Shown here: positions 1 through 64,000 of the stretch, in pieces
Numbering within the stretch: the stretch's first letter is position 1
Layout: the number at the start of each line of letters is the position of its first letter
Origin: Deltaproteobacteria bacterium IMCC39524
GTDB taxonomy: Bacteria > Desulfobacterota > Desulfuromonadia > Desulfuromonadales > BM103
Length of the DNA: 64,000 nt
Assembly (NCBI GenBank): GCA_029667085.1
Contig: JARUHJ010000001.1
Coordinates: 124,001 to 188,000 of the forward strand
Reading direction: 5' to 3'
Notes under the pieces: generated by a model
Told to the model about the DNA's origin: nothing
What the model saw: only the letters and a program-made list of their open reading frames with translations
The model's database searches: none
Translations under genes and position numbers: made by a program

Positions 1-3000
1 TATGAGAGTGAACATAGAACCGAAACCATCAAACCTGAAACCGTATCTATTCCGTCTCTTGATGTCTCGTTATTCTCTGTTAAACCAGGCGAACAAGTCC
101 ATTTGGTGGGTTCTGGGAGCACAACCTCACAAGAACATAATGTTGAATATCGTTTTGACTACGGAGATGGGACTCAATCCGCTTGGGGGGCCGCAGAAAT
201 TGATCATTCTTGGCCAACAAATGGCCATTTCCCTGTAAAAGTTCAAGCCCGGTGTCAGGTTCATACTCATAGAGAATCTTCTTGGTCTAATGCCATTTAC
301 ATCCTTGTTGATAATAGTGGCCCAGAGATAACAAACGTTATCATCAACGACGATGAAGCTGCTACGGCATCCTCAAATGTTCAATTAACTCTAACTTGCA
401 GTGATGACGGTTTTGCAAGTTGCTCAGAAATGCAATTGAGCAATGACAATACTAATTGGTCTGCAGCAGAACCCTATTCAGCAATTAAAGAGTGGACACT
501 TTCTTCAGGAGACGGGACAAAAACTGTTTTTGTAAAGTTTGCAGATGGCAATGGCAACTGGAGTGTGGCCGCCACAGACACAATTGATCTTGACACAACA
601 ATTCCAACCGGGTCGATTGTCATTGATGGTGATGCAGCATATGCTACGAGTTCCTCTGTTACATTGTCGTTGAGCTGTACAGACAGTGGCAGTGGTTGCG
701 CTGAAATGCAGTTTAGTAATGACAATACGACTTGGACGACCCCAGAGCCGTATGTAGCATCTAAACCATGGACTTTGACCAGCGAAGGGGAACAAGTTGT
801 TTACGTTCAATTTAAGGACAGTTTAGAAAATTGGACTATTGCCTACAGTGACTCCATATTTGTGGATACGATTCCTCCTGATGTTACCGCCAGTCCTGGT
901 AGTGGTATCCACCTTGTCAAGCAATGGGTAAGTCTGTCTGCAAGTGAAGGCAGCACGATTTATTACACCTTGGATGGGGTTGATCCAACAACGTCCTCAT
1001 CAATTTACACCCAGCCCTTACTCCTCGAGGGCAGCACTGTTCTAAAGTATTATGTTGTTGATTTAGCAGGGCTCCAAAGCCCTATTAAAACAGACATGTA
1101 TGAATTTAATCATGTCCCTGTTTGGTCAGATCTCTCTGGTAGCTATTCTGATGATTTTGTGTATGGGGTAGTGCAGGATAGTGAAGGCAACCTTTTTGTT
1201 GCAGGTTACACAAGCGGTAGTGTTGAAGGCCAACAAAACCTTGGCGGGAAAGACATTCTCTTAGTCAAGTACGATCCGTTTGGAGAAAGACTTTGGACTA
1301 AGCAGTATGGCTCCAATAAAAACGATGTAGCCAATGATATTGCCTTGGATGCAAACGGAGACATTATTCTCGTCGGTACGACTTCAGGTGATATTAATTC
1401 GCAGGTTAATTCAGGAGGAGGATATTATGGATCTGATGGCTTTGTAATGAAGTTAGATCCAGAAGGAAGCCTTCGTTGGTCTGATTTAATAGGAACTGTT
1501 GAAGATGAAGATGTCGTTGGCGTTTCCTTAGATTCTGTAGGGAAAATTTTTGTAGTTGGTCATACTTCGGGAGTTTTCCCGGGGGAAGTGAGCGCGGGCG
1601 GCGGAGATTATTTTATTGCTAACTATTCTGTAGATGGAACTCGACTTTGGTTGCATCAATACGGCACCGATAGAAGAGAAAATGCTTTCGATATAACTCT
1701 TGATAACAATAACGAGCCCATAGTGACAGGGTTTACTGATGGTGCTTTTAGTGGCTTTGTCAACGCAGGACGTGGAGATATTTATGTTGCTAAGCACACC
1801 AATTCTGGTGAGGTTGTGTGGAGAGACCAGTTGGGCGCATGGGGTTCAGAACTCCCTTTTGCGGTAAATGTAGACCATCAAAATCAAATATATGTCGCTG
1901 GAGTTGTTGGGCCAGGTCCTGAAGGTTTGGATGGCAATCCTTCTGGAGTTGGCTCAGATGCGTTTTTGATTAAATACGATCAAGAGGGTTTGCGTCTTTG
2001 GACTAAGCAGTATGACACCGGCGCTAGTGATACAGGGCGAGATCTTTATATAGATGGAAACGATGATATTTACCTACTTGGTTACACTACCGGTAAATTT
2101 GACGGTCAAGTCAGTACTGGATTAGACATATTTTTACATAAAATCAAAGCAAACGGAGAGATCGATTGGACCGGGCAACTAGGCTCTGGAGGTGAGTATC
2201 CATACAGCCTTTTGATGAATACTTACGGTGAAATAATCATTGCTGGCAGCTCCAAAGCTTATTCTTTTGATGGTTCGATTAATCAGGGGAATTATGACTA
2301 TTTCATTGTATCGTTGGCACAAGACAAAATGAAAAACTTTTGGTCAAAACATATCAATGGCACTCCAGAAAATGACGACGGTCAAGCGGTTGCAAAATCT
2401 AACGATGGAAGTATTTTGATTGCTGGCAATACTAACGGAGATTTTACAGGTGTTGGGAGTTCGCTTGGTGGAACTGATGCATTTTTAGTTAAAGTAGACA
2501 TTGGCACAAGGAGTAACCATTGGTCTGTCCAGATTGGGTCTGATCAAGATGATAGTGCTGAAGGTGTTGCAGTTGATGAAGCTGGAAATAGCTATGTTGT
2601 TGGATCAACCACCGGGAGTGTGAGTGGGGATGCAAATCTTGGATTAAATGATGTCTATTTAATGAAGCTTGATTCCACTGGCGGGGTTGTATGGACACGT
2701 CAAATTGGATGCTCACAAGCTGATATAGGCCGATCCGTTGCTGTAGACAGTTTTGGAAATGTCATTATAACAGGTTATTCTTATGGTGATTTCGATGGGA
2801 TTGTCTCAAATGGTAATTCAGATTTTTTCATTGCAAAATATGATTCGTCTGGAAATAAGTTGTGGTCTAAGTTGTTAGGGACAACATCCAACGATTTAGG
2901 CTTTGATGTTGTTTTAGATGATTTAGACAATATATACCTGACGGGAATCACAGATGGGCCATTAGATGGCAATACGCCTTTGGGAATGACGGATGTTTTT

Positions 3001-6000
3001 GTCACTAAATACGACCCTATAGGGAATTGGGTTTGGACTCAACAGGTAGGCAGCAATAGAAGAGAGCAAGCAAATTCTATTGCTTACGATGGTGTTGGAC
3101 AAAGTGTGTATGTGGTTGGACTAGCAATGCGTTCAAGTTTTGATGGCAACATTTCACACGGAGGTAATGACGGATTTATTGTTAAGTTTGATTTGAACGG
3201 TAACAAGTTATGGTCTCAACAAATTGGAACACCTGCTTCAGAAGATACTCACGATATTGCTATAGACAGTGAAGGTAACCCAATTATTACAGGATATGCT
3301 TCTGGGGTCGGAGGAAGAGATATTTATTTGCAAAAGTTTGATGCAAGCGGGGCTAATCTTTGGTACCAGAAAATAGGTTCTCCGGGGTTTGATGAGTCGC
3401 CTGCAATGATTCACGAAGGAGGAAGTCTTTTTCTTGTGGGAACAGTGGCTGATAATTTGTATGGAGATTTTAATCAGGGTTTAAATGATGTTTTTCTTGC
3501 TCGTGTGACGCCACCAAGCTCTGGAACAATTTTAATAAATGATGGCGCTACGTATGTCAATGATCTGAACATTCAATTAGCTTTAACATGTAATGATTGT
3601 ACTGAAATGGCCTTTTCTGAAGATGGTGTTGCTTACAGCCCATCGGAGTTGTTTAGCTTAACACGGGACTGGACTTTAGAGTCAGGTGACGGACTAAAGA
3701 CTCTATATGTTAAGTTTAGTAACAGTAATGGAGGATGGAGTGAACCTATAGGCACTCAAGTCTATTTAGATACTGTGGCGCCGACATCAATAAGTTCTCC
3801 AATTGGTGCAGTATACAGTGAGCCATTAAATATTAGGTTAAAAACACAAAGGTATGCTGCACAAATTTATTACACCCTTGATGGAAGTACCCCCACATCA
3901 TCATCTGAATTATTTGACCTTTATTCTGATATTTATATTACATCCTCAACAACTGTGAAATTTTTTGCGGTTGATTCCGTAGGAAATCAAGAACCCGTCA
4001 ATATAGAAGAATATATTATTGATTCAGCAATGCCTACCGGGACAGTTGTAGTCAATTCATCAAATAGCCTGACTAATTCCTACGATGTTCAATTGAGTTT
4101 GAATGCATCTGACGACAATTCAGTCGTATCAATGCAGTTCAGTAATGATGGCCTCGAATGGTCGACTGAAGAGGGCTACGCATCTACAAAAGATTGGTCG
4201 TTAGGCTTTGGCGATGGCACGAAAACGGTCTATGCACGTTTCAAGGATGTTGCAGGCAATTGGTCATCCTCTGTGTCCGATACTATTGAACTCGATACAT
4301 TGCAACCCAATGGGGACGTCGTTATTAACAATGACGACGATGCAACGAGTCAAACGACAGTTGCTCTTGCTTTGTCAGCGGCAGATAACAATAGCGTCAT
4401 CCAAATGAAGTTTAGCAATAATGGGGTTGATTGGTCTGTGCCTGAGCCCTATGCTTTAACAAAAGATTGGACAATTGAAGGCGCTGATGGTGTTAAAACG
4501 GTATATGTTCAGTTTGAAGATGGTGCGGGGAATTGGTCCTCCTCAGTTGTTGATTCAATTGAACTCAAAACGGGTGCACCTGTAACCATCGTGAGTCCGG
4601 AGGCTGGAAGCTACTTGCTCAGGCAGTGGGTGGCCCTCGAAACTGAACCAGGTGCTACAATCTACTACACCCTGGATGGCTCGACACCTGATCAGGCTTC
4701 TCCTCAATATTCAGCCCCCATTCTTATTGATGAGACAAAAACACTGAAATATTTTGCTATCTCTTCTGTTGGAGTCGCTGAGTCCATTCAGATTTCCAGT
4801 TATGTCATTGACCCCTTTGCTGGATGGACAAAACAGTTTGGATCCGATTCAGAAGACACCATTGAAGCCACCGCATATGGGTTGAACGGTGATGTCTATG
4901 CTGTAGGTGTGTCCACTGGCTCAGTTCATGGGCAATCCAACACCGGTGGCAGAGACGTCCTGCTGGTGAAGTACAACTCTGCTGGATTGGCCCAGTGGAC
5001 TAGACAGGTTGGTGGGACAACAGATGAGTATGCTTGGGAGATTGCAGTTGATGAAGATGGGAATCCTGTTGTTGCCGCTGAAACTTTGGGGGCTATAGGT
5101 GGTGCGTCAAGTGCTGGCGGGAATGATTGTTTCTTGGTTAAATACGATACAGGCGGCAACTTGATTTGGACACAACAGGTTGGTTCCTCAAACCATGATT
5201 TCATTGCTGGGTTAGCTATTGATCCAACAGGTCAGGTCTACTTAGCCGGAGTCACAGACGGAAGCTTTGACAGCAATCCAGTCATTGGTGGCCAGGATTA
5301 TTTCCTGGTGAAGTTTGATTCTGATGGTAATCAACTTTGGGCAAAGCAATATGGTTCTGTTCAAGATGATGTTGCAACAGATTTAAAGATTACATCGGCA
5401 GGGGAGTTATTGCTGTCAGGTTTCACTGACGGGACATTATCAGGTGAATCCTCTTCTGGTGGTGTAGATAGTTTCCTCATCAAATATAACGGCGATGGGC
5501 AATTAATCTGGAATCAACAGTTTGGGACCTCCGGCAACGATACGGCCAATGCTTTAGCTGCGATACAAGGTTCTATAGCTGTTGCAGGAACGACCAGAGG
5601 AGCTTTCAGTGGCTTTAGCAACTCCGGTGGAATGGATGCCTATGTTCTGCTTTTTGATCCTCTCGGCAACGCTCAGTGGGTATATCAGAGTGGCTCTGGC
5701 ACCAATGATGTTATCTCAGATGTCTCGATGGATAGCGGTGGAAATGTTTATTTTGTTGGCAGTACCAGTGGAGAAGTGAGTGGGTATGTCAATGCCGGTG
5801 GAGAAGATGTTCTCATTGGAAAACTGGATTCCTCCGGTTCAGAAAAATGGTTGAAGCTGGCCGGTTCGTCAGAAAACGATTACGGCGCCAGCATTGTGAG
5901 CGATGAGCTTGGAAAACTTGTGCTAGGTGGGGCCTCCGGTGGTGGCATCGATGGACATTCGTCTTTAGGTGGTTTAGACGCTTATCTCGTAAGTGTCCCC

Positions 6001-7602
6001 CGAGACACATATGTTATTTCAGTTTCATCGTCGTCTGGAGGAAGTGTTTCATTACCAGGAGCCCAAGTTTACAATCAAGGAGATACTCCGAACTTTGTTT
6101 TCATCCCAGACGTTTCATACGGTGTGGTAGATGTCAAAGTTGATGGAATGTCTCAGGGTGTGTCGAATAGCCATACCTTTAGCGCACTTGGTTCCGACCA
6201 CACGTTGTATGTTGAGTTCGCAGATGTCAACGATGCTCCAGAAATCACTTCGACGGCTAAAACTCTTGCAGCTGTCAATGCAACTTATAGTTATTCTGTA
6301 GTTGCTTCAGACCTCGATACGGGGGATACATTGACCTTGAGTGCCACAACTCTGCCGGCGTGGTTAACTTTTGATGTGGGGACCGGTCTTCTCTCCGGGG
6401 TGCCGTCAGTTGAGGATGTTGGCAATCACAGTGTCACTCTTCAGGTGAGTGATGATAATTTAAACGGCACCCAGGATTTTGTCATCAATGTTCTCTCAAA
6501 CAATAGTGCTCCTCTAGCGTCTAGTGACGTTTACGACGTCGACCTTGGGCAATCTATTGCTGTAGGTGCTCCAGGAGTTTTAAATAATGACATTGATGCC
6601 GATGAACATACTATGAGCGCTGTTCTAGCCAGCGGCCCCGCTTATGCTAGTAGCTTTACCTTGAATGCCGATGGCAGTTTCAGCTATCAACATGATGGTT
6701 CGCTTTCGGGGAATGATAGTTTCAGTTACAAGTCATATGATGAAATGGCATTGTCAAACGCAGCCAATGTTGTTTTGAGGTTGCATACAATGTCGGAAGC
6801 GGATCGGGAAATCTCTGTTTCACCTGATCGATACTTGTTCGGTGAGGAGACATTGAACGATTGCAACAACAGTCGCCCGGTTAGCTTTATCGTGAAAAAT
6901 TCCGGCCCACCTGAGCGGACGCTGGGCAGCCTAGCATTGGCTGGCTACGATTCCACTGAATACGCCATTGTTAATGATAACTGCTCTGGTCAGACGTTGG
7001 TTGAGGATGGCACCTGTACGGTAGATGTAAAGTTCTGCCCAAGTTCGGTCGGATCCAAGTCAGCAATCCTTGAGATCCCGTCCGATGATCCTGAGACCCC
7101 TGTGCTTGTGGCCTCCCTGTATAACCATGAAGATATTGGTGAAGAAGCAGCGAGGCGGATGCCTCCTGTGCTCGAAACCCTGAGTATCCCGGCCCAGATG
7201 ACCGGTGGTACACCTTACACCCTGACCTGGTCGATGCTCGGTTACGATCCGAACTATTATGTCTACATTGCTTTCTTTGATTGCAGCGGCCTAGCGGCCG
7301 GGACCTGTGGTGACAGCTATGGCAGCATGTTTGAAGCTTCCAGCCGTCTGTCGCCTGTCAGTGTCGAGCCGGGCGACTGGATTTACGATGGCGAGGCGTC
7401 GCAGCGTTTCAACTTCAACTATGAGTTTACGCCACCAGCGGTGAGTAGTAATAAGGATATCGTGATTCGCTTTTATCGTATGAGCCAGAGTGATCTCGAT
7501 GCAGGGCGAAGGAGTCTTTCCCTACTGATCCCAGGAAACCTGCCAGATGCCAACTATTACGATGATGAGGGCCGCCGCTTGCAGGCCCAGATCGTGCCAT
7601 AA
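1..7602 (+). CDS. Giant secreted multidomain protein (Ig-like, chitobiase-C-like, SBBP beta-propeller), 5' partial
   Basis: The frame is open from base 1, so the N-terminus lies off the window; the TTG at 103 is only an internal codon. About 2533 residues are visible. In order: a PKD-like segment (FDYGDG near residue 52); two Ig-like repeats with SNDxTxW cores (about 110-290); a chitobiase/hexosaminidase C-terminal-like module (YYTLDG, about 290-370); a long block of SBBP-type propeller repeats of about 50-55 residues (about 376-1173); more Ig-like and YYTLDG modules (about 1175-1605); a second SBBP block (about 1606-2000); a beta-rich module; a He_PIG/cadherin-like domain starting VNDAPEITST; a VCBS/cadherin-like domain; and a choice-of-anchor-D-type domain (about 2270-2375). 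The last 150 residues match the end of the next gene's protein. No catalytic motif is visible. I infer a surface adhesin or matrix protein heading an operon. Confidence 0.85.
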   Translation, partial: YESEHRTETIKPETVSIPSLDVSLFSVKPGEQVHLVGSGSTTSQEHNVEYRFDYGDGTQSAWGAAEIDHSWPTNGHFPVKVQARCQVHTHRESSWSNAIYILVDNSGPEITNVIINDDEAATASSNVQLTLTCSDDGFASCSEMQLSNDNTNWSAAEPYSAIKEWTLSSGDGTKTVFVKFADGNGNWSVAATDTIDLDTTIPTGSIVIDGDAAYATSSSVTLSLSCTDSGSGCAEMQFSNDNTTWTTPEPYVASKPWTLTSEGEQVVYVQFKDSLENWTIAYSDSIFVDTIPPDVTASPGSGIHLVKQWVSLSASEGSTIYYTLDGVDPTTSSSIYTQPLLLEGSTVLKYYVVDLAGLQSPIKTDMYEFNHVPVWSDLSGSYSDDFVYGVVQDSEGNLFVAGYTSGSVEGQQNLGGKDILLVKYDPFGERLWTKQYGSNKNDVANDIALDANGDIILVGTTSGDINSQVNSGGGYYGSDGFVMKLDPEGSLRWSDLIGTVEDEDVVGVSLDSVGKIFVVGHTSGVFPGEVSAGGGDYFIANYSVDGTRLWLHQYGTDRRENAFDITLDNNNEPIVTGFTDGAFSGFVNAGRGDIYVAKHTNSGEVVWRDQLGAWGSELPFAVNVDHQNQIYVAGVVGPGPEGLDGNPSGVGSDAFLIKYDQEGLRLWTKQYDTGASDTGRDLYIDGNDDIYLLGYTTGKFDGQVSTGLDIFLHKIKANGEIDWTGQLGSGGEYPYSLLMNTYGEIIIAGSSKAYSFDGSINQGNYDYFIVSLAQDKMKNFWSKHINGTPENDDGQAVAKSNDGSILIAGNTNGDFTGVGSSLGGTDAFLVKVDIGTRSNHWSVQIGSDQDDSAEGVAVDEAGNSYVVGSTTGSVSGDANLGLNDVYLMKLDSTGGVVWTRQIGCSQADIGRSVAVDSFGNVIITGYSYGDFDGIVSNGNSDFFIAKYDSSGNKLWSKLLGTTSNDLGFDVVLDDLDNIYLTGITDGPLDGNTPLGMTDVFVTKYDPIGNWVWTQQVGSNRREQANSIAYDGVGQSVYVVGLAMRSSFDGNISHGGNDGFIVKFDLNGNKLWSQQIGTPASEDTHDIAIDSEGNPIITGYASGVGGRDIYLQKFDASGANLWYQKIGSPGFDESPAMIHEGGSLFLVGTVADNLYGDFNQGLNDVFLARVTPPSSGTILINDGATYVNDLNIQLALTCNDCTEMAFSEDGVAYSPSELFSLTRDWTLESGDGLKTLYVKFSNSNGGWSEPIGTQVYLDTVAPTSISSPIGAVYSEPLNIRLKTQRYAAQIYYTLDGSTPTSSSELFDLYSDIYITSSTTVKFFAVDSVGNQEPVNIEEYIIDSAMPTGTVVVNSSNSLTNSYDVQLSLNASDDNSVVSMQFSNDGLEWSTEEGYASTKDWSLGFGDGTKTVYARFKDVAGNWSSSVSDTIELDTLQPNGDVVINNDDDATSQTTVALALSAADNNSVIQMKFSNNGVDWSVPEPYALTKDWTIEGADGVKTVYVQFEDGAGNWSSSVVDSIELKTGAPVTIVSPEAGSYLLRQWVALETEPGATIYYTLDGSTPDQASPQYSAPILIDETKTLKYFAISSVGVAESIQISSYVIDPFAGWTKQFGSDSEDTIEATAYGLNGDVYAVGVSTGSVHGQSNTGGRDVLLVKYNSAGLAQWTRQVGGTTDEYAWEIAVDEDGNPVVAAETLGAIGGASSAGGNDCFLVKYDTGGNLIWTQQVGSSNHDFIAGLAIDPTGQVYLAGVTDGSFDSNPVIGGQDYFLVKFDSDGNQLWAKQYGSVQDDVATDLKITSAGELLLSGFTDGTLSGESSSGGVDSFLIKYNGDGQLIWNQQFGTSGNDTANALAAIQGSIAVAGTTRGAFSGFSNSGGMDAYVLLFDPLGNAQWVYQSGSGTNDVISDVSMDSGGNVYFVGSTSGEVSGYVNAGGEDVLIGKLDSSGSEKWLKLAGSSENDYGASIVSDELGKLVLGGASGGGIDGHSSLGGLDAYLVSVPRDTYVISVSSSSGGSVSLPGAQVYNQGDTPNFVFIPDVSYGVVDVKVDGMSQGVSNSHTFSALGSDHTLYVEFADVNDAPEITSTAKTLAAVNATYSYSVVASDLDTGDTLTLSATTLPAWLTFDVGTGLLSGVPSVEDVGNHSVTLQVSDDNLNGTQDFVINVLSNNSAPLASSDVYDVDLGQSIAVGAPGVLNNDIDADEHTMSAVLASGPAYASSFTLNADGSFSYQHDGSLSGNDSFSYKSYDEMALSNAANVVLRLHTMSEADREISVSPDRYLFGEETLNDCNNSRPVSFIVKNSGPPERTLGSLALAGYDSTEYAIVNDNCSGQTLVEDGTCTVDVKFCPSSVGSKSAILEIPSDDPETPVLVASLYNHEDIGEEAARRMPPVLETLSIPAQMTGGTPYTLTWSMLGYDPNYYVYIAFFDCSGLAAGTCGDSYGSMFEASSRLSPVSVEPGDWIYDGEASQRFNFNYEFTPPAVSSNKDIVIRFYRMSQSDLDAGRRSLSLLIPGNLPDANYYDDEGRRLQAQIVP

Positions 7603-7613
7603 GGAGGGATGTC

Positions 7614-8510
7614 ATGGTTTGCTTACTTGTCAAGATCCTCATTTGTTCTGTTATCCTGGCCCCTTCTCTGGTTTTTGCAGTTGATTCGGCTCAGGATGCC
7701 GATTTAACCATCAATCCTATAGTGATCCAGTACAAGCAACTCCAGTTGAGTACCACCTCGGCAGCATCGACGTTTACGATTACTAACATGGGCGTCTCAG
7801 ACCGGACTGTGAGTACTGTGAGCCTGGCTGGAGTTGATGCCAACGAGTTCGTAATCGGCACGCATAGTTGTTCGGCGGCAACTCTGTCTTCAGGACAAAG
7901 TTGTGATGTACCGGTAAGCTTTGCCCCTAAAACCCGAGGAACCAAGAATGCCGAGTTGAGGATTAGCACGGATGACAGTGAAACGCCCGTATTGACCGCT
8001 TATGTAACCAATTACACTAGTGCTATCGTTGAGGCTCAGCGACGTTTGCCGCCAGTACTGGCGACCAACAGCCTGCCGGAGTCGATGCAGGCCAGCAATG
8101 AATACACTTTGTCTTGGACCTTGGAAGGTTACCACGACAGCTACTATTCATACGCAGTGTTGTTTGACTGCACGGGAGAGACGGATTGCGGTGCATTTTA
8201 TTCCGATGCGTCGAAGTTTGCCGAATCTGGACCTCTTTCACCAGCTTCAGTCACGCAAGGGAACTGGACCTATCATGGTGCAGCAACCAAGCTGCACACT
8301 TATGAATGGAACTTTACCGTGCCAGTGAATCGTGCTGACAGCAGCGCCTGGGATGTTGTCGGGACTGATATCGTACTGCGCATCTATCGTAAAAGCGACA
8401 TTGACAATGAGCGGGCTAGTAGCAGCGTGTCCTTATTAATCCCGGGGAATCAGTCGGACCGTTACTACGATACTGCAGGCCGGCGCCTGCTGAAGACGAT
8501 TGTCCCTTAA
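7614..8510 (+). CDS. Secreted choice-of-anchor-D-like protein sharing the giant protein's C-terminal domain
   Basis: 298 residues. An AGGAGG ribosome site overlaps the stop of the upstream gene, and the ATG follows about 6 bases later. Residues 1-22 form a signal peptide (hydrophobic core then VFAVDSA). Residues about 35-135 are a choice-of-anchor-D/ASPM-SPD2-Hydin-like beta domain with the typical 'CSAATLSSGQSC.V.V.F.P' pattern. Residues about 140-298 parallel the C-terminus of the upstream giant protein: both have RR.PPVL, YTL.W...GY, LSP.SV..G.W.Y.G, SLLIPGN and YYD..GRRL ending in IVP. The gap of 11 bases on each side indicates an operon. The function is not recognised. I infer an extracellular partner or a shortened paralogue of the giant protein. 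Confidence 0.8.
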   Translation: MVCLLVKILICSVILAPSLVFAVDSAQDADLTINPIVIQYKQLQLSTTSAASTFTITNMGVSDRTVSTVSLAGVDANEFVIGTHSCSAATLSSGQSCDVPVSFAPKTRGTKNAELRISTDDSETPVLTAYVTNYTSAIVEAQRRLPPVLATNSLPESMQASNEYTLSWTLEGYHDSYYSYAVLFDCTGETDCGAFYSDASKFAESGPLSPASVTQGNWTYHGAATKLHTYEWNFTVPVNRADSSAWDVVGTDIVLRIYRKSDIDNERASSSVSLLIPGNQSDRYYDTAGRRLLKTIVP

Positions 8511-8521
8511 GGAGAACGATT

Positions 8522-8920
8522 ATGTATATCCGTGCGAGTGTTGTTATCACCTTGGTGCTGGCTCTGCTTTGCGTAGCCTTGCCCGGTTTAGCCTCCAAGG
8601 GAGGTCAGAAGAGCCTGGGGAAGGTAAAACAATTACGTGCAGCTACTGTTGAGGATGGAATCCAGCTGTCTTGGCAGTCGGTCGATAAAAGTGATGGTTA
8701 TCGTATCTTCCATGTTCAGGGTAAAGAAGTTAGCGTCAATGTCGACTCTGTTGAAGTTGGAGAAGGCCAGACGAGTTACCTTTTTGTAACCGATAGCACA
8801 CAGACGTTTAGTTTTGCTGTGGCGGCTTTGAATGGGAGCGAAGTTGGTCCACTATCGCCACGAGTGACGGTGAAGGGTAATAATTCTACGGGGAATACCC
8901 GTAGTGATACTGGGATTTGA
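8522..8920 (+). CDS. Small secreted fibronectin type III-like protein
   Basis: 132 residues, with a clear AAGGAG site 8 bases before the ATG. The N-terminus is a signal peptide (hydrophobic residues 5-23, then PGLASKGG). The rest reads as one fibronectin type III fold: VKQLRAATVEDGIQLSWQ, then YRIF, then a C-terminal strand with FAVAALNGSEVGPLS, the usual FnIII end pattern. The Ser/Thr/Asn-rich tail (NNSTGNTRSDTG) is probably disordered. It starts 11 bases after the previous gene, so it belongs to the same operon. It probably acts outside the inner membrane as a binding module. No enzyme motif is visible. Confidence 0.75.
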   Translation: MYIRASVVITLVLALLCVALPGLASKGGQKSLGKVKQLRAATVEDGIQLSWQSVDKSDGYRIFHVQGKEVSVNVDSVEVGEGQTSYLFVTDSTQTFSFAVAALNGSEVGPLSPRVTVKGNNSTGNTRSDTGI

Positions 8921-8944
8921 TTTGAAGGAGTGGGAGTTGAAGTT

Positions 8945-9217
8945 ATGAAAAATAAGAAACTAGGATGTCACGAAAATGAGGTCCCTCAGGTTGTAAAACC
9001 TGATGAGCAGTTGGTTGACGAAGAGCGCCGCGCGGCGATGAAAAAATATGCAAAATATACCGTTGGTACCGCGGTTGGCGTCCTTCTTCTGATGTCACCT
9101 CAAACCTCGGCCGTTGCCGCCAGCGATGGTGGACCATTTGGCCCGAGCCAGTTCTTTTATCCCGATGGCACCCCTAAACAATTTAATCCCGATGGCACCC
9201 CAAAATTACCTTATTGA
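8945..9217 (+). CDS. Small peptide with RR-motif membrane segment and PDGTPK repeats (candidate modified peptide precursor)
   Basis: 90 residues. I chose the ATG at 8945 because GGGAG lies 8 bases upstream; the in-frame GTG at 8930 is less likely. The polar N-terminus (about 40 residues) ends in QLVDEERRAAMKK, then comes a hydrophobic segment (YTVGTAVGVLLLM) and a possible cleavage site (TSAVAAS). The remaining 26 residues hold two copies of F[YN]PDGTPK and end in LPY. The layout matches the second small protein at 46003: both have QLVD..RR....K, a hydrophobic stretch, A-S/A-A, and a short tail. Both are directly followed by a PqqD/HPr-kinase-like gene. I infer a precursor peptide that is modified and sent to or across the inner membrane; no modification can be proven from sequence. 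Confidence 0.7.
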   Translation: MKNKKLGCHENEVPQVVKPDEQLVDEERRAAMKKYAKYTVGTAVGVLLLMSPQTSAVAASDGGPFGPSQFFYPDGTPKQFNPDGTPKLPY

Positions 9218-10370
9218 TGGCGATTTAGAAAAGGGGAAGGCTAGGCAATGCCTGCAGATCAATCCGGAGCTGTCACTTTTCCTGTTTGACGACGAGTCCA
9301 TCCTCTATTCTAAACGCAGCCAGCGTCTGTTAGGCCTTGATTTCACTGCGACAGGCATGCTTTTAAAGCTTGCTGAAGGTGTGACAGTCGACTCTCTGGC
9401 TTCTGAGCTTACTCTCAATTCCGCTGACTATGAGCAGGTAATGACCCTGGCTGCCATTCTAGGCGGTTGTGAATCGGAGGCGGGGTACTATCGACAAGAA
9501 CCTGTCTGCCCCAAAACGGTCTCTACCGATCTACATGACGGACCTTTCTACCAGCTCCTCACGACAATCTTCACGATTGAATGCTCTGACAAAGATCTCC
9601 GTGCACGTCTTCATGATGAAATTGCACATCTTCAAGTTGTTCCTAATCAACATCCATCGCTTGTGATCTCCTTGTCCCCTGTAGGAGGTCGCTGGATATT
9701 AAGTTTCAATGGTGCTGCGCAGAGTGACGAGGTCTTGCCAGAAAAGAACCTTCTTACTTTATTGCTAGGGCGCCTGCGTATGTTTGTCTTTCACCAGTTG
9801 CCATACCTGCTGACATTACACGCTGCTGCCGTAACCAACGGTCAGCAGACCTTGGTCTTCCCAGGAGTGTCGGGCTCGGGAAAAAGTACGCTTGCAGCCA
9901 GTTTGCTTGCCAAAGGTTTTACGCTGGTTGCAGATGAAATTGTTATTTTCAGTGATAGCAGTAGTGTTTGTCCAGTCCCACTCGGGATAGGTGTTAAAGA
10001 GGGAAGTTGGTCTGTTCTCCAAAAAGACTACCCTGAGATCTTGTCACAACCTGAGCATTATCGTTGGGATCAGTTGAGAGTTCGCTATCTTGGCGATGGT
10101 CAGGTTAAGTTCGCAAATAATGAAATAGATAATACGGACTTCTTTTTTTTCTTCCCATCATACGCCCCAGATTCAATCGGAGAGTACAAACGTATTAGCA
10201 CAGTAAATGCTTTGTGGCGATTGAATCATGCCGGGTACCAAGTCCGCTACCTAGATGATGAAAACGTTCCCCAGATTATTGATTTGTTGAGCTGCAATCG
10301 CGCTTATGAGCTATCATACTCATCTTCAGAAGAAGCTTTTATGCTCATCAATTCGATTTTAGCTGAATGA
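9192..10370 (+). CDS. PqqD-like/HPr-kinase-like (HprK-related) protein
   Basis: About 392 residues from the last in-frame ATG at 9192. The start is uncertain: this ATG sits inside the second PDGTPK repeat of the upstream peptide gene, in another frame, and has no clear ribosome site. A purine-rich GGGGAAGG lies at about 9231-9240 with only a CTG in frame after it. The N-terminal ~90 residues resemble a PqqD-type winged-helix peptide-binding domain (RSQRLLGLDFTATGMLLKL). The C-terminal part has an HPr kinase-type P-loop (GVSGSGKST, about residue 225), a Walker-B-like LVADE and a PLGIGVKEG element. HprK-related kinases phosphorylate protein or peptide Ser residues; one such kinase acts on the lasso peptide paeninodin. 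The target here is probably the adjacent peptide, by inference. Confidence 0.78.
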   Translation: MAPQNYLIDGDLEKGKARQCLQINPELSLFLFDDESILYSKRSQRLLGLDFTATGMLLKLAEGVTVDSLASELTLNSADYEQVMTLAAILGGCESEAGYYRQEPVCPKTVSTDLHDGPFYQLLTTIFTIECSDKDLRARLHDEIAHLQVVPNQHPSLVISLSPVGGRWILSFNGAAQSDEVLPEKNLLTLLLGRLRMFVFHQLPYLLTLHAAAVTNGQQTLVFPGVSGSGKSTLAASLLAKGFTLVADEIVIFSDSSSVCPVPLGIGVKEGSWSVLQKDYPEILSQPEHYRWDQLRVRYLGDGQVKFANNEIDNTDFFFFFPSYAPDSIGEYKRISTVNALWRLNHAGYQVRYLDDENVPQIIDLLSCNRAYELSYSSSEEAFMLINSILAE

Positions 10371-10610
10371 TCGGCAGAGGATTGTCAGGACAGGATACAT
10401 TGTTGAGCGCCTTGTCGATATTATTTGAAAAAATTTGGTCTTTCTATGATGGGCAGTGAAGTAGAAATAATTGTAGCTGACTATTCGGGGCCTCCGGTAG
10501 CTCACTTAACGTTTTATTGGAATTACACACCCGATTGTTTATGAGTGGACGAAGCTAGATTGTAAAATGATGGAAACAAAGAACTAAATGTGAGTAACCC
10601 TTTTTTCAGA

Positions 10611-10884
10611 CATTCGCCATGCTGGTTGAATTATCCCACAAGCCACGAGTTTTAGGAAAATCCGACGCTTGGCAGATAGCCTTACTTTAAATCCTCTCGC
10701 AACTAATTCTTATATCACCTAGGGATATATAGGATCATATTATTAGCTCCATAAAAGCTTAAGCACTGTTAGGTTTACGGATATGGGTTCGGTTCCCATT
10801 CTGGGAATCGAATAGAGCTTGGTTCCTGGGGTGCCCCGTTTGATAGCGAGCTTTCGCCAAACTTTCGCCATATTGGCTGAATTT
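10611..10884 (+). repeat. Direct repeats in gene-free stretch near an island end (possible recombinase arm sites)
   Basis: The gene-free segment 10371-11184 contains no convincing coding frame. CATTCGCCATGCTGGTTGAA (10611-10630) is matched by ACTTTCGCCATATTGGCTGA (10861-10880), and CTTTCGCCA occurs twice at 10851-10859 and 10862-10870. Spaced direct repeats close to a tRNA-type attachment core are what arm-type sites of tyrosine recombinases look like. This reading is an inference from position; no integrase gene is in the window. Confidence 0.35.
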
Positions 10885-11012
10885 CGTTGAACTTGGTTGA
10901 ACTCTAACGAACAGATACCGAATAGAGAGCTTGAGGCAACTTGTTGTAATTAGTTGTTTTTAGGCGCTTATCGGTGCTTTATTTCTTTTCGAGGGGGAGG
11001 GCTGTCCATCAA

Positions 11013-11035
11013 TTCGATTCCCGCCACCTCCACCA
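11013..11035 (+). other. Displaced tRNA-Ala/tmRNA 3'-end fragment, putative attachment site (attL/attR)
   Basis: The bases TTCGATTCCCGC then CACCTCCACCA form a T-loop, the 3' half of a T-stem, a 7-base acceptor strand and ACCA. The acceptor strand fits a 5' partner GGGGGTG with a G3-U70 pair, typical of alanine tRNA or tmRNA. The upstream half is absent: the bases before it (GTCCATCAA) do not pair with CCCGC, and no tmRNA tag reading frame is present. A 3'-end fragment followed by a strong terminator is what remains at the distal end of an island integrated in a tRNA/tmRNA gene. The island would lie to the left. Confidence 0.6.
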
Positions 11036-11038
11036 AAT

Positions 11039-11073
11039 AGCAAGGCCCGGCTGTTGATCAGTCGGGCCTTGCT
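11039..11073 (+). terminator. Strong hairpin downstream of the tRNA/tmRNA fragment
   Basis: A perfect 11-bp stem, AGCAAGGCCCG (11039-11049) and CGGGCCTTGCT (11063-11073), has a 13-base loop and is followed by GTTTC. It sits 3 bases after the CCA of the tRNA-like fragment, so it is probably the original terminator of the displaced RNA gene. Confidence 0.7.
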
Positions 11074-11184
11074 GTTTCATCTTGACGCCTCCGGGACGCA
11101 GGGGTACTTTCAGAATTTACCTGTTGGAGCGTAACCAAAGCAGATATATAGGTGCGGCTCTGGCTGAAGCCACAAGGAATCTTT

Positions 11185-11544
11185 ATGTCCGAGTTTGACG
11201 CGTTAAAAGAAAAAATCCGCAAGTTTGTCGCAGACCGCGATTGGGACCAGTATCACACGCCTAAAAACCTGTCCATGGCCTTGATCGCCGAGTGTGGTGA
11301 GCTGGTGGAGCATTTCCAGTGGCTGACAGAAGCAGAAAGCGCTGATATCCCTCCTGAGGGTCTTGAAGAGATCAGCCACGAAATCGCCGATGTTTTTGTT
11401 TACCTGTTACGTTTATCCGATAAGCTTGGCATCGATATGGTGGAGGCTGTAAACCGTAAAATGCTTCTGAACGAAGAGAAATATCCTGCCGATGAAGTTC
11501 GCGGTTCCGCGAAAAAATACACGGAATATAAAGGTCGTCAATAA
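11185..11544 (+). CDS. MazG-like nucleotide pyrophosphohydrolase
   Basis: 119 residues starting at ATG 11185 (AAGGAA about 8 bases upstream). It is a single-domain all-alpha NTP pyrophosphohydrolase of the MazG/RS21-C6 type. The metal-binding pattern is visible: LIAECGELVEHFQW (the EE/E..E helix) and later EISHEIADVFVYLLRLSDKLG, which supplies the E..D pair. Members cleave non-canonical or surplus (d)NTPs to NMP and pyrophosphate as cytosolic house-cleaning enzymes. It is the first gene to the right of the putative attachment site, so it probably marks the start of core chromosome. The EamA gene follows after 22 bases and may be co-transcribed. Confidence 0.88.
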   Translation: MSEFDALKEKIRKFVADRDWDQYHTPKNLSMALIAECGELVEHFQWLTEAESADIPPEGLEEISHEIADVFVYLLRLSDKLGIDMVEAVNRKMLLNEEKYPADEVRGSAKKYTEYKGRQ

Positions 11545-11566
11545 CCTCTAAGGGTCGAGACGCTGA

Positions 11567-12460
11567 TTGAAAACCTATCTAAAACTCCTTGCCGTTGCTT
11601 TTTTCTGGGGGGGAACCTTCGTCGCCGGGCGTTTTCTGGCTGGCGCTGCACATCCCGTCTCCGCGGCATTTTTCCGTTTTGCCATCGCTTCGACATGTTT
11701 ATTGCTGGCCGTTTGGAAGGTTGAGGGCCGACTGCCGAAGCTCGATTTACGTCAGGCTTTGACTGTTGCCGCACTGGGGTTAACGGGAGTGTTTGCCTAC
11801 AACCTGTTTTTCTTTAACGGACTGACCTTGATCGGTGCCGGTCGGGCTGCTTTGATCATTGCCCTCAACCCGGTGGCGATCACACTCTGTTCCGCGTTGA
11901 TCTATCGTGAGAAACTACCGCTTAGTCGGATGCTCGGCGTTCCTCTCTCGGTGTTCGGTGCCCTTGTGGTCATCACCAGGGGGCATCCGTTGATGATTCT
12001 CAGTGGAGGCATCGGCCGAGGTGAGTTGCTGATTTTTGGCTGCGTCCTTTCCTGGACGCTCTACTCGGTTATCGGTAAAACAGCGATGCGCGGTCTTTCT
12101 CCTTTGGCTGCCGTCTGCTGGTCCTCCATAGCGGGCACCTTCTTTTTGCTGCTCCCAGCTTTGTCCTATGGAAGTTTTGCAGAAGCGCTGTACTTTTCCT
12201 GGCCGGTTTGGCTTAGCATCGGCTATCTCGGCGCATTTGGCACAGTGGTCGGTTTTCTCTGGTACTTTGAAGGGATTCAGAGCATCGGGCCATCCAGGGC
12301 TGCGGTCTTCATCAACTTTGTGCCTGTAAACGGTGTCCTCCTTGCAACCCTTTTGCTTGGTGAGTCTCTCGATATCTCCCTGCTTGGGGGAGGGCTTCTG
12401 GTTGTGTGTGGTGCTTATCTGGCCAATGCACCTAAGCCACTATTCTGGCGCAGGTCGTGA
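11567..12460 (+). CDS. EamA/DMT-family inner-membrane transporter
   Basis: 297 residues from a TTG start at 11567 (AAGGG about 12 bases upstream). The protein has about ten hydrophobic segments forming two EamA repeats of five helices. The first begins LLAVAFFWGGTFVAGRFL, the usual N-terminal signature, and the second begins ELLIFGCVLSWTLYSVIGK. Family members export small metabolites such as amino acids or purines, but the substrate cannot be told from sequence. It lies 22 bases after the MazG-like gene and is followed by a 118-base gap before the ABC transporter pair. Confidence 0.88.
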   Translation: MKTYLKLLAVAFFWGGTFVAGRFLAGAAHPVSAAFFRFAIASTCLLLAVWKVEGRLPKLDLRQALTVAALGLTGVFAYNLFFFNGLTLIGAGRAALIIALNPVAITLCSALIYREKLPLSRMLGVPLSVFGALVVITRGHPLMILSGGIGRGELLIFGCVLSWTLYSVIGKTAMRGLSPLAAVCWSSIAGTFFLLLPALSYGSFAEALYFSWPVWLSIGYLGAFGTVVGFLWYFEGIQSIGPSRAAVFINFVPVNGVLLATLLLGESLDISLLGGGLLVVCGAYLANAPKPLFWRRS

Positions 12461-12517
12461 TAGTTCAAATGCCTGCTAAGGGGGTGGCTGGGTCGACTGT
12501 CCATACCCCCTTGCCAA

Positions 12518-12556
12518 CAATTGTGCAGAAGCGTAAAATCCCAAAACACACAATTG
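12518..12556 (+). promoter_or_regulatory. Inverted repeat upstream of ABC transporter operon
   Basis: CAATTGTG (12518-12525) and CACAATTG (12549-12556) form a perfect 8-bp inverted repeat in the 118-base gap, ending 22 bases before the ABC ATPase start. It could be an operator or a weak hairpin. There is no T-run after it, so a terminator is less likely. Confidence 0.25.
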
Positions 12557-12578
12557 CTTTGTCAAAGAAAGATGCATA

Positions 12579-13487
12579 ATGGCCATCCTCGAGGTCGAAT
12601 CCCTACGTAAATCCTACGGTTCTCTAATTGCTGTCGATGGCCTCTCTTTTGCCGTGCAACCCGGTGAATGTTTTGGCTTGCTCGGTCCAAACGGTGCCGG
12701 CAAGACGACCTCCATCCGCATGCTCTATGGCTATACACCGCGCGATGCAGGTCACCTGTCTTTATTCGGACTGGATATCGATAAGGACTTACGCGAGATC
12801 AAACGCCGGATTGGCATCTGCCAGCAGGAAGATTCCCTCGACCCCGATCTGTCGGTTCGCAACAACCTGGTTGGTTATGCCCGCTACTTTGCCATCCCAC
12901 GTCAGGTGGCAGAGCATCGCGCCGATGAACTGCTTGGTTTCTTTGCACTACAGAACCGTGCCGAAGATAAGATCTCGGTCCTCTCCGGTGGTCTCAAAAG
13001 ACGCCTGATGTTGGCCCGAGCTCTTGTCAACCAACCCGAACTACTCATCCTCGACGAACCGACCACGGGCCTTGACCCACAAAGCCGTCAGCTTCTATGG
13101 GACAAGCTTGCAGAGCTGAAGCGGCAGGGCTTGACGATCCTGCTAACGACCCATTATATGGAGGAGGCGGAACGTCTGTGTGATCGATTGGTGATTGTTG
13201 ACCATGGTCAGATCCTGGTGGAAGGGAAACCGACAGCTCTGGTGCGTGAACGGGTCGGGCATACAGTCCTGGAGATTGCCGATCCCGATCAGCAGGTGCG
13301 CGACTTTCTGACGCGTGAATCATGCCGGGTTGAAGATCTTGGCCGACGTCTTCTGGTCTATCTGGACGACGGCGATGAACTCTTTCTCAAGCTGACTCGC
13401 GATGTGCGCACCGAAGGGTGCATACTTCGTCCGGCGGGGCTGGAAGATCTCTTTCTCAAGTTGACCGGCAGGGACTTACGCGAATGA
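12579..13487 (+). CDS. ABC transporter ATP-binding protein (NodI/DrrA-like)
   Basis: 302 residues. The nucleotide-binding motifs are complete: Walker A GPNGAGKTT (about residue 36), a Q-loop in GICQQED, signature LSGGLKRR, Walker B LLILDEPTTGLDPQ and the H-loop in LLTTHYMEE. The C-terminal extension of about 80 residues (HTVLEIADPDQQV and after) is usual in NodI/DrrA-type ATPases. It overlaps the permease gene by an ATGA, so the two are translationally coupled and form a two-gene exporter. Such pairs export lipids, polysaccharides or hydrophobic compounds. The substrate here is unknown, and nodulation is not implied. Confidence 0.9.
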   Translation: MAILEVESLRKSYGSLIAVDGLSFAVQPGECFGLLGPNGAGKTTSIRMLYGYTPRDAGHLSLFGLDIDKDLREIKRRIGICQQEDSLDPDLSVRNNLVGYARYFAIPRQVAEHRADELLGFFALQNRAEDKISVLSGGLKRRLMLARALVNQPELLILDEPTTGLDPQSRQLLWDKLAELKRQGLTILLTTHYMEEAERLCDRLVIVDHGQILVEGKPTALVRERVGHTVLEIADPDQQVRDFLTRESCRVEDLGRRLLVYLDDGDELFLKLTRDVRTEGCILRPAGLEDLFLKLTGRDLRE

Positions 13488-14275
13488 AGTGGCCCAATCC
13501 AAAACAGATCAGTGCCCGCTCAATCAGGGTTTGGCAGCGAAACTTTTCCATCTACAAGCAGAACTGGAAGATTTCTTTTTTGCCCCCACTTCTTGAACCA
13601 CTGCTCTATATCCTTGCCTTTGGCGTCGGTCTGTCGGTGATGGTCGGCGAACTGGAATACGGCGGCCAGACGCTCTCATATACCACATTCATTGCTCCGG
13701 CGTTGGTGTCGGTGTGTATCATGTACAACGCTTTTTTCGAAACCACCTACAACAGCTTTGTGCGCATGTATTATCAGAAAACCTTCGACGCCTTGTTGGC
13801 GACGCCGCTCAACCTGGAAGAAATCATTCTCGGTGAAATGCTCTGGGCTGCCAGCAAGTCGTTGATCGCTGCGACCCTGATGACGACAGTGATCTCGCTC
13901 TGCGGGTTCTTCAACTTCCCCGGTGCGTTCTTGCTGATTCCGTTGGCAATCCTTGGAGGCTTAGTGTTCGCCGCCCTGGGCATGATCTGTACCTCCCTGG
14001 TGCCGGGAATTGAAACGTTTAACTTGCCGATTTTTCTTGGTATTACACCCATGTTCCTCTTCAGCGGTACCTTCTTCCCCTTACAGAACCTGCCGGGTTG
14101 GGCCCAGTCCCTTGCACAGTTGCTGCCGCTGACACACCTGGTGGCGCTGGTGCGTGGCTGCAGTCTGCAAGTCTGGGCCGGCGACCTATGGTTCAGTCTG
14201 CTTTACCTGCTAGTTGCCACACTGTTTCTCCTGCCCTTGGCCATCGCCCTGATGGTCAAGCGCATCGTCGTGTGA
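13484..14275 (+). CDS. ABC-2 type transporter permease (NodJ-like)
   Basis: 263 residues. The start at 13484 overlaps the stop of the ATPase gene (ATGA), which fits the family N-terminus better than the upstream extension. About six hydrophobic segments are seen, with the ABC-2 motif region NLPIFLGITPMFLFSGTFFPL, in which the F.FSGTFFP pattern is characteristic of the NodJ/DrrB branch. It forms the membrane half of the exporter with the preceding ATPase. It may transport a lipid or glycolipid across the inner membrane; there is no direct evidence for the substrate. Confidence 0.88.
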   Translation: MKWPNPKQISARSIRVWQRNFSIYKQNWKISFLPPLLEPLLYILAFGVGLSVMVGELEYGGQTLSYTTFIAPALVSVCIMYNAFFETTYNSFVRMYYQKTFDALLATPLNLEEIILGEMLWAASKSLIAATLMTTVISLCGFFNFPGAFLLIPLAILGGLVFAALGMICTSLVPGIETFNLPIFLGITPMFLFSGTFFPLQNLPGWAQSLAQLLPLTHLVALVRGCSLQVWAGDLWFSLLYLLVATLFLLPLAIALMVKRIVV

Positions 14276-14436
14276 GCCCCACTCAGGATAACGAGTGAGA
14301 GTTAGCAGTCGTTGATGCCTGCTTTTTCTGCGCGTTCCTATAGGGTTGTTTTTCGTCTCATCAAAACTGCAATCGACATTGTACATTTTTAAGTACATTT
14401 TTAAGGAATTGGCTTAAGTGTCTTTATTGCGATAGA

Positions 14437-15108
14437 TTAGGTTGGGTTTATCATCCCGACAGGTATGACGTACCACAGTACCGCAAGGTAATGGCAGCAG
14501 CTGCCGGCAACAACAAATACATGCCAGATAGCGTGGTTATATGGGATTCGGTCGATCGCATAGAAAATGATTCCAATCGTGTAGAAGAGACCGCCGGCAA
14601 GCAACCAGAAGACCCCTTTGAGCGGAACCATGGTCAGCAACCCTTCCAGGTCTATGACGATTAACCAACCGAGCGCGATGTAAAAGACCGGAGCGAGGAA
14701 GGCCAGGCGGTGAGTCATGAACGTTTTGAATATGGCTCCGGCCAAGGCAAGACCCCAGATGAGGCCAAAAAGGGCCCACCCGTGTCCTGGGCGCATCGAG
14801 ACAAGTGTGAAAGGTGTATAAGAACCGGCGATGACCAGGTAAATGCCGACGTGGTCTAGAATCCTGAAAGTATAGCGGATTTTGGGTGTCCTGACCGTGT
14901 GGTAGAGTGTCGAAATAATATAGAAGAGAAATAAAATGCCGCAAAAAACCGCAGCGCTGACAATGCGATAGGGGTCGCCGGTGCGAGAGGCTGAGATTAG
15001 CAGAATCACCAGGCCGACCAGGCTCAGAATTGCTGCAATGCTGTGTGTCAGGCGATTCGCAAGTTCCTCTTCTTCGCTGTACGTAATCAGGTGATAATGT
15101 TCAACCAT
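14437..15108 (-). CDS. Hemolysin III family (HlyIII/PAQR-type) membrane protein
   Basis: 223 residues on the minus strand, with GGAG about 8 bases before the ATG. It has seven predicted hydrophobic segments. The family's conserved polar residues can be seen in NRLTHSIAA (N-terminal), FYIISTLYHT, LDHVGIYLVIAGSYTPFTL and the C-terminal AIWHVFVVAGSCCHYLAV. The spaced Ser/His/Asp residues are those proposed to bind a metal in the CREST/PAQR superfamily. The HlyIII name comes from a Bacillus protein; most bacterial members have no shown haemolytic role. It is divergently transcribed from the gene at 15338 across a 229-base gap that must hold both promoters. Confidence 0.9.
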   Translation of the reverse strand: MVEHYHLITYSEEEELANRLTHSIAAILSLVGLVILLISASRTGDPYRIVSAAVFCGILFLFYIISTLYHTVRTPKIRYTFRILDHVGIYLVIAGSYTPFTLVSMRPGHGWALFGLIWGLALAGAIFKTFMTHRLAFLAPVFYIALGWLIVIDLEGLLTMVPLKGVFWLLAGGLFYTIGIIFYAIDRIPYNHAIWHVFVVAGSCCHYLAVLWYVIPVGMINPT

Positions 15109-15337
15109 GGCAAGGCTCCATCTCTTTGTTCCTTGCTAACAATAATAACAAAAAATATGTCATGTTGATCGGCGAGAAGTTTTATCCGTTCGAGTTATGA
15201 TGTAATATCTCCAGCTTTTAATTTATTTTATCTTTCAATTTCCAAGAGGTAAAAAACCGTTAATCTTTTCAGGCTGTTGAACTAAAAACCTCTTAACCAG
15301 AGCTCCGCATGGAGCTTGGTTAACAAGGATGATTATT

Positions 15338-16174
15338 ATGGATATGAATGAGAAACAGATCAATGAAGTCCTTGATAGCCCTGAGAAGGCTCTCAAACTG
15401 AACGAAGACCGACTTGATGCCGTGACTCAAGCCGCCATTGATCTTTACGGAGCGACTGCGAATCCAGAGCTCGTGGAAAAACTTCTTTTGCTGTACCGGC
15501 ATTACGTGACGCGTATCCATCCCGCGCAGCGCTTTCGAAATTACCAGACAGCCGTAGACCTCGTGCTCGCCGGCAAGAGTGGTGTTCACGCCTTGATGCC
15601 TTTTATCTGCTGCGATCCGGCCCGAACGGTGGCATCTCCTGCGGCCCTTGACTATGTCGTCCTCGCGCCAACCAATATTGAGAATGCCACGACGGGAGCT
15701 CTCGAGCTTCTTGACTTGTACGATCGAGGCTCATTAGCCAATGGCCTGGCCGTACTGGGCGGGATGTTAATGACAGGAGACCGGCGCATCCTTACTCTCC
15801 TTGAGTCGCATTGCAGGGCCTTGAGCTGTGATGAGGTCGAGATTCTGATCAAGTGTCGCGGCAGCCTCCTGACCCTTGCCGTGATCGAGTTTTACCTTGA
15901 ATGGCTTGAGGCGCTCGATTGCCGTGAAGACTGCGACATTTTTGCTGCCGTTGCAGCCGGGTTTGCCAACCTGGCGATCGGGTCAACCGATGGGATTGTG
16001 TATGACATCGAGCGCGTGATCCCCAGTACCCCCGATAATGCGGTGCGCATCCTTAACCAATGGTCGCTGTCAGACTATGCTGCAAGCATTGCTTCTCGCC
16101 TGCATAATATCGCCGAGCGCGAGGAGGGTGAACCGATCATCCCTGAAGTCATGTCGATATGGGGTTTGTCTTGA
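15338..16174 (+). CDS. Hypothetical alpha-helical protein
   Basis: 278 residues from ATG 15338, chosen because AAGGA lies about 8 bases upstream; two other in-frame ATGs (15329, 15344) are close by. I do not recognise a family. There is no signal peptide or long membrane segment. Sequence such as ALELLDLYDRGSLANGLAVLGGMLM and repeated helical stretches of similar length suggest a HEAT/ARM-like or all-alpha cytosolic protein. The final residues overlap the start of the LpxR gene by 16 bases, indicating co-expression with an outer-membrane enzyme. Confidence 0.7.
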   Translation: MDMNEKQINEVLDSPEKALKLNEDRLDAVTQAAIDLYGATANPELVEKLLLLYRHYVTRIHPAQRFRNYQTAVDLVLAGKSGVHALMPFICCDPARTVASPAALDYVVLAPTNIENATTGALELLDLYDRGSLANGLAVLGGMLMTGDRRILTLLESHCRALSCDEVEILIKCRGSLLTLAVIEFYLEWLEALDCREDCDIFAAVAAGFANLAIGSTDGIVYDIERVIPSTPDNAVRILNQWSLSDYAASIASRLHNIAEREEGEPIIPEVMSIWGLS

Positions 16175-17232
16175 AATTTAGTTCACTTGGTCACCTTGCT
16201 TGCTTATGGCTGACCTTTGTTGTACTGACCGTTCTTATAACTCCCGGCGGGCTTCTGGCTGCAGAGGACCAGAGCAACCGTTGGGCCCAGTCGATCTTTT
16301 TTGAAAATGACCTGTTCGATGGCACCGACAGCAACTATACCAATGGCATCAAATATTCACTGATTTCCCCTGATTTGTCGCCGCACGCCAAGCAGGGGCA
16401 TTTCCCTCGCAAAGTCCTGGAGCTGGTCCACAAGATTCCATTTATCCGCGACTCAAGCCCTGAATACAGCCACAAGGCAGAGTTTTCACTGGGTCAGAAC
16501 ATGTATACCCCGTCGGATACCAGTCGTTCTGATCTCATTGTTGATGACCGCCCTTATGCAGGGTGGTCCTACGTCGGCCTGGCTTATCATCGCAAAATGA
16601 AATTCGAGGAGCATCTCGACTTTGTCGATAGCCTGGAAATACAGATGGGGATGGTCGGTCCTTTGTCTTTTGCCGAAGAGGCTCAGACCCTGGTTCACGA
16701 ACTGCGCGATATTCCTACGGCAAATGGTTGGGACAACCAGTTAAAAAACGAGCCTGGCCTACTAGTGGCTTTCGAGCGCAAGTGGTTGTTTTCCGGAGCT
16801 TCAGATCGTTTGCTGACTGCCGACGCGATCGTTCATGCTGGCGGGGTCGTCGGTAATGTCGCGACATATTTGAATACAGGGCTGGAGGTTCGGTACGGGA
16901 TGAATCTGGCGCGCAACTTCGGCATTTCGATGATCCGGCCCGCTGGCAGCACACTCTTCACACCGCACGATAAACCGACCATCTACCTGTTCGGTGCGGT
17001 CAACGGTAAGTATGTGCTGCGCGACATATTCCTGGATGGCAACACCTTTACCGACAGTCACAGCATCGATAAGAAAGATATGGTCGCAGATCTTGTCGCA
17101 GGAATCACCCTGGGTCATCACAACCTGATGCTGACTTACGCCCACGTCACGAGGACCAAAGAATTTGTCGGTCAGGATGACATGCACCACTTTGGGTCGC
17201 TGACGTTGAATTTCTTTTACCCCTTCTGGTAG
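16159..17232 (+). CDS. LpxR-family lipid A deacylase (DUF2219)
   Basis: 357 residues. A signal peptide (hydrophobic residues about 12-30, ending GLLAAED) precedes a beta-barrel-like sequence. The LpxR-family N-terminal signature is clear: FENDLFDGTDSNYTNGIKY, in which the N, D, T and NG residues correspond to the active-site/calcium region of LpxR. DDRPYAGWSYVGLAY is the second conserved block. LpxR removes the 3'-acyloxyacyl chain of lipid A in the outer membrane. The start overlaps the upstream unknown gene, and a TTG at 16171 is an alternative. The last residue is aromatic, as in many outer-membrane barrels. Confidence 0.85.
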   Translation: MGFVLKFSSLGHLACLWLTFVVLTVLITPGGLLAAEDQSNRWAQSIFFENDLFDGTDSNYTNGIKYSLISPDLSPHAKQGHFPRKVLELVHKIPFIRDSSPEYSHKAEFSLGQNMYTPSDTSRSDLIVDDRPYAGWSYVGLAYHRKMKFEEHLDFVDSLEIQMGMVGPLSFAEEAQTLVHELRDIPTANGWDNQLKNEPGLLVAFERKWLFSGASDRLLTADAIVHAGGVVGNVATYLNTGLEVRYGMNLARNFGISMIRPAGSTLFTPHDKPTIYLFGAVNGKYVLRDIFLDGNTFTDSHSIDKKDMVADLVAGITLGHHNLMLTYAHVTRTKEFVGQDDMHHFGSLTLNFFYPFW

Positions 17233-17378
17233 TGCCTGTATTCAGTGGCGGCCGCCCTGAATAGAGGTCTTCGTCTTTCTTTTCATTGGCAGGGCTTATT
17301 TCCCTTAAGCTTAGTTGAATTAAGTTATTTTTATTGTATCTTTCATGCTACGGAGTAACTCCTGACAGCATGAGATTA

Positions 17379-17397
17379 AAGGCCTCCTTCGGGCCTT
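17379..17397 (+). terminator. Short hairpin after lpxR-like gene
   Basis: AAGGCC (17379-17384) pairs with GGCCTT (17392-17397) across a 7-base loop, followed by CCTTGCTT. It lies in the 220-base gap between the LpxR and OmpA genes. The stem is short and the T-run poor, so this is tentative. Confidence 0.35.
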
Positions 17398-17452
17398 CCT
17401 TGCTTCTGGGCTATCGAACAAAACTAGCTATTTTTAGCGAAGGAGATGTCAA

Positions 17453-18106
17453 TTGAAAAAGTTTTTACCCTTATTGATCATTTTCATTGTCTTGGTTGCT
17501 GGTTGCGCTCCAGCGCAAAACAAACAAGAGCAGGGCACTCGCGTTGGTCTTGTTGGCGGTGCCGCTGCCGGGGCTCTGCTCGGCCAGGCCATTGGTGGTA
17601 ACACCACAGGGACGCTCGTTGGCGCCACGATAGGTGCTATTGCTGGCGGTGCGATCGGCAACAAAGTGGGCAAGAGTATGGATGAGCAGGAAGCCGCCAT
17701 GCGTCGAGAGCTGGCCGCAGTCGAGGCCGCCAATATCCAACGTAACGCCGATGTCCTCGCTGTGACTTTCAAATCCGACTACCTCTTTGCCGTGGGCTCT
17801 GCCAACTTGAACGCTGGAGCTTTTGATGAGATTAGCCGGGTCAGTCGGGTTCTGAACCAATATCCAGACACCAGCATCCAGATAGCGGGTCACACCGATA
17901 GTAGCGGGTCTGAACAGACCAACCAGACCCTTTCGGAGACCCGTGCCGACAATGTTAAGAATGCACTGGTCGGTCAAGGCGTCCACCCCAATCGGATCAG
18001 TACCCTTGGCTTTGGCGAGTCGGCGCCGGTTGCTGATAACAGTACTGAGGCCGGTCGGCAGTTGAACCGTCGGGTCGTCATCACCATCAAGCAGCGTAAT
18101 TCTTAA
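17453..18106 (+). CDS. OmpA-family lipoprotein with glycine-zipper segment (YiaD-like)
   Basis: 217 residues starting at TTG 17453, with AAGGAG 8 bases upstream. The signal peptide ends in a lipobox (LVAGC), so the mature protein should be lipid-anchored. Residues about 28-75 are rich in Gly/Ala (GGAAAGALLGQAIGG and AIAGGAIGNKVG), a glycine-zipper segment. The C-terminal ~110 residues are an OmpA domain that binds peptidoglycan: FAVGSANLN, IAGHTDSSGSEQTNQTLSETRA and LNRRVVI. The domain order matches YiaD-type lipoproteins, which anchor the outer membrane to the wall. The next gene follows after 32 bases. Confidence 0.9.
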   Translation: MKKFLPLLIIFIVLVAGCAPAQNKQEQGTRVGLVGGAAAGALLGQAIGGNTTGTLVGATIGAIAGGAIGNKVGKSMDEQEAAMRRELAAVEAANIQRNADVLAVTFKSDYLFAVGSANLNAGAFDEISRVSRVLNQYPDTSIQIAGHTDSSGSEQTNQTLSETRADNVKNALVGQGVHPNRISTLGFGESAPVADNSTEAGRQLNRRVVITIKQRNS

Positions 18107-18138
18107 TTTCTAGCACTCTAAATTTAAGGAGAGATCAC

Positions 18139-18594
18139 ATGCGTATCAAAACAATTCTGCTTACCCTCATGTTGCTTGTTGCCCCGGTTTTAGCTTTGGC
18201 TGACGAGGCTCTGGACCTGAAGAAAAAGATCATGTTCGATCAGAAGCGCTTGGTCGTTATGGAGAATATGGAGTTTACTGAGGAAGAAGCTGCGGCCTTC
18301 TGGCCGGTTTACGATAAGCACCAGGAGGAACTGTTTCAAGTTAATCAGCGTGGTGCGAAGCTGATCCTTGCTTATGCTTCGGTCTACCAGACCTTGACGG
18401 ATGAGCAGGCCGTGAAACTTGTCGATGAGTATTACGATATTCAGGATGACCGCCTCGCTGTTATGAAGAAAATGGCTGTGGATGTGGGCAAAGTTTTGCC
18501 TGGCAAGAAGGCTTTTCGCTACCTGCAGGTAGAATCGAAGCTTAGTGCGATTGGTCGTTATGAGTTGGCGAAAGAGATTCCGCTGGCGAGATAG
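18139..18594 (+). CDS. Small periplasmic helical protein (possibly Spy/CpxP-like)
   Basis: 151 residues with an AAGGAGAG ribosome site and a signal peptide cleaved near VLALADE. The mature part is charged and alpha-helical: EFTEEEAAAFWPVYDKHQEE, then TLTDEQAVKLVDEYYDI. The length, all-helical make-up and LT.EQ motif resemble the Spy/CpxP/ZraP periplasmic chaperone fold, but the match is loose. It follows the OmpA lipoprotein by 32 bases and ends at a strong terminator, so the two are probably one envelope operon. Confidence 0.7.
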   Translation: MRIKTILLTLMLLVAPVLALADEALDLKKKIMFDQKRLVVMENMEFTEEEAAAFWPVYDKHQEELFQVNQRGAKLILAYASVYQTLTDEQAVKLVDEYYDIQDDRLAVMKKMAVDVGKVLPGKKAFRYLQVESKLSAIGRYELAKEIPLAR

Positions 18595-18632
18595 TTAAGG
18601 TTTGTATAGGCTTTTGAATGAAAGAACATGAT

Positions 18633-18660
18633 AAGGGGCACTCTGTTTTGAGTGTCCCTT
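18633..18660 (+). terminator. Rho-independent-type terminator
   Basis: AAGGGGCACTC (18633-18643) pairs with GAGTGTCCCTT (18650-18660) with one G-T pair, around a 6-base loop. GTCGTTTG follows. It closes the OmpA/helical protein operon. Confidence 0.75.
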
Positions 18661-18781
18661 GTCGTTTGTAAAGCACACATTAATGACCTGTGGGGTTGTT
18701 TTTTTTGAGTGCAGGATAATTGAGCTCTTTAATTTTTTTTGCAGTTCACAGCCCTCTTTACCATTGCCTTGTGCCGTGCTC

Positions 18782-19108
18782 TTAACACGCCCCCGAAGTG
18801 CAAACGTTATTGTGACCCACCCATCTTACATCAAGGCCTACAGCGTTGCGCCAGGCATGAGCCAGCTCGTGTTGTAAAGTACGTTCCGGATCATCTGATT
18901 TGAGGCTCACGCAGATTTGTGAAAAGGCCTTCACATTGGAGAAGTATTTGGTTGTTCCATTCACTTTTGTTTTGTTATCAGACATATAGCACCAGTCCTC
19001 AGTTACGATAACAGTTGCGTATATTTCAAACTCTCCCGTTGTGATTTTTTGTTGAGGCGGAGAGCAACCGATAAAGACGAGAAACATGACCAATAGAAGC
19101 AGTTTCAT
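18782..19108 (-). CDS. Small lipoprotein with HELAH metallopeptidase-like motif
   Basis: 108 residues on the minus strand, with an AAGGAG site before the ATG. Residues 1-15 are a lipoprotein signal with the lipobox FIGC. The mature protein has LQHELAHAWRNAVGL near residue 80, an HExxH zinc-binding motif, and cysteines near the C-terminus (VCTSGAC). Only about 25 residues follow HExxH, so a third zinc ligand would have to be among them, for example the later His (VGHNN). It is far shorter than known zinc proteases. It stands alone between a terminator and a gene-free stretch. The function is unknown. Confidence 0.65.
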   Translation of the reverse strand: MKLLLLVMFLVFIGCSPPQQKITTGEFEIYATVIVTEDWCYMSDNKTKVNGTTKYFSNVKAFSQICVSLKSDDPERTLQHELAHAWRNAVGLDVRWVGHNNVCTSGAC

Positions 19109-19300
19109 CTTGGTTACTCCTTATTGAACTTTAAGTTTCCCCTTTCTGTTTAATCAACTCTAAACATAACAATTGCAACACATTTAAGTATATAACAGAA
19201 ATGGTCACAATTGCTATGCTGGGTGAATATAACTTTGAGAAGGTACTTAGTTTGTCGCTGCGGGCAAATCAAGGTTTCGATTTTAGGGTTTAAAGGCTTA

Positions 19301-19345
19301 ATCAGCCGTGATGAAAATCTGTCAAGGACTATGGTTGCAATATAA
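19301..19345 (+). repeat. Partial copy of dispersed intergenic repeat
   Basis: CAGCCGTGATGAAAATCTGT, then CAAGGACTATGGTT, resembles the left arm of the intergenic elements at 28905 and 29422 (GCCGCGATGAAGGTCTATC, then AAGGTCTATGGTT). It lies in the 376-base gap 19109-19484, which holds no convincing gene. Confidence 0.45.
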
Positions 19346-19484
19346 ACCTGAAAACTACTGTTTTTGTTTTACCTGGAATTTCACAGTTCCTGATCGCGCT
19401 AAGCTGTTTTGGGTTTGATTTATAACCTCATCCTCTGTAATTTCATAAAATGTTTTTTACTGTAATGATATTAGGAGGGAACGT

Positions 19485-19928
19485 ATGGAAAAGGATAATC
19501 TTGAGATGATTCTCGAAGACATCAATGGCAAATTTGACCTGGTTCTGGAAGGTTATGCCGCTCTTGATAAGAAATTGGATGACCGCTTCGATGAGTTGAA
19601 CGAAAAGATAGAAAACAACAGCTTTAAAATTGAGGTCTTGAATCAAAAGATAGATGGTGTTGAGGAAAAACTGACCGCGAAGATTGAAGGTGTCGAGGAG
19701 AGGTTGACGGCGAAGATCGAAGGTGTCGAGGAGAAGTTGACGGCGAAGATTGAAGGTGTCGAGGAGAAGTTGACGGCGAAGATTGAAGGAGTTGAAGCCA
19801 AGCAGACGAGGAGGGTTGATGGTTTAGAGCAAAATCTATCAAACAAGCTTGATGCTTTAGCCGAAGACCTTTCCGCCCATCGTCGTGATACCGAAGTCCA
19901 CAGAGGCTATCAGGTCAGGGAAGATTGA
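19485..19928 (+). CDS. Coiled-coil protein with 11-residue (hendecad) tandem repeats
   Basis: 147 residues with an AGGAGG site before the ATG. There is no signal peptide or membrane segment. The protein is charged throughout and built of heptad/hendecad helices: LVLEGYAALDKKLDDRFDEL, then repeated KIEGVEEKLTA units (residues about 55-109), then LEQNLSNKLDALAEDLSAHR. Such repeats form long right-handed or straight coiled coils. The ending (HRRDTEVHRGYQVRE) resembles the tail of many small bacterial coiled-coil proteins of unknown role. No partner gene is adjacent. It could be a cytosolic scaffold or a tether. Confidence 0.75.
   Translation: MEKDNLEMILEDINGKFDLVLEGYAALDKKLDDRFDELNEKIENNSFKIEVLNQKIDGVEEKLTAKIEGVEERLTAKIEGVEEKLTAKIEGVEEKLTAKIEGVEAKQTRRVDGLEQNLSNKLDALAEDLSAHRRDTEVHRGYQVRED
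19647..19811 (+). repeat. 33-bp in-frame tandem repeat
   Basis: Five 33-bp units start at 19647, 19680, 19713, 19746 and 19779, each encoding KIxGVEEKLTA-like residues. Units 2-4 are nearly identical in DNA (AAGATTGAAGGTGTCGAGGA, then GAAGTTGACGGCG), pointing to recent slippage or recombination; the outer units have diverged. Confidence 0.9.
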
Positions 19929-19956
19929 CCCTGAAATTTATAGGCAATATTGGCTG

Positions 19957-19991
19957 CAGATAACATCTGATAAGATCGGACGTTATCTGCG
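19957..19991 (+). terminator. Hairpin after coiled-coil gene
   Basis: GCAGATAAC (19957-19965) pairs perfectly with GTTATCTGC (19983-19991). There is no T-run after it. It ends about 60 bases after the coiled-coil gene stop and may be a terminator or a palindromic element. Confidence 0.4.
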
Positions 19992-20165
19992 CCTAAATCA
20001 TTGTTTGAGGTTTTAGCCTTCCACGGCCCCCGTACCGCGTTCCTTATTCCCCCCCCCAAAAAAAAAAGAAAAATGGCCTGTGAGAGATTTGTGAGAAGTG
20101 GTGTGTATACTCCCGCTTTTCTTTCGACGCTTCAACTTTGAAATATAGAGCTTAAAGGGTCTGTT

Positions 20166-20345
20166 ATGTTTTTAACTGTTTGCCACGAGTGTTCACACGG
20201 TGATGAGAAGGATGGTCAGAGTTACTGTTCCCGGGAGGCCGTCTATAGCCGGCTCACCAGGTGCCTGCAGCAAAAAGCCTTGGCCAGTTTTTTGGAACAT
20301 CAGAGTGTGGATGTGTTGCCGGTTATGGTGGCCAGCAACCAGTAG
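20166..20345 (+). CDS. Small cysteine-rich protein
   Basis: 59 residues, ATG 20166 to TAG 20345. The sequence begins MFLTVCHECSHGDEKDGQSY, then CSREAVYSRLTRCLQQKALA. Cysteines at positions 6, 9, 21 and 33 (C..C then YC..E) resemble a small zinc- or metal-binding fold followed by a helix. The upstream bases (AGCTTAAAGGGTCTGTT) give only a modest ribosome site. Residue usage looks protein-like, unlike the overlapping longer frames. I do not recognise the family. It stands just before the EPS locus. Confidence 0.5.
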   Translation: MFLTVCHECSHGDEKDGQSYCSREAVYSRLTRCLQQKALASFLEHQSVDVLPVMVASNQ

Positions 20346-20574
20346 ATGTGTTGCGCAACCGCTTTTCGCTTTCCGGAATGGCGTATGTGGCCAGTCCGCT
20401 GTCTGTAATATCCCCAGAAAAAATGTTGTTAATCCGAGAAAAACCTTTTGTTTTTCAATGTTTTTCACTAATATCGCGTGGTTTCTGTCTCAGCGTTGAG
20501 ATGGGATGAAGTTTGTATTATCTCTTGAAGGCCTTGGGGTTGTATTCACAGCGGCTTGCGGCGGGGTCATTCAT

Positions 20575-20667
20575 TTGTCAGCAATTTCGTTTGAAGATTT
20601 AAAAAAAACAAGTTCTTCCCTTCTCTAGATGGTATTCGTGCTATCGCAGTAAGGTAGGTGGTTTTCA
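20575..20667 (+). pseudogene. Remnant of acyltransferase 5' end
   Basis: The bases TTGTCAGCAATTTCGTTTGA, then GTTCTTCCCTT, then GATGGTATTCGTGCT, match the first ~95 bases of the intact acyltransferase gene at 29568, with a one-base deletion and a stop (CTCTAGATGG). Only the start of the gene survives. It marks a former duplicate at the left end of the EPS locus. Confidence 0.8.
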
Positions 20668-20675
20668 ATATGAAC

Positions 20676-20749
20676 CTGCTGCCGTGAAAATGGCTAGGTT
20701 TGAGTATAGGGGTATTGGCCGAGAGGCCTAAACCCGATAAGTGGCAGCA
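20676..20749 (+). promoter_or_regulatory. Possible structured RNA leader of rfbB operon
   Basis: TGCTGCC (20677-20683) can pair with GGCAGCA (20743-20749), GGTTT (20697-20701) with AAACC (20730-20734), and GGCC-GAGA-GGCC (20717-20728) makes a short GNRA-capped stem. The structure ends 20 bases before the rfbB start. It does not match the GEMM-I pattern, and I do not recognise it as a known riboswitch. Confidence 0.3.
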
Positions 20750-20769
20750 CGATTTAAGGAGTTGTATTA

Positions 20770-21852
20770 GTGAAAAGTATTTTGGTAACTGGTGGTTGCG
20801 GATTTATCGGCAGCAATTTTGTACGCTTACTCCTGCAGATCTTGCCTGAAACACATGTCATCAATCTGGATAAACTGACTTATGCGGGTAATCCAGAAAG
20901 TTTGAAGGATGTTGAGAGCAATCCCAACTACACGTTTGTTAAAGGTGATATTTGTGATGCTGCTTTGGTCGAAGATCTTTTTGCTGTAGAAAAGATCGAT
21001 ACGGTCGTTCACTTTGCCGCAGAATCTCACGTTGATCGAAGTATTGCCGGCCCGTCTGAGTTCATCCAGACCAATATTATCGGCACTTTCACCTTGCTGG
21101 AAGCCGCTCGAAAGCATTGGTTGTCCAGCCCCCAACCCCCAGTCCCTAGCACCCGCTTCCTACATGTTAGTACCGATGAGGTCTATGGGTCTCTTGGCGA
21201 AACGGGGCTGTTCACTGAAACAACACCATACGATCCTCGTTCGCCCTATTCGGCATCCAAGGCCTCTTCAGACCACCTTGTGAGCGCTTATCACCATACT
21301 TACGGACTTCCGATCCTGATGACGAACTGCTCCAACAACTACGGGCCTTACCATTTTCCGGAAAAGCTGATCCCACTGATTATTAACAATGCTCTTAACG
21401 GCAAAGACCTCCCCGTTTACGGTGATGGCAAGAACGTACGCGACTGGCTTTATGTTGTGGATCACTGTGCAGCTATTCTGGCCGTGCTACAAAAAGGGCA
21501 GCTAGGACAAACCTACAATGTTGGCGGCAACAACGAGAAACAGAATATCGAGATCGTTGAAACCGTTTGCGACATCCTCGATCAGAAAGTCGGCCATCTG
21601 CCTTCGGCACAACCGCGCCGCAGCCTGATCAAGTTTGTTAAGGATCGCCCCGGTCATGATCGCCGCTATGCAATTGATGCATCCAAAATTATGGATGAGT
21701 TGGGTTGGCAGCCTTCTGTAACCTTTGAAGAGGGTATTCTCAAAACGATCGACTGGTATCTGGATAACCCGGAGTGGGTGGCTTCGGTGGTGGACTGTTC
21801 CTACCAGGAGTATTACCAGAAGATGTATGGAGGGGCTGTCAATGAGTATTAA
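20770..21852 (+). CDS. rfbB: dTDP-glucose 4,6-dehydratase
   Basis: 360 residues from GTG 20770 with AAGGAG about 8 bases upstream. It is an extended short-chain dehydrogenase: NAD-binding [13 protein letters not shown] at the N-terminus, [17 protein letters not shown] with the catalytic Asp/Glu pair, and YSASKAS carrying the YxxxK tyrosine. It turns dTDP-glucose into dTDP-4-keto-6-deoxyglucose, the first committed step to dTDP-rhamnose and related sugars. The loop before [12 protein letters not shown] reads [10 protein letters not shown] and is encoded by a C-rich quasi-heptameric DNA run (about 21127-21155). The stop overlaps rfbA by 11 bases. Confidence 0.96.
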
Positions 21853-22735
21853 AAAAGGGATCGTTCTGGCCGGTGGAGCCGGGAGCCGTCTTTATCCGCT
21901 GACCCTGGTCGCCAGTAAACAATTGCAACCGGTTTATGATAAGCCGCTGATCTATTATCCGCTCTCGACCCTGATGCGGGCCGGTATTCAGGATGTCCTG
22001 ATTATCTCCACACCTCAGGATACCCCGCGTTTTGAGGCCCTGCTCGGCGATGGCAGCCGCTTTGGCATCAAGATCAGTTATGTCGTACAACCGGAACCCA
22101 ACGGGATTGCACAGGCTTTTCTGCTTGGAGAAGAGTTCATTGATAACCATCCGGTCAGTCTGATCCTTGGCGATAATATCTTTTATGGCCGTATGGAGCT
22201 CACACGGATCTTTGGCGAGTTTAACGGTGGGGCCAAAGTGTTCGGTTACCCGGTGACCGACCCCGAGCGTTACGGTGTGGTTGAGTTTGATAAGAACGGC
22301 AAGGCTATCGGTATTGAAGAGAAGCCGTCCAAACCCAAGTCGCATTATGCTGTGCCTGGCCTCTATCTTTATGATGAAAATGTAGTCGCATTGACCAAGG
22401 CTCTCAAACTCTCCGCTCGTGGTGAACTTGAAATCACCGATCTTAACATGGCATACCTGAACCGGGGTGAGTTGATGGTTGAACAGCTTGAGCGCGGCAT
22501 TGCTTGGCTTGATACCGGCACGCACATGAGTCTGCTCGAAGCCAGCCATTTCATCGGCACTCTGGAAGCACGCCAGGGGTTGAAGATCGCTTGTCTTGAG
22601 GAAGTGGCTTATCGCAAGGGATTTATTGATAAAGAGCAGATGAAGAGGGTGATTGAAGATACTCCGAAGTCGAGTTATAGGGCATATTTGGAGATGGTGG
22701 TGAAGGGCAGGGGCGTGTTAACGGATGAGTTTTAA
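21842..22735 (+). CDS. rfbA: Glucose-1-phosphate thymidylyltransferase
   Basis: 297 residues from ATG 21842, inside the end of rfbB; the longer upstream extension is a reading of rfbB in another frame. The nucleotide-binding start is [15 protein letters not shown], followed by [30 protein letters not shown] (metal-binding Asp), EEKPSKPKS and [14 protein letters not shown], all diagnostic of RmlA. It couples dTTP and glucose-1-phosphate to dTDP-glucose. Translational coupling to rfbB is likely. Its stop codon lies within the first unit of a 15-bp tandem repeat. Confidence 0.96.
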
Positions 22736-22774
22736 GTGGTTAAGTTTTAAGTGGTTAAGTTTTAAGTGGTTAAG
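22730..22774 (+). repeat. Three 15-bp tandem repeats over the rfbA stop
   Basis: Three perfect copies of TTTTAAGTGGTTAAG start at 22730, 22745 and 22760. They are followed by CCTAAAACCTAAGAACTTAA, a degenerate heptamer run reaching the next gene. The rfbA stop codon lies in the first copy. Confidence 0.95.
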
Positions 22775-22821
22775 CCTAAAACCTAAGAACTTAAAACCTA
22801 AAACTTTTAATGGAAATTCTT

Positions 22822-23178
22822 ATGTCCTATTCTTCATTTGAAGAACTCGAAGTTTGGAAACGGTCTGCTCGTCTTGCAGTGCAGGTCTATGAGGTTCTAA
22901 AGGACTGTCGCGATTACGGTTTGAAAGATCAGATGTGCAGAGCTGCTGTCTCTATTGCATCCAATATCGCTGAGGGTGCCGAGCGAGATTCCAAGAAGGA
23001 ATTTGTTCGTTTTCTACACATAGCCAAAGGGTCCGCAGCAGAGTTGAGAACCCAAGCATACATTGCGTCAAAAATCGGCGTTATAAAAGATGAAAATCAG
23101 AAAGAGCTGGCGGCAGAACTGGTAGCAATATCAAAGATGCTCCAAAAGCTAGCTACGGCCATAAAACCTAAAACCTAA
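22822..23178 (+). CDS. Four helix bundle protein (S23/23S rRNA intervening-sequence type)
   Basis: 118 residues from ATG 22822; an ATG at 22810 would add four residues. Family hallmarks are FEELEVWKRSARLAVQVYE at the start, YGLKDQMCRAAVSIASNIAEG in the middle and FLHIAKGSAAELRTQAYIA. The family forms a pentamer of four-helix bundles. It was first seen inside 23S rRNA genes, and its function is unknown. Here it splits the rfbA-rfbC pair and is flanked on both sides by heptameric repeats, so it looks like a gene cassette inserted into the sugar operon. Its last residues (KPKT) are encoded in the repeat. Confidence 0.9.
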   Translation: MSYSSFEELEVWKRSARLAVQVYEVLKDCRDYGLKDQMCRAAVSIASNIAEGAERDSKKEFVRFLHIAKGSAAELRTQAYIASKIGVIKDENQKELAAELVAISKMLQKLATAIKPKT

Positions 23179-23188
23179 AACTTAAAAC
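23161..23188 (+). repeat. Heptamer run at the end of the four-helix-bundle gene
   Basis: Four 7-bp units, ATAAAAC, CTAAAAC, CTAAAAC and TTAAAAC, run over the stop codon at 23176-23178 and into the spacer before rfbC. Confidence 0.85.
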
Positions 23189-23195
23189 GGTTTCT

Positions 23196-23762
23196 ATGAA
23201 AGTAATAAAAACAACCATCCCCGAAGTACTGATCCTCGAACCCAAAGTCTTCAGCGACGACCGCGGCTTCTTCTTCGAAAGTTTTAACCAAAAGGCTTTT
23301 GAGCAAGCGACTGGATTTCAGGTGACCTTTGTTCAGGATAACCATTCAAAATCCAGCAAAGGGGTCTTGCGGGGGATGCATTACCAGGTGAAGCAACCGC
23401 AGGGGAAGCTGGTGAGGGTGGTCTCTGGTGAAGTTTTTGATGTGGCTGTTGATATTCGCAAGGGATCAGCCACTTATGGCAAGTGGGTTGGTGAAATCCT
23501 CTCTGCTGAGAATAAAAGGCAGATGTGGGTTCCTGAGGGGTTTGCCCATGGTTTTCTTGTGTTGAGTGAGACTGCCGAGTTTTTATATAAAACGACGGAT
23601 TACTATGCGCCAGAATATGAGCGTTGCATTACTTGGAATGATTCAGAAATAGGAATAGCGTGGCCGTTAGAGGGTGAGCCTATTATGTCGGTAAAAGATA
23701 AGGCCGGGGCGGCTTTGGCTGGTGCTGAGGTGTTTGGTTTTGTAAACAGCCACCCTCATTAA
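23196..23762 (+). CDS. rfbC: dTDP-4-dehydrorhamnose 3,5-epimerase
   Basis: 188 residues. It is a cupin-fold RmlC: FFFESFNQKAF, QDNHSKSSKGVLRGMHYQ with the catalytic His, GKLVRVVSGEVFDVAVDIRK and WVPEGFAHGFLVLSETAEFLYK. It epimerises C3 and C5 of dTDP-4-keto-6-deoxyglucose. The reductase rfbD that would finish dTDP-rhamnose is not in the window, so it must be elsewhere or the sugar differs. The start lies 17 bases after the four-helix-bundle gene. Confidence 0.95.
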   Translation: MKVIKTTIPEVLILEPKVFSDDRGFFFESFNQKAFEQATGFQVTFVQDNHSKSSKGVLRGMHYQVKQPQGKLVRVVSGEVFDVAVDIRKGSATYGKWVGEILSAENKRQMWVPEGFAHGFLVLSETAEFLYKTTDYYAPEYERCITWNDSEIGIAWPLEGEPIMSVKDKAGAALAGAEVFGFVNSHPH

Positions 23763-23788
23763 AAGGTGCCTGTCCCCAGAACTTAAGT

Positions 23789-23884
23789 AAGGCTGGGGAG
23801 TTGCTGGGGTATGTGCCTACCCATACGATAGAGCAGGGGTTGGCAGAGGCTCTGGAGTGGTATGTAGGATCTTTGTCGAATTAA
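23789..23884 (+). pseudogene. C-terminal remnant of a nucleotide-sugar epimerase
   Basis: The frame 23789-23884 reads KAGELLGYVPTHTIEQGLAE, then ALEWYVGSLSN and a stop. This matches the C-terminus of UDP-sugar 4-epimerases of the WbpP/TviC type (LLGY.PTH.I.EGL.EAL.WY). Nothing upstream encodes the rest of such an enzyme, because rfbC ends 26 bases before. GGTGCCTGTCCCC precedes it and a near copy (GGTGCCTGTGCCCC) follows at 23901, so a short repeat flanks the fragment. Confidence 0.75.
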
Positions 23885-23917
23885 GGGGGCTGGCTCTGCA
23901 GGTGCCTGTGCCCCGAA

Positions 23918-23994
23918 CCCAACACCCAACCCCCAACCCCCAACACCCAACCCCCAACACCCAACACCCAACACCCAACACCCAACACCCAACC
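23918..23994 (+). repeat. Heptamer tandem array CCCAAC(A/C), 11 units
   Basis: Eleven consecutive 7-bp units of CCCAACA or CCCAACC run without a break. It resembles the short tandemly repeated repetitive (STRR) heptamers known from cyanobacteria. Confidence 0.95.
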
Positions 23995-23995
23995 C

Positions 23996-24114
23996 CTGAT
24001 AACTGATAACTGATAACTGATAACTGATAACTGATAACTGATAACTGATAACTGATAACTGATAACTGATAACTGATAACTGATAACTGATAACTGATAA
24101 CTGATAACTGACAA
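23996..24114 (+). repeat. Heptamer tandem array CTGATAA, 17 units
   Basis: Sixteen perfect CTGATAA units (23996-24107) are followed by one CTGACAA. The array starts two bases after the CCCAACA array and ends 11 bases before the next gene. The long reverse-strand frames across it (SVISYQL repeats) are artefacts of the 7-bp period. Confidence 0.97.
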
Positions 24115-24125
24115 CTAGTGTAAGT

Positions 24126-24860
24126 ATGCAATACGAAACAAAAAAACGTTCCATTCTCAAGGCGATCTCATGGAGAACCTGGGCGACAATCACCACGGCG
24201 ATTATCGTTTTTATCTTCACCGGTGAATTTGCCTTGGCGATTACTGTCGGCTTTCTGGAAGTCTTCGCCAAGATGGGTCTCTATTTTTTCCACGAGCGCC
24301 TCTGGCATAAGATCCGCTACGGCAAGAAGGAGATCCCTTCCTTTGTCCTCTGGTTTACCGGTTTGCCTGCTTCCGGTAAAAAAGCTGTTGCAGATAAGGT
24401 ATACCAGGAACTGCTAAAGAACGATCTTAAGGTCGAGCGACTCGATAGCCATGATGTGCGCCCTCTGTTTCCCGAGACGGGCTTTGCCCCGGCAGATGTC
24501 AATCGCCATGTCAAAAGAGCCGGTCATCTCTGTGCGATGCTCGAAAAAAATGGTGTGATCGTTGTCGCATCCTTTGTCTCTCCCTATGCAGAAAGCCGTC
24601 GATTCGCCCGCAGTGTCGCGACAAATTTCGTTGAAGTTTATATGAAGTCAACCGTTGAGGCGTGCGAGCAGCGCGATGATAAGGGCCATTACGCCAAGGC
24701 ACGTAGGGGAGAATATAAACATTTTCCTGGTGTTGATGCGGTCTATGATGCACCGGAGCTAGCTGAAATTACGGTTGAAGTTAACGAGAAGACAACCGAT
24801 GAGGCTGCCATGCAAATAGTTGAGTATTTGAAAAAGAGTTTCCTGAACACTGAACACTGA
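24126..24860 (+). CDS. DUF2061-APS kinase-like fusion protein with altered P-loop
   Basis: 244 residues. The N-terminal ~65 residues are a DUF2061-type membrane domain (KAISWRTWATITTAIIVFIF, then LEVFAKMGLYFFHERLW). From residue ~72 it is an adenylylsulfate kinase-like fold: LWFTGLPASGKKAVAD, VDRLDSHD-type region, ASFVSPYAESRR and FVEVYMKST. Two key sites depart from the family: the P-loop Ser/Thr after Lys is replaced (GKK, residues 84-86), and the usual DGD.VR is DSHDVR. It may therefore be inactive, or bind another substrate, beside the normal APS kinase in cysNC. Its last five residues and stop are encoded by CTGAACA repeats. Confidence 0.8.
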   Translation: MQYETKKRSILKAISWRTWATITTAIIVFIFTGEFALAITVGFLEVFAKMGLYFFHERLWHKIRYGKKEIPSFVLWFTGLPASGKKAVADKVYQELLKNDLKVERLDSHDVRPLFPETGFAPADVNRHVKRAGHLCAMLEKNGVIVVASFVSPYAESRRFARSVATNFVEVYMKSTVEACEQRDDKGHYAKARRGEYKHFPGVDAVYDAPELAEITVEVNEKTTDEAAMQIVEYLKKSFLNTEH

Positions 24861-24926
24861 ACACTGAACACTGAACACTGAACACTGAACACTGAACACT
24901 GAACACTGAACACTGAACACTGATAA
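24843..24926 (+). repeat. Heptamer tandem array CTGAACA, 11 units plus variants
   Basis: Eleven perfect CTGAACA units (24843-24919) are followed by CTGATAA (24920-24926) and CTAATAA. The first units encode the C-terminus and stop of the upstream gene; the array ends 28 bases before cysD. Confidence 0.97.
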
Positions 24927-24953
24927 CTAATAACTATAATCCCAAGGATTATC

Positions 24954-25859
24954 ATGAAAATCGAAATGACACACCTGCGCCAGCTCGAGGCTGAAAGTAT
25001 CCACATCATCCGCGAAGTTGCGGCCGAATTCGAGAACCCGGTCATGCTCTACTCGATCGGTAAAGATTCAGCGGTCATGCTTCATCTGGCCAAGAAAGCT
25101 TTTTACCCGTCGAAGATTCCCTTTCCATTGATGCACGTCGATACCACCTGGAAGTTTCGCGAGATGATCGAGTTTCGCGAAAAAATGCGCAAAGAGTACG
25201 ATTTCGACCTGCTGGTCTATACCAATGAAGAGGGTGCCAGCCAGGGCATCAACCCCTTCGACCACGGCAGCGCCCTTTACACCGATATCATGAAGACCGA
25301 AGGTCTCAAGCAGGGTCTCGACAAGTACAAGTTCGATGCGGCTTTCGGTGGTGCCAGACGCGACGAAGAAAAGTCCCGCGCCAAGGAGCGAATCTTTTCT
25401 TTCCGCAGCGAAAATCACCGCTGGGATCCGAAAAGCCAGCGCCCCGAGCTCTGGAACCTCTACAACGCCAAGGTCAAGCCGGGCGAAAGTATCCGTTCTT
25501 TCCCGCTCTCGAACTGGACCGAACTCGATATCTGGCAGTACATCTACCTCGAAGAAATCCCCATTGTCCCTCTCTATTACGCCAAGGTGCGTCCGGTTGT
25601 AGAGCGCGATGGCATGTTGATTCTGATGGATGATGATCGCATCAAGCTAGCCCCCGGCGAAGAGGTGCAGATGAAGTCGGTGCGTTTCCGTACCCTCGGC
25701 TGTTACCCGCTAACTGCTGCCGTTGAATCGGAGGCCGCAACGCTTCCTGAGATTATTCAGGAAATGCTTTTAACGCGGACATCGGAACGGCAGGGACGAT
25801 TGATTGATCATGACTCTGCTGGGTCGATGGAGAAGAAAAAACAAGAAGGCTATTTCTAA
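24954..25859 (+). CDS. cysD: Sulfate adenylyltransferase subunit 2
   Basis: 301 residues. It is a PP-loop ATP pyrophosphatase: [20 protein letters not shown] carries the SxGKDS loop, followed by [35 protein letters not shown] and [11 protein letters not shown], all typical of CysD. With CysN it makes adenosine 5'-phosphosulfate from sulfate and ATP. It opens the sulfate-activation set inside the EPS locus. The gap to cysNC (128 bases) holds a palindromic repeat rather than a gene. Confidence 0.96.
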
Positions 25860-25870
25860 AGGACTTTTGC

Positions 25871-25956
25871 ACCACTGAGGACACAGAGAGCGCGAAGAAA
25901 ACTTTGTGTGACCAAACAATAAAAAAACCTCAGTGGCCTCTGTGTACTTTGTGGTA
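25871..25956 (+). repeat. Palindromic intergenic element
   Basis: ACCACTGAGGACACAGAG (25871-25888) is an imperfect inverted partner of CCTCAGTGGCCTCTGTGT, then ACTTTGTGGT (25928-25955). A related single arm, CACCACAGAGGGCACAGAGG, lies at 62690-62709 after manC. Confidence 0.7.
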
Positions 25957-25987
25957 AATGAGTTTTTGACGATAAAGGGAAAAAGAC

Positions 25988-27874
25988 ATGGCTCATCAGT
26001 CTGATTTGATAGCGGAAGACATCGCCGCATACCTGAAAACCCAGGAACAAAAGCAGATGCTGCGCTTCATCACCTGCGGCAGCGTTGACGATGGTAAAAG
26101 CACCCTTATCGGGCGCCTGCTGTGGGATTCCAAAATGGTGTTCGAAGATCAGCTCGCTGCTCTTGAGGTTGACAGTAAGAAGGTCGGTACTCAAGGTGAC
26201 GAGATTGACTACGCTCTGCTACTCGATGGTCTGCAGGCCGAACGCGAGCAGGGCATCACCATTGATGTTGCCTATCGCTACTTTTCTACCGACAAGCGCA
26301 AGTTCATCGTTGCCGATACCCCTGGCCATGAACAATATACCCGCAATATGGTGACTGGTGCATCCACCGCCGAGGTCGCCATTATCCTGATCGATGCGCG
26401 TAAAGGTGTGCTTACCCAGTCCCGTCGCCATAGCTACTTAACCTCTCTGGTTGGCATCCGCAAAATCGTGCTGGCGATCAACAAGATGGACCTGGTTGAT
26501 TATGCAGAGGATCGCTATCTCGAAATTATCGAAGAATACAAAGAATTCGCAGCAGAGCTCGGTTTCGAAGAGATCTGCTGTATCCCGATTTCTGCGTTGA
26601 AGGGCGACAATATCATCAAGGCCAGTGAGCACACTCCCTGGTACCAAGGACCGACCTTGATGCATCACCTGGAGCATGTCGAGATCAGCGATAACGCTTT
26701 GAACAAGGCGTTTCGCATGCGCGTGCAATGGGTTAACCGACCCAATCTTGATTTCCGGGGTTTCTCCGGTACGATTGCTTCCGGTATCGTCAAACCGGGC
26801 GATGCCGTCGTGGTCCCATCGTCCGGCCAAATCAGCAAGGTGGCCAGAATTGTTACCATGGATGGCGACCTCGAAGAAGCGGTGGCCGGCCAGGCTGTGA
26901 CCATCACCCTTGAAGACGAGATCGATATCAGTCGCGGTGATATGCTCTGCTGCCCCGAACAGCGGCCCTCGTACGCAGATCAGTTCGAGGCGCACCTGGC
27001 CTGGATGCATGAAGAGCAGTTGTTGCCAGGACGAAGTTATCTGATCAAGGCTGGCTCCGCTACGGCTCCGGCTACGGTCAGCGCCCTCAAACACAAGATC
27101 AACGTCAACACCCTGCAGCGAGAACCAGGTAAAACTCTCGAACTCAACGAAGTCGGTATCTGCAATATCAGTCTGACCAAGCCGATCTCTTTCGATCCCT
27201 ACCAGGAGAATCGCTCCACCGGCAACTTTATCCTCATCGACCGTTTTACCAACGCCACTGTCGGCGCCGGCATGATCGATTTCCCTCTGCGCCGCGCCAC
27301 AAATATTCACTGGCAGTCGATCGATATCAACAAGCAAAGTCGCGCCGAGATGAACGACCAGAAGCCGAAGGTTCTTTGGTTCACCGGACTCTCCGGCGCC
27401 GGTAAGTCGACCATTGCCAACCTGGTGGAAAAGAAGCTGCACAGCCTCGGCAAGCGCACCTATCTCCTCGATGGCGACAACGTCCGTCACGGCCTCAACC
27501 GCGACCTCGGCTTTACCGACGTCGATCGAGTCGAGAACATCCGCCGTATCGCCGAAACTGCCAGGCTGTTTGTCGATGCCGGCCTGATCGTTCTCACCTC
27601 CTTTATCTCGCCCTTCAAGAGCGAGCGCAGGTTGGCCCGTGAGCTTCTGGAAGAAGACGAATTTGTCGAAATTTTTGTCAACACCCCGCTGGAAATTTGC
27701 GAAGTCCGCGATCCTAAAGGACTTTACAAAAAAGCCCGGGCAGGGGAGTTGCCCAACTTCACCGGCATAGATTCCGATTACGAGCCGCCAGAGAACCCGG
27801 AGATTGAGGTTGAAGCCGGAACACGCTCTGCTGACGACATTGCGGAAGAAATCGTTAACGCTATTCTGAACTAA
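25988..27874 (+). CDS. cysNC: Bifunctional sulfate adenylyltransferase subunit 1/adenylylsulfate kinase
   Basis: 628 residues. The N-terminal ~440 residues are a CysN GTPase with G1 [17 protein letters not shown] and NKMDLVD, plus EF-Tu-like beta domains. From about residue 455 there is a complete CysC APS kinase: [12 protein letters not shown]-loop, [27 protein letters not shown]. The fusion makes APS and converts it to PAPS. With CysD upstream, CysQ downstream and a sulfotransferase at 36814 the likely use is sulfation of the polysaccharide, though cysteine synthesis cannot be excluded. Confidence 0.96.
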
Positions 27875-27928
27875 GAATAACGTTAACGATTAGCTTTAAG
27901 CTGATGGCCGCTAAATACTTTAAGGCTA

Positions 27929-28125
27929 ATTTACAGGGATGAAGGGGATTAAGGGGATGGCTAAACCTTAGAACCTGTTTGGAAGCTGATTTTCATGATG
28001 AACGCTGATCGGGCATATAACCTTAAGCCTGAAGGGTTTGTTTGAAATCATTTTTTTCAGCGTTAATCAGCGTCCAATTAGGCTTTTGACTTATCCCCTC
28101 CATCCCCTTCATCCCTGTTAAACAA
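27929..28125 (+). repeat. Long inverted-repeat intergenic element
   Basis: TTACAGGGATGAAGGGGATT, then AAGGGGATGGC (27929-27959), is inverted as CTTATCCCCTCCATCCCCTT, then CATCCCTGTTAA (28090-28121). The middle holds a weaker nested pair around GAACGCTGATC and GCGTTAATCAGCGTCC. There is no gene in this 263-base gap. Confidence 0.75.
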
Positions 28126-28137
28126 AAGGTTGTGTTT

Positions 28138-28893
28138 ATGAATATAGATATTGTTTGTGAAATCGCCAAAGCCGCCGGCCAGGCCATCCTCTCTGTCTAC
28201 GATGGCGATCACGCTGTCGAGTACAAAGACGACAAGTCGCCTCTCACTGCAGCCGATAAAGCTTCCCACGAGGTGATTATTGCCGGGTTGCAAAAACATT
28301 TCCCCGAGATCCCCATCCTCTCCGAAGAGGGTGCTGCTATCCCTTTCGAAGAACGTAAAGAGTGGACGCGCTTCTGGTGTGTTGATCCGTTGGATGGCAC
28401 CAAGGAGTTCATCAAGCGCAACGGAGAGTTTACCGTTAATATCGCTTTGATTGAAAACGGTCGTCCAGTTGCCGGGGTTGTTTATGTGCCGGTGCAGAAC
28501 AAGATGTATTATGGGGTGTCGGGGGCTGGGTGTTGGGTGTCGGTGGCTGGAGGTGAACCCGTTAAGGTCAGTGTCCGTGAGGCTGATCAAGAGGCCGGTT
28601 TGACTGTGGTTATGAGTCGTTCTCATCCTTCACCTGACCTTGAGGCCTATCTGAAAAACATCAAGGTTGTCGAGGCCATGCCGATTGGCAGCTCTTTGAA
28701 GCTGTGTGTAGTTGCCGAGGGTCTGGCTGATCTTTACCCGCGCCTGGGGCCGACCATGGAGTGGGATACTGCCGCTGGTCATGCCGTGGTGGAAGCTGCG
28801 GGGGGAACTGTTCTACAACCCAATGACGAGGCGCTGGTTTATAATAAAGATAACCTGCTTAACCCTTATTTTATCGTCAAGGGCAAAGTCTAG
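28138..28893 (+). CDS. cysQ: 3'(2'),5'-bisphosphate nucleotidase
   Basis: 251 residues from ATG 28138 with AAGG 9 bases upstream. Inositol-monophosphatase superfamily motifs are present: ILSEEGA (metal Glu), CVDPLDGTKEFIKRNGEFTV (the DPLDGT metal site specific to CysQ) and TMEWDTAAGHAVVEAAGG. CysQ hydrolyses PAP, the by-product of PAPS-dependent sulfotransferases, to AMP. That fits sulfotransferase activity at this locus. A G-rich heptamer-like stretch (about 28517-28555) encodes the loop GVSGAGCWVSVAGGE within an otherwise normal enzyme. Confidence 0.95.
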   Translation: MNIDIVCEIAKAAGQAILSVYDGDHAVEYKDDKSPLTAADKASHEVIIAGLQKHFPEIPILSEEGAAIPFEERKEWTRFWCVDPLDGTKEFIKRNGEFTVNIALIENGRPVAGVVYVPVQNKMYYGVSGAGCWVSVAGGEPVKVSVREADQEAGLTVVMSRSHPSPDLEAYLKNIKVVEAMPIGSSLKLCVVAEGLADLYPRLGPTMEWDTAAGHAVVEAAGGTVLQPNDEALVYNKDNLLNPYFIVKGKV

Positions 28894-28904
28894 GACTAAA
28901 GCAT

Positions 28905-29010
28905 AATTGGCCGCGATGAAGGTCTATCAAGGTCTATGGTTAAACCAAATCAAAAAGCTAGAAGTTCTTGCCCTTACAAATTTTCATAGATTTTAATCAA
29001 GGCTAATTAT
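28905..29010 (+). repeat. MITE-like intergenic element, copy 1
   Basis: The element starts AATTGGCCGCGATGAAGGTC and ends TTTTAATCAAGGCTAATT. The ends are imperfect inverted repeats of about 25 bases (TAATTGGCC..GATGAA..TCTAT against its complement). A similar copy at 29422 lies on the other side of the riboswitch. Confidence 0.7.
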
Positions 29011-29166
29011 TGCACTAGACTTATAACCATCAGGTGTTATCAGATCCTCTCCACGGCTAAAATTAAGAACATTGTTTTAGCTTCATTTACCATATTTCAT
29101 CGAAAAATCAGCAATATAGATTGATTAAAATCAGCGACTGTATTAAATTGCCACGCGGTTAAGTTA

Positions 29167-29251
29167 CATCTCCGATAAGGGCAACACTGGAGCGATCCGG
29201 TGGCGTAAAGTTACGGGCCCTAAAGGGCTGGTCGGGCTGCCGAAGAGATGC
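29167..29251 (+). promoter_or_regulatory. Cyclic-di-GMP-I (GEMM-I) riboswitch
   Basis: The conserved core is visible: CCGATAAGGGCAAC, stem CTGGAGCGATCCGG, GGCGTAAAGTTACGGGCCC, TAAAGG and GGTCGGGCTGCCGAAG. An outer P1 stem is formed by CATCTC and GAGATG. The order and spacing match class-I c-di-GMP aptamers common in Geobacter relatives. A terminator follows 28 bases later, so control is probably by transcription termination. The next gene is the acyltransferase at 29568. Confidence 0.85.
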
Positions 29252-29278
29252 GAGGTCAAGGTCATAAAATATGATCAC

Positions 29279-29313
29279 ACCCGCTTTCGGTATATCGGAT
29301 GCGGGTTTTTTAC
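29279..29313 (+). terminator. Terminator (riboswitch expression platform)
   Basis: ACCCGC (29279-29284) pairs with GCGGGT (29301-29306), with an inner partial stem and a TTTTTT run. It lies directly after the GEMM-I aptamer. Confidence 0.75.
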
Positions 29314-29421
29314 TGCCCGTATAAAAACAGAATAGTGAATCCGGCGGGGGGCTGGATGATTGGTTGATCTGAATGCCGCTCACGAACCTATGTCGTGATG
29401 TGGTTTTTTTGTGTTTAAGAT

Positions 29422-29517
29422 CGATTCGCCGCAATAAAGTCCTATCAAGGTCTATGGTTAAAACAAAACCCAAGATTTTGCCCTTACAGCTTTTCATAGA
29501 TTCTAATCGCGGCCAAA
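29422..29517 (+). repeat. MITE-like intergenic element, copy 2
   Basis: GATTCGCCGCAATAAAGTCC, then TATCAAGGTCTATGGTTAAA, and later TTGCCCTTACAGCTTTTCAT, then AGATTCTAATCGCGGCCAAA. It matches copy 1 in the same orientation. The two copies flank the riboswitch segment (29011-29421). The 674-base gap 28894-29567 holds only repeats, riboswitch and terminator. Confidence 0.7.
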
Positions 29518-29567
29518 TGGCTTTTTCTTGTGTTTGATCAGCGTCCAATTTGTTAAAGGTTTAGATT

Positions 29568-30713
29568 TTGTCAGCAATTTCGTTTGAAGATTTTCAAAAG
29601 ACCAAGTTCTTCCCTTGTCTGGATGGTATTCGTGCTGTCGCAGTTATGTGGGTGGTTTTTTACCATTGTCCTAAACTCGATATTCCAATTATCAAAGAAT
29701 TGCAGGGTATGGGTGATCTGGGTGTGGATCTCTTCTTTGTGTTGAGTGGTTTCCTGATTACCACCTTGATCTTGCGCGAACAGCCTGCATCCCTAGCCGA
29801 TCGACTGAAGGGTTTTTACTGGCGTCGTGCTCTGCGAATCTTTCCTGTATATTACCTGGCGATATTTGTCTATTGGCTGGCTGTGACTGTTGCATCCCCT
29901 GAGAAGGTGGATCTTTATAATCTCCATGTGCCGTCTTTGATGGCTTATTATATTGATTTCAAACTGGCTTTTACTCCTCAACCGTTTCCTCCTTTCGGGC
30001 ATGCCTGGTCGCTGTCTATAGAAGAAAAGTATTACCTGCTCTGGCCTCTCGTTGCGATGGTGTTGTCTCGTCGGAAAGGCCTTGCCGTTGCGGTTGGTTT
30101 AATCGTCGTTGCTATTGGTTGGCGATTCTATCTTGTCTCAACCTATACCGGGGATCTGACTGGTCGCCTCTATTATTCTTTTGATACCCGTTACGATGCG
30201 ATTCTCTGGGGTGCTGTTCTGGCGTACCTTTTGAAGAGCAAACCTGTTTGGGATGTTTTTGGAAAAATCTTCTCACGTGCTGCTGTCTTCTATCTTGTCG
30301 CAGTGTTATTTCTGGTCGCTGGAATTTTCTCTTTTTTGGACAATAGCCAATTACTAAGATACGTTCTGGCTCCTTTGTTTTCGTTTGTCCTTATTACATG
30401 TATCCTGCAGCGCCCACAAATTCCTGGGTGCCGTATTTTAGAGACTTTTGGCTTCAAATATGTTGGGAAAGTTTCTTACGGAATTTATATCTTTCACCCT
30501 ATTGCGATTTCGGTGGCGATTAAGTTGGGCCCGGTGGTCGGTTCTCCTTATTGGGTCTTTACTTTTGTTTGCGGCTCTATTCTCTCTGTTCTTTTAGCTG
30601 GTGCCTCATTCAGGTTTTTTGAAAGTCCATTTTTGAAGTTGAGAAATGTATTTGGTCAAAATACCGCTAAGAAGATGGTAGTAGCAGAAGTGAGTGTTTT
30701 GAATAATAAGTAG
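29568..30713 (+). CDS. Acyltransferase family 3 membrane protein
   Basis: 381 residues from TTG 29568, with AAAGGT about 9 bases upstream. Acyltransferase-3 (OafA/NodX type) with about ten membrane segments. Diagnostic N-terminal sequence: CLDGIRAVAVMWVVFYHCPK, with the conserved R and H, then GVDLFFVLSGFLITTLILRE and FYWRRALRIFPVYYLAI. These proteins transfer acetyl or other acyl groups to extracytoplasmic sugars, so it probably O-acylates the EPS. It is the first gene after the c-di-GMP riboswitch. A decayed copy of its 5' end lies at 20575. Confidence 0.93.
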   Translation: MSAISFEDFQKTKFFPCLDGIRAVAVMWVVFYHCPKLDIPIIKELQGMGDLGVDLFFVLSGFLITTLILREQPASLADRLKGFYWRRALRIFPVYYLAIFVYWLAVTVASPEKVDLYNLHVPSLMAYYIDFKLAFTPQPFPPFGHAWSLSIEEKYYLLWPLVAMVLSRRKGLAVAVGLIVVAIGWRFYLVSTYTGDLTGRLYYSFDTRYDAILWGAVLAYLLKSKPVWDVFGKIFSRAAVFYLVAVLFLVAGIFSFLDNSQLLRYVLAPLFSFVLITCILQRPQIPGCRILETFGFKYVGKVSYGIYIFHPIAISVAIKLGPVVGSPYWVFTFVCGSILSVLLAGASFRFFESPFLKLRNVFGQNTAKKMVVAEVSVLNNK

Positions 30714-30781
30714 AACTCAGACTTTTGGCTTGTTTACCCAAGAATCAATTACGCAACATTTTATGAAATGAGATCCGTGTT

Positions 30782-32041
30782 TTGAAGTATTGTTTGTTTG
30801 GATCAGCATTAGATACTGGCAACCTAGGTGTTTCAGCCTTAGGTTTTTCGATCCTATCGAATTTACATGATTCAGATCCAGAAGCAGACATAACACTTTT
30901 TGATCATGGCCGAGGTGATAGAAAGGGCAGTATTGTTACTGACGAGAAGCAGATTAAATTCAATCAACTGGGCGCTGTTAATTCAAAACGTTATTACCGG
31001 CCTGAAAATCTTTGGATGATGTGGTTGGCTGGTCGTATTGGAGGGCTTGGAAATAAAGGGGTCCATGCAATTAAAACCTCTGATGTTGTGCTGGATATTA
31101 GTGGTGGTGATAGTTTTACCGACCTCTATGGCCAGAAGCGCTTTAATGCAGTCTCTTTGTCCAAAATAATCGCTTTGCAGCAAAAGAAACCTCTGATTTT
31201 GATGCCTCAGACCTATGGCCCCTTTCGTACAGAACAGGCCCGAGAAAAAGCTTCTGAAATTGTAAAAGGTGCAACTCAAGCTTGGGCAAGAGATTTGCGT
31301 AGTTTTACTGTCTTGAAAGACCTGTTGGCAGATTCTTTCGACCCTGATCGACATCGTTGCTCAGTGGATGTTGCTTTTAGCCTTCCGGTAAGTAAACCAG
31401 AAAATTTTCCAGAAGTGATTGCTCGATGGCTTGATTCTTCCGCTACGGTTGTTGGTCTTAATATTAGCGGGTTGATGTATCACGATCCTAATAAAGCGAA
31501 AGATCATTACGGATTTCGTGCTGATTACAACCTCGCTATGAAACTACTTCTGGAGAGATTTCTTGACCAAACTGATTGTAAGGTAGTTCTCGTGCCTCAT
31601 GTGATAACACCACATGGCCATTATGAGTCCGACCTGGATGCTTGCGAACATCTCTCACAAAGTTTTGGTGATAAGGTGAAAGACCGTGTTGCTGTCTCTC
31701 CAGATTATGAAAGCCCTTGTGAAATAAAGTATCTTATCAGTCAATTTGACTGGTTCTGTGGTATGCGCATGCATTCGACAATTGCGGGTCTTTCATCAGG
31801 AGTACCAACTTCGGCAGTTTCGTATAGCCCTAAGACCTTAGGTGTTTTCGAGACTTGCGGGCTTGGTGATGCAGTCGTGGACCCATGTGTGACAGATACG
31901 AGTGCCATTGTTGAGCAACTTTGGTCTATATGGGTTGAACGCGATCATTTTAAAAATAGACTTTTAACCAATCTCCCAGAGGTGCGGCAGATGGCCGTAA
32001 AACCATTTGATCAAATAATGCAAATAAGCAGTGGGATATAG
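30782..32041 (+). CDS. Polysaccharide pyruvyl transferase family protein
   Basis: 419 residues from TTG 30782. The family signature is seen in FGSALDTGNLGVSALGFSIL at the start, DISGGDSFTDLYG, LMPQTYGPFRTEQAREKASE and the C-terminal WFCGMRMHSTIAGLSSGVP, with the conserved RMH. CsaB/WcaK-type enzymes add ketal pyruvate to sugars of exopolysaccharides, adding negative charge. The gap to the flippase gene is 2 bases, so the block from here to 40.4 kb is a continuous operon. Confidence 0.88.
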   Translation: MKYCLFGSALDTGNLGVSALGFSILSNLHDSDPEADITLFDHGRGDRKGSIVTDEKQIKFNQLGAVNSKRYYRPENLWMMWLAGRIGGLGNKGVHAIKTSDVVLDISGGDSFTDLYGQKRFNAVSLSKIIALQQKKPLILMPQTYGPFRTEQAREKASEIVKGATQAWARDLRSFTVLKDLLADSFDPDRHRCSVDVAFSLPVSKPENFPEVIARWLDSSATVVGLNISGLMYHDPNKAKDHYGFRADYNLAMKLLLERFLDQTDCKVVLVPHVITPHGHYESDLDACEHLSQSFGDKVKDRVAVSPDYESPCEIKYLISQFDWFCGMRMHSTIAGLSSGVPTSAVSYSPKTLGVFETCGLGDAVVDPCVTDTSAIVEQLWSIWVERDHFKNRLLTNLPEVRQMAVKPFDQIMQISSGI

Positions 32042-32043
32042 CG

Positions 32044-33507
32044 TTGTCACGTTTTAAAGGTAAATTATTTAGAGGGGCTATGGTGCTCTCCGGCACACAA
32101 GCTGTCGGTCAGGTTTGTTCTCTTGGTCGTAACATCATTGTGGCTCGTTTGATTAGCCCCGCTGATTTCGGCGTCGCTGCTATTTTTCTGATGACGGTCA
32201 ATCTAATGGATATGATCAGTAATATGTCCCTCGATCGATTATTGGTTCAGGCTGAGGATGGTGATGAAGAGGCCTTTCAGCAGACAGCACAAGGTTTGAA
32301 TTTGGTTCGTGGTGCAATAAGTGCCTTAATCATTGTACTCCTCGCTATCCCTTTGTCATCCTTATTTAATATTCCAGAAGCAGTCTCCGCATTTGTTGTT
32401 TTAGGAATCGTTCCATTACTGATCGGACTCTCTCATCTTGATCCGAAACGTTTGGAACGTCACATGAAATATTGGCCAAATGCTTCTGTGGAAGTTTCAT
32501 CTCAAGCTATTTTGCTCGTGGCTGCTTGGCCTTTGGCGAGCTATTTCTGCGATTACCGGGCAATGCTGTGGCTTCTTGTTTTGCGTAGCTTTGTTTTGTT
32601 GGCAGGTTCACATTTTGTAGCAAAACGAGTTTTCAGGATTGGATGGCGAAAAGATTATCTGCAAAGGTTTTTTCACTTCGGTTGGCCTTTGTTGTTGAAT
32701 GGAATGTTGCTTTTCTTGGTTCTGCAAGGTGATCGTTTTCTTCTGGGTTCTGCGCAAAAGCTGTTCGGTTCAAATTATGATATGGCCGATGTTGGAGTTT
32801 ACTCTGCTGCATTTCTACTGGCAATGGTGCCTGGCCAAATGTTAGCACGTGTAGGAATATCACTATTCCTTCCAAGTTTATCGAGGGAACAAGACAACCC
32901 AGATACTTTTAACCATCAATACCGAAGATATCTTGCTAGCTATGTTTTGTTAGGGGTTGTATTTGGAGCTGGGTTTATCTTGTGTGGCGAGCAGTCGGTT
33001 GATCTTATTTATGGAAATGAGTATGCTGCGGCGGGCTCTCTGGTGGGGTGGCTTGGTATAATGTGGGTTGTCAGGATATTGCGCGTTGTCCCAACATTAG
33101 TCTCCATGGCAAAAGGACAAACAAAAAACCTTCTGCCGAGTAATGTTTTCCGTACGCTAGCTCTTATTCCCATTCTAGTTCTTGTTGCACAAGAAGCCGA
33201 TCTGGCATGGATTGCTATTTCTGGTATAGCGGGTGAATTGGTGGCTTTGGTAATTATGGTACGTATGAATCGTATTGCCTTCCCATTGTGTCGACTAATA
33301 AGTATAGATTTGCTCAGTCTCTCTGCAGCAGCATTAGTCTTGACCCTCTTTTTTTCAATGTCAGCACTTTTGCCTTTAACAGGAGTTCATAGTTTACTCT
33401 CTGGGCTATTAGTCTCATTTATACTTGCTTTAGTGAGTGGATATATAATCCAGAAGTTTATGGGTGTCACTTTTGTTATGTTTAGTAGAGTTTCTTCCGG
33501 TAATTAG
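32044..33507 (+). CDS. Oligosaccharide flippase family protein (Wzx-like)
   Basis: 487 residues from TTG 32044. It has about 12-14 hydrophobic segments. The N-terminal pattern LSGTQAVGQVCSLGRNIIVARLISPADFGVAAI is that of the MviN/Wzx (MOP) superfamily, polysaccharide synthase branch. It should flip undecaprenyl-linked repeat units across the inner membrane. It sits between the pyruvyltransferase and acetyltransferase genes with gaps of 2 and 8 bases. Confidence 0.9.
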   Translation: MSRFKGKLFRGAMVLSGTQAVGQVCSLGRNIIVARLISPADFGVAAIFLMTVNLMDMISNMSLDRLLVQAEDGDEEAFQQTAQGLNLVRGAISALIIVLLAIPLSSLFNIPEAVSAFVVLGIVPLLIGLSHLDPKRLERHMKYWPNASVEVSSQAILLVAAWPLASYFCDYRAMLWLLVLRSFVLLAGSHFVAKRVFRIGWRKDYLQRFFHFGWPLLLNGMLLFLVLQGDRFLLGSAQKLFGSNYDMADVGVYSAAFLLAMVPGQMLARVGISLFLPSLSREQDNPDTFNHQYRRYLASYVLLGVVFGAGFILCGEQSVDLIYGNEYAAAGSLVGWLGIMWVVRILRVVPTLVSMAKGQTKNLLPSNVFRTLALIPILVLVAQEADLAWIAISGIAGELVALVIMVRMNRIAFPLCRLISIDLLSLSAAALVLTLFFSMSALLPLTGVHSLLSGLLVSFILALVSGYIIQKFMGVTFVMFSRVSSGN

Positions 33508-33515
33508 AGGGTGAT

Positions 33516-34172
33516 ATGAAACGCTCAAATTTATCAAATGTGTTTTTCCAGTTATATAAATTCAGACGATTTAGAAAGTTTGTCCTCAAGTTTGTGAAGC
33601 GGGCTGAAGGCAGAGATTTTTATTCTGCAACCTTGCGCGACATTTTCAGACATTATCATGGCGTAGAGGTTGATCTTTACAGTTACGGGGAATGTTTTAA
33701 CCCGGGGGCATGGCCATCCGGTGTAGTCGTCGGACGTTATGTATCTATCGCGAAAGATGTTTCTGTTTATGTTCGCAATCACCCCATGGAAAGATTATCT
33801 TTACATCCCTTTTTCTACAATCGTCATCTTGGATTTGTCAAAGATGACACGATAGCATCAGGTGCCCTTACGATTGGTGCTGACGCCTGGATTGGGGATC
33901 GGGCCATTATCTTGCCTGGTTGTAGTACTATCGGCGTAGGAGCCGTTGTTGGAGCAGGCGCCGTGGTAACGAAGGATGTTCCCGATTTTGCAATAGTTGT
34001 CGGAAATCCTGCCAAGATTCTGAAATATCGTTTCGATGAAGATGTGCAAAAAGCTATTTTGGAAAGTAAATGGTGGGAGAAATCGATTAACGAGATTGCT
34101 CCACATATTGAACAAATGCTTCTAGATGTGACCTCTAGCCTATCTAACCATCCTCTACTTATTAAGAACTGA
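33516..34172 (+). CDS. CatB-related O-acetyltransferase (left-handed beta-helix)
   Basis: 218 residues with GAGGGTG before the ATG. Hexapeptide-repeat acetyltransferase: GVVVGRYVSIAKDVSVYVRN, NHPMERLSLHPFFYN (the family's catalytic His region), GADAWIGDRAIILPGCSTIG, VGAGAVVTKDVPDFAIVVGNPAK. It probably acetylates a sugar residue of the repeat unit in the cytosol, using acetyl-CoA. It lies 8 bases after the flippase and 5 bases before the FrhB-like gene. Confidence 0.92.
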   Translation: MKRSNLSNVFFQLYKFRRFRKFVLKFVKRAEGRDFYSATLRDIFRHYHGVEVDLYSYGECFNPGAWPSGVVVGRYVSIAKDVSVYVRNHPMERLSLHPFFYNRHLGFVKDDTIASGALTIGADAWIGDRAIILPGCSTIGVGAVVGAGAVVTKDVPDFAIVVGNPAKILKYRFDEDVQKAILESKWWEKSINEIAPHIEQMLLDVTSSLSNHPLLIKN

Positions 34173-34177
34173 TCTCT

Positions 34178-35458
34178 ATGAGTTTGCGAAAGATAAAAAG
34201 TTTTCAGGCCGTCGCTGAATACCAACTTTGTTGTGGCTGCGGTGTTTGCGGGTATTTAAACCCATCTAAGTATAAGATCCAGGATGTGCCTAGATTTGGT
34301 AAACGACCTGTTGTTAATCCAGGATTAGAGGGCAATGATGATACCTTGGAGGCTATTTGTCCAGGGACTTCTGTTTGCCACGAACAATCTTCATTGAATC
34401 AAGCTGATTTGATAGAGGAGCTAAAGGCAGGGTGGGGGCCTATCTTAGAAATTTGGGAAGTCTCTTCGACTGACCCGGAAATTCGTTTCAAAGGGTCAAG
34501 TGGTGGAGCTATTAGTGCTCTGGCACTCTACTGCCTTGAACGGGAGGGAATGTCTGGGGCTTTGCAAGTAACATCTGATTCTGAAAAGCCATATTTGAAT
34601 AGAAATGTTCTAAGCCGTTCACGCGAAGAAATTCTTGCCGCAGTTGGGTCCAGATACTCTCCAGCAAGCCCATGTGAAGACTTGGGTTTGATCGAAAATG
34701 CCAAAAGTCCTTGCGTTTTCATAGGAAAGCCATGTGACGTTCTTGGGGCCAATAATGCTGCAAAGCTAAAGCCAGAATTGGAAGAAAAATTAGGGCTAAC
34801 GATCGCCTGCTTTTGTGCAGGAACTCCTTCTACAGAAGGTACCTTACAGATGCTCAGTAAAATGGGCGTGAAAAACCCCGCAACAATAAGATCTTTAAAA
34901 TATCGTGGCCACGGTTGGCCTGGTCGGGCTTCTGTTGAGTATGACGATGGACAAACGGTAAAACTCTCTGAGTTGACTTATGAAGAGGCATGGGGCGACC
35001 TGTTGCAGAAACACAGGCAATGGCGTTGTTATATTTGTCCAGATCATACTGGAGAGTTTGCAGATATTGCTGTGGGTGACCCTTGGTATCGGGAGATAAG
35101 ACAAGGTGAAGAGGGCATCTCTTTAGTGTTGGCACGGAGTCAGAAGGGGGCTGACATTATTCAAAAGGCGATAGCTGAAGGGTATCTAAATGCAGAAAAA
35201 GTGGCCTATTCCATCCTGCCTGCTTCTCAGCCAAACCTTTTAAATGCAAGAGGATCTTTGTGGGGCAGACTTATTTCGTTGAAGCTTATGGGCGCCCCTT
35301 GTCCAATTTATATAAATGTTCCTTTGTTTCCATTCTGGTTGTCTGAATTGGATTTAGTAGAAAAAGCAAAGTCTATCTTGAGTACCATCAAAAGGGTTTT
35401 TACCAAAGACCTGTTAAAGCGTCACCAACCACTCGACGGGCCGAAAGGTAATTCATGA
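34178..35458 (+). CDS. Coenzyme F420 hydrogenase/dehydrogenase beta subunit-like protein
   Basis: 426 residues. The N-terminus has a ferredoxin-like cysteine set (CCGCGVCGY near residue 20) and a further CPGTSVC near residue 62. The FrhB domain follows, with GSSGGAISALALYCLE, VGSRYSPASPCEDLG, FIGKPCDVLG and CFCAGTPSTEGTLQML. In exopolysaccharide loci such FrhB-like proteins are often found beside pyruvyltransferases; their redox role is unclear, and they do not imply F420 use. It overlaps the polymerase gene by an ATGA. Confidence 0.88.
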   Translation: MSLRKIKSFQAVAEYQLCCGCGVCGYLNPSKYKIQDVPRFGKRPVVNPGLEGNDDTLEAICPGTSVCHEQSSLNQADLIEELKAGWGPILEIWEVSSTDPEIRFKGSSGGAISALALYCLEREGMSGALQVTSDSEKPYLNRNVLSRSREEILAAVGSRYSPASPCEDLGLIENAKSPCVFIGKPCDVLGANNAAKLKPELEEKLGLTIACFCAGTPSTEGTLQMLSKMGVKNPATIRSLKYRGHGWPGRASVEYDDGQTVKLSELTYEEAWGDLLQKHRQWRCYICPDHTGEFADIAVGDPWYREIRQGEEGISLVLARSQKGADIIQKAIAEGYLNAEKVAYSILPASQPNLLNARGSLWGRLISLKLMGAPCPIYINVPLFPFWLSELDLVEKAKSILSTIKRVFTKDLLKRHQPLDGPKGNS

Positions 35459-36753
35459 GAGACGAGAGCCTTTTTGTTAAAGACTTTCATGGGCAAACGA
35501 CCATTCATGAATTAGGATTGTCGCTACTCATAGTGCTCGGTGTAGCAATGCTTTTTTTGAAGCGCAGATCAGCCATTATACCTATTTTGATTATGGCTTG
35601 CTTTGTTGCGCCGGGACAAAGGATTGTTGTTTTTAGCTTAGATTTCAACCTGATCCGTGTGCTGATACTTATTGGTTTGGTTAGGGTGGTTTTTTTTGGT
35701 GAGGCTAAGTTCTTTTCATGGTGTCTTCTCGACAAAACGGTCCTTGCTTGGGGCCTCAGCGGTTTAGTTGCATATGTTGCCCTAAGAGGTTCAACTGGAG
35801 CATTTATTTATAAAATGGGCTCTTTGTTTGACAGCATGGGAGCATATTTTTTGTTCCGATGTTTGGTCCGAGACATTGACGACCTGAAGCATTTATTGAC
35901 GGCCCTCGTTTACCTGAGTATCCCTGTAAGTATTTTTCTTTTCTTTGAAAAGTTAACTGGTAGAAATGTCTTTTCAGTTTTTGGTGGTGTTCCTGAGTAT
36001 ACTGCAATACGTTATGAAAAACTTCGTGCACAGGGTGCATTTGCTCACCCAATTATCGCGGGCTGCTTCTGGGTGACTCAACTTCCATTGTTTATTGCCC
36101 TTTGGTGGCAAGGGGTAAAACCATGGCTCGTTCTCTCCGGATGTACTGCTTCACTTGTTATCGTCATTGCTTGTGCGTCAAGTACTCCGATTGCAGGGGT
36201 TGGTGCAGTTATTGTAGGATTTAGTTTTTTTACTTTTAGGAGGCATTTGCCTGCCTTTCGATGGTGTGTTTTGTCTGTATTGGTGTTGCTACATTTTGTT
36301 ATGGAGGCTCCTGTTTGGCACCTTATTTCACGAATTGACCTTGTCGGTGGTTCTACCGGTTGGCATCGGTCGTACTTGATTGAGCAAACTATTTACCGCT
36401 TCAAGGAGTGGTGGCTGTTCGGAACTCTTTCGACTGGGCATTGGGGTTGGGATATGTTTGATACGGCAAATATGTATGTAAATGAAGCTGTTCGAGGTGG
36501 TTTTGCCACCCTCGTTCTATTTATTGCAATTCTTGTTCTGGCATTTCAGGGTGTCGGTCGTTTGCTTGTGAAATATGAGGGTGACAATAAAAATACTATT
36601 TTTATGTGGGCGATGGGGGTTGCTCTCTTTGCTCATTGTACAGTTTTTATAGCTGTTTCATATTTTGGCCAAATATTTGTTGTTTGGTATTTGCTGTTGG
36701 CTTCTATTGGCAGCCTCACTTCAACAAACGATAAACATTTAAAATGCCAGTAA
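35455..36753 (+). CDS. O-antigen polymerase/ligase-like membrane protein (Wzy-like)
   Basis: 432 residues, starting in an ATGA overlap with the previous gene. About ten to twelve hydrophobic segments with a large loop before GGSTGWHRSYLIEQTIYRFKEW, the region where Wzy_C/O-antigen ligase proteins carry conserved residues (RSYLI and later GLSTGHWGWD-like pattern). It is the best candidate in this block for a repeat-unit polymerase. A second member of the superfamily is at 55476, so the locus has two such proteins. Confidence 0.8.
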   Translation: MRDESLFVKDFHGQTTIHELGLSLLIVLGVAMLFLKRRSAIIPILIMACFVAPGQRIVVFSLDFNLIRVLILIGLVRVVFFGEAKFFSWCLLDKTVLAWGLSGLVAYVALRGSTGAFIYKMGSLFDSMGAYFLFRCLVRDIDDLKHLLTALVYLSIPVSIFLFFEKLTGRNVFSVFGGVPEYTAIRYEKLRAQGAFAHPIIAGCFWVTQLPLFIALWWQGVKPWLVLSGCTASLVIVIACASSTPIAGVGAVIVGFSFFTFRRHLPAFRWCVLSVLVLLHFVMEAPVWHLISRIDLVGGSTGWHRSYLIEQTIYRFKEWWLFGTLSTGHWGWDMFDTANMYVNEAVRGGFATLVLFIAILVLAFQGVGRLLVKYEGDNKNTIFMWAMGVALFAHCTVFIAVSYFGQIFVVWYLLLASIGSLTSTNDKHLKCQ

Positions 36754-36813
36754 ACAACTCTTGTAATATAAAAGCTTGTTCTTGTTTCTTTTAACCGTTT
36801 ATCGTTGGGAATT

Positions 36814-37638
36814 ATGTCAGCATTTATTGAAGAAAATCTACAGCGTGTTTCGAATAAAACTACTAAATTGATAGGATCACTTTGGGGAGAGAAATTCCCT
36901 TTTTGGTATGTCTGCGAATACCCTAAGAGTGGTGGAACATGGCTCGGACAAATTCTAAGTGATTATTTGCGTTTGCCTTTTATAGGCCATGCGACAATCT
37001 TTCCGATAGGTATGTCTAGTGTGATTCATAACCATTGGGGGTTTAATCGAAAACTTAAACGTTGCTTTTACCTCTATAGGGATGGGCGGGATGTTATGGT
37101 ATCACTTTATTTTCATAGAATGCGGGCAATTAAAACTGAATATGATAAGCCCTTTAACCGTGCGATGGAAAAACGGTACAAACAGTTGTATGGTGTCGGT
37201 TTTGATCCTGATGACATTGTTTCAAACTTGCCAATCTTTATTCAAAGTGAGTTTCAATACCCTCGGATGGCAAGGCTTAATTGGAGAGATCATGTGAATG
37301 CATGGAGAGCAGGAGATGGGGATAAAGTAGTTCTTCTCTCTTATGAGGAAATGCACAATGATCCAGCCTCTACTCTTTTAAGGTGTCTTGCTAGTTTTTC
37401 TGAGAACCAAGTTGACCAAAGTGCACTTGACGAGGCTATTACTCGCAACAGTTTTCAAGCCAAGACCAAAAGGGCAAGAGGTGAAGAGGATCGGAATTCT
37501 TTTGTACGCAAGGGAATTGTTGGTGATTGGAAAAACCACTTTAATCGAGAATCTGCTGAAGTTTTTGATGAACTGGCAGGGCCTTTATTGCTAGACCTTG
37601 GCTATGAGAAGAACCGCTCTTGGGTAGGTACGGTTTAA
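36814..37638 (+). CDS. PAPS-dependent sulfotransferase
   Basis: 274 residues from ATG 36814; an in-frame TTG at 36805 adds three residues. The 5'-phosphosulfate-binding motif is EYPKSGGTWLGQILSDYL, and the 3'-phosphate-binding motif is LYRDGRDVMVSLYFHRM. Later WRDHVNAWRAGDGDKVVLLSYEEM and the end FVRKGIVGDWKNHF match the Sulfotransfer_1 fold completely. It transfers sulfate from PAPS to an acceptor; in this place the acceptor is probably a sugar of the EPS. PAPS-making genes lie 12 kb upstream in the same locus. Confidence 0.93.
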   Translation: MSAFIEENLQRVSNKTTKLIGSLWGEKFPFWYVCEYPKSGGTWLGQILSDYLRLPFIGHATIFPIGMSSVIHNHWGFNRKLKRCFYLYRDGRDVMVSLYFHRMRAIKTEYDKPFNRAMEKRYKQLYGVGFDPDDIVSNLPIFIQSEFQYPRMARLNWRDHVNAWRAGDGDKVVLLSYEEMHNDPASTLLRCLASFSENQVDQSALDEAITRNSFQAKTKRARGEEDRNSFVRKGIVGDWKNHFNRESAEVFDELAGPLLLDLGYEKNRSWVGTV

Positions 37639-37662
37639 ACAACTGTTTTTTGGGGTTATGTT

Positions 37663-38595
37663 TTGCTTGAAGTAAGTATTGTAATAGTAAACTACAATAC
37701 CAGAGAAATGACTCTGGAATGTTTGAACTCCGTGTTTGATCAGACTCGATCAGTGAAATTTGAAATTATTGTTGTAGACAATAACTCAAACGATGGATCA
37801 TTCGCGGCCATTAAGAAAAATTATTCTACTGTGCATCTTGTGGAGTCTAAAGAAAATCTTGGGTTTGCACGCGCAAATAATTTAGCTTCAAAATATGCAA
37901 CGGGAAAATATTTATTATTATTAAACCCTGACACAGTAATTCTTGATGGTGCTATAGAAAAGCTTGTTACATTCGCCGAGTCTAATGGAGGTGAAAGTAT
38001 CTATGGAGGACGCACCCTTAACGGAAAACGCGAAATAGAAAAATCCTCTTGTTGGGGTAGACCAACACCTTGGAGTTTTTTTTGCTATGGGGTGGGGCTC
38101 ACTTCGGTCTTTCGTGATTCAGCTCTTTTCAATCCCGAGGCTTATGGAAATTGGCAAAGAGATACTGTTAGAAATGTAGATATTGTTTCGGGTTGTTTTC
38201 TGCTTATTAGGAAGTCAATGTGGGATGGCTTGGGAGGGTTTGACCCGAAATTTTTTATGTATGGTGAAGAAGCAGACCTTTGCATGAGAGCCAAAAATAT
38301 TGGGGTGCAGCCTATCATATGTCCAAGGGCTACAATTGTTCACTATGGCGGGGCTTCTGAAAAAGTGAGAGCTGACATGATGGTGCGGCTTTTTAAGGGA
38401 AAAATTTCGCTTATTCAAAGGCATTGGCTTGGCGGGTGGGTTCCTTTTGGAGTGTTTATGTATATGTATGGAACTCTATTGAGATATTGTCTTTGTTCTA
38501 TTATGTCGTGGCTCAGCAAAAACAATGCTGCGTCAGTGGCTTGTTGGAAGGAAATATGGCAACGCCGCGATGAATGGAAGAATGGCTACCAATGA
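37663..38595 (+). CDS. Glycosyltransferase family 2 (rhamnosyltransferase-like)
   Basis: 310 residues from TTG 37663. GT-A fold with SIVIVNYNTREMTLECLNSV, VVDNNSNDGS, ENLGFARANNLASK, LLLNPDTVI (metal-binding site) and GGFDPKFFMYGEEADLC, matching the WcaA/rhamnosyltransferase (WbbL) branch. It probably adds a deoxyhexose from dTDP- or GDP-linked donors made in this locus. Its stop overlaps the start of the next glycosyltransferase (ATGA). Confidence 0.92.
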   Translation: MLEVSIVIVNYNTREMTLECLNSVFDQTRSVKFEIIVVDNNSNDGSFAAIKKNYSTVHLVESKENLGFARANNLASKYATGKYLLLLNPDTVILDGAIEKLVTFAESNGGESIYGGRTLNGKREIEKSSCWGRPTPWSFFCYGVGLTSVFRDSALFNPEAYGNWQRDTVRNVDIVSGCFLLIRKSMWDGLGGFDPKFFMYGEEADLCMRAKNIGVQPIICPRATIVHYGGASEKVRADMMVRLFKGKISLIQRHWLGGWVPFGVFMYMYGTLLRYCLCSIMSWLSKNNAASVACWKEIWQRRDEWKNGYQ

Positions 38596-39431
38596 TATCA
38601 GTAATAATACCTGCTTATAATGAAGGTCGCGTAATTGGACCAAGCCTTGATTTACTCGTTTCAAGGGAAACATCTGCTGAAATTGAGATCATAGTGGTGT
38701 GTAACGGATGCACAGACTTGACGGTTGAAATTGTTAAGTCTTACATGCCTATGATCAAGTGTATTGTGACAGAAAAGGCTTCAAAGTCTCACGCTTTAAA
38801 CCTTGGAGATGCTGCCGCGAAAGGTTTCCCAAGGTTTTATCTTGACGCTGATGTCTTAATGTCCAAAGACGATGTTCTTGCCGTTGCTTATGAATTGCAA
38901 AAATCAAATGCACTAGTAGGTTCACCGATTGCAGAGACGAATATGGAAAGCTCTAGTTGGTTAGTGCGTTCTTATTACAAGGTGTGGCTGCAGTTACCTT
39001 ATGTTGTTGAAGGTATGGTTGGCACTGGAGTGTATGTCCTTACGCAAGAGGGAAGAGGTAAGTTTAGTGATTTTCCTGACTTGATTGCTGATGATGGCTA
39101 TATTCGGGCGCTTTTTAAAGCTGACGAGAGACTTAATGTTGACAGGTCATCTGTTGAAGTTAAGGCGCCACATGATTTTCGTAGCCTTGTAATGGTTAAT
39201 GCTAGGGTTCGACTAGGCCGTTACGAGTTGGCGATGAAGTTTCCTGAACTCATAGGGAACGAGACAAAGGATTACTCTGCTGCGATTAGGTCGCTTTTGA
39301 TTAGTCCTTCAAATTGGTTGAATGCCTTAGTCTATTTGTTTGGAAATCTTGTGGCGAGATTCCTAGCAAACAAACAACTAAAGAAAAATGATTTTTCAGT
39401 ATGGTTACGTGATGAGTCAAGCCGAATCTAA
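38592..39431 (+). CDS. Glycosyltransferase family 2
   Basis: 279 residues; I chose the ATG at 38592 in the ATGA overlap because the GT2 domain starts immediately (MISVIIPAYNEGRVIGPSLD). Further motifs: IIVVCNGCTD, KSHALNLGDAAAKGFPRFYLDADV (the DxD metal site) and ADDGYIRALFKADE. The C-terminal region is short of a second membrane anchor. Donor and acceptor are unknown. It is part of the tightly packed transferase block. Confidence 0.9.
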   Translation: MISVIIPAYNEGRVIGPSLDLLVSRETSAEIEIIVVCNGCTDLTVEIVKSYMPMIKCIVTEKASKSHALNLGDAAAKGFPRFYLDADVLMSKDDVLAVAYELQKSNALVGSPIAETNMESSSWLVRSYYKVWLQLPYVVEGMVGTGVYVLTQEGRGKFSDFPDLIADDGYIRALFKADERLNVDRSSVEVKAPHDFRSLVMVNARVRLGRYELAMKFPELIGNETKDYSAAIRSLLISPSNWLNALVYLFGNLVARFLANKQLKKNDFSVWLRDESSRI

Positions 39432-39449
39432 TGATTGGATTTTCTGGGG

Positions 39450-39902
39450 ATGAATAATGCAAAAAGAATTATGTTGGTTTCCTCTTCTGGAGGTCATTGG
39501 CTAGAGATGATGTGTCTCTTATCTGCCTTTGACGGGTTTGAGAAGATTTTCGTAACTACTGACTCGGGCTACAAAGGCCAAGTTGAAGGAGCTTTCTTCA
39601 CCGTGCCTGATGCTTCTATGTGGAACAAGTTCCGTCTAGTTCATATGGCTATGAAGGTGTTGTATGTGATTCTCAGAACTCGCCCGGATGTTATTATCTC
39701 GACAGGTGCCGCTCCAGGGTTTTTTGCCTTGTTCTTTGGAAAGAAGCTCGGTCTTAAAACAATTTGGGTAGACAGTATTGCGAATGCGGAGAAACTATCG
39801 TTGTCAGGCTCTAAAGTTGGGGTTTATGCTGATTTGTGGTTGACGCAATGGGAACATTTGTCTCGTGCTGAGGGCCCTTTTTTTGAGGGGGCAGTCCTTT
39901 GA
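39450..39902 (+). CDS. PssD/Alg14-like UDP-sugar transferase subunit
   Basis: 150 residues. Alg14/PssD/EpsE-like start RIMLVSSSGGHWLEMMCLLS and membrane-associated helix MAMKVLYVILRTRPDVIISTGAAPG. In this family the two halves of a GT28-type transferase are separate proteins: the Alg14-like subunit anchors the complex at the membrane, and the Alg13-like subunit carries the donor site. The next gene overlaps by 4 bases and is the partner. Confidence 0.92.
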   Translation: MNNAKRIMLVSSSGGHWLEMMCLLSAFDGFEKIFVTTDSGYKGQVEGAFFTVPDASMWNKFRLVHMAMKVLYVILRTRPDVIISTGAAPGFFALFFGKKLGLKTIWVDSIANAEKLSLSGSKVGVYADLWLTQWEHLSRAEGPFFEGAVL

Positions 39903-40381
39903 TCTTTGTTACTGTGGGTACTCAATTGCCATTCGATAGACTTATCCGCGCCGTTGACGAATGGTCAGGTAAAAATCCTGAGCAAAAAGTCTATGCACAA
40001 ATAAGTGACGGTAAATATCAACCAAATAATTTTCCTGCGACAAAGTTTCTTACCCCTGACAAATATCGGAAGATAATGCTTGAGACAAAGATACTTGTTG
40101 CACATGCTGGTACCGGCAGCATCTTAACAGCAATTGAATATGGTCTTCCAGTTATTTTGATGCCAAGAAAGGCATCATTAGGTGAACATAGAAATGAACA
40201 TCAATTAGCAACTGCTGAGAATTTTAAAGGTTTGAAAAATGTGTATGTTGCGATAAATGAAAGCGAGCTAGATAAAATACTCAGTGATGTGATGTTGAAG
40301 GTGGGTGTGGGGCTAGAATCTAAAAAAACAATAGCTTCTGACCGGCTCATATCTGTTTTGAGTGATTTTGTGAATCAGTAG
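39899..40381 (+). CDS. PssE/Alg13-like glycosyltransferase subunit (GT28 C-terminal)
   Basis: 160 residues from TTG 39899, overlapping the previous stop. It begins IFVTVGTQLPFDRLIRAVDE and has the donor-binding region VAHAGTGSILTAIEYGLPVI, LMPRKASLGEHRNEHQLATAE, the GT28 C-terminal signature. With the PssD-like protein it forms a cytosolic transferase, typically using UDP-glucuronate or UDP-GlcNAc. It is the last intact gene before a decayed SGNH gene. Confidence 0.93.
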   Translation: MIFVTVGTQLPFDRLIRAVDEWSGKNPEQKVYAQISDGKYQPNNFPATKFLTPDKYRKIMLETKILVAHAGTGSILTAIEYGLPVILMPRKASLGEHRNEHQLATAENFKGLKNVYVAINESELDKILSDVMLKVGVGLESKKTIASDRLISVLSDFVNQ

Positions 40382-40384
40382 ATT

Positions 40385-41096
40385 ATGTCGAAAAACATTT
40401 TTTACTTTCTAGGCTTTTTTTGCCTAGTTTCAATAGCTGTAGTCTTTGCGATTGTTGAGAACTATAAAACGTACAGAATTCAGAGATTAAATCCTCCGTA
40501 TAAGTGCATGCTGAAAAAAGCGTAGTACCGAATGACTTGTTGCTTTTCGGAGACTCTCGTATAGCCAAATGGCAAGTTGGTTTCTTTAACTCAATTGGTA
40601 AGGTCGTCAATGTTGGAATCAATGGAGATGTGACACCCAGTATGCTGTGGCGCTTGGAAAATGATGTGCTAAAAATGAAGCCCAAAAGGGTTGTTATTTC
40701 CGCAGGCATCAATGACATTATCGCTGGTTCAATGATGGATAATGAAGAAAGCCGACAACGGAATGTTCGGCACGTTATTGCCAGTTTATCTGAGATAGTT
40801 AAGCAGTTAAAAACATCCCGTGTTCAAGTTTCATTCCGATGATTAGTCCCCTCTATAACTCCTGATCAGAGAAGACAATTTGTTTGGGGCCTTGGTATAG
40901 ACGAGGATGTTGATACAGTAAACGAGACTATTTTGCGGTCGCTGGTGAAAGGGTTAATGTCATCGATACGATGAAGGTGTTTCAGTCTTATGGGGAAGGC
41001 TGGCTTGACACTGTTCGACTTGACACGCTGCAATATTCACCTGTAGCTTACGAACTTCTTTCGAAGGAAATATTGGCTGTCATGGGGGAGAAATAA
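40385..41096 (+). pseudogene. SGNH/GDSL hydrolase pseudogene with frameshifts
   Basis: ATG 40385 opens a signal-anchor-like start (FYFLGFFCLVSIAVVFAIVE) that stops at about 40528 after CTGAAAAAAGCG. The +1-shifted frame from 40504 continues with LLLFGDSRIAKWQVGF (the SGNH block I) and AGINDIIAGS (block III), then stops at 40842. Later frames carry DTVNETILRSLVKG and, at the end, DTMKVFQSYGEGWLDTVRLD, YSPVAYELL. Together they make one SGNH hydrolase of about 235 residues broken by at least three lesions. It precedes an intact MBOAT/SGNH pair. Confidence 0.8.
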
Positions 41097-41100
41097 GTCA

Positions 41101-42690
41101 ATGTTGTTCCAAACACCTATCTTTTTTGTCTTTTTTACACTGTTTCTCGGCGCTTACTTCTTAACCCGAAAGCAGCTGAGGTTACAAAATGTTATCATTC
41201 TGCTCGGTAGCTACATCTTCTACGGTGCCTGGGATGAGCGTTTCCTGACTTTGATCATCGCGTCCACAGCAACCGATTTTTTGGCTGGAATCGGTGCATC
41301 GGGGCAACTCCTTACTCGGAAAAACCTTTTTAAGGCATCAGGGTATCTACTCGTCGGTAGTGCTATCTCTCTGGCTTATACCTACAAGCAATCTGTCGAT
41401 TACTACCTGTGTATTATCGCTCTCTGCCTACTCTTCTGGGTTGTCGCTTTCGTGGCAAAACAATTGGACGTAACTGCTCGTAAAAAGTTCTTTGTTGCGT
41501 TCAGTGTTATCGTCAACCTTGGCGTACTGGCTGTCTTCAAATACCTCAACTTCTTTGCCAATTCCCTTCAGTCTGCTGCAGGCAATTTCGGTTATGAGCT
41601 GAATTACGTAACGCTCAATATCATTCTGCCCGTTGGCATCTCATTCTACACTTTCCAGACACTAAGCTATTCGATTGATATCTATCGCGGCAAGATCAAA
41701 CCGACCAATAGCTTTCTTGACCTTGCGGCATTTGTCGCGTTCTTCCCCCAACTGGTGGCCGGCCCGGTTGAGCGTGCTTCGAACCTCTTGCCCCAGTTTG
41801 AAAAGTTACGTGTTTTTACCGCAGAAAGAATCAACTCCGGAGCGACTCTTTTCGTCTGGGGTTTGTTCAAGAAAGTCTTTATTGCGGACAACCTCTCTCT
41901 GATAGCAGACAAGGCTTTTTCTAACCCTGGTGATTTGGGCTCAATGGATCTCCTAGTTGGCCTGCTTGCCTTTACCTTCCAAATCTTCTGCGATTTCTCC
42001 GGCTACAGTGATATGGCGCGAGGTCTAGCAAGAATCATTGGCTTTGACCTGATGCTGAACTTCAATATCCCATACATTGCACGAACTCCCTCCGAATTCT
42101 GGCAGCGTTGGCATATCAGCCTTTCCTCTTGGCTTCGGGATTACCTGTATATCCCTCTTGGTGGCAATAAGGGTGGATCATTTTACATCTACCGAAATCT
42201 ATCTCTGACCATGTTGCTGGGAGGCTTGTGGCATGGTGCCAGCTGGACCTTTGTGATCTGGGGTGCTTATCAGGGTGCAATCCTGGTTGTTTATCGCCTA
42301 TTGAAAATTGATGAGATGCTTGCAACTCTCAAGGGGATACCAAATGTTTTAACACGGAATCTCATTAATGTGGCAGCGATCAGCATCATGTTCCTCTTTA
42401 CGATCTATGGTTGGCTGATCTTCCGCGCGAATACGATGGATGTTCTGACCTCATACACAACAAACCTGTTGCTGTTTAAAGGTGGGATCCCTTTCGATGG
42501 CTTGTTGAAAATTCTCTACTACGTCTGGCCGCTTTTGGCGATGCAGGCGATCCAGGTCTATCGCAAAAATCTGGAAATCTTCTTTGACTTGCCCAGCTTT
42601 GTTCGTCTGAATGTGGCCTTGTTTGTGCTTTACAGTATTATTCTTCTGCAACCCCACGCCACGGTTGCCTTCATATATTTTGATTTTTAA
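41101..42690 (+). CDS. MBOAT family O-acyltransferase (AlgI-like)
   Basis: 529 residues. AlgI/DltB-type membrane-bound O-acyltransferase with many membrane segments: LPVGISFYTFQTLSYSIDIYRG, AFFPQLVAGPVERASNLLPQ, FCDFSGYSDMARGLARIIGF, WQRWHISLSSWLRDYLYIPL and the active-site LLGGLWHGASWTFVIWG with its conserved His. It moves acyl groups across the membrane to an exported polymer. The SGNH protein that follows after 9 bases is its usual AlgJ/AlgX-like partner, so the pair probably O-acetylates the EPS in the periplasm. Confidence 0.95.
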   Translation: MLFQTPIFFVFFTLFLGAYFLTRKQLRLQNVIILLGSYIFYGAWDERFLTLIIASTATDFLAGIGASGQLLTRKNLFKASGYLLVGSAISLAYTYKQSVDYYLCIIALCLLFWVVAFVAKQLDVTARKKFFVAFSVIVNLGVLAVFKYLNFFANSLQSAAGNFGYELNYVTLNIILPVGISFYTFQTLSYSIDIYRGKIKPTNSFLDLAAFVAFFPQLVAGPVERASNLLPQFEKLRVFTAERINSGATLFVWGLFKKVFIADNLSLIADKAFSNPGDLGSMDLLVGLLAFTFQIFCDFSGYSDMARGLARIIGFDLMLNFNIPYIARTPSEFWQRWHISLSSWLRDYLYIPLGGNKGGSFYIYRNLSLTMLLGGLWHGASWTFVIWGAYQGAILVVYRLLKIDEMLATLKGIPNVLTRNLINVAAISIMFLFTIYGWLIFRANTMDVLTSYTTNLLLFKGGIPFDGLLKILYYVWPLLAMQAIQVYRKNLEIFFDLPSFVRLNVALFVLYSIILLQPHATVAFIYFDF

Positions 42691-42699
42691 GGTGCTGAT

Positions 42700-43788
42700 A
42701 TGATGAAGAAACTTTTGAAATTATCTGGACTGATGATTTACACAATCATCTTCGGTGAAACCTTCCTGCGCATTATGGCGCCGCAGCCCCTGATGCCACG
42801 CTATGTAACCGGCTCTGCAGATGGTGTCCGGGCGAATATCCCGAATGTTACTTATCATCATAAGACTCCAGAAGTTGATGTGGAAATCCGCATTAACGCA
42901 CAAGGGATAAGAGCCGACCGGGAATTCAGCCTGGAAAAACCTGAAGATACTTATCGAATTGTTCTGCTCGGCGATTCCTTCTTTATGGGTTATGAGGTTG
43001 AGCTTGAGAATAGTCTGGCCTGGCTGTTGGACGAAAAACTGCGGGGCAGGGGCGTCAACGCCGAGGTCATCAATCTGGCCGTGTCCGGCTTCGGTACTTC
43101 AGAGAACCTGATTGCATTGAAAGAACGTGGGCTGCGATACGATCCTGACCTGGTCATTATGGAATGGCATGCAACCGACCCTTCCGACAACATTCGGTCA
43201 AACCTGTTCCGGTTGAATGATGATCAACTCGAAACAGTTAGCCCTGCCTACCTGCCTGGAATCTCGAAACGTGATGCATTAATGCGCATTCCTGGTTATC
43301 CATGGCTTGTCGGCAACAGTCACCTGTACAGCTCGGTGCGCGAAAAAGCTGCTACTGCTGTTAAGGGTCTTTTGCTGGCTTTAAACCGGTCGCCAGCTAA
43401 AGAAACCGAAGCAGCAGATAGCTCACCCGCCGTTGCAGATGTCCTGGATGAAACTTTGATCAAGGCAGTGCAGCGTGAAGCGGAGAGTGTTGGTGCCGAG
43501 TTTGTTTTACTGGATGTGCCGATACGCCAAAGCCGTGTCGCATACAAATCGGCATTGAGTGCCCTGGAACTTGAAGAATTGCATAATGTAAATCTCGTTT
43601 CCCCCCTGGATAAGTTAATGCAGGAATCCTCCCCGGAAAAGAAACTGTATTTTGAACAAGGGCATGGCCACTGGACTGTTGAAGGAAACAGGATCGTTAC
43701 TGACGTTCTTGCTGATGCTCTTTTCTCAAAAGTCGAAAGTGTTGCAAATTTAGCCGCAAGAAAAAACCATTCCAAGTTGCCGCTATAA
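42700..43788 (+). CDS. SGNH/GDSL hydrolase-type acetyltransferase partner (AlgJ-like)
   Basis: 362 residues. An N-terminal membrane anchor (LLKLSGLMIYTIIFGETFLRI) leads into an SGNH domain with IVLLGDSFFMGYEVELENSL (block I Ser), INLAVSGFGTSENLIAL (Gly block) and EWHATDPSDNI. The C-terminal GHGHWTVEGNRIVTDVL carries the catalytic Asp/His region. It most probably takes the acetyl group from the MBOAT protein and hands it to the polysaccharide. It ends 1 base before the next gene. Confidence 0.88.
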   Translation: MMKKLLKLSGLMIYTIIFGETFLRIMAPQPLMPRYVTGSADGVRANIPNVTYHHKTPEVDVEIRINAQGIRADREFSLEKPEDTYRIVLLGDSFFMGYEVELENSLAWLLDEKLRGRGVNAEVINLAVSGFGTSENLIALKERGLRYDPDLVIMEWHATDPSDNIRSNLFRLNDDQLETVSPAYLPGISKRDALMRIPGYPWLVGNSHLYSSVREKAATAVKGLLLALNRSPAKETEAADSSPAVADVLDETLIKAVQREAESVGAEFVLLDVPIRQSRVAYKSALSALELEELHNVNLVSPLDKLMQESSPEKKLYFEQGHGHWTVEGNRIVTDVLADALFSKVESVANLAARKNHSKLPL

Positions 43789-43789
43789 G

Positions 43790-44740
43790 ATGAAGAATCG
43801 AATTGCCGGTTTCTACTCTCTTCTCCTGTGGTGTGTTGCTGGAATCCTGTTCTCTTGGTACATCCTACATCTCACTCGTGGTGATCATTTCCTTCCCGTT
43901 CGCCTGCTCACTTATATCACTCCCTGGGTGACAATTGCCGCAATTTTGGCCGCTCTCAGTGCCTGGTTCTTACAAAAATTCAAACTAGCAGCAACGCTTT
44001 CCTGTTTGTTCCTGCTGCTCGCTTACCCTTACATATCACAGTTCATACCTAGGAGTGTTGATCCGGGACCAGGACCAACCCTCAAGGTGATGACCTACAG
44101 CGTGATGGGCCGTAATCATGACTATGATGCGATGGCCAGAGTTTTTGCCGAGTATCAGCCTGACCTGGCGTATTTTCAGGAGGTCGGGCAGGGAGCACTC
44201 GAAGACAAGCTAACAGCACTTTCTGTGCACAAGAAACTCTACTTCGTGACGACCAATAATATCGGTTTTATCGTCAGCCGATATCCCATTGAGTTGGAAG
44301 AAGAAGCCAGGCCCTTTTCCCGTTTTACTCTCACGCTGCCACAGGGCGCTGTGTCTCTCTGGAATGTGCACACCTGGAAGGCGATCAGAAGTTACGATGC
44401 ACAATACGGGCAGATCAAAGCCTTGACTGAGGCTGTTGGCAAGACCTCCGATCCGATGATTGTGGCGGGTGATTTTAACGCGACTGAGATGAGTGAGACC
44501 TACCGGATGATGGCTGCTCATCTCAAAAATACCCATGCGGAGGCCGGGTTTGGTTTTGGCTTTACCTTCCCGACTCCGGCCCGGAGGATGGGGAGTCTGT
44601 TTCCTTTTTTGCGGATAGATCATATTTTTTACAGTCAGCATTTTGAGGCAATCAGTAGCAAGGTTGGTGAGAATGCTGGTGGGTCCGATCATTTACCGGT
44701 TATTGCTGAGTTGAGGCTGGTGGATGATAGGGTGGAGTAG
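43790..44740 (+). CDS. Membrane-anchored endonuclease/exonuclease/phosphatase family protein
   Basis: 316 residues. Three membrane segments occupy the first ~85 residues (LLLWCVAGILFSWYILH and two more). The rest is an EEP domain: KVMTYSVMGRNHDYDAMARV, AYFQEVGQG (metal Glu), VWNVHTW-type strand, VAGDFNATEMSETYRMM and RIDHIFYS, ending GGSDHLPVIAELRL. These motifs fit a Mg-dependent phosphoesterase facing the periplasm. EEP proteins of this layout can act on phospholipids, but no substrate is evident. It follows the acyltransferase partner by 1 base. Confidence 0.85.
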   Translation: MKNRIAGFYSLLLWCVAGILFSWYILHLTRGDHFLPVRLLTYITPWVTIAAILAALSAWFLQKFKLAATLSCLFLLLAYPYISQFIPRSVDPGPGPTLKVMTYSVMGRNHDYDAMARVFAEYQPDLAYFQEVGQGALEDKLTALSVHKKLYFVTTNNIGFIVSRYPIELEEEARPFSRFTLTLPQGAVSLWNVHTWKAIRSYDAQYGQIKALTEAVGKTSDPMIVAGDFNATEMSETYRMMAAHLKNTHAEAGFGFGFTFPTPARRMGSLFPFLRIDHIFYSQHFEAISSKVGENAGGSDHLPVIAELRLVDDRVE

Positions 44741-44800
44741 AGGTCGCCAACAAGCTTAAGGCCGAAAGCATTTATTTGGATATTAGGCTAAAATAAATTC

Positions 44801-45913
44801 ATGCATCCCTACACACAACTTGCAAGACATCTTTCGCCGATGGTCGGTCCCGAGGAGGCTGGTGATGTCGATTGGACGCTGCTACTACAGCTTGCCAACC
44901 TGCACAAATGCACACCGCTCTGGTATGTCCGCCTGTGGGAGAAAGGCCTGCTCGGCGAGTTGCCAACAGGGCTGGTTGAGTATCTTGCCCAGTTGCATGC
45001 CGCCAATGTTGAGCGTAACAGTACACTGAAAAGTGAACTGGCGGAGATTGTCGGCTGGTTTGCAAAAGTGGGAATTGAGGTTGTGTTGTTGAAGGGAGCG
45101 GCGGTATTAGCCGACGATCTCTATGGCGATCCGGGGGCTCGGCTGATGGGGGATCTCGACCTGTTGGTTCCCCCTGATCGGGCAGACGAGGCGCAGCAAC
45201 TGTTGTTGGGCCAAGGCTATGCGCTCTGCCCGCCGGAAGAAGAGAAGGTTGTCTACCGTCTACCGACCGACGTCGATTACCATCTGGAACCGTTGTATCG
45301 ACCAGGCAGTGGTATTGTGGTGGAGGTTCACCACCGGATGATGTCTCGGCAGGGGGGGAGGGCCTTGCCGGTAGATCGGGCCTGGGCCGAAAAGGTTCCG
45401 GCCCCGGGTTTCGGTGATGAGGTGTTTCTGCCGAGCCCTGGTTGGCGATTGCTGCACAATGCTTTGCATGCGTTGCTCCCCTATGGAGAATTTATAAAGG
45501 GGCAAGTACTGCTTTGCAATCTTGCTGAAGCGGCTGCCCTTCTTGAGGTCGGGCATGAGCTGGACTGGAGCGGTTGGGAAGATGCTGGTGGAAAGCATCG
45601 GCTGCGAGCCGAACTAAACGGTTACGCTCTGCTGCTGCACGAACTTATGGACGTCCCGTTTCCTGCAAATTGGCCACCTCTTTCCAAAAATGCCAACCTG
45701 CTCACGCTGCTGGTTGCCGGCGGAGCGAGAGAGGTTGTCTCTCCCTATGAAGACGACGCCAAGCGCTTGCGGCGGCATTACCTCGCCCGGCTGCCAGGCT
45801 ATGCCTGGCACAACGTCTGTTATGCTCCGGGCTGGTGGCGGTTGCCGGAAAGGTTTGGTTGTTTGTTGACGCGCGGGCTGCGAAGCAGCGCCCGGAAAAA
45901 ACTTCGTCTATAA
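44801..45913 (+). CDS. NTP_transf_5-type nucleotidyltransferase family protein
   Basis: 370 residues. The nucleotidyltransferase core is seen at VVLLKGAAVLADDLYGDPGA, then RLMGDLDLLVPPDRADEAQQ, in which the D.DLLV metal site follows the LKG motif. VEVHHRMMS and WRLLHNALHALLPYGEFIK are also typical of PF14907. Such proteins accompany PqqD- and HprK-related genes in peptide-modification clusters, including lasso peptide gene sets with kinases. Here it lies 90 bases before the small RR-motif peptide and 339 bases before the HprK-like kinase. It may extend a phosphorylated group on the peptide, by inference. Confidence 0.82.
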   Translation: MHPYTQLARHLSPMVGPEEAGDVDWTLLLQLANLHKCTPLWYVRLWEKGLLGELPTGLVEYLAQLHAANVERNSTLKSELAEIVGWFAKVGIEVVLLKGAAVLADDLYGDPGARLMGDLDLLVPPDRADEAQQLLLGQGYALCPPEEEKVVYRLPTDVDYHLEPLYRPGSGIVVEVHHRMMSRQGGRALPVDRAWAEKVPAPGFGDEVFLPSPGWRLLHNALHALLPYGEFIKGQVLLCNLAEAAALLEVGHELDWSGWEDAGGKHRLRAELNGYALLLHELMDVPFPANWPPLSKNANLLTLLVAGGAREVVSPYEDDAKRLRRHYLARLPGYAWHNVCYAPGWWRLPERFGCLLTRGLRSSARKKLRL

Positions 45914-46002
45914 ATGATTTGCATTCACTTGAATATGAGTGCTATCTTACAAAACGTCTATGTTGTCGTTTCATAATAGTTTTATCTCGAATAGAGGGTA
46001 AG

Positions 46003-46224
46003 ATGAAGGCGATTCAGAAAAATACAGATAGTGAAGACAATCAGCTCGTCGATGCCTCCCGCCGCGATTTTCTACGTAAGAGCGTTTATGCCGCTTATGC
46101 CACACCGTTGATCACGACATTGCTGGTCCAAAAGGCCAGCGCTGCCGCTTCCTCCGCTGGTACTAATAATCCCAATTGTCAAGATCCCGTCTGGAGTGCA
46201 CTGCGTCCCGGTGTGTGTGAATAA
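46003..46224 (+). CDS. Small Tat-type (SRRDFLRK) peptide, candidate modified precursor
   Basis: 73 residues from ATG 46003 with GAGGG upstream; the longer in-frame extension to 45835 runs back into the preceding gene. The first 25 residues are polar (QLVD near position 14). Then comes SRRDFLRKSVYAAYATPLIT, a textbook twin-arginine signal, a hydrophobic stretch and a cleavage-like KASAAAS. The remaining ~25 residues (AGTNNPNCQDPVWSALRPGV, CE) hold two cysteines. It parallels the peptide at 8945 in layout and local sequence and lies 27 bases before an HprK-like gene. I infer a substrate of that kinase. Confidence 0.75.
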   Translation: MKAIQKNTDSEDNQLVDASRRDFLRKSVYAAYATPLITTLLVQKASAAASSAGTNNPNCQDPVWSALRPGVCE

Positions 46225-46251
46225 AGTTCTTCTCTCAATGTCGCTGTAGTT

Positions 46252-47433
46252 ATGTCTTTTGATTCCGGTGGAATAGCTTTTCATCCCTTTGCTGGCGGTG
46301 CCGCTTTACACAGGACAGGCGGCCATCGGCTCTGGGTTCTGAACTCCAGTTCGGCAGTTCTCTGGTGCTTGCTGGAGGAGCTCGGCGACACTTACGAGCT
46401 CGTTGGGGCCTACGCAGCTCATTTCCGAATTACTTCTGAACAGGCCCATGCTGATGTAAAGCTGGGCCTGGATCATTTTGTACGGGCCGGGTTGCTGCGA
46501 GAAGTGGTTGAGGAAACTCAAGAAAATCTCCCTCTAGATGTGGTTGACCCTTTAAATCGCTCTACCTATCCTTTGCCTATTGTTAAGTCCAGCTCCACTG
46601 CAGTTCGGAGCTTTCAGTTGGGGGGGCTCTCCTGGCAGGTGACCTGTTCCGACTCTGAACTGGGTGAAACATGGCTCTCTCCTTTTACCCATTTGTCTGC
46701 AGCGTTTGATGAACTCCATTGGCGCTTTGACCTGATGGAGGTCGATAACGAGTGGACGATCTGCGGTGATGGGGAGTTATGGTCGGAGCAGCTTTCGGCC
46801 GACCAGGTGCTTCCCAGCTTGCAGGCCGTGCTTTTTGGGTTGCTTTGTGCTGCGCAAGAACATCGCCTGTTGCTGCATGCCGCTGTATTGGTACGCGACG
46901 GCCAGGCGCTATTGTTGCCAGCGGAGGCGGGCAGTGGCAAATCGACCCTGACTTTGGCCTTGGCGGCGCATGGCTGGCAGGTTTACTCAGATGAATTGGC
47001 TCCTCTCGACCCTGTCTTGCTAAAGGTCGATCCATTTCCCTTGCCGATTGGCATTAAGAGTCGCTCTTTGAGCTCGCTGGCAGCCTGGTACCCTGAACTG
47101 GGGGAGGTTCCTGCCCACCGTCGTGCTGATGGCCAGCAGGTCCGCTTTCTGGGAGACCGCACCGCACCGCTGGCCGCATCGAATGCTGCTCCGGCAAAGG
47201 TGTCCCGTTTGATCTTTCCTTGCTACAAAGAGAATACAGAAACACGTTTGCGTCGTTTAGAGCCTCTTCACGCGCTTGAACTGCTTGCTTGCACAGGCTC
47301 ATCGCAACGCGCCCTGACTGAAACAGATGTTGCCGCCTTGCTGACCCTTGCTGAAAAACGTGAATGCTGGCTGCTCGAGTATACCGAGGTCGCCGAGGCA
47401 GTAAAAGCCTTACGTGAAGAGAGTCTGGTTTGA
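46252..47433 (+). CDS. PqqD-like/HPr-kinase-like (HprK-related) protein, second copy
   Basis: 393 residues. The N-terminal ~85 residues look like a PqqD-type peptide-binding domain (HRLWVLNSSSAVLWCLLEEL). The C-terminal kinase part has AEAGSGKSTLTLALA (P-loop near residue 224), VYSDELAPLD and PIGIKSRSLSSLAAW. The last two correspond to the Walker-B-like and substrate loops of HPr kinase. P-loop position and total length are nearly the same as in the copy at 9192, though overall identity is modest. It lies 27 bases after the RR-motif peptide, and no HPr gene is nearby, so sugar-transport control is unlikely. Confidence 0.82.
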   Translation: MSFDSGGIAFHPFAGGAALHRTGGHRLWVLNSSSAVLWCLLEELGDTYELVGAYAAHFRITSEQAHADVKLGLDHFVRAGLLREVVEETQENLPLDVVDPLNRSTYPLPIVKSSSTAVRSFQLGGLSWQVTCSDSELGETWLSPFTHLSAAFDELHWRFDLMEVDNEWTICGDGELWSEQLSADQVLPSLQAVLFGLLCAAQEHRLLLHAAVLVRDGQALLLPAEAGSGKSTLTLALAAHGWQVYSDELAPLDPVLLKVDPFPLPIGIKSRSLSSLAAWYPELGEVPAHRRADGQQVRFLGDRTAPLAASNAAPAKVSRLIFPCYKENTETRLRRLEPLHALELLACTGSSQRALTETDVAALLTLAEKRECWLLEYTEVAEAVKALREESLV

Positions 47434-47614
47434 AAGCTTTCATGTGTGGTGGATTGTCAAGGCCCACCTTCATCAAATGTGTTCCCTTCCAAAGTCTGAC
47501 ACGTTTAGGACAGGTATACAGCATAGCTGCGCTGCCTGCTAATTAATTGGTTTATAATAAAAAAAGTCTTGTTAATCCTTCCTGACTACTGTAATTTGTC
47601 AAAACTTTTCTTGC

Positions 47615-47701
47615 CTTCTCCGACAAGAGCAACTCCGGAGCAATCCGGATACGCAAAGTCAGGGGTCACAATGACGTGACCGCCCAACTACCGAAGAGAA
47701 G
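47615..47701 (+). promoter_or_regulatory. Cyclic-di-GMP-I (GEMM-I) riboswitch, second copy
   Basis: The core reads CTCCGACAAGAGCAACTCCG, GAGCAATCCGGATACGCAAA, GTCAGGGGTC and CGCCCAACTACCGAAGAG. The closing stem is CTTCTC (47615-47620) with GAGAAG (47696-47701). It matches the aptamer at 29167 block by block, including GCAA, ACGCAAAGTC and the final CCGAAGAG. It lies 228 bases before the polyprenyl glycosylphosphotransferase start and thus heads the export operon. I see no clear T-run terminator in the following bases, so the expression platform is not resolved. Confidence 0.82.
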
Positions 47702-47928
47702 ATCGCATTCCGGTTTCAGGGGGATTTGCTTTTGCAATTCCCTTGTGCAGTTATGACGGCCCTTCTTCGGAAATATCTGAGGGGGGTCTTTTTGCATTCA
47801 AGGGGAGTTGTCGATATCTGCTGGCAATTAAGAAAAGTTTGTTTGCCGTTGGCGGGTATTGGTTGGTGGAAAGCAATCGTTAACAACTTGACGGCAGTCG
47901 TCAAGTCAAGCATAAACCGGGGGGTACA

Positions 47929-49365
47929 ATGCTACGTGAAGAGGGGTCCTTATTAAAACAAAAAGGTCTGAAGGTTCTCGACCTGCTGCTTACTTGCGTT
48001 GCATTTGGCCTCGCCTATGAGTTAAAGCAGTCTTGGCTGGGCGTTTTTTCCGGGCTTGTTGGCAACGTTAACTACCTGCTGGTTCTGTTGACGACTCTTA
48101 TCTGCTGTGCTGTCAGCTACGATTTCTTTAATCTGCACAAAATCGAGCGCCGCGTCGATATCGATACACAATTCCGTAGTATTTTTAAAGCTGTTATTGC
48201 CGGTTCGGCATTGGCAGTTTTTTTGTTTTATGTGTTTAAATACGACCAGGTCAGCCGCTTGTTTTTTGCTTTTTTCATGATTTTTGATTTGCTGCTTCTC
48301 CTGGTGAGCCGGATGGTTATTGCTAAATTGGGCCTCTGGAGAAGTCGCGGCAGTATGGGCCATCGGCATGTCCTGGTGATTGGCAGCCTTGAGCGGGCCC
48401 GTGACCTGCTCAATCTTATGGCCTCTGACAGTGAACGTCGATTGGAACTGGTCGGATGCCTGGATCCTGATCCTGAGCGGGTTGGCAAGACGGTCGTTCC
48501 CGGGGTGACCGTACTCGGTACCATGGATGACTACGAATCAATGATTCTTGACCGGGCGATCGATGAGGTGGTGTTCGCCATGCCGTTGAAGTTGATCTCT
48601 GATGCCCGTGAACGGATCGGATTTGCCGAGAAAGTTGGGGTCAATGTGCGCGTTATGCCGGACTGGCAATTGCAGAAACTGATGTTTCAGCCTGAGATTG
48701 CTTCGATAACCGTGGAAAAATTCGCCGGTATGCCAACTCTGGCTCTTTCTTCCGTGCCGAGAAACGAATTCGAGTTGTTTCTCAAGTACCTGTTTGATCG
48801 AGTGGCGGCGGCCTGTGGCCTGATGTTTCTGGCCCCTCTCTTTGTTGCTCTGGCCCTGGTCATCAAGTTTAGCAGCAAGGGGCCTGTCTTCTTTCGCCAG
48901 GAGCGCAGCGGTCTGAATGGTCGCCTCTTCACTCTACTCAAATTCCGCACTATGGTTGAAAATGCAGAAGAGTTGAAAGCTGCTCTGGCCGATCAGAACG
49001 AAGTAGACGGACCGGTCTTCAAGATAAAGGCTGATCCTCGCATCACAATGGTAGGCCGGTTTTTGCGTAGAACCAGTCTCGATGAATTGCCACAGCTCAT
49101 CAATATCCTGCGTGGAGAAATGAGTCTGGTGGGACCACGCCCGCCGATCCCTGCGGAGGTCAAGGATTACCAACCGTGGCAGCGTCGACGTCTTTCGATG
49201 CGGCCGGGTTTAACTTGTATTTGGCAGGTGAGTGGCCGCAATAATATCACCTTTGACAGGTGGATGGAGCTAGACCTCGAATACATCGACCATTGGTCCA
49301 TCGGTCTTGATGCAAGGCTGCTCTTTAGGACTGTGCCTGCTGTCCTCTTTGGCAGTGGGCAATAA
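47929..49365 (+). CDS. Undecaprenyl-phosphate glycosylphosphotransferase (WcaJ/EpsZ-like)
   Basis: 478 residues. Four membrane segments at the N-terminus, a CoA_binding_3-type domain ([19 protein letters not shown], then EVVFAMP), a fifth segment ([20 protein letters not shown]) and the catalytic sugar-transferase domain: [70 protein letters not shown]. It puts the first sugar-1-phosphate on undecaprenyl phosphate and so starts the repeat unit. It is the first gene after the second c-di-GMP riboswitch. Confidence 0.95.
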
Positions 49366-49423
49366 GATTCTGATAAACTAATATCCGTTATTTGTTGTGC
49401 TAATGAAAACGAAGGAGAAGCTC

Positions 49424-49891
49424 ATGTTGCGTACTTTTTTGATAATGATCTGCTTGATTTTGCCGAGTTTACCGGTTTTTGCGGTCGAAGACGATGCTGA
49501 AAATCTGCTTGACGAGCAGATTGTAACGAACTGCGCTCTGGATGTTAGTGATGAGGTGGTGGCTATTTTTGAAGAACCTGGGCTGACTCTAGAAGAAATG
49601 CTCGGACGAGCCCTTGATGCCGACTCCAGCCTCTGTGGTGTCCTCTCTGTTGCGAAGAACAAGGGCTATTCTCAGGAACGGGTTCTTGAAATTTTGCTTT
49701 CTGGGATGTCTGGTTCTGTTGACGTACTTGTTAGGGCAGCAATTGATGCAGGCTATGATATGTTGGTTGTCGGTGAGATCTCAATTTCTTCAAGCCAACA
49801 GGTTTCGGTTGGAGAAGCGAGGGTTGACGGATCCTTAGGTGCCCTGGGCGGTTACGGTAGTGGTGAACCTGCTAGCCCTGCTTCTCTTTAA
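49424..49891 (+). CDS. Small secreted protein of unknown function in EPS export operon
   Basis: 155 residues from ATG 49424 with AAGGAG about 7 bases upstream. Signal peptide ends near LPVFAVED. The mature part is acidic and helical, with two cysteines (NCALD and SSLCGVLS), then PGLTLEEMLGRALDA and YSQERVLEILLSG. The tail is Gly/Ser/Ala-rich and probably disordered. I recognise no family. A terminator follows it, so downstream genes may be partly uncoupled. Confidence 0.7.
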   Translation: MLRTFLIMICLILPSLPVFAVEDDAENLLDEQIVTNCALDVSDEVVAIFEEPGLTLEEMLGRALDADSSLCGVLSVAKNKGYSQERVLEILLSGMSGSVDVLVRAAIDAGYDMLVVGEISISSSQQVSVGEARVDGSLGALGGYGSGEPASPASL

Positions 49892-49919
49892 TCCGTGGTT
49901 TTCTCTACATTTGATCTTT

Positions 49920-49946
49920 GCAGCCTCTCGCTTTCCGGGAGGCTGC
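49920..49946 (+). terminator. Hairpin between secreted protein and beta-barrel gene
   Basis: GCAGCCTC (49920-49927) pairs with GAGGCTGC (49939-49946) over an 11-base loop, followed by ATCTTT. It could terminate or attenuate transcription before the beta-barrel gene. Confidence 0.6.
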
Positions 49947-50008
49947 ATCTTTAATGAGCGGTTCTTTTTCGATGGGCCGTGATGATGAGTACTAATGGGG
50001 GTAAGATA

Positions 50009-51346
50009 ATGAAGTCAATGAAATATGTCGTTGTAATACTGTTCCTTTCCTGTTCGATTTGGTTGTCGGCAAGCGATGCTGAAGCTGTGAGAACCTACGG
50101 GGAATCGGTTCTGATTGATGTTGATAATAAAGGCCGGGAAACGGAGAATCCAAAAGCTCTATATGCTGACGATATCTTCGGTTCGCAACGTGGTAACTGG
50201 CACCCGAGCTTAAGTCTCACCGGTTACTGGACGGACAACCTTTTCGAAACCTCGACCGATGAAGAAGAAGATTTTGTTACGGTTGTGTCGCCTGGACTAT
50301 GGCTCGCCTTCCCGGCCCGTTTCGATCGTCCGGCGAGCGTGCCAGTGGTGACCAGGGCTCCCGGAGGTCTGGCTTACAGTTTGCTTGACGATACAGCAGA
50401 GTACGGTCTTTTTCAGGTCTACGCAGCCTATTCGGCCAACATAGAAAGATATAAGGACTTTTCCGACGAAGATGAAACCACTCACAATGCAGAAGGCAAG
50501 CTTGGTTTTTACCCCGGCCCCAAAACCAGGATCGAACTGCAGCACGTGTTTGATGAGAACCGTGAAGACTTTTCGACCGGAGGTGGTGCGCGTGACCAAG
50601 AGGATAAGTATACCGGCAACCTGACCAACCTCAGTGTTGGTTACCAGTTGACCCATCGCTTAAGCCTGGGCGTGTCTGGTAGTTACTACGACCTCGACTA
50701 CAATGATAAGGTTAATGCGGCCCGTGAACGTGAAGACACGACTTTTGGCGGCAAGGTTGCTTTCGCGCTAACCGAAAAGCTCGATATCTTTGTCGAATAC
50801 GTGCATGTTGATATCGACTATAAGTCGTTCAACAGTAACGATAGTGAAGAAAACCAGGCCTACGCAGGTCTCGCCTGGTCTGTGACTGAGAAAACCCGCG
50901 GCATGGCGAAGATAGGTTACAATAAAAAAGATTACGATAGTCAAACTCCTGATGAAGATGAACTTCAGGTGGAGTTGCAGCTCGGCTACCGATTCTCCCC
51001 CAAAACGGATCTGACTCTGCGTGGTCTGCGCAAGTTGAATGAAACAGACATTGTTGGCACTTCGGGCCGTTTGACTCATGCTGTGTCTGGTTCCGTGGCT
51101 TATGCCTTGACTCCGAAGGTTTCGACCTCTCTAAACCTTGGCTGGCAGCGCGATGAGTACCTTGAAAACAACGCTGGCCCGGATCGCGATGATGACTACT
51201 ACAATGTTGGCGCTGCGGTGAGTTGGCAAGCACAACGTTGGTTGACCGCCACTTGCGGGTATGACCTGGTTGACCGTGATTCCAATGTCAATACTTATGA
51301 TTACACCACGAATACCGCCTACCTCAGTTTGTCGGCGGCGCTTTAA
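50009..51346 (+). CDS. Outer-membrane beta-barrel protein of EPS export (EpsX/BBP2-like)
   Basis: 445 residues from ATG 50009 (GGGGG site 8 bases upstream). A signal peptide (VVVILFLSCSIWLSASDAEA) is followed by alternating amphipathic strands: HPSLSLTGYWTDNLFETSTD, FQVYAAYSANIERYKDF, RLSLGVSGSYYDLDYNDKV and many more to the end. The pattern fits a large barrel of the BBP2_2 (PF10082) kind found beside Wza/Wzc in EPS clusters such as that of Myxococcus (EpsX). It probably helps the polymer cross the outer membrane. The Wza-like gene follows after 28 bases. Confidence 0.85.
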   Translation: MKSMKYVVVILFLSCSIWLSASDAEAVRTYGESVLIDVDNKGRETENPKALYADDIFGSQRGNWHPSLSLTGYWTDNLFETSTDEEEDFVTVVSPGLWLAFPARFDRPASVPVVTRAPGGLAYSLLDDTAEYGLFQVYAAYSANIERYKDFSDEDETTHNAEGKLGFYPGPKTRIELQHVFDENREDFSTGGGARDQEDKYTGNLTNLSVGYQLTHRLSLGVSGSYYDLDYNDKVNAAREREDTTFGGKVAFALTEKLDIFVEYVHVDIDYKSFNSNDSEENQAYAGLAWSVTEKTRGMAKIGYNKKDYDSQTPDEDELQVELQLGYRFSPKTDLTLRGLRKLNETDIVGTSGRLTHAVSGSVAYALTPKVSTSLNLGWQRDEYLENNAGPDRDDDYYNVGAAVSWQAQRWLTATCGYDLVDRDSNVNTYDYTTNTAYLSLSAAL

Positions 51347-51374
51347 AAAATTGGTCCCGGGAGTTTCTAAAGAT

Positions 51375-52169
51375 ATGACAAGGTTCGTTCTGATTGCCCT
51401 GTTGCTGCTGACGTCTTGCTGGAGTTCAGTATTTGCTGCAACGGATGATTACCACCTCGGTGAAGGAGACGTCCTGAGAGTGGGGGTTTATGATCATCAG
51501 GATCTCTCTCTGACAGCTCGAATCGGCGGTGACGGAACAATTTTATTCCCCCTGATCGGTCAGGTTGAAATCGCCGGCCTGACCGCTGCGGAGGCCGGGC
51601 AGAAGATCTCCCGGTTATTGGCTGATGGCTACATCATCAACCCGCAGGTTTCGATTTTTATTGAACAATTCCGTAACCGTAAAGTGGTGATGATGGGCGC
51701 TGTGACCAACCCCGGCCTTTACGAACTCTCCGGGCCGACCACTTTGCTGGAGTTGATCTCGAAGACTGGCGGTCTGAATAGTGAGTCGGGTGAAATAGCG
51801 ACGATCCATCGTCAACAGCAAGCGGAGGGCTCCGATGAATTGATTCAGGTCGACCTGAAGCAACTGCTCGAAGAGGGGGCGCGCGATCTGGATGTTCTCC
51901 TGCGTGATGGCGACAATATCTTTATTGCCAAAGCAGATCTGGTTTATGTGACCGGGCATGTTAATAACACCGATGCTTATGCGGTTGATGACGAAAGTAC
52001 CGTGCTGATGATGATTACCAGGGCCGGAGGTTTCAGTAAACTTGCCGCCAAGAGCCGTATCAGAGTGGTTCGCAAGGTCGGTGATGAGGAGAAAATCTTC
52101 GAGAAGGTTCCGATGAACATGCCAGTTCTTCCGGGCGATGTGATCGTGGTGCCGGAGAGCATCTTTTAG
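51375..52169 (+). CDS. Polysaccharide export protein (Wza-like)
   Basis: 264 residues from ATG 51375; the longer upstream frame runs into the barrel gene. The signal peptide contains a lipobox-like LLTSC. The Poly_export domain is clear: YHLGEGDVLRVGVYDHQDLS, IGGDGTILFPLIGQVEIAGL, LADGYIINPQVSIFIEQF. Two SLBB-like domains follow (VVMMGAVTNPGLYELSGPTT, and VYVTGHVNNTDAYAVDDEST). The size is smaller than E. coli Wza, which has an extra C-terminal helix for the outer membrane pore. That fits a partner barrel such as the preceding gene product. Confidence 0.93.
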   Translation: MTRFVLIALLLLTSCWSSVFAATDDYHLGEGDVLRVGVYDHQDLSLTARIGGDGTILFPLIGQVEIAGLTAAEAGQKISRLLADGYIINPQVSIFIEQFRNRKVVMMGAVTNPGLYELSGPTTLLELISKTGGLNSESGEIATIHRQQQAEGSDELIQVDLKQLLEEGARDLDVLLRDGDNIFIAKADLVYVTGHVNNTDAYAVDDESTVLMMITRAGGFSKLAAKSRIRVVRKVGDEEKIFEKVPMNMPVLPGDVIVVPESIF

Positions 52170-52208
52170 GATGGCTGGTGCATGGGCAAAGACATGATCT
52201 GAATGGGA

Positions 52209-52310
52209 CGATGATTAACGCTGAAACGATGTGTTTATAGTAAAAAGAGGCGCTTTGGTTTTAAGCTTGATCAGCGGTTATCGCGTTAATCAGAGTCCTG
52301 TAAAAAGCTA
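52209..52310 (+). repeat. Inverted-repeat intergenic element
   Basis: GGGACGATGATTAACGC (about 52205-52221) is inverted as GCGTTAATCAGAGTCCT in 52283-52300. It resembles the nested pair in the element at 27929. The 285-base gap 52170-52454 holds no gene. Confidence 0.5.
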
Positions 52311-52454
52311 GACTTTGATCTGTCCACTTCATTCCTGTAAATATTGTTTTTATTCCTTTAGATCTAAATTCATCGAGCATCATCTTTCAACTGCGTTCGA
52401 TTAATTTTTTTCTGAAATAGCTTCTAACAGCTCACTGCTAATAAAGGTTTTTTT

Positions 52455-54620
52455 ATGCAGATCGGTACACAAGACGTTCATCTTCGTGATTACTTGCGGA
52501 TTATCAATAAGCGCCGTGTTTTGGTTGCCTCTGTTTTTCTGGGAGGCTTCCTGCTCGTGATACTGGCAGCTTTTTCCATGACCCCGCAATACAAGGGGTC
52601 AACCCGACTATTGATTGAAAAAGCCGCCAACGCTGATTTTCAGGACGAGTCGAGTCGGTTTGATCCCTATTTTTATTCCACGCAGTATGAACTGATCCAG
52701 AGTGACGCGGTCGGTCGCCGGGTGGTGCGCATGCTTGGTCTTGACAGTGAACCAGCTTCACTGCACGATGCCGCTATTTCAGGCGGCCTCGGTGGCTGGG
52801 TGACCAGTGTAATGAAGCTGGTCAAGAACGGCTTCGGCATGGGTGACGATGAGTCATCTTCCGCAAAAATTGAACCACAGTCGGAGATTCTGGCCCGGCA
52901 AATCAGTGCGGGTATCGAGGTCAGTCCATCACGTAAAAGTCGAATTGCAGAGATTAACTACTTTTCGACCGATCCTGAGTTCGCAGCCCAGGTCGCTAAT
53001 TCGGTCGCTCAGGCTTATATCGAGGAAACCCTCGAAATGAAGCTCAATTTTACCCGCATCACGATCGACTGGATGACGCGCAAGGCTGAAGAAGAAGGAG
53101 CGAAACTGGAGGTTGCTGAAAATCGCCTGCAGCAGTACATGGTGGAGAACAACATCCTGACTCTGGGGGATCGTATGACCGTGACCCCGGAACAGCTTTC
53201 GCAATTGAGCAGTGACCTGCTGCAGACAGAGAGCAGGCGCAGGGAGTTGGAAGCTCTTTATGCAAAAGCCAGTTCGGTCATAAATCAGCCTGAGTTGGCA
53301 GAAGCCCTGCCTGCCGTTGCCAATGATCCGTCGTTGCAGATGTTGCGCAGCCAGATTCTGCAGGCAGAACAGCTTATTCTTGACCTGTCCAACAAGTTCG
53401 GGCCAAAGCACCCGACCATGAAAAAGGCGGTCAGTGATCTAGCCAGCTTGAAAAACAAGAAAAAACTTGAAATCAAAAGAATTATCGCTTCGATCGGCAA
53501 TGAGTACGAGTTGGCGCGTAACAAGGAAGAGAGCCTTCAGGCACAGTTCAACCAGACCCAGGGCGAGGCGATGAATCTTAACCAGAAGGTCGTTCAGTAT
53601 GCTGCACTGAAGCGCGATGTCGATGCCAATCGTCAACTTTATGACGCCCTGATGCTGAAGATCAAAGAGCAGAGCCTTACTCAGGACACCCAGCCGGTGA
53701 ATGTCTGGATTGTAGAAAAGGCCACGGTCCCCACGTTTGCCGTGAAACCAAATAAAAAGAAGTTTTTGCTTGGCGGTTTTGTCGGTTGCCTCTTTCTGGG
53801 GATTGCTCTGGCGTTTTTTATTGAATATCTGGACAATACGGTGAAATCCCCCGAAGAGACCGAACGACGCCTGGGGATCAGTGTCCTCGGTGTTATTTCT
53901 CTCTGGGCGCAGGAGCAGGGAGAGGTGGAGAACGCGGTCAGCGAATCACCCCGGTCTGCTTTTGCCGAAAACTACAAGGCCTTGCGCGCCGCAGTTCAGC
54001 TCTCCAAGCCGGAGGGCGCTCCGAAGAGCATTCTGATTACCAGCCCGGGACCGTCGGCAGGCAAAACGACAACTGCGGTGAACCTGGCAACGGCGCTGGC
54101 ACAATCTGAGAAGAAAGTTTTGTTGATTGATGCTGATCTGCGCAAACCGCGCGTACACAAAGTGTTCAGCAAATCGAACAAACATGGCCTTTCAAGCTAC
54201 CTGAGTGGCGGTGATGGCAAGCAACTGCTGCAGAAGGGCCCCATAGAGAACCTGACTCTGATTACAGCCGGGCCGATCCCACCGAATCCGTCTGAATTGC
54301 TTTCGTCCAAGCGTATGGCCCAGATGATCGAAGATCTTTCAGCCAATTACGATGTTATTATTTGTGATTCTCCCCCCTTGATGTCGGTTTCTGATGCACG
54401 GGTTCTGAGCAATCTTTTTGAAGGGACGATTTTGGTGGTACGCGCGCATCTGACCCCCTTCGACCTGGCGCGCAAAGCGATCAAGTCGTTGGCCGATGTC
54501 AATGCGCCTTTGCTCGGTATGGTCATCAACGCGATCGAACTGAAGAAGAGTGATTATTACTACAACGATTATTACACGTCGTATGGTGACGAACCCGAAG
54601 AAGAGTCTGTGGAAAGCTGA
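52455..54620 (+). CDS. Polysaccharide co-polymerase/tyrosine autokinase (Wzc-like)
   Basis: 721 residues. Wzz-type N-terminus with two membrane segments (VASVFLGGFLLVILAAF near residue 25 and FLLGGFVGCLFLGIALAFFI near 440) around a periplasmic coiled-coil region. The cytosolic BY-kinase has Walker A TSPGPSAGKTTTAVNLA, A' KVLLIDADLRKPRVHKVF and B DVIICDSPPL. The tail has a tyrosine cluster (DYYYNDYYTSYGDEPEEE) for autophosphorylation. It sets chain length and drives export with Wza. The CpsB-type phosphatase downstream is its usual antagonist. Heptamer repeats start right after its stop. Confidence 0.96.
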   Translation: MQIGTQDVHLRDYLRIINKRRVLVASVFLGGFLLVILAAFSMTPQYKGSTRLLIEKAANADFQDESSRFDPYFYSTQYELIQSDAVGRRVVRMLGLDSEPASLHDAAISGGLGGWVTSVMKLVKNGFGMGDDESSSAKIEPQSEILARQISAGIEVSPSRKSRIAEINYFSTDPEFAAQVANSVAQAYIEETLEMKLNFTRITIDWMTRKAEEEGAKLEVAENRLQQYMVENNILTLGDRMTVTPEQLSQLSSDLLQTESRRRELEALYAKASSVINQPELAEALPAVANDPSLQMLRSQILQAEQLILDLSNKFGPKHPTMKKAVSDLASLKNKKKLEIKRIIASIGNEYELARNKEESLQAQFNQTQGEAMNLNQKVVQYAALKRDVDANRQLYDALMLKIKEQSLTQDTQPVNVWIVEKATVPTFAVKPNKKKFLLGGFVGCLFLGIALAFFIEYLDNTVKSPEETERRLGISVLGVISLWAQEQGEVENAVSESPRSAFAENYKALRAAVQLSKPEGAPKSILITSPGPSAGKTTTAVNLATALAQSEKKVLLIDADLRKPRVHKVFSKSNKHGLSSYLSGGDGKQLLQKGPIENLTLITAGPIPPNPSELLSSKRMAQMIEDLSANYDVIICDSPPLMSVSDARVLSNLFEGTILVVRAHLTPFDLARKAIKSLADVNAPLLGMVINAIELKKSDYYYNDYYTSYGDEPEEESVES

Positions 54621-54648
54621 GGGACTGGGGACTGGGGTCTGGAGACTG
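54621..54648 (+). repeat. Four heptamer repeats directly after the wzc-like stop
   Basis: GGGACTG, GGGACTG, GGGTCTG and GAGACTG are consecutive 7-bp units beginning at the base after the TGA. Confidence 0.85.
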
Positions 54649-54780
54649 GCCAGGACGAAACAAGATCATAGTTGTTTGCTGTTGGCTCAGTTTGTCTCAA
54701 TCCTTTTTTGTTTTTGATTGATTCCCTGTTCTAAAGGCACAATTCGCTTGTTACTCGTTACAGCTCAATGGCCTCACTCT

Positions 54781-55479
54781 ATGATGGACATTCACTGCCA
54801 TATCCTACCGGGGGTTGATGACGGCCCGGCGAACATGGAAGAATCTCTGGCTATGGCCCGTTTGGCCGTGTCTGATGGTATCGACACGGTCTTTGCCACG
54901 CCGCACGTCTATCTCGACGGGTTAACCAGTGATGAAATCAAAGAACATGCTGCTGCTCTGCAAAAGACAGTGACGGCCGCTGGTCTTGGTTTGAAAATCC
55001 TGTCTGGCGGGGAGGGCAGCAGCAGCCTCGAGTTTGAAAGTTTATGCGGTTATCTTTTGCATAATGGTCCCTACCTGCTCCTCGAGTTCCCCCTTAGTCA
55101 TCTGCCTGCCGATGCCCCTGAACTGATTTTTGAGCTGGCCGCGCAGGGGAAAATCCCGATTGTTACTCACCCGGAACGTAATCCTGACATCCTGCGCAAC
55201 CCTGACCTGCTCGTACCTCTCCTCGATGCCGGCGGTCTGCTCCAGTTGACGGCTGAAAGCCTGACCGGAGGCTTCGGTGCCGAAATCCGGGCCTGTGCCC
55301 GTCACCTGTTGCGGCGTGGCTGGTCCCATTTTCTGGCTTCGGACGGTCATTCTGCGACCTGGCGAAAACCTGTGCTCAGCAAAGGCTTGCAAGTCGCTCG
55401 GAAGCTGATTGGTGCAGACCGGGCACGGGCTTTAGTACTCGATAACCCGGCCCGCGTCATCTCCGGTGATTCCCTTTGA
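54781..55479 (+). CDS. CpsB/YwqE-type tyrosine-protein phosphatase (PHP fold)
   Basis: 232 residues from ATG 54781; an in-frame TTG at 54718 gives a longer form that does not resemble the family, and no strong ribosome site decides between them. The PHP metal motifs are MDIHCHILPGVDDGPANMEE, FATPHVYLDGLTSDEI, LEFPLSHLP, IVTHPERNPDILRNP and FLASDGHSATWR. CpsB enzymes dephosphorylate the tyrosine-rich tail of Wzc-type kinases. It overlaps the next gene by 4 bases. Confidence 0.9.
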   Translation: MMDIHCHILPGVDDGPANMEESLAMARLAVSDGIDTVFATPHVYLDGLTSDEIKEHAAALQKTVTAAGLGLKILSGGEGSSSLEFESLCGYLLHNGPYLLLEFPLSHLPADAPELIFELAAQGKIPIVTHPERNPDILRNPDLLVPLLDAGGLLQLTAESLTGGFGAEIRACARHLLRRGWSHFLASDGHSATWRKPVLSKGLQVARKLIGADRARALVLDNPARVISGDSL

Positions 55480-57869
55480 AATGGCGCAGACAAGTAAAAG
55501 ATAATTCCCGGACGGGACTTATGCCTGGCTTGTTGATCCTTTCCCTTGCCATTCTTATGACTGCTCCTCTGTCCAGCGGATCCACTGGTTACTGGTCGTT
55601 GGCTGCGATGGAAACAGGCTGTTTTGTCCTGCTGACTCTGGTTCTGGTGGGGAGAAGGTCGAACTTCCTGAAACCGGTTGGCTGGCTGCCTCTATTGTTG
55701 TTGACCGGGTTTTGTCTGCTTCAACTCCTGCCCTTGCCTCCATCTCTGCTTTCCTGGCTGTCTCCGGAAACCGCTGCGCGCTATCAGGAGAGTATCTGGC
55801 TAATTCAGCCGGAAAGCTGGATGCCTTTGAGCCTGCACCCGAAGGTGACTTTGATGACCTTCTGGCGTCTGTTTGCCTGCGCCGTTTTTTTTCTAGCATT
55901 GATCCAGATTCTGAACAGCCTTCGTCGCTTAAAATTGTTTGTTACAGCGCTGGTTGCTTTCGGCGGCCTGTACGCAGCTCTCGGGCTAGTGCAATACCTG
56001 TTTCCTTCCGATCGGGTTTTCTGGTTTTTCATTGAGTGGCCGGAACGTACAGCTCATCATTTTGCCACCTACGTAAATGGAAATCATTTTGCCGGCTTGA
56101 TGGGGATGATTATGCCTTTGGGCCTGGCCTTGGCAGTTTACGGTCTGCCCCGAAAAATCTACAGTGGCTGGAGAGAAGGCCTCGTTGAGTTTTTCTCCAA
56201 TCCCGATATGGCCTCGTTTGCCTGGGTTGTGCTCGCGACACTGCTGATGGGGACATCCATCTTTTTCAGCCTCTCTCGTGGCGGTATCCTGGCTTCTCTG
56301 GCAGCCATCACCTGTTTTTTGCTACTCTTTGCCTTGCTTGGCCCAGATAGAAAACGTCTTGTCATCCCTTGTCTTGTCATGGTTCTGATCCTGGGCGGCG
56401 TTGGCTTGCTTGGCTGGGAGCCGGTGTTTGAGAGATTCTCAGCAGTACGGACCGATACCGGAGAATTAAACACTAAACGAACTGATTACTGGATGGACAG
56501 TATGGAGAGTGTTGCGGCTTATCCATTCTTTGGTACTGGCTTTGGTACTTTCGCAGACGCTTATCCACGGGTGCAGAGCGTGACAACAAGCAAACTGGTT
56601 GCCCATGCCCATAACGATTATGTAGAACTGGTTGTTGAAGGTGGTCTGGTAGGTGCTTTCCTTGCAGTCTGGTTCGTCCTCGAGGTTGTCGTTCGTTCTT
56701 TTCTGGCCAGCCGCAAACGCCGAAACCCGCTCTCTTTTTATCTGTGGCTTGGAGCGACAACCGGGCTTGTTTCTGTGCTCCTTCACGGCCTTACTGATTT
56801 TAACCTGCAGATTCCGGCGAACAGTTTGTTTTTCTTTGCCCTGCTGGCTCTATTAATCTCTGCCGCTCATACCCGCTCTCGCAAGGCCGGTCCACGATCT
56901 GAGTTGCGGGACTGGAAACCATCCAGGATGCATCTGTTTGTTGGTCCTGCAACTCTGCTGATACTGGCCGTAGGTTTGTGGTATGGTTTTGCTTCAGCTG
57001 TCGCCGCTTATCATCTTGAAAGCACCGGGCCGTTCACTCAAAATCATCTTGCTGATGAAGCGTTTAATGCGAAGCTGACGAACAAAATAACTGCAGGCGT
57101 TGCACTCGACCCGTTTTCAGATCGTCACCGCTTTGCTCTAGGCCAGCTTGCCCAATCTGGAGCAAGGGAAGGGGAGGCTCGTGAATACTTTACCCAAGCC
57201 CTTTCCCTGGCGCCCACATCAAGTTTATATTTGCATCGCCTGGCCCAGGCCTTGATCGCTGATGGGGAGACAGAAGCGGTTGCTGAGCTTCTTACCTCGG
57301 CGGCCCTTAATGACCGTACTGAACCCGCACATTGGAAAGATCTTGGGAACTGGTACATTGCCCGGGGTGAAAAGAAAAAAGCTCTTGAAGCGTTTAAGCA
57401 AGTGTTGGGGTTGCGACCCTTGCAGACCAGGCCTCTTCTTGCACATCTGATTGTGCAGGGATTTACCGATCGCGAGCTGGAGCAGTCTATCCCCGACCAT
57501 CCGGAGTCTCACCTACAGATTGCAGAGTATCTGCATGGGGTCGGCTCCGGCGACCGAGCTGTCGTGCACCTGGAAGAGGCCATGATGCTTGCCAGTGGAT
57601 CCGAATGGGAGAGGCCTTTAGTTTTTAGTCGTGTCGCTGATTATTACCTCCGAAGCCAGCAGGTGCCTCTAGCTTTTCTTGTGTTGAAGCGCGGACTTCA
57701 ACAGTACCCCGAGAACCCTGCTATACTCTGGAAACTGGCAAACCTCTCGGAGCGTGAAAATCTGACCTATCAGGCTATGAGCTATTATCGTAAACTGCTT
57801 TTGTATGCTCCTGAGAACAAAAACGCCCGTATCCGGCTGCAGGCTCTCGGCGATAATGGTAATCAATAA
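55476..57869 (+). CDS. O-antigen ligase/polymerase domain protein with C-terminal TPR
   Basis: 797 residues from TTG 55476. About twelve membrane segments span residues ~15-520. The Wzy_C/ligase region is seen in FATYVNGNHFAGLMGMIMPL and SLSRGGILASLAAITCF, and TKRTDYWMDSMESVAAYPFF, followed by GTGFGTFADAYPRVQS and HAHNDYVELVVEGGLVGAFL. These match the conserved R/H positions of the family. The cytosolic or periplasmic C-terminus holds tetratricopeptide repeats (LHRLAQALIADGETEAVAEL, and ILWKLANLSERENLTYQAMS). It may be the polymerase of this EPS or a ligase; the first candidate polymerase is at 35455. Confidence 0.87.
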   Translation: MKWRRQVKDNSRTGLMPGLLILSLAILMTAPLSSGSTGYWSLAAMETGCFVLLTLVLVGRRSNFLKPVGWLPLLLLTGFCLLQLLPLPPSLLSWLSPETAARYQESIWLIQPESWMPLSLHPKVTLMTFWRLFACAVFFLALIQILNSLRRLKLFVTALVAFGGLYAALGLVQYLFPSDRVFWFFIEWPERTAHHFATYVNGNHFAGLMGMIMPLGLALAVYGLPRKIYSGWREGLVEFFSNPDMASFAWVVLATLLMGTSIFFSLSRGGILASLAAITCFLLLFALLGPDRKRLVIPCLVMVLILGGVGLLGWEPVFERFSAVRTDTGELNTKRTDYWMDSMESVAAYPFFGTGFGTFADAYPRVQSVTTSKLVAHAHNDYVELVVEGGLVGAFLAVWFVLEVVVRSFLASRKRRNPLSFYLWLGATTGLVSVLLHGLTDFNLQIPANSLFFFALLALLISAAHTRSRKAGPRSELRDWKPSRMHLFVGPATLLILAVGLWYGFASAVAAYHLESTGPFTQNHLADEAFNAKLTNKITAGVALDPFSDRHRFALGQLAQSGAREGEAREYFTQALSLAPTSSLYLHRLAQALIADGETEAVAELLTSAALNDRTEPAHWKDLGNWYIARGEKKKALEAFKQVLGLRPLQTRPLLAHLIVQGFTDRELEQSIPDHPESHLQIAEYLHGVGSGDRAVVHLEEAMMLASGSEWERPLVFSRVADYYLRSQQVPLAFLVLKRGLQQYPENPAILWKLANLSERENLTYQAMSYYRKLLLYAPENKNARIRLQALGDNGNQ

Positions 57870-58015
57870 AGACGTGCGCGAATAGTTTGGGGCGATGCAA
57901 ACAGCCAAATAGAAGTCAGAACCTTTCATCTTATCATGCGAAATATTTTTTAAAACGGTATCACGTTCACCTGTCAGCGATACGCCGCCCAATTTATAAA
58001 GATCAAACTCTTAAT

Positions 58016-58105
58016 AAAATCGTACCATTTGTTTTGTCTGGTGGCTCAGGAACTGGTTTCTGGCCACTCTCGAGAGAACTCTATCCGAGACAACTGAACT
58101 GGTTG
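58016..58105 (+). pseudogene. Remnant of mannose-1-phosphate guanylyltransferase 5' end
   Basis: The frame reads KIVPFVLSGGSGTGFWPLSR, then ELYPRQLNW, which aligns to the start of the intact manC at 61254 (IVPVILSGGAGTRLWPLSRE). The match ends after ~29 residues, and the frame closes soon after. The catalytic GGAGTR motif has G in place of R. Nothing else is recognised in the 458-base gap 57870-58327. Confidence 0.82.
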
Positions 58106-58327
58106 CGTAAAAGGTTGGAGACGTTATAACTGTAAAGGTTGAGTTGGAAGCTATAGTGTTAAGATCGTTGGGAGGGATGGGAGTATAGTTGACCTTTAAC
58201 CATTGAGCCTAAAAACTTATGTCTAACATCGTATAATAAGCTACAAGCTTTGTTTATTGACAAGGGGCTGTTCTCGACTACTTCCTACAACTTAAAACTT
58301 AAGCCGTGCCACCTATGGAGGGTTTCA

Positions 58328-59455
58328 ATGTCAAAAGTAGCACTCATTACCGGCGTCACCGGTCAGGACGGGGCGTATCTCGCCGAGTTCCTGTTGAAAA
58401 AAGGTTACATCGTCCACGGTGTTAAGCGCCGTGCTTCGTTGTTTAATACTGATCGCATCGATCATCTTTACCAGGACCCTCATGTTGAAAATCGTAACTT
58501 CGTGCTTCACTATGGCGACCTGACCGATTCGACCAATTTGATTCGTATTATTCAGGAGGTCCAGCCGGACGAGATCTACAACCTAGCGGCGATGTCACAC
58601 GTGGCGGTCTCTTTTGATACGCCTGAATATACAGCCAATGCCGATGGTCTAGGCACGCTGCGTATTCTCGAGGCGCTGCGTATCCTCGGTCTCGAGAAAA
58701 AGACCCGTTTCTATCAGGCCTCAACCTCGGAACTCTACGGTAAAGTGCAGGAGACTCCGCAGACCGAGACCACACCTTTCTATCCACGTTCTCCCTACGG
58801 TATTGCAAAGCTCTATGGCTACTGGATCGTAGTCAATTACCGTGAGTCTTACGGCATGTTCGCTTGTAATGGTATCTTGTTTAATCATGAGTCGCCGATC
58901 CGCGGTGAGACCTTTGTCACGAGAAAAATTACACGAGCCGTGGCTCGAATGTCGTTAGGACTGCAAGAGTGCCTGTATCTAGGCAACCTCTCGGCGCTCC
59001 GCGATTGGGGGCATGCTCGTGACTATGTCGAAGCCCAGTGGTTGATGCTGCAACAGGATGAACCCGAAGATTTCGTGATTGCTACCGGTAAACAGTATTC
59101 GGTGCGGCAAATGGTCGAGACGGCTGCCGGTGAACTCGGCGTAACACTGCGCTGGGAAGGCGACGGTCAGGAAGAGGTGGGTGTTGTGGATAGCGTTGCT
59201 ACTGATCGGGGCGTACTGGCTGGGGCTTTGCAGCCAGGCCAGGTGATTGTTCGTGTAGATTCACGCTACTTCCGTCCAGCAGAGGTGGAGACGCTGCTCG
59301 GCAACCCAGCCAAGGCCAAAGCCAAGCTAGGCTGGGAACCGAAAACCACTTTCGAGCAACTGGTGATCGAGATGGTCCGTTCCGACCTGGAGAGCGCTCG
59401 CCGTGATGAACTGGTTAAAGGCCACGGCTATCAGGTTTTCGACTATCACGAATAG
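58328..59455 (+). CDS. gmd: GDP-mannose 4,6-dehydratase
   Basis: 375 residues from ATG 58328 (GGAGGG 8-12 bases upstream). Extended [23 protein letters not shown] (NADP-binding), [52 protein letters not shown] with the catalytic [18 protein letters not shown] (YxxxK) and [17 protein letters not shown]. It converts GDP-mannose to GDP-4-keto-6-deoxymannose. With fcl at 60152 and manC at 61254 it supplies GDP-L-fucose. Confidence 0.97.
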
Positions 59456-59465
59456 CATTTGACTC

Positions 59466-59650
59466 TAACCATGACGCACTTGATGGAAGCGATATTTTAT
59501 AGGTTCACCCATCGTGTTCATCATGTACATCAAGGTCAATATGTCTTTGTTTTTGTTTGTTTATTTCTAGGCTTTTGTTTTAACCATGATGCACTTGATG
59601 AACATGATGTTTTAAACCTTAGCTATCGAGTTCATCATGTACATCAAGGT
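59466..59650 (+). repeat. Two direct copies of a ~70-bp palindromic element
   Basis: Copy a (59466-59536) and copy b (59581-59650) both run from TAACCATGA.GCACTTGATG to TTCATCATGTACATCAAGGT. The ends of each copy are imperfect inverted repeats. A related arm (ATCAAGTCCATCAAGGTTGA) lies at about 60124-60143, on the far side of the GxxExxY gene. Confidence 0.8.
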
Positions 59651-59711
59651 GGTTTTTTTTGACTTTTTATTGTTATTCTTTTGTTTCAATTTGGATTGTT
59701 AGGGGGGGGAT

Positions 59712-60110
59712 ATGCTTCATAAAGAATTGACCGAGAAGATCCTCGGTGCGTGTTTTGAAGTCAGTAATGAGTTGGGTTGCGGTTTTCTAGAATCTGTTTA
59801 TGAAAAAGCTCTTTCTGTTGTTTTAAAATCTTATCGTCTGAAAGTTGAGAGTCAGGCTGTCTGCAAGGTAAATTTTAGACACCATTGTGTTGGTGAGTTT
59901 CGTGCAGATTTGCTGGTCGAAGATAAGGTTATCGTTGAATTGAAAGCAGTTAAAGCCATTGCTCCAGAACACTTTGCTCAAACCATGAATTATCTTAAAG
60001 TCTCTGGCCTCGATGTTGGCCTTCTTGTTAACTTTGGCAGGCCACGGCTTGAGTATCAAAGAATTCACACTCCTGTTCTCAGCCAGAAGAATCGTCTTGC
60101 TACAACTTAA
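59712..60110 (+). CDS. GxxExxY family protein (PD-(D/E)XK-like)
   Basis: 132 residues with a GGGGGGGG purine run before the ATG. Family signature near the start: ILGACFEVSNELGCGFLESV, then YEKAL, giving the GxxExxY motif. The nuclease-like core FRADLLVEDKVIVELKAVKA has the D..E.K pattern of PD-(D/E)XK folds. The family (PF13366) is of unknown function and is often a lone gene in polysaccharide clusters. It splits gmd from fcl and is flanked by palindromic repeats, so it appears to be an insert. Confidence 0.92.
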   Translation: MLHKELTEKILGACFEVSNELGCGFLESVYEKALSVVLKSYRLKVESQAVCKVNFRHHCVGEFRADLLVEDKVIVELKAVKAIAPEHFAQTMNYLKVSGLDVGLLVNFGRPRLEYQRIHTPVLSQKNRLATT

Positions 60111-60151
60111 ATACATCACGTTAATCAAGTCCATCAAGGTTGATAAAAATT

Positions 60152-61129
60152 ATGAATACTAGCTCAAAAATATTTGTTGCAGGTTCCAATGGTCTGGTTG
60201 GGTCAGCAATTGTGCGTCGTTTGCTGTCCGGTGGTTACACGAATCTGCTGACACCGGAGATCGATGAGCTTGATCTGACAGACCCTAAGGTTGTGGCGGA
60301 GTTTTTTGCCGCTGAAAAGCCGGAATACGTGATCCTGGCCGCGGCTAAGGTGGGTGGCATTCACGCCAACAACACCTATCCGGCCGATTTCATCTACCTG
60401 AACCTGGCGATTCAGAACGCAGTGATCCACCAGGCTTATCTGCATGGTGTGAAGCGCCTGCTATTCCTGGGCTCTTCCTGCATCTATCCCAAAGCGGCGT
60501 CTCAGCCGATGGGCGAGGATGCTCTGCTGACCGGTTTGCTGGAACCGACCAATGAGCCTTACGCGTTGGCCAAAATTGCCGGTCTGAAGATGTGTGAATC
60601 TTACAACCGTCAGTATGGCACCAAGTTTGTGGCGGTGATGCCGACCAACCTTTATGGGCCTGGGGATAACTTCCACCCGGAGAACTCACATGTTTTGCCC
60701 GCGCTCATTCGCCGCTTCCATGAGGCGAAGGCAGAGGGACGCGAAGATGCTGTAACCATCTGGGGCACCGGCACACCGATGCGGGAGTTCCTGTATGTGG
60801 ACGACATGGCAGATGGTTGTGTTTTTGTGATGGAGTCTGACGATGAGACTTTAGCTGAAACGCTGCTGAATTATCCTGACCCCTGTTTCCTGAATCTTGG
60901 CACCGGCGTTGACGTGACGATCCGGGAACTGGCTGAGACAGTCAAGGATGTGGTTGGCTATGAGGGTGGCCTGGAATTCGATTCGACCAAGCCGGACGGC
61001 ACCATGCGCAAGCTGCTTAATGTTTCTCGGGCGAAGAACATGGGTTGGGAAGCAAAGGTTTCCTTACGTGAGGGGATTGAAAAGACGTATCGGTGGTTCC
61101 TGAAAAATAAGGATAATTTTAGAAAATAA
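60152..61129 (+). CDS. fcl: GDP-L-fucose synthase
   Basis: 325 residues from ATG 60152 (in-frame TTG at 60140 is less likely; AAGG lies 13 bases upstream of the ATG). SDR enzyme: [60 protein letters not shown] with the catalytic Ser/Cys, [20 protein letters not shown] (YxxxK) and [20 protein letters not shown]. It is an epimerase/reductase that makes GDP-L-fucose from the Gmd product. Confidence 0.97.
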
Positions 61130-61137
61130 AATCTTTA

Positions 61138-61214
61138 TTAACCATGATGAACGGGATGGATGTAAACATGTTTGGTTTTTGGTCTATCGTGTGTATCTAG
61201 TCCATCATGGTTAA
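61138..61214 (+). repeat. Palindromic intergenic element before manC
   Basis: TTAACCATGATG (61138-61149) and CATCATGGTTAA (61203-61214) are perfect 12-bp terminal inverted repeats around a 53-base spacer. The left arm resembles the elements at 59466 and 59581. Confidence 0.85.
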
Positions 61215-61253
61215 ATAGCTTTTCTGGTTTAGTGCTTTATCTAAGGGGTTTTT

Positions 61254-62681
61254 ATGATTGTACCAGTAATTCTAAGCGGTGGAGCAGGCACCCGCCTGTG
61301 GCCCTTATCCCGCGAACTTTATCCAAAACAACTCTTGCCGCTGGTCGGTGAACGAACCATGCTACAGGAAACCGTGCTACGCCTGGAAGGTCTCGCTGAC
61401 CTGGGTGCTCCACTGGTGGTCTGCAACGACGCTCATCGTTTTATGGTTGCCGAGCAGTTGCGCGAGGTGGAGCAGGCGGCGGAGACTGTGATCCTGGAGC
61501 CGGTTGGCCGTAACACGGCTCCGGCCGTTGCTGTGGCGGCTCTGCAGGCTATGGCCGACGGTTCGGATCCGCTCCTGCTGGTGTTGGCTGCCGATCATGT
61601 GATCCGCGACGCCGCGGCTCTCTGTGCTGCCGTCACGGACGGTGTTGATGCGGTGCAGGGCGGTGCGCTGCTGACCTTTGGTATTGTGCCGACAGCACCA
61701 GAAACCGGCTACGGTTATATCCGTAAGGGACAGTCTTTAGCTTCCAGTCCGCAGCTTTCAGTTGAGAATATCTTTGACGTTCGGGAGTTTGTTGAAAAAC
61801 CTGATCTGGCGACGGCCGAGAAGTACCTGGCGAGCGGCGATTATTACTGGAACAGCGGTATGTTCTTCTTTAAGGCTTCGGTCTATCTTGCGGAGCTCGA
61901 GAAAGCTGCACCGGAGATGTTGGCGGCCTGTCGAAAGGCCTGGCAGGGGCGGGCGGCTGATCTTGATTTTACTCGCCTGGATGCCGAGGCTTTTGCGGCT
62001 TGTCCCTCTGATTCCATCGATTATGCGGTGATGGAGAAGACCGATCGCGCCGTGGTGATTCCACTCGATGCCGGCTGGAGCGATGTTGGCTCCTGGGCGG
62101 CGCTCTGGGAGGCTGGTGAAGCCGATGGCCAAGGCAATGTCAGCAGTGGTGATGTAAGCGAAGTTGCCTGTAAAGACAGTTACTTCTACTCTGGCTCACG
62201 TCTGGTTGCGAGTATCGGTCTTGAGAACACAATCGTGGTTGAGACGGCTGATGCTGTGCTGGTTGCCGCCAAGGATCGTGTTCAGGAGGTCAAAGAGATC
62301 GTCTCCCGGCTCAAAACACAAAACCGGGAAGAATACCTGCTGCACAAACGCGTCAACCGTCCCTGGGGTGCCTATGAGGGTCTTGATGCCGGAGACGGCT
62401 TCCTCGTCAAACGAATTACAGTCACGCCTGGGGCAAGGCTTTCACTGCAAAGCCACCAGCATCGCGCCGAGCATTGGGTTGTTGTGCGTGGGGTTGCTGA
62501 AGTGACCTTGGAGAATGTTGTGCAGACGGTTGAGGCCAACCAGTCGATCTATATCCCGATTGGCCATAAGCACCGCTTGGCCAACCCAGGTGATCAGATT
62601 CTTGAGATCATTGAGGTGCAGACGGGGGCTCTGTTGAGTGAAGATGATATTGAGCGGTTTGATGATCAGTATGGTCGGTAA
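61254..62681 (+). CDS. manC: Mannose-1-phosphate guanylyltransferase/mannose-6-phosphate isomerase
   Basis: 475 residues. Nucleotidyltransferase start VPVILSGGAGTRLWPLSREL, YPKQLLPLVG, then VCNDAHRFMVAEQL, VLAADHVIRD, FVEKPDLATAEKYLASGDYY, WNSGMFFFKAS. The C-terminal cupin/isomerase part has RPWGAYEGLDAGDGFLVKRI, then LSLQSHQHRAEHWVVVRG with its metal-binding His residues. It makes GDP-mannose for gmd/fcl and direct use. It is the last EPS gene and is followed by a repeat arm and a bidirectional terminator. Confidence 0.97.
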   Translation: MIVPVILSGGAGTRLWPLSRELYPKQLLPLVGERTMLQETVLRLEGLADLGAPLVVCNDAHRFMVAEQLREVEQAAETVILEPVGRNTAPAVAVAALQAMADGSDPLLLVLAADHVIRDAAALCAAVTDGVDAVQGGALLTFGIVPTAPETGYGYIRKGQSLASSPQLSVENIFDVREFVEKPDLATAEKYLASGDYYWNSGMFFFKASVYLAELEKAAPEMLAACRKAWQGRAADLDFTRLDAEAFAACPSDSIDYAVMEKTDRAVVIPLDAGWSDVGSWAALWEAGEADGQGNVSSGDVSEVACKDSYFYSGSRLVASIGLENTIVVETADAVLVAAKDRVQEVKEIVSRLKTQNREEYLLHKRVNRPWGAYEGLDAGDGFLVKRITVTPGARLSLQSHQHRAEHWVVVRGVAEVTLENVVQTVEANQSIYIPIGHKHRLANPGDQILEIIEVQTGALLSEDDIERFDDQYGR

Positions 62682-62860
62682 GCTTTTGTTCACCACAGAG
62701 GGCACAGAGGTCACGGAGACAACCGAAGTATCCCGGTCCAAGGCTTATGCGATCTGGTTGTTGAATCAGCGACGTCGTGATGAGGCCTTTACCGTACGGT
62801 CTGACCATGGTGCCAGCTCAGACTAGCGATTTTTTGACCCAGATGGCGTTATGTGTAGAC

Positions 62861-62896
62861 AACAAAGCCCGGCTGAATTTTCAGCCGGGCTTTGTT
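62861..62896 (+). terminator. Bidirectional terminator between manC and rdgC
   Basis: AACAAAGCCCGGCTGA (62861-62876) and TCAGCCGGGCTTTGTT (62881-62896) form a perfect 16-bp stem with a 4-base loop. A and T runs on either side let it work for the two converging genes. Confidence 0.9.
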
Positions 62897-62915
62897 ACGA
62901 ACTGTCGTAATGGTT

Positions 62916-64000
62916 TTAAGCTTGAGCCAAAGCAGTCCTGATCTCCTGCTCCTTCTGTGCCCAACCCTGGTCGAGGCGCTGCGCAAGGAAAGTCGCAAAA
63001 AGGCTGTTAAAGAGCTGTAAGCCTTCTTCTAACAGATACATCCTTTCAAAGAAAACCGCTTCGCGTTCCATCTCCGGATCTGTGATGTCATCCTTTTCCA
63101 GGGTGACAGCCGGAGCCTTGAACGATGCAAAATGAAAAGTGTCGCCTTTCAGAGTCATTTTCCACTGCTTATCCTGCTTCTCTATGTAAAGGACTGCCTC
63201 GTGAATCTCTTTGCCCCCCTGTAAGGCTGTGCGGACCTCACTGAAGTGATCCTGCGGTCCGGTGACCGTGACTTTCTGTACGCCGCTTTCACTACTGAAG
63301 GCCAAGAGCAGACGATCGTTGAGGTAGGCGACAAAACTGTCGCCAGCGTCTGCAGGCCCCGGTTGATTTACGGCGTATTCAGAGGCGGCGTTCATCGTCT
63401 CGTGCATCAGCCAGAGCAGGAAATCGGTGCCGAGCCACTGGTTCGCTTCGATCTGCTCCAAAACCGCATCACTGCCGCTGCGATTGGCCTGGCTGAGGGC
63501 AGGTTGCAGAGCTTCGTCGATCACCTGGCCCGCACGCGCGATAGGGTGTATCGGCACCAGGCGCAAACCTTCAAAGCTCTTCTTGAACTGGTCTACAAAG
63601 AGATCAACTGCATTTGTGCCGAGGGCGCTGAAGGTGATCATGTTGCTGCGGGTATCCCAGACGGCATCGTAGATCGCCGGCGCTGGCAGGGTTTTTGAGA
63701 AAAGGTTGCCGCGCACGGCGTCACGCAGATCTTCGCGTTGCTGCTTGGGGACGCGTTTGAATTGCGGATTGGCTGCCAGCCACTCTTCTTCAGCTTTTAG
63801 AATATAGGGTTTGAGTAACGCGGTTGGCAGCTTGCGTTGGTCGCGACGCAGGGAGAAGGCCAGGTAGTGATCGTGCTGGAACGTATGCAGGCCGTTAAAG
63901 TCGCTTTCCTGATAATCATCCAACTGCACCCAGCCACTCGATAGCTCTTCACTGGTTTGTTCTATGGAACGAAAACCGTCATTGGCAAGACCTTCGCCGA
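62916..64000 (-). CDS. rdgC: Recombination-associated protein RdgC, 5' partial
   Basis: The minus-strand frame stays open to the window edge, so the start lies beyond it; the GTG at 63929 is an internal codon. About 361 residues are seen. FRSIEQTSEELSSGWVQLDD near the visible N-terminus, HYLAFSLRRDQRKLPTALLK, VPKQQREDLRDAVRGNLF and DFLLWLMHETMNAASEY are characteristic RdgC stretches. RdgC forms a ring that binds double-stranded DNA and limits RecA filament growth. It is convergent with the EPS locus, and the strong terminator separates them. It probably marks the right boundary of the accessory region. Confidence 0.93.
   Translation of the reverse strand, partial: GEGLANDGFRSIEQTSEELSSGWVQLDDYQESDFNGLHTFQHDHYLAFSLRRDQRKLPTALLKPYILKAEEEWLAANPQFKRVPKQQREDLRDAVRGNLFSKTLPAPAIYDAVWDTRSNMITFSALGTNAVDLFVDQFKKSFEGLRLVPIHPIARAGQVIDEALQPALSQANRSGSDAVLEQIEANQWLGTDFLLWLMHETMNAASEYAVNQPGPADAGDSFVAYLNDRLLLAFSSESGVQKVTVTGPQDHFSEVRTALQGGKEIHEAVLYIEKQDKQWKMTLKGDTFHFASFKAPAVTLEKDDITDPEMEREAVFFERMYLLEEGLQLFNSLFATFLAQRLDQGWAQKEQEIRTALAQA

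Follow-up and report, generated by a model that had tools for sequence, protein, structure and literature searches.

A putative peptide-tagging cassette combining a short twin-arginine precursor-like peptide, an RRE-HprK fusion kinase and an NTP_transf_5 protein

A three-gene cassette was found in a 64,000-nucleotide stretch of DNA from Deltaproteobacteria bacterium IMCC39524 (the whole analysed stretch is called the window below). It codes for an NTP_transf_5 nucleotidyltransferase-like protein, a short twin-arginine precursor-like peptide and an HprK-related kinase fused to an N-terminal PqqD-type RRE, and it appears to be a hitherto undescribed system for tagging small exported peptides. 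From sequence data and by analogy with known systems, the RRE-kinase probably binds the Tat-type leader and puts a phosphate on the peptide; NTP_transf_5 would act second, ahead of export by Tat. What was observed comprises the genes themselves, the RRE fusion, the conservation of catalytic residues, the linkage of peptide and kinase and the head/tail pattern of the peptides. If this reading is true, RRE-guided peptide modification and Tat export, so far two fields, become joined. It suggests a likely family of substrates for fused relatives of the HPr-rel-A kinases, supplies a testable residue and a recognition motif, and locates a version of the cassette in Sinorhizobium meliloti, a tractable model.

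The three genes (module 2) all lie on the plus strand within 44801-47433, where the original prediction had put them. The NTP_transf_5 gene (44801..45913, 370 aa; PF14907, E 5.7e-42) is followed by the peptide gene (46003..46224, 73 aa), which is supported by a synonymous excess and by profile matches (see below); a ribosome-binding-like AGAGGGT precedes its ATG at 46003 and its stop ends at 46224. The PqqD/RRE - HprK-related fusion kinase (46252..47433, 393 aa) comes last. Downstream, an EPS polyprenyl glycosylphosphotransferase gene (47929..49365, plus strand; TIGR03025, E 2.5e-120) is mentioned as context only. Searches of the window genome (G000) found two HprK-related kinases, one in each of modules 1 and 2, a single NTP_transf_5 copy, sited in module 2, and one TatC gene. 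Defence-system profiles gave no match with the three cassette proteins.

The window peptide has the sequence SRRDFLRKSVYAAYATPLITTLLVQKASAAASS and then a short tail with two Cys; RR is at residues 20-21, YATP at 32-35 and ASA at 45-47. Alignment and a motif table delimited a conserved head, SRRDFLRKS...YATP...KASA (46057..46143, plus strand), and a variable two-Cys tail, the putative core (46153..46221, plus strand). Among nine peptides of the order, mean identity was 0.74 for heads and 0.27 for tails, as against 0.24 when one tail was shuffled, and the tail Cys residues were not conserved across peptides. Head codon differences over the 36 pairs were 483 synonymous and 300 nonsynonymous, compared with 69/703 and 56/711 in the two shifted frames, and 676 of the 1084 head nucleotide changes fell at third codon positions. 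Taken together, the synonymous excess and the identity split indicate that the peptide gene is real, with a head constrained at the protein level and a nearly free tail. Short ORFs are common (54 of at least 40 aa in 7 kb), which would suit a chance ORF that is not a gene; such an artefact is hardly conceivable here, being contradicted by the strong coding signal of the codon test and by the peptide profile matches in kinase genomes.

Two further positions distinguished the peptides. In a set of 25, whose members are related so that the counts characterise a family and cannot be taken as independent trials, a Pro occurred 15 or 16 residues after the RR in 24 (the exception is the module 1 peptide, which lacks it) and a Ser occurred at most three residues past AxA in all 25. 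The Pro was found in 0/27 and 1/32 control Tat-type signals and the Ser in 0/27 and 4/32 (AxA itself in 21/32), the first control set consisting of long ORFs dominated by one Tat family and the second including some doubtful signals. Because a looser 'hydrophobic-xxP' anywhere was common in the controls (15/27), the fixed position of the Pro is its sole distinctive part. This Pro sits inside the hydrophobic region of the peptide, within YATP or YTAP in nine of ten phylum peptides (module 1 left out; G032 displays CATP) and within VxxP in 8 of the 14 alphaproteobacterial ones. In the window peptide the Ser is Ser50, the third residue past AxA (46150..46152, plus strand), a candidate phosphoacceptor. 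Tat features were present in the form of SRRDFLRK and AxA; with the Tat model TIGR01409 the window peptide scored 10.8 bits against a cut-off of 16.7, and the G032 member scored above it. The leader/core system to which the peptides had originally been likened has good comparative support, in the constant coding head, the near-random tails, the genome-level pairing with the kinase and the RRE fusion. As in an RRE-dependent RiPP pathway, the short peptide combines a conserved leader-like head with a variable, core-like tail.

A census of the kind proposed with the original prediction found peptide and fused kinase to be linked. The kinase protein had matches in 11 of 136 genomes of the order; these were near full-length, including the fusion, in eight (G000, G001, G005, G017, G023, G032, G095 and G100) and confined to the kinase part in G040, G041 and G074. 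Profile A3, made of 12 peptide heads to which seven of the eight kinase genomes contributed and G023 did not, gave nine strong places in the order (69.1-81.5 bits; next 24 bits), in exactly the eight fused-kinase genomes, and by this profile G023 itself has two peptides. Since the A3 test was partly circular, a second profile, A6, was built from ten alphaproteobacterial heads and that of G237, with no sequence from the window's order. At E 0.01, A6 matched 10/136 order genomes, six of them kinase genomes (G000, G005, G017, G023, G032 and G095); the chance of at least six is P 7e-7, ignoring kinship. The peptides of G001 and G100 escaped A6, which also matched four kinase-less genomes, three times at a long Tat-type ORF and once at a frame of 29 codons.

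Seven of the eight genomes have the peptide gene adjacent to the fused kinase, on its upstream side. The exception is G023, whose kinase is close to the end of contig C51, with no peptide beside it on that contig. One G023 peptide is close to the end of contig C9, and the orientations of the two are compatible with adjacency; the second peptide is elsewhere. Across the phylum (395 genomes), strong A3 matches were confined to G000 and G237, both contributors to the profile (next 26 bits). A fused kinase is present in G237 too, where it is followed by NTP_transf_5 and then the peptide. Judged from these matches and neighbourhoods, the peptide-kinase link is not chance.

The PqqD/RRE domain at the N-terminus of the kinase is a feature absent from the original prediction. 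It covers residues ~5-86 (46264..46509, plus strand) and was recognised by PF05402 (PqqD, E 2e-7), by the match of a kinase family profile to TbiB1 and by a fold match. When a profile of 14 kinases was compared with the PDB, TbiB1 came out best (E 1.6e-9), followed by HPr kinase 3tqf, TfuB1 and PqqD. The kinase model, built from only the sequences of the window and of its near relative L003, had a mean pLDDT of 47, and since it was confident only around the RRE and in a portion of the middle, the RRE alone was used from it. In Foldseek, the five best matches of this RRE model were all TbiB1-leader complexes (target TM 0.73-0.81), with E-values of 0.011 or worse. Profile and model agree on an RRE domain fused to the putative modifying enzyme, as in an RRE-dependent RiPP pathway. 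In the kinase part (46876..46995, plus strand), H209, K230 of the P-loop EAGSGKST (225-232) and D247 of the pair D247-E248 were invariant in 14/14 kinases, the residue after D247 being D or E. P-loop positions and total lengths of both window kinases agreed with those given beforehand. The module 2 kinase matched TIGR04352 (E 1.6e-32) with 112.7 bits, under the 200-bit cut-off. For TIGR00679, the model of true HprK, no match was listed for this kinase and that of module 1 scored 22.3 bits against a cut-off of 240.

The NTP_transf_5 protein displayed invariant columns K98-G99, R114 and D118xD120 among 11 homologues, and PF14907 was confirmed in 6/6 neighbours scanned at other loci. Its model, folded alone, had a mean pLDDT of 35 and was set aside. 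Comparison with solved structures gave metallo-beta-lactamase matches with E-values of at least 0.015 and one cytidylyltransferase (E 0.93), which were judged to be chance.

Module 1 had been described as the same pairing 36 kb away. A peptide-kinase pair is indeed present there, as a distant relative only: a short RR peptide (8945..9217, plus strand), related by pairwise alignment and profile, and an HprK-related kinase (9192..10370, plus strand; TIGR04352, E 6.4e-25, below cut-off). The listed kinase ORF, with its start at TTG 9114, is probably overlong, and the start at 9192 is favoured. The two window peptides could be aligned as claimed (35% identity over 51 residues, E 4e-6 in a single comparison), and the two kinases were 29% identical over 265 residues (E 8e-25). 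The out-of-order peptide profile matched both peptides, with E 1.2e-5 for module 2 and E 0.0036 for module 1. Module 1 as an equal copy of module 2 was rejected, the best relatives of its kinase in the 136 genomes of the order being only 25-34% identical.

The setting of the cassette among polysaccharide genes had led to the suggestion of a peptide tied to polymer export. Such genes were found near the cassette in G000, G005, G023 and G095 by comparison with window proteins, and in G017 as judged by eye from sequence starts only. Within the stretches read, G001, G032, G100 and G237 had no polysaccharide neighbours; phosphofructokinase-like and trp-like neighbours were seen there by eye. The export hint is weak, with about five of nine phylum loci having polysaccharide neighbours and the S. 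meliloti cassette lying outside such genes; as a general role, EPS export is not supported by these neighbourhoods. From gene content, the EPS setting appears frequent yet not defining. The same loci in polysaccharide clusters would suit another reading, in which the RR peptide is a small protein exported by Tat like any other, the enzymes have a different substrate (a glycan, lipid or protein of the envelope), and the RRE serves as a scaffold or is a relic. HprK-fold enzymes have varied substrates, which also speaks in its favour. We consider it unlikely, as it leaves unexplained both the shared genomes of peptide and kinase and their recurrent association away from EPS loci in two phyla, and as the best structural matches of the RRE are leader-bound lasso RREs.

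Wider kin were surveyed at 32 kinase loci, by a scan for short RR proteins encoded on the strand of the kinase and at most 2.5 kb from it. Such proteins were recorded at 15/32 loci, a lower bound because the start-codon and motif filters missed both window peptides. Positive loci were G040, G041, G296, G320, G074, G174, G185 (212 aa), G237 and G468 (171 aa), together with six of the eight order loci. The kinases of G040, G041, G296 and G320 exceed the TIGR04352 cut-off, and all four had an RR protein within this distance. The scan was negative at both window loci, at G023 and at 14 phylum loci with partial or divergent kinase matches; among the RR-negative loci are G397 and G147, whose kinases are as long as the fused form, and G223, with an NTP_transf_5-like neighbour named by eye. 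The background amounted to nine such ORFs in 165,755 bases, counted over the two strands and in part at loci picked for Tat signals. An RR-type protein was also seen upstream of HprK-related kinase A cassettes, as annotated, in Vibrio alfacsensis and Sphingomonas parapaucimobilis.

The pairing recurs in Alphaproteobacteria, including S. meliloti. In a plasmid collection, a relative of the Leisingera kinase occurred in 29 records and an Ensifer or Sinorhizobium peptide head in 92. Twenty-two of the 29 kinase records were named in the peptide searches too, and an RR peptide was read at the locus in two more (Parasedimentitalea and Methylobacterium tardum); the peptides of these 22 and two records all lay within ~2.5 kb of the kinase. 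Four others (three Leisingera, one Rhizobium) were covered by equal genus totals only, and no RR peptide was found at the Methylosinus kinase locus (L060). The gene order in S. meliloti Ak57 is serine kinase, nucleotidyltransferase (PF14907 confirmed), peptide, with yacG and toxin-antitoxin genes to one side of it and DUF930 to the other. A kinase match was present in six of the 71 Sinorhizobium records with a peptide head. Four kinase-less Sinorhizobium peptide loci were examined: L144 and L149 are beside ligD, L146 is ~6 kb from Ku genes and L145 is near glf and glycosyltransferase genes. A chromosomal kinase may serve these peptides in trans. It is possible, and we put it forward tentatively, that a widespread, so far undescribed RiPP-like class exists, whose leader doubles as a twin-arginine export signal, with an RRE-kinase that reads this leader and phosphorylates the peptide, a nucleotidyltransferase capping the phosphate and Tat export, and that the rhizobial cassette serves several remote precursors.

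The mechanism that we propose includes inferred steps, from the binding of the peptide and the identity of its phosphorylated residue to the second modification, export by Tat and cleavage. In it, the fusion kinase would use its N-terminal RRE to bind the constant head, the probable contact being the [Y/V]xxP segment within the Tat-like hydrophobic region. Binding would bring a tail Ser or Thr to the HprK-type active site for phosphorylation, the likeliest residue being the conserved Ser past AxA. NTP_transf_5 would then attach a further group to the phosphate of the peptide, either a nucleotide or a sugar. Release from the RRE would expose the twin-arginine signal, the modified peptide would be exported by Tat, and cleavage at AxA would free the tail. 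The conserved Ser so close to AxA in every peptide, like the conserved Pro within the hydrophobic region, would also be consistent with a fusion acting mainly as a Tat-proofreading chaperone, whose RRE masks the signal and whose phosphorylation beside AxA gates export or cleavage of an unmodified tail. This we regard as rather improbable, since it would leave the conserved NTP_transf_5 without a role.

Several known systems share parts of this peptide-tagging scheme. One of them is the 'HPr-rel-A system' of NCBI, with a TIGR04352 kinase, a PqqD family 'peptide chaperone' (TIGR04353) and a neighbouring nucleotidyltransferase. A related kinase, a PqqD-type domain and an NTP_transf_5 partner are common to both, whereas the kinase of the cassette carries the PqqD domain as a fusion and stays at 112.7 bits for a cut-off of 200. 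No match to the separate TIGR04353 protein was found on the three cassette proteins. By profile, the cassette is without two defining HPr-rel-A marks, yet shares the HPr-rel-A logic. A text search for the HPr-rel-A family names found no paper, hence no published substrate was seen. SynChlorMet showed weak matches, of ScmC to the window kinase and of ScmD to the G237 kinase, but with scores far under cut-off. The SynChlorMet cassette has radical SAM proteins, and none was present among the seven neighbours scanned.

For the peptide family, no description was found in the literature searched, including passages of PMC12710340, PMC7470986, PMC9266682 and PMC7533575. The DUF2063-RRE / DUF2282 system, as outlined in excerpts of PMC12710340, likewise has an RRE-linked precursor with an export signal within the leader region; its signal is of the Sec type, in contrast to the twin-arginine one of the cassette, and its enzyme partner is another one.

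Lasso peptide pathways provided a further parallel. Lasso RREs are reported to recognise YxxP in leaders (excerpts of PMC12710340). According to excerpts of PMC9266682, lasso kinases have a common His-Lys-Asp-Asp motif, the Ser phosphorylated by PadeK is the C-terminal one of its precursor, and in pseudomycoidin PsmN, annotated as a nucleotidyltransferase, is required for the hexoses on the phosphorylated Ser. PadeK/ThcoK and PsmK-PsmN share with the cassette an HprK-type kinase with a His-Lys-Asp-Asp set, for which a precursor Ser is the target or, in the cassette, the candidate target, as well as a nucleotidyltransferase partner and a lasso-type RRE (same excerpts). In the cassette, by contrast, the RRE is fused to the kinase, the leader is Tat-type and the candidate Ser lies beside AxA, while that of lasso precursors is C-terminal (same excerpts). 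Given the lasso-type RRE, and given that HPr-type kinases and nucleotidyltransferases are known in lasso clusters (as far as the excerpts go), the locus might be taken for a lasso peptide cluster with its tailoring kinase and nucleotidyltransferase; we hold this to be very improbable, as neither a B2 protease nor a C cyclase was found among the seven proteins scanned at 42700-49888 and as the tails have no common pattern. Lasso class membership is not implied; by analogy, it is in its working that the cassette would resemble the lasso tailoring pair PsmK/PsmN.

Upstream of the cassette at 44801-47433 of the window, SGNH-hydrolase-like and Exo_endo_phos genes were found at 42700-44740, and the fused kinase of G023, a genome of the same order, is likewise preceded by an Exo_endo_phos relative (33% identity, locus L087). 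A second setting in G023 (L123, 4884-8085) displayed an RR peptide (a short protein with a twin-arginine, Tat-type head) adjoining three ORFs, sulfotransferase-like by eye, with wza/wzz-like EPS genes further out.

The genes ahead of module 1, the distantly related peptide-kinase pair, encode a choice-of-anchor D protein and one that is fn3-like; with the pair itself they cover 7614-10370 of the window. In G397 (L067), proteins resembling these two come before a kinase frame that is interrupted by an internal TAG; no RR peptide was found between them and this frame.

In Sinorhizobium, RR peptide genes occurred with no kinase nearby, either adjoining ligD, as at L144 and L149, or, at L146, about 6 kb away from Ku genes. 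The Arg/Glu-rich-tailed RR peptide of G174 (L068) neighbours a stand-alone PqqD-like protein, together with an HprK-like kinase and a protein resembling radical SAM enzymes, and an HprK-like kinase of G164 (L036) is flanked by two lasso-like precursors (YSAPILSRLG... and YFSPNMKELG...).
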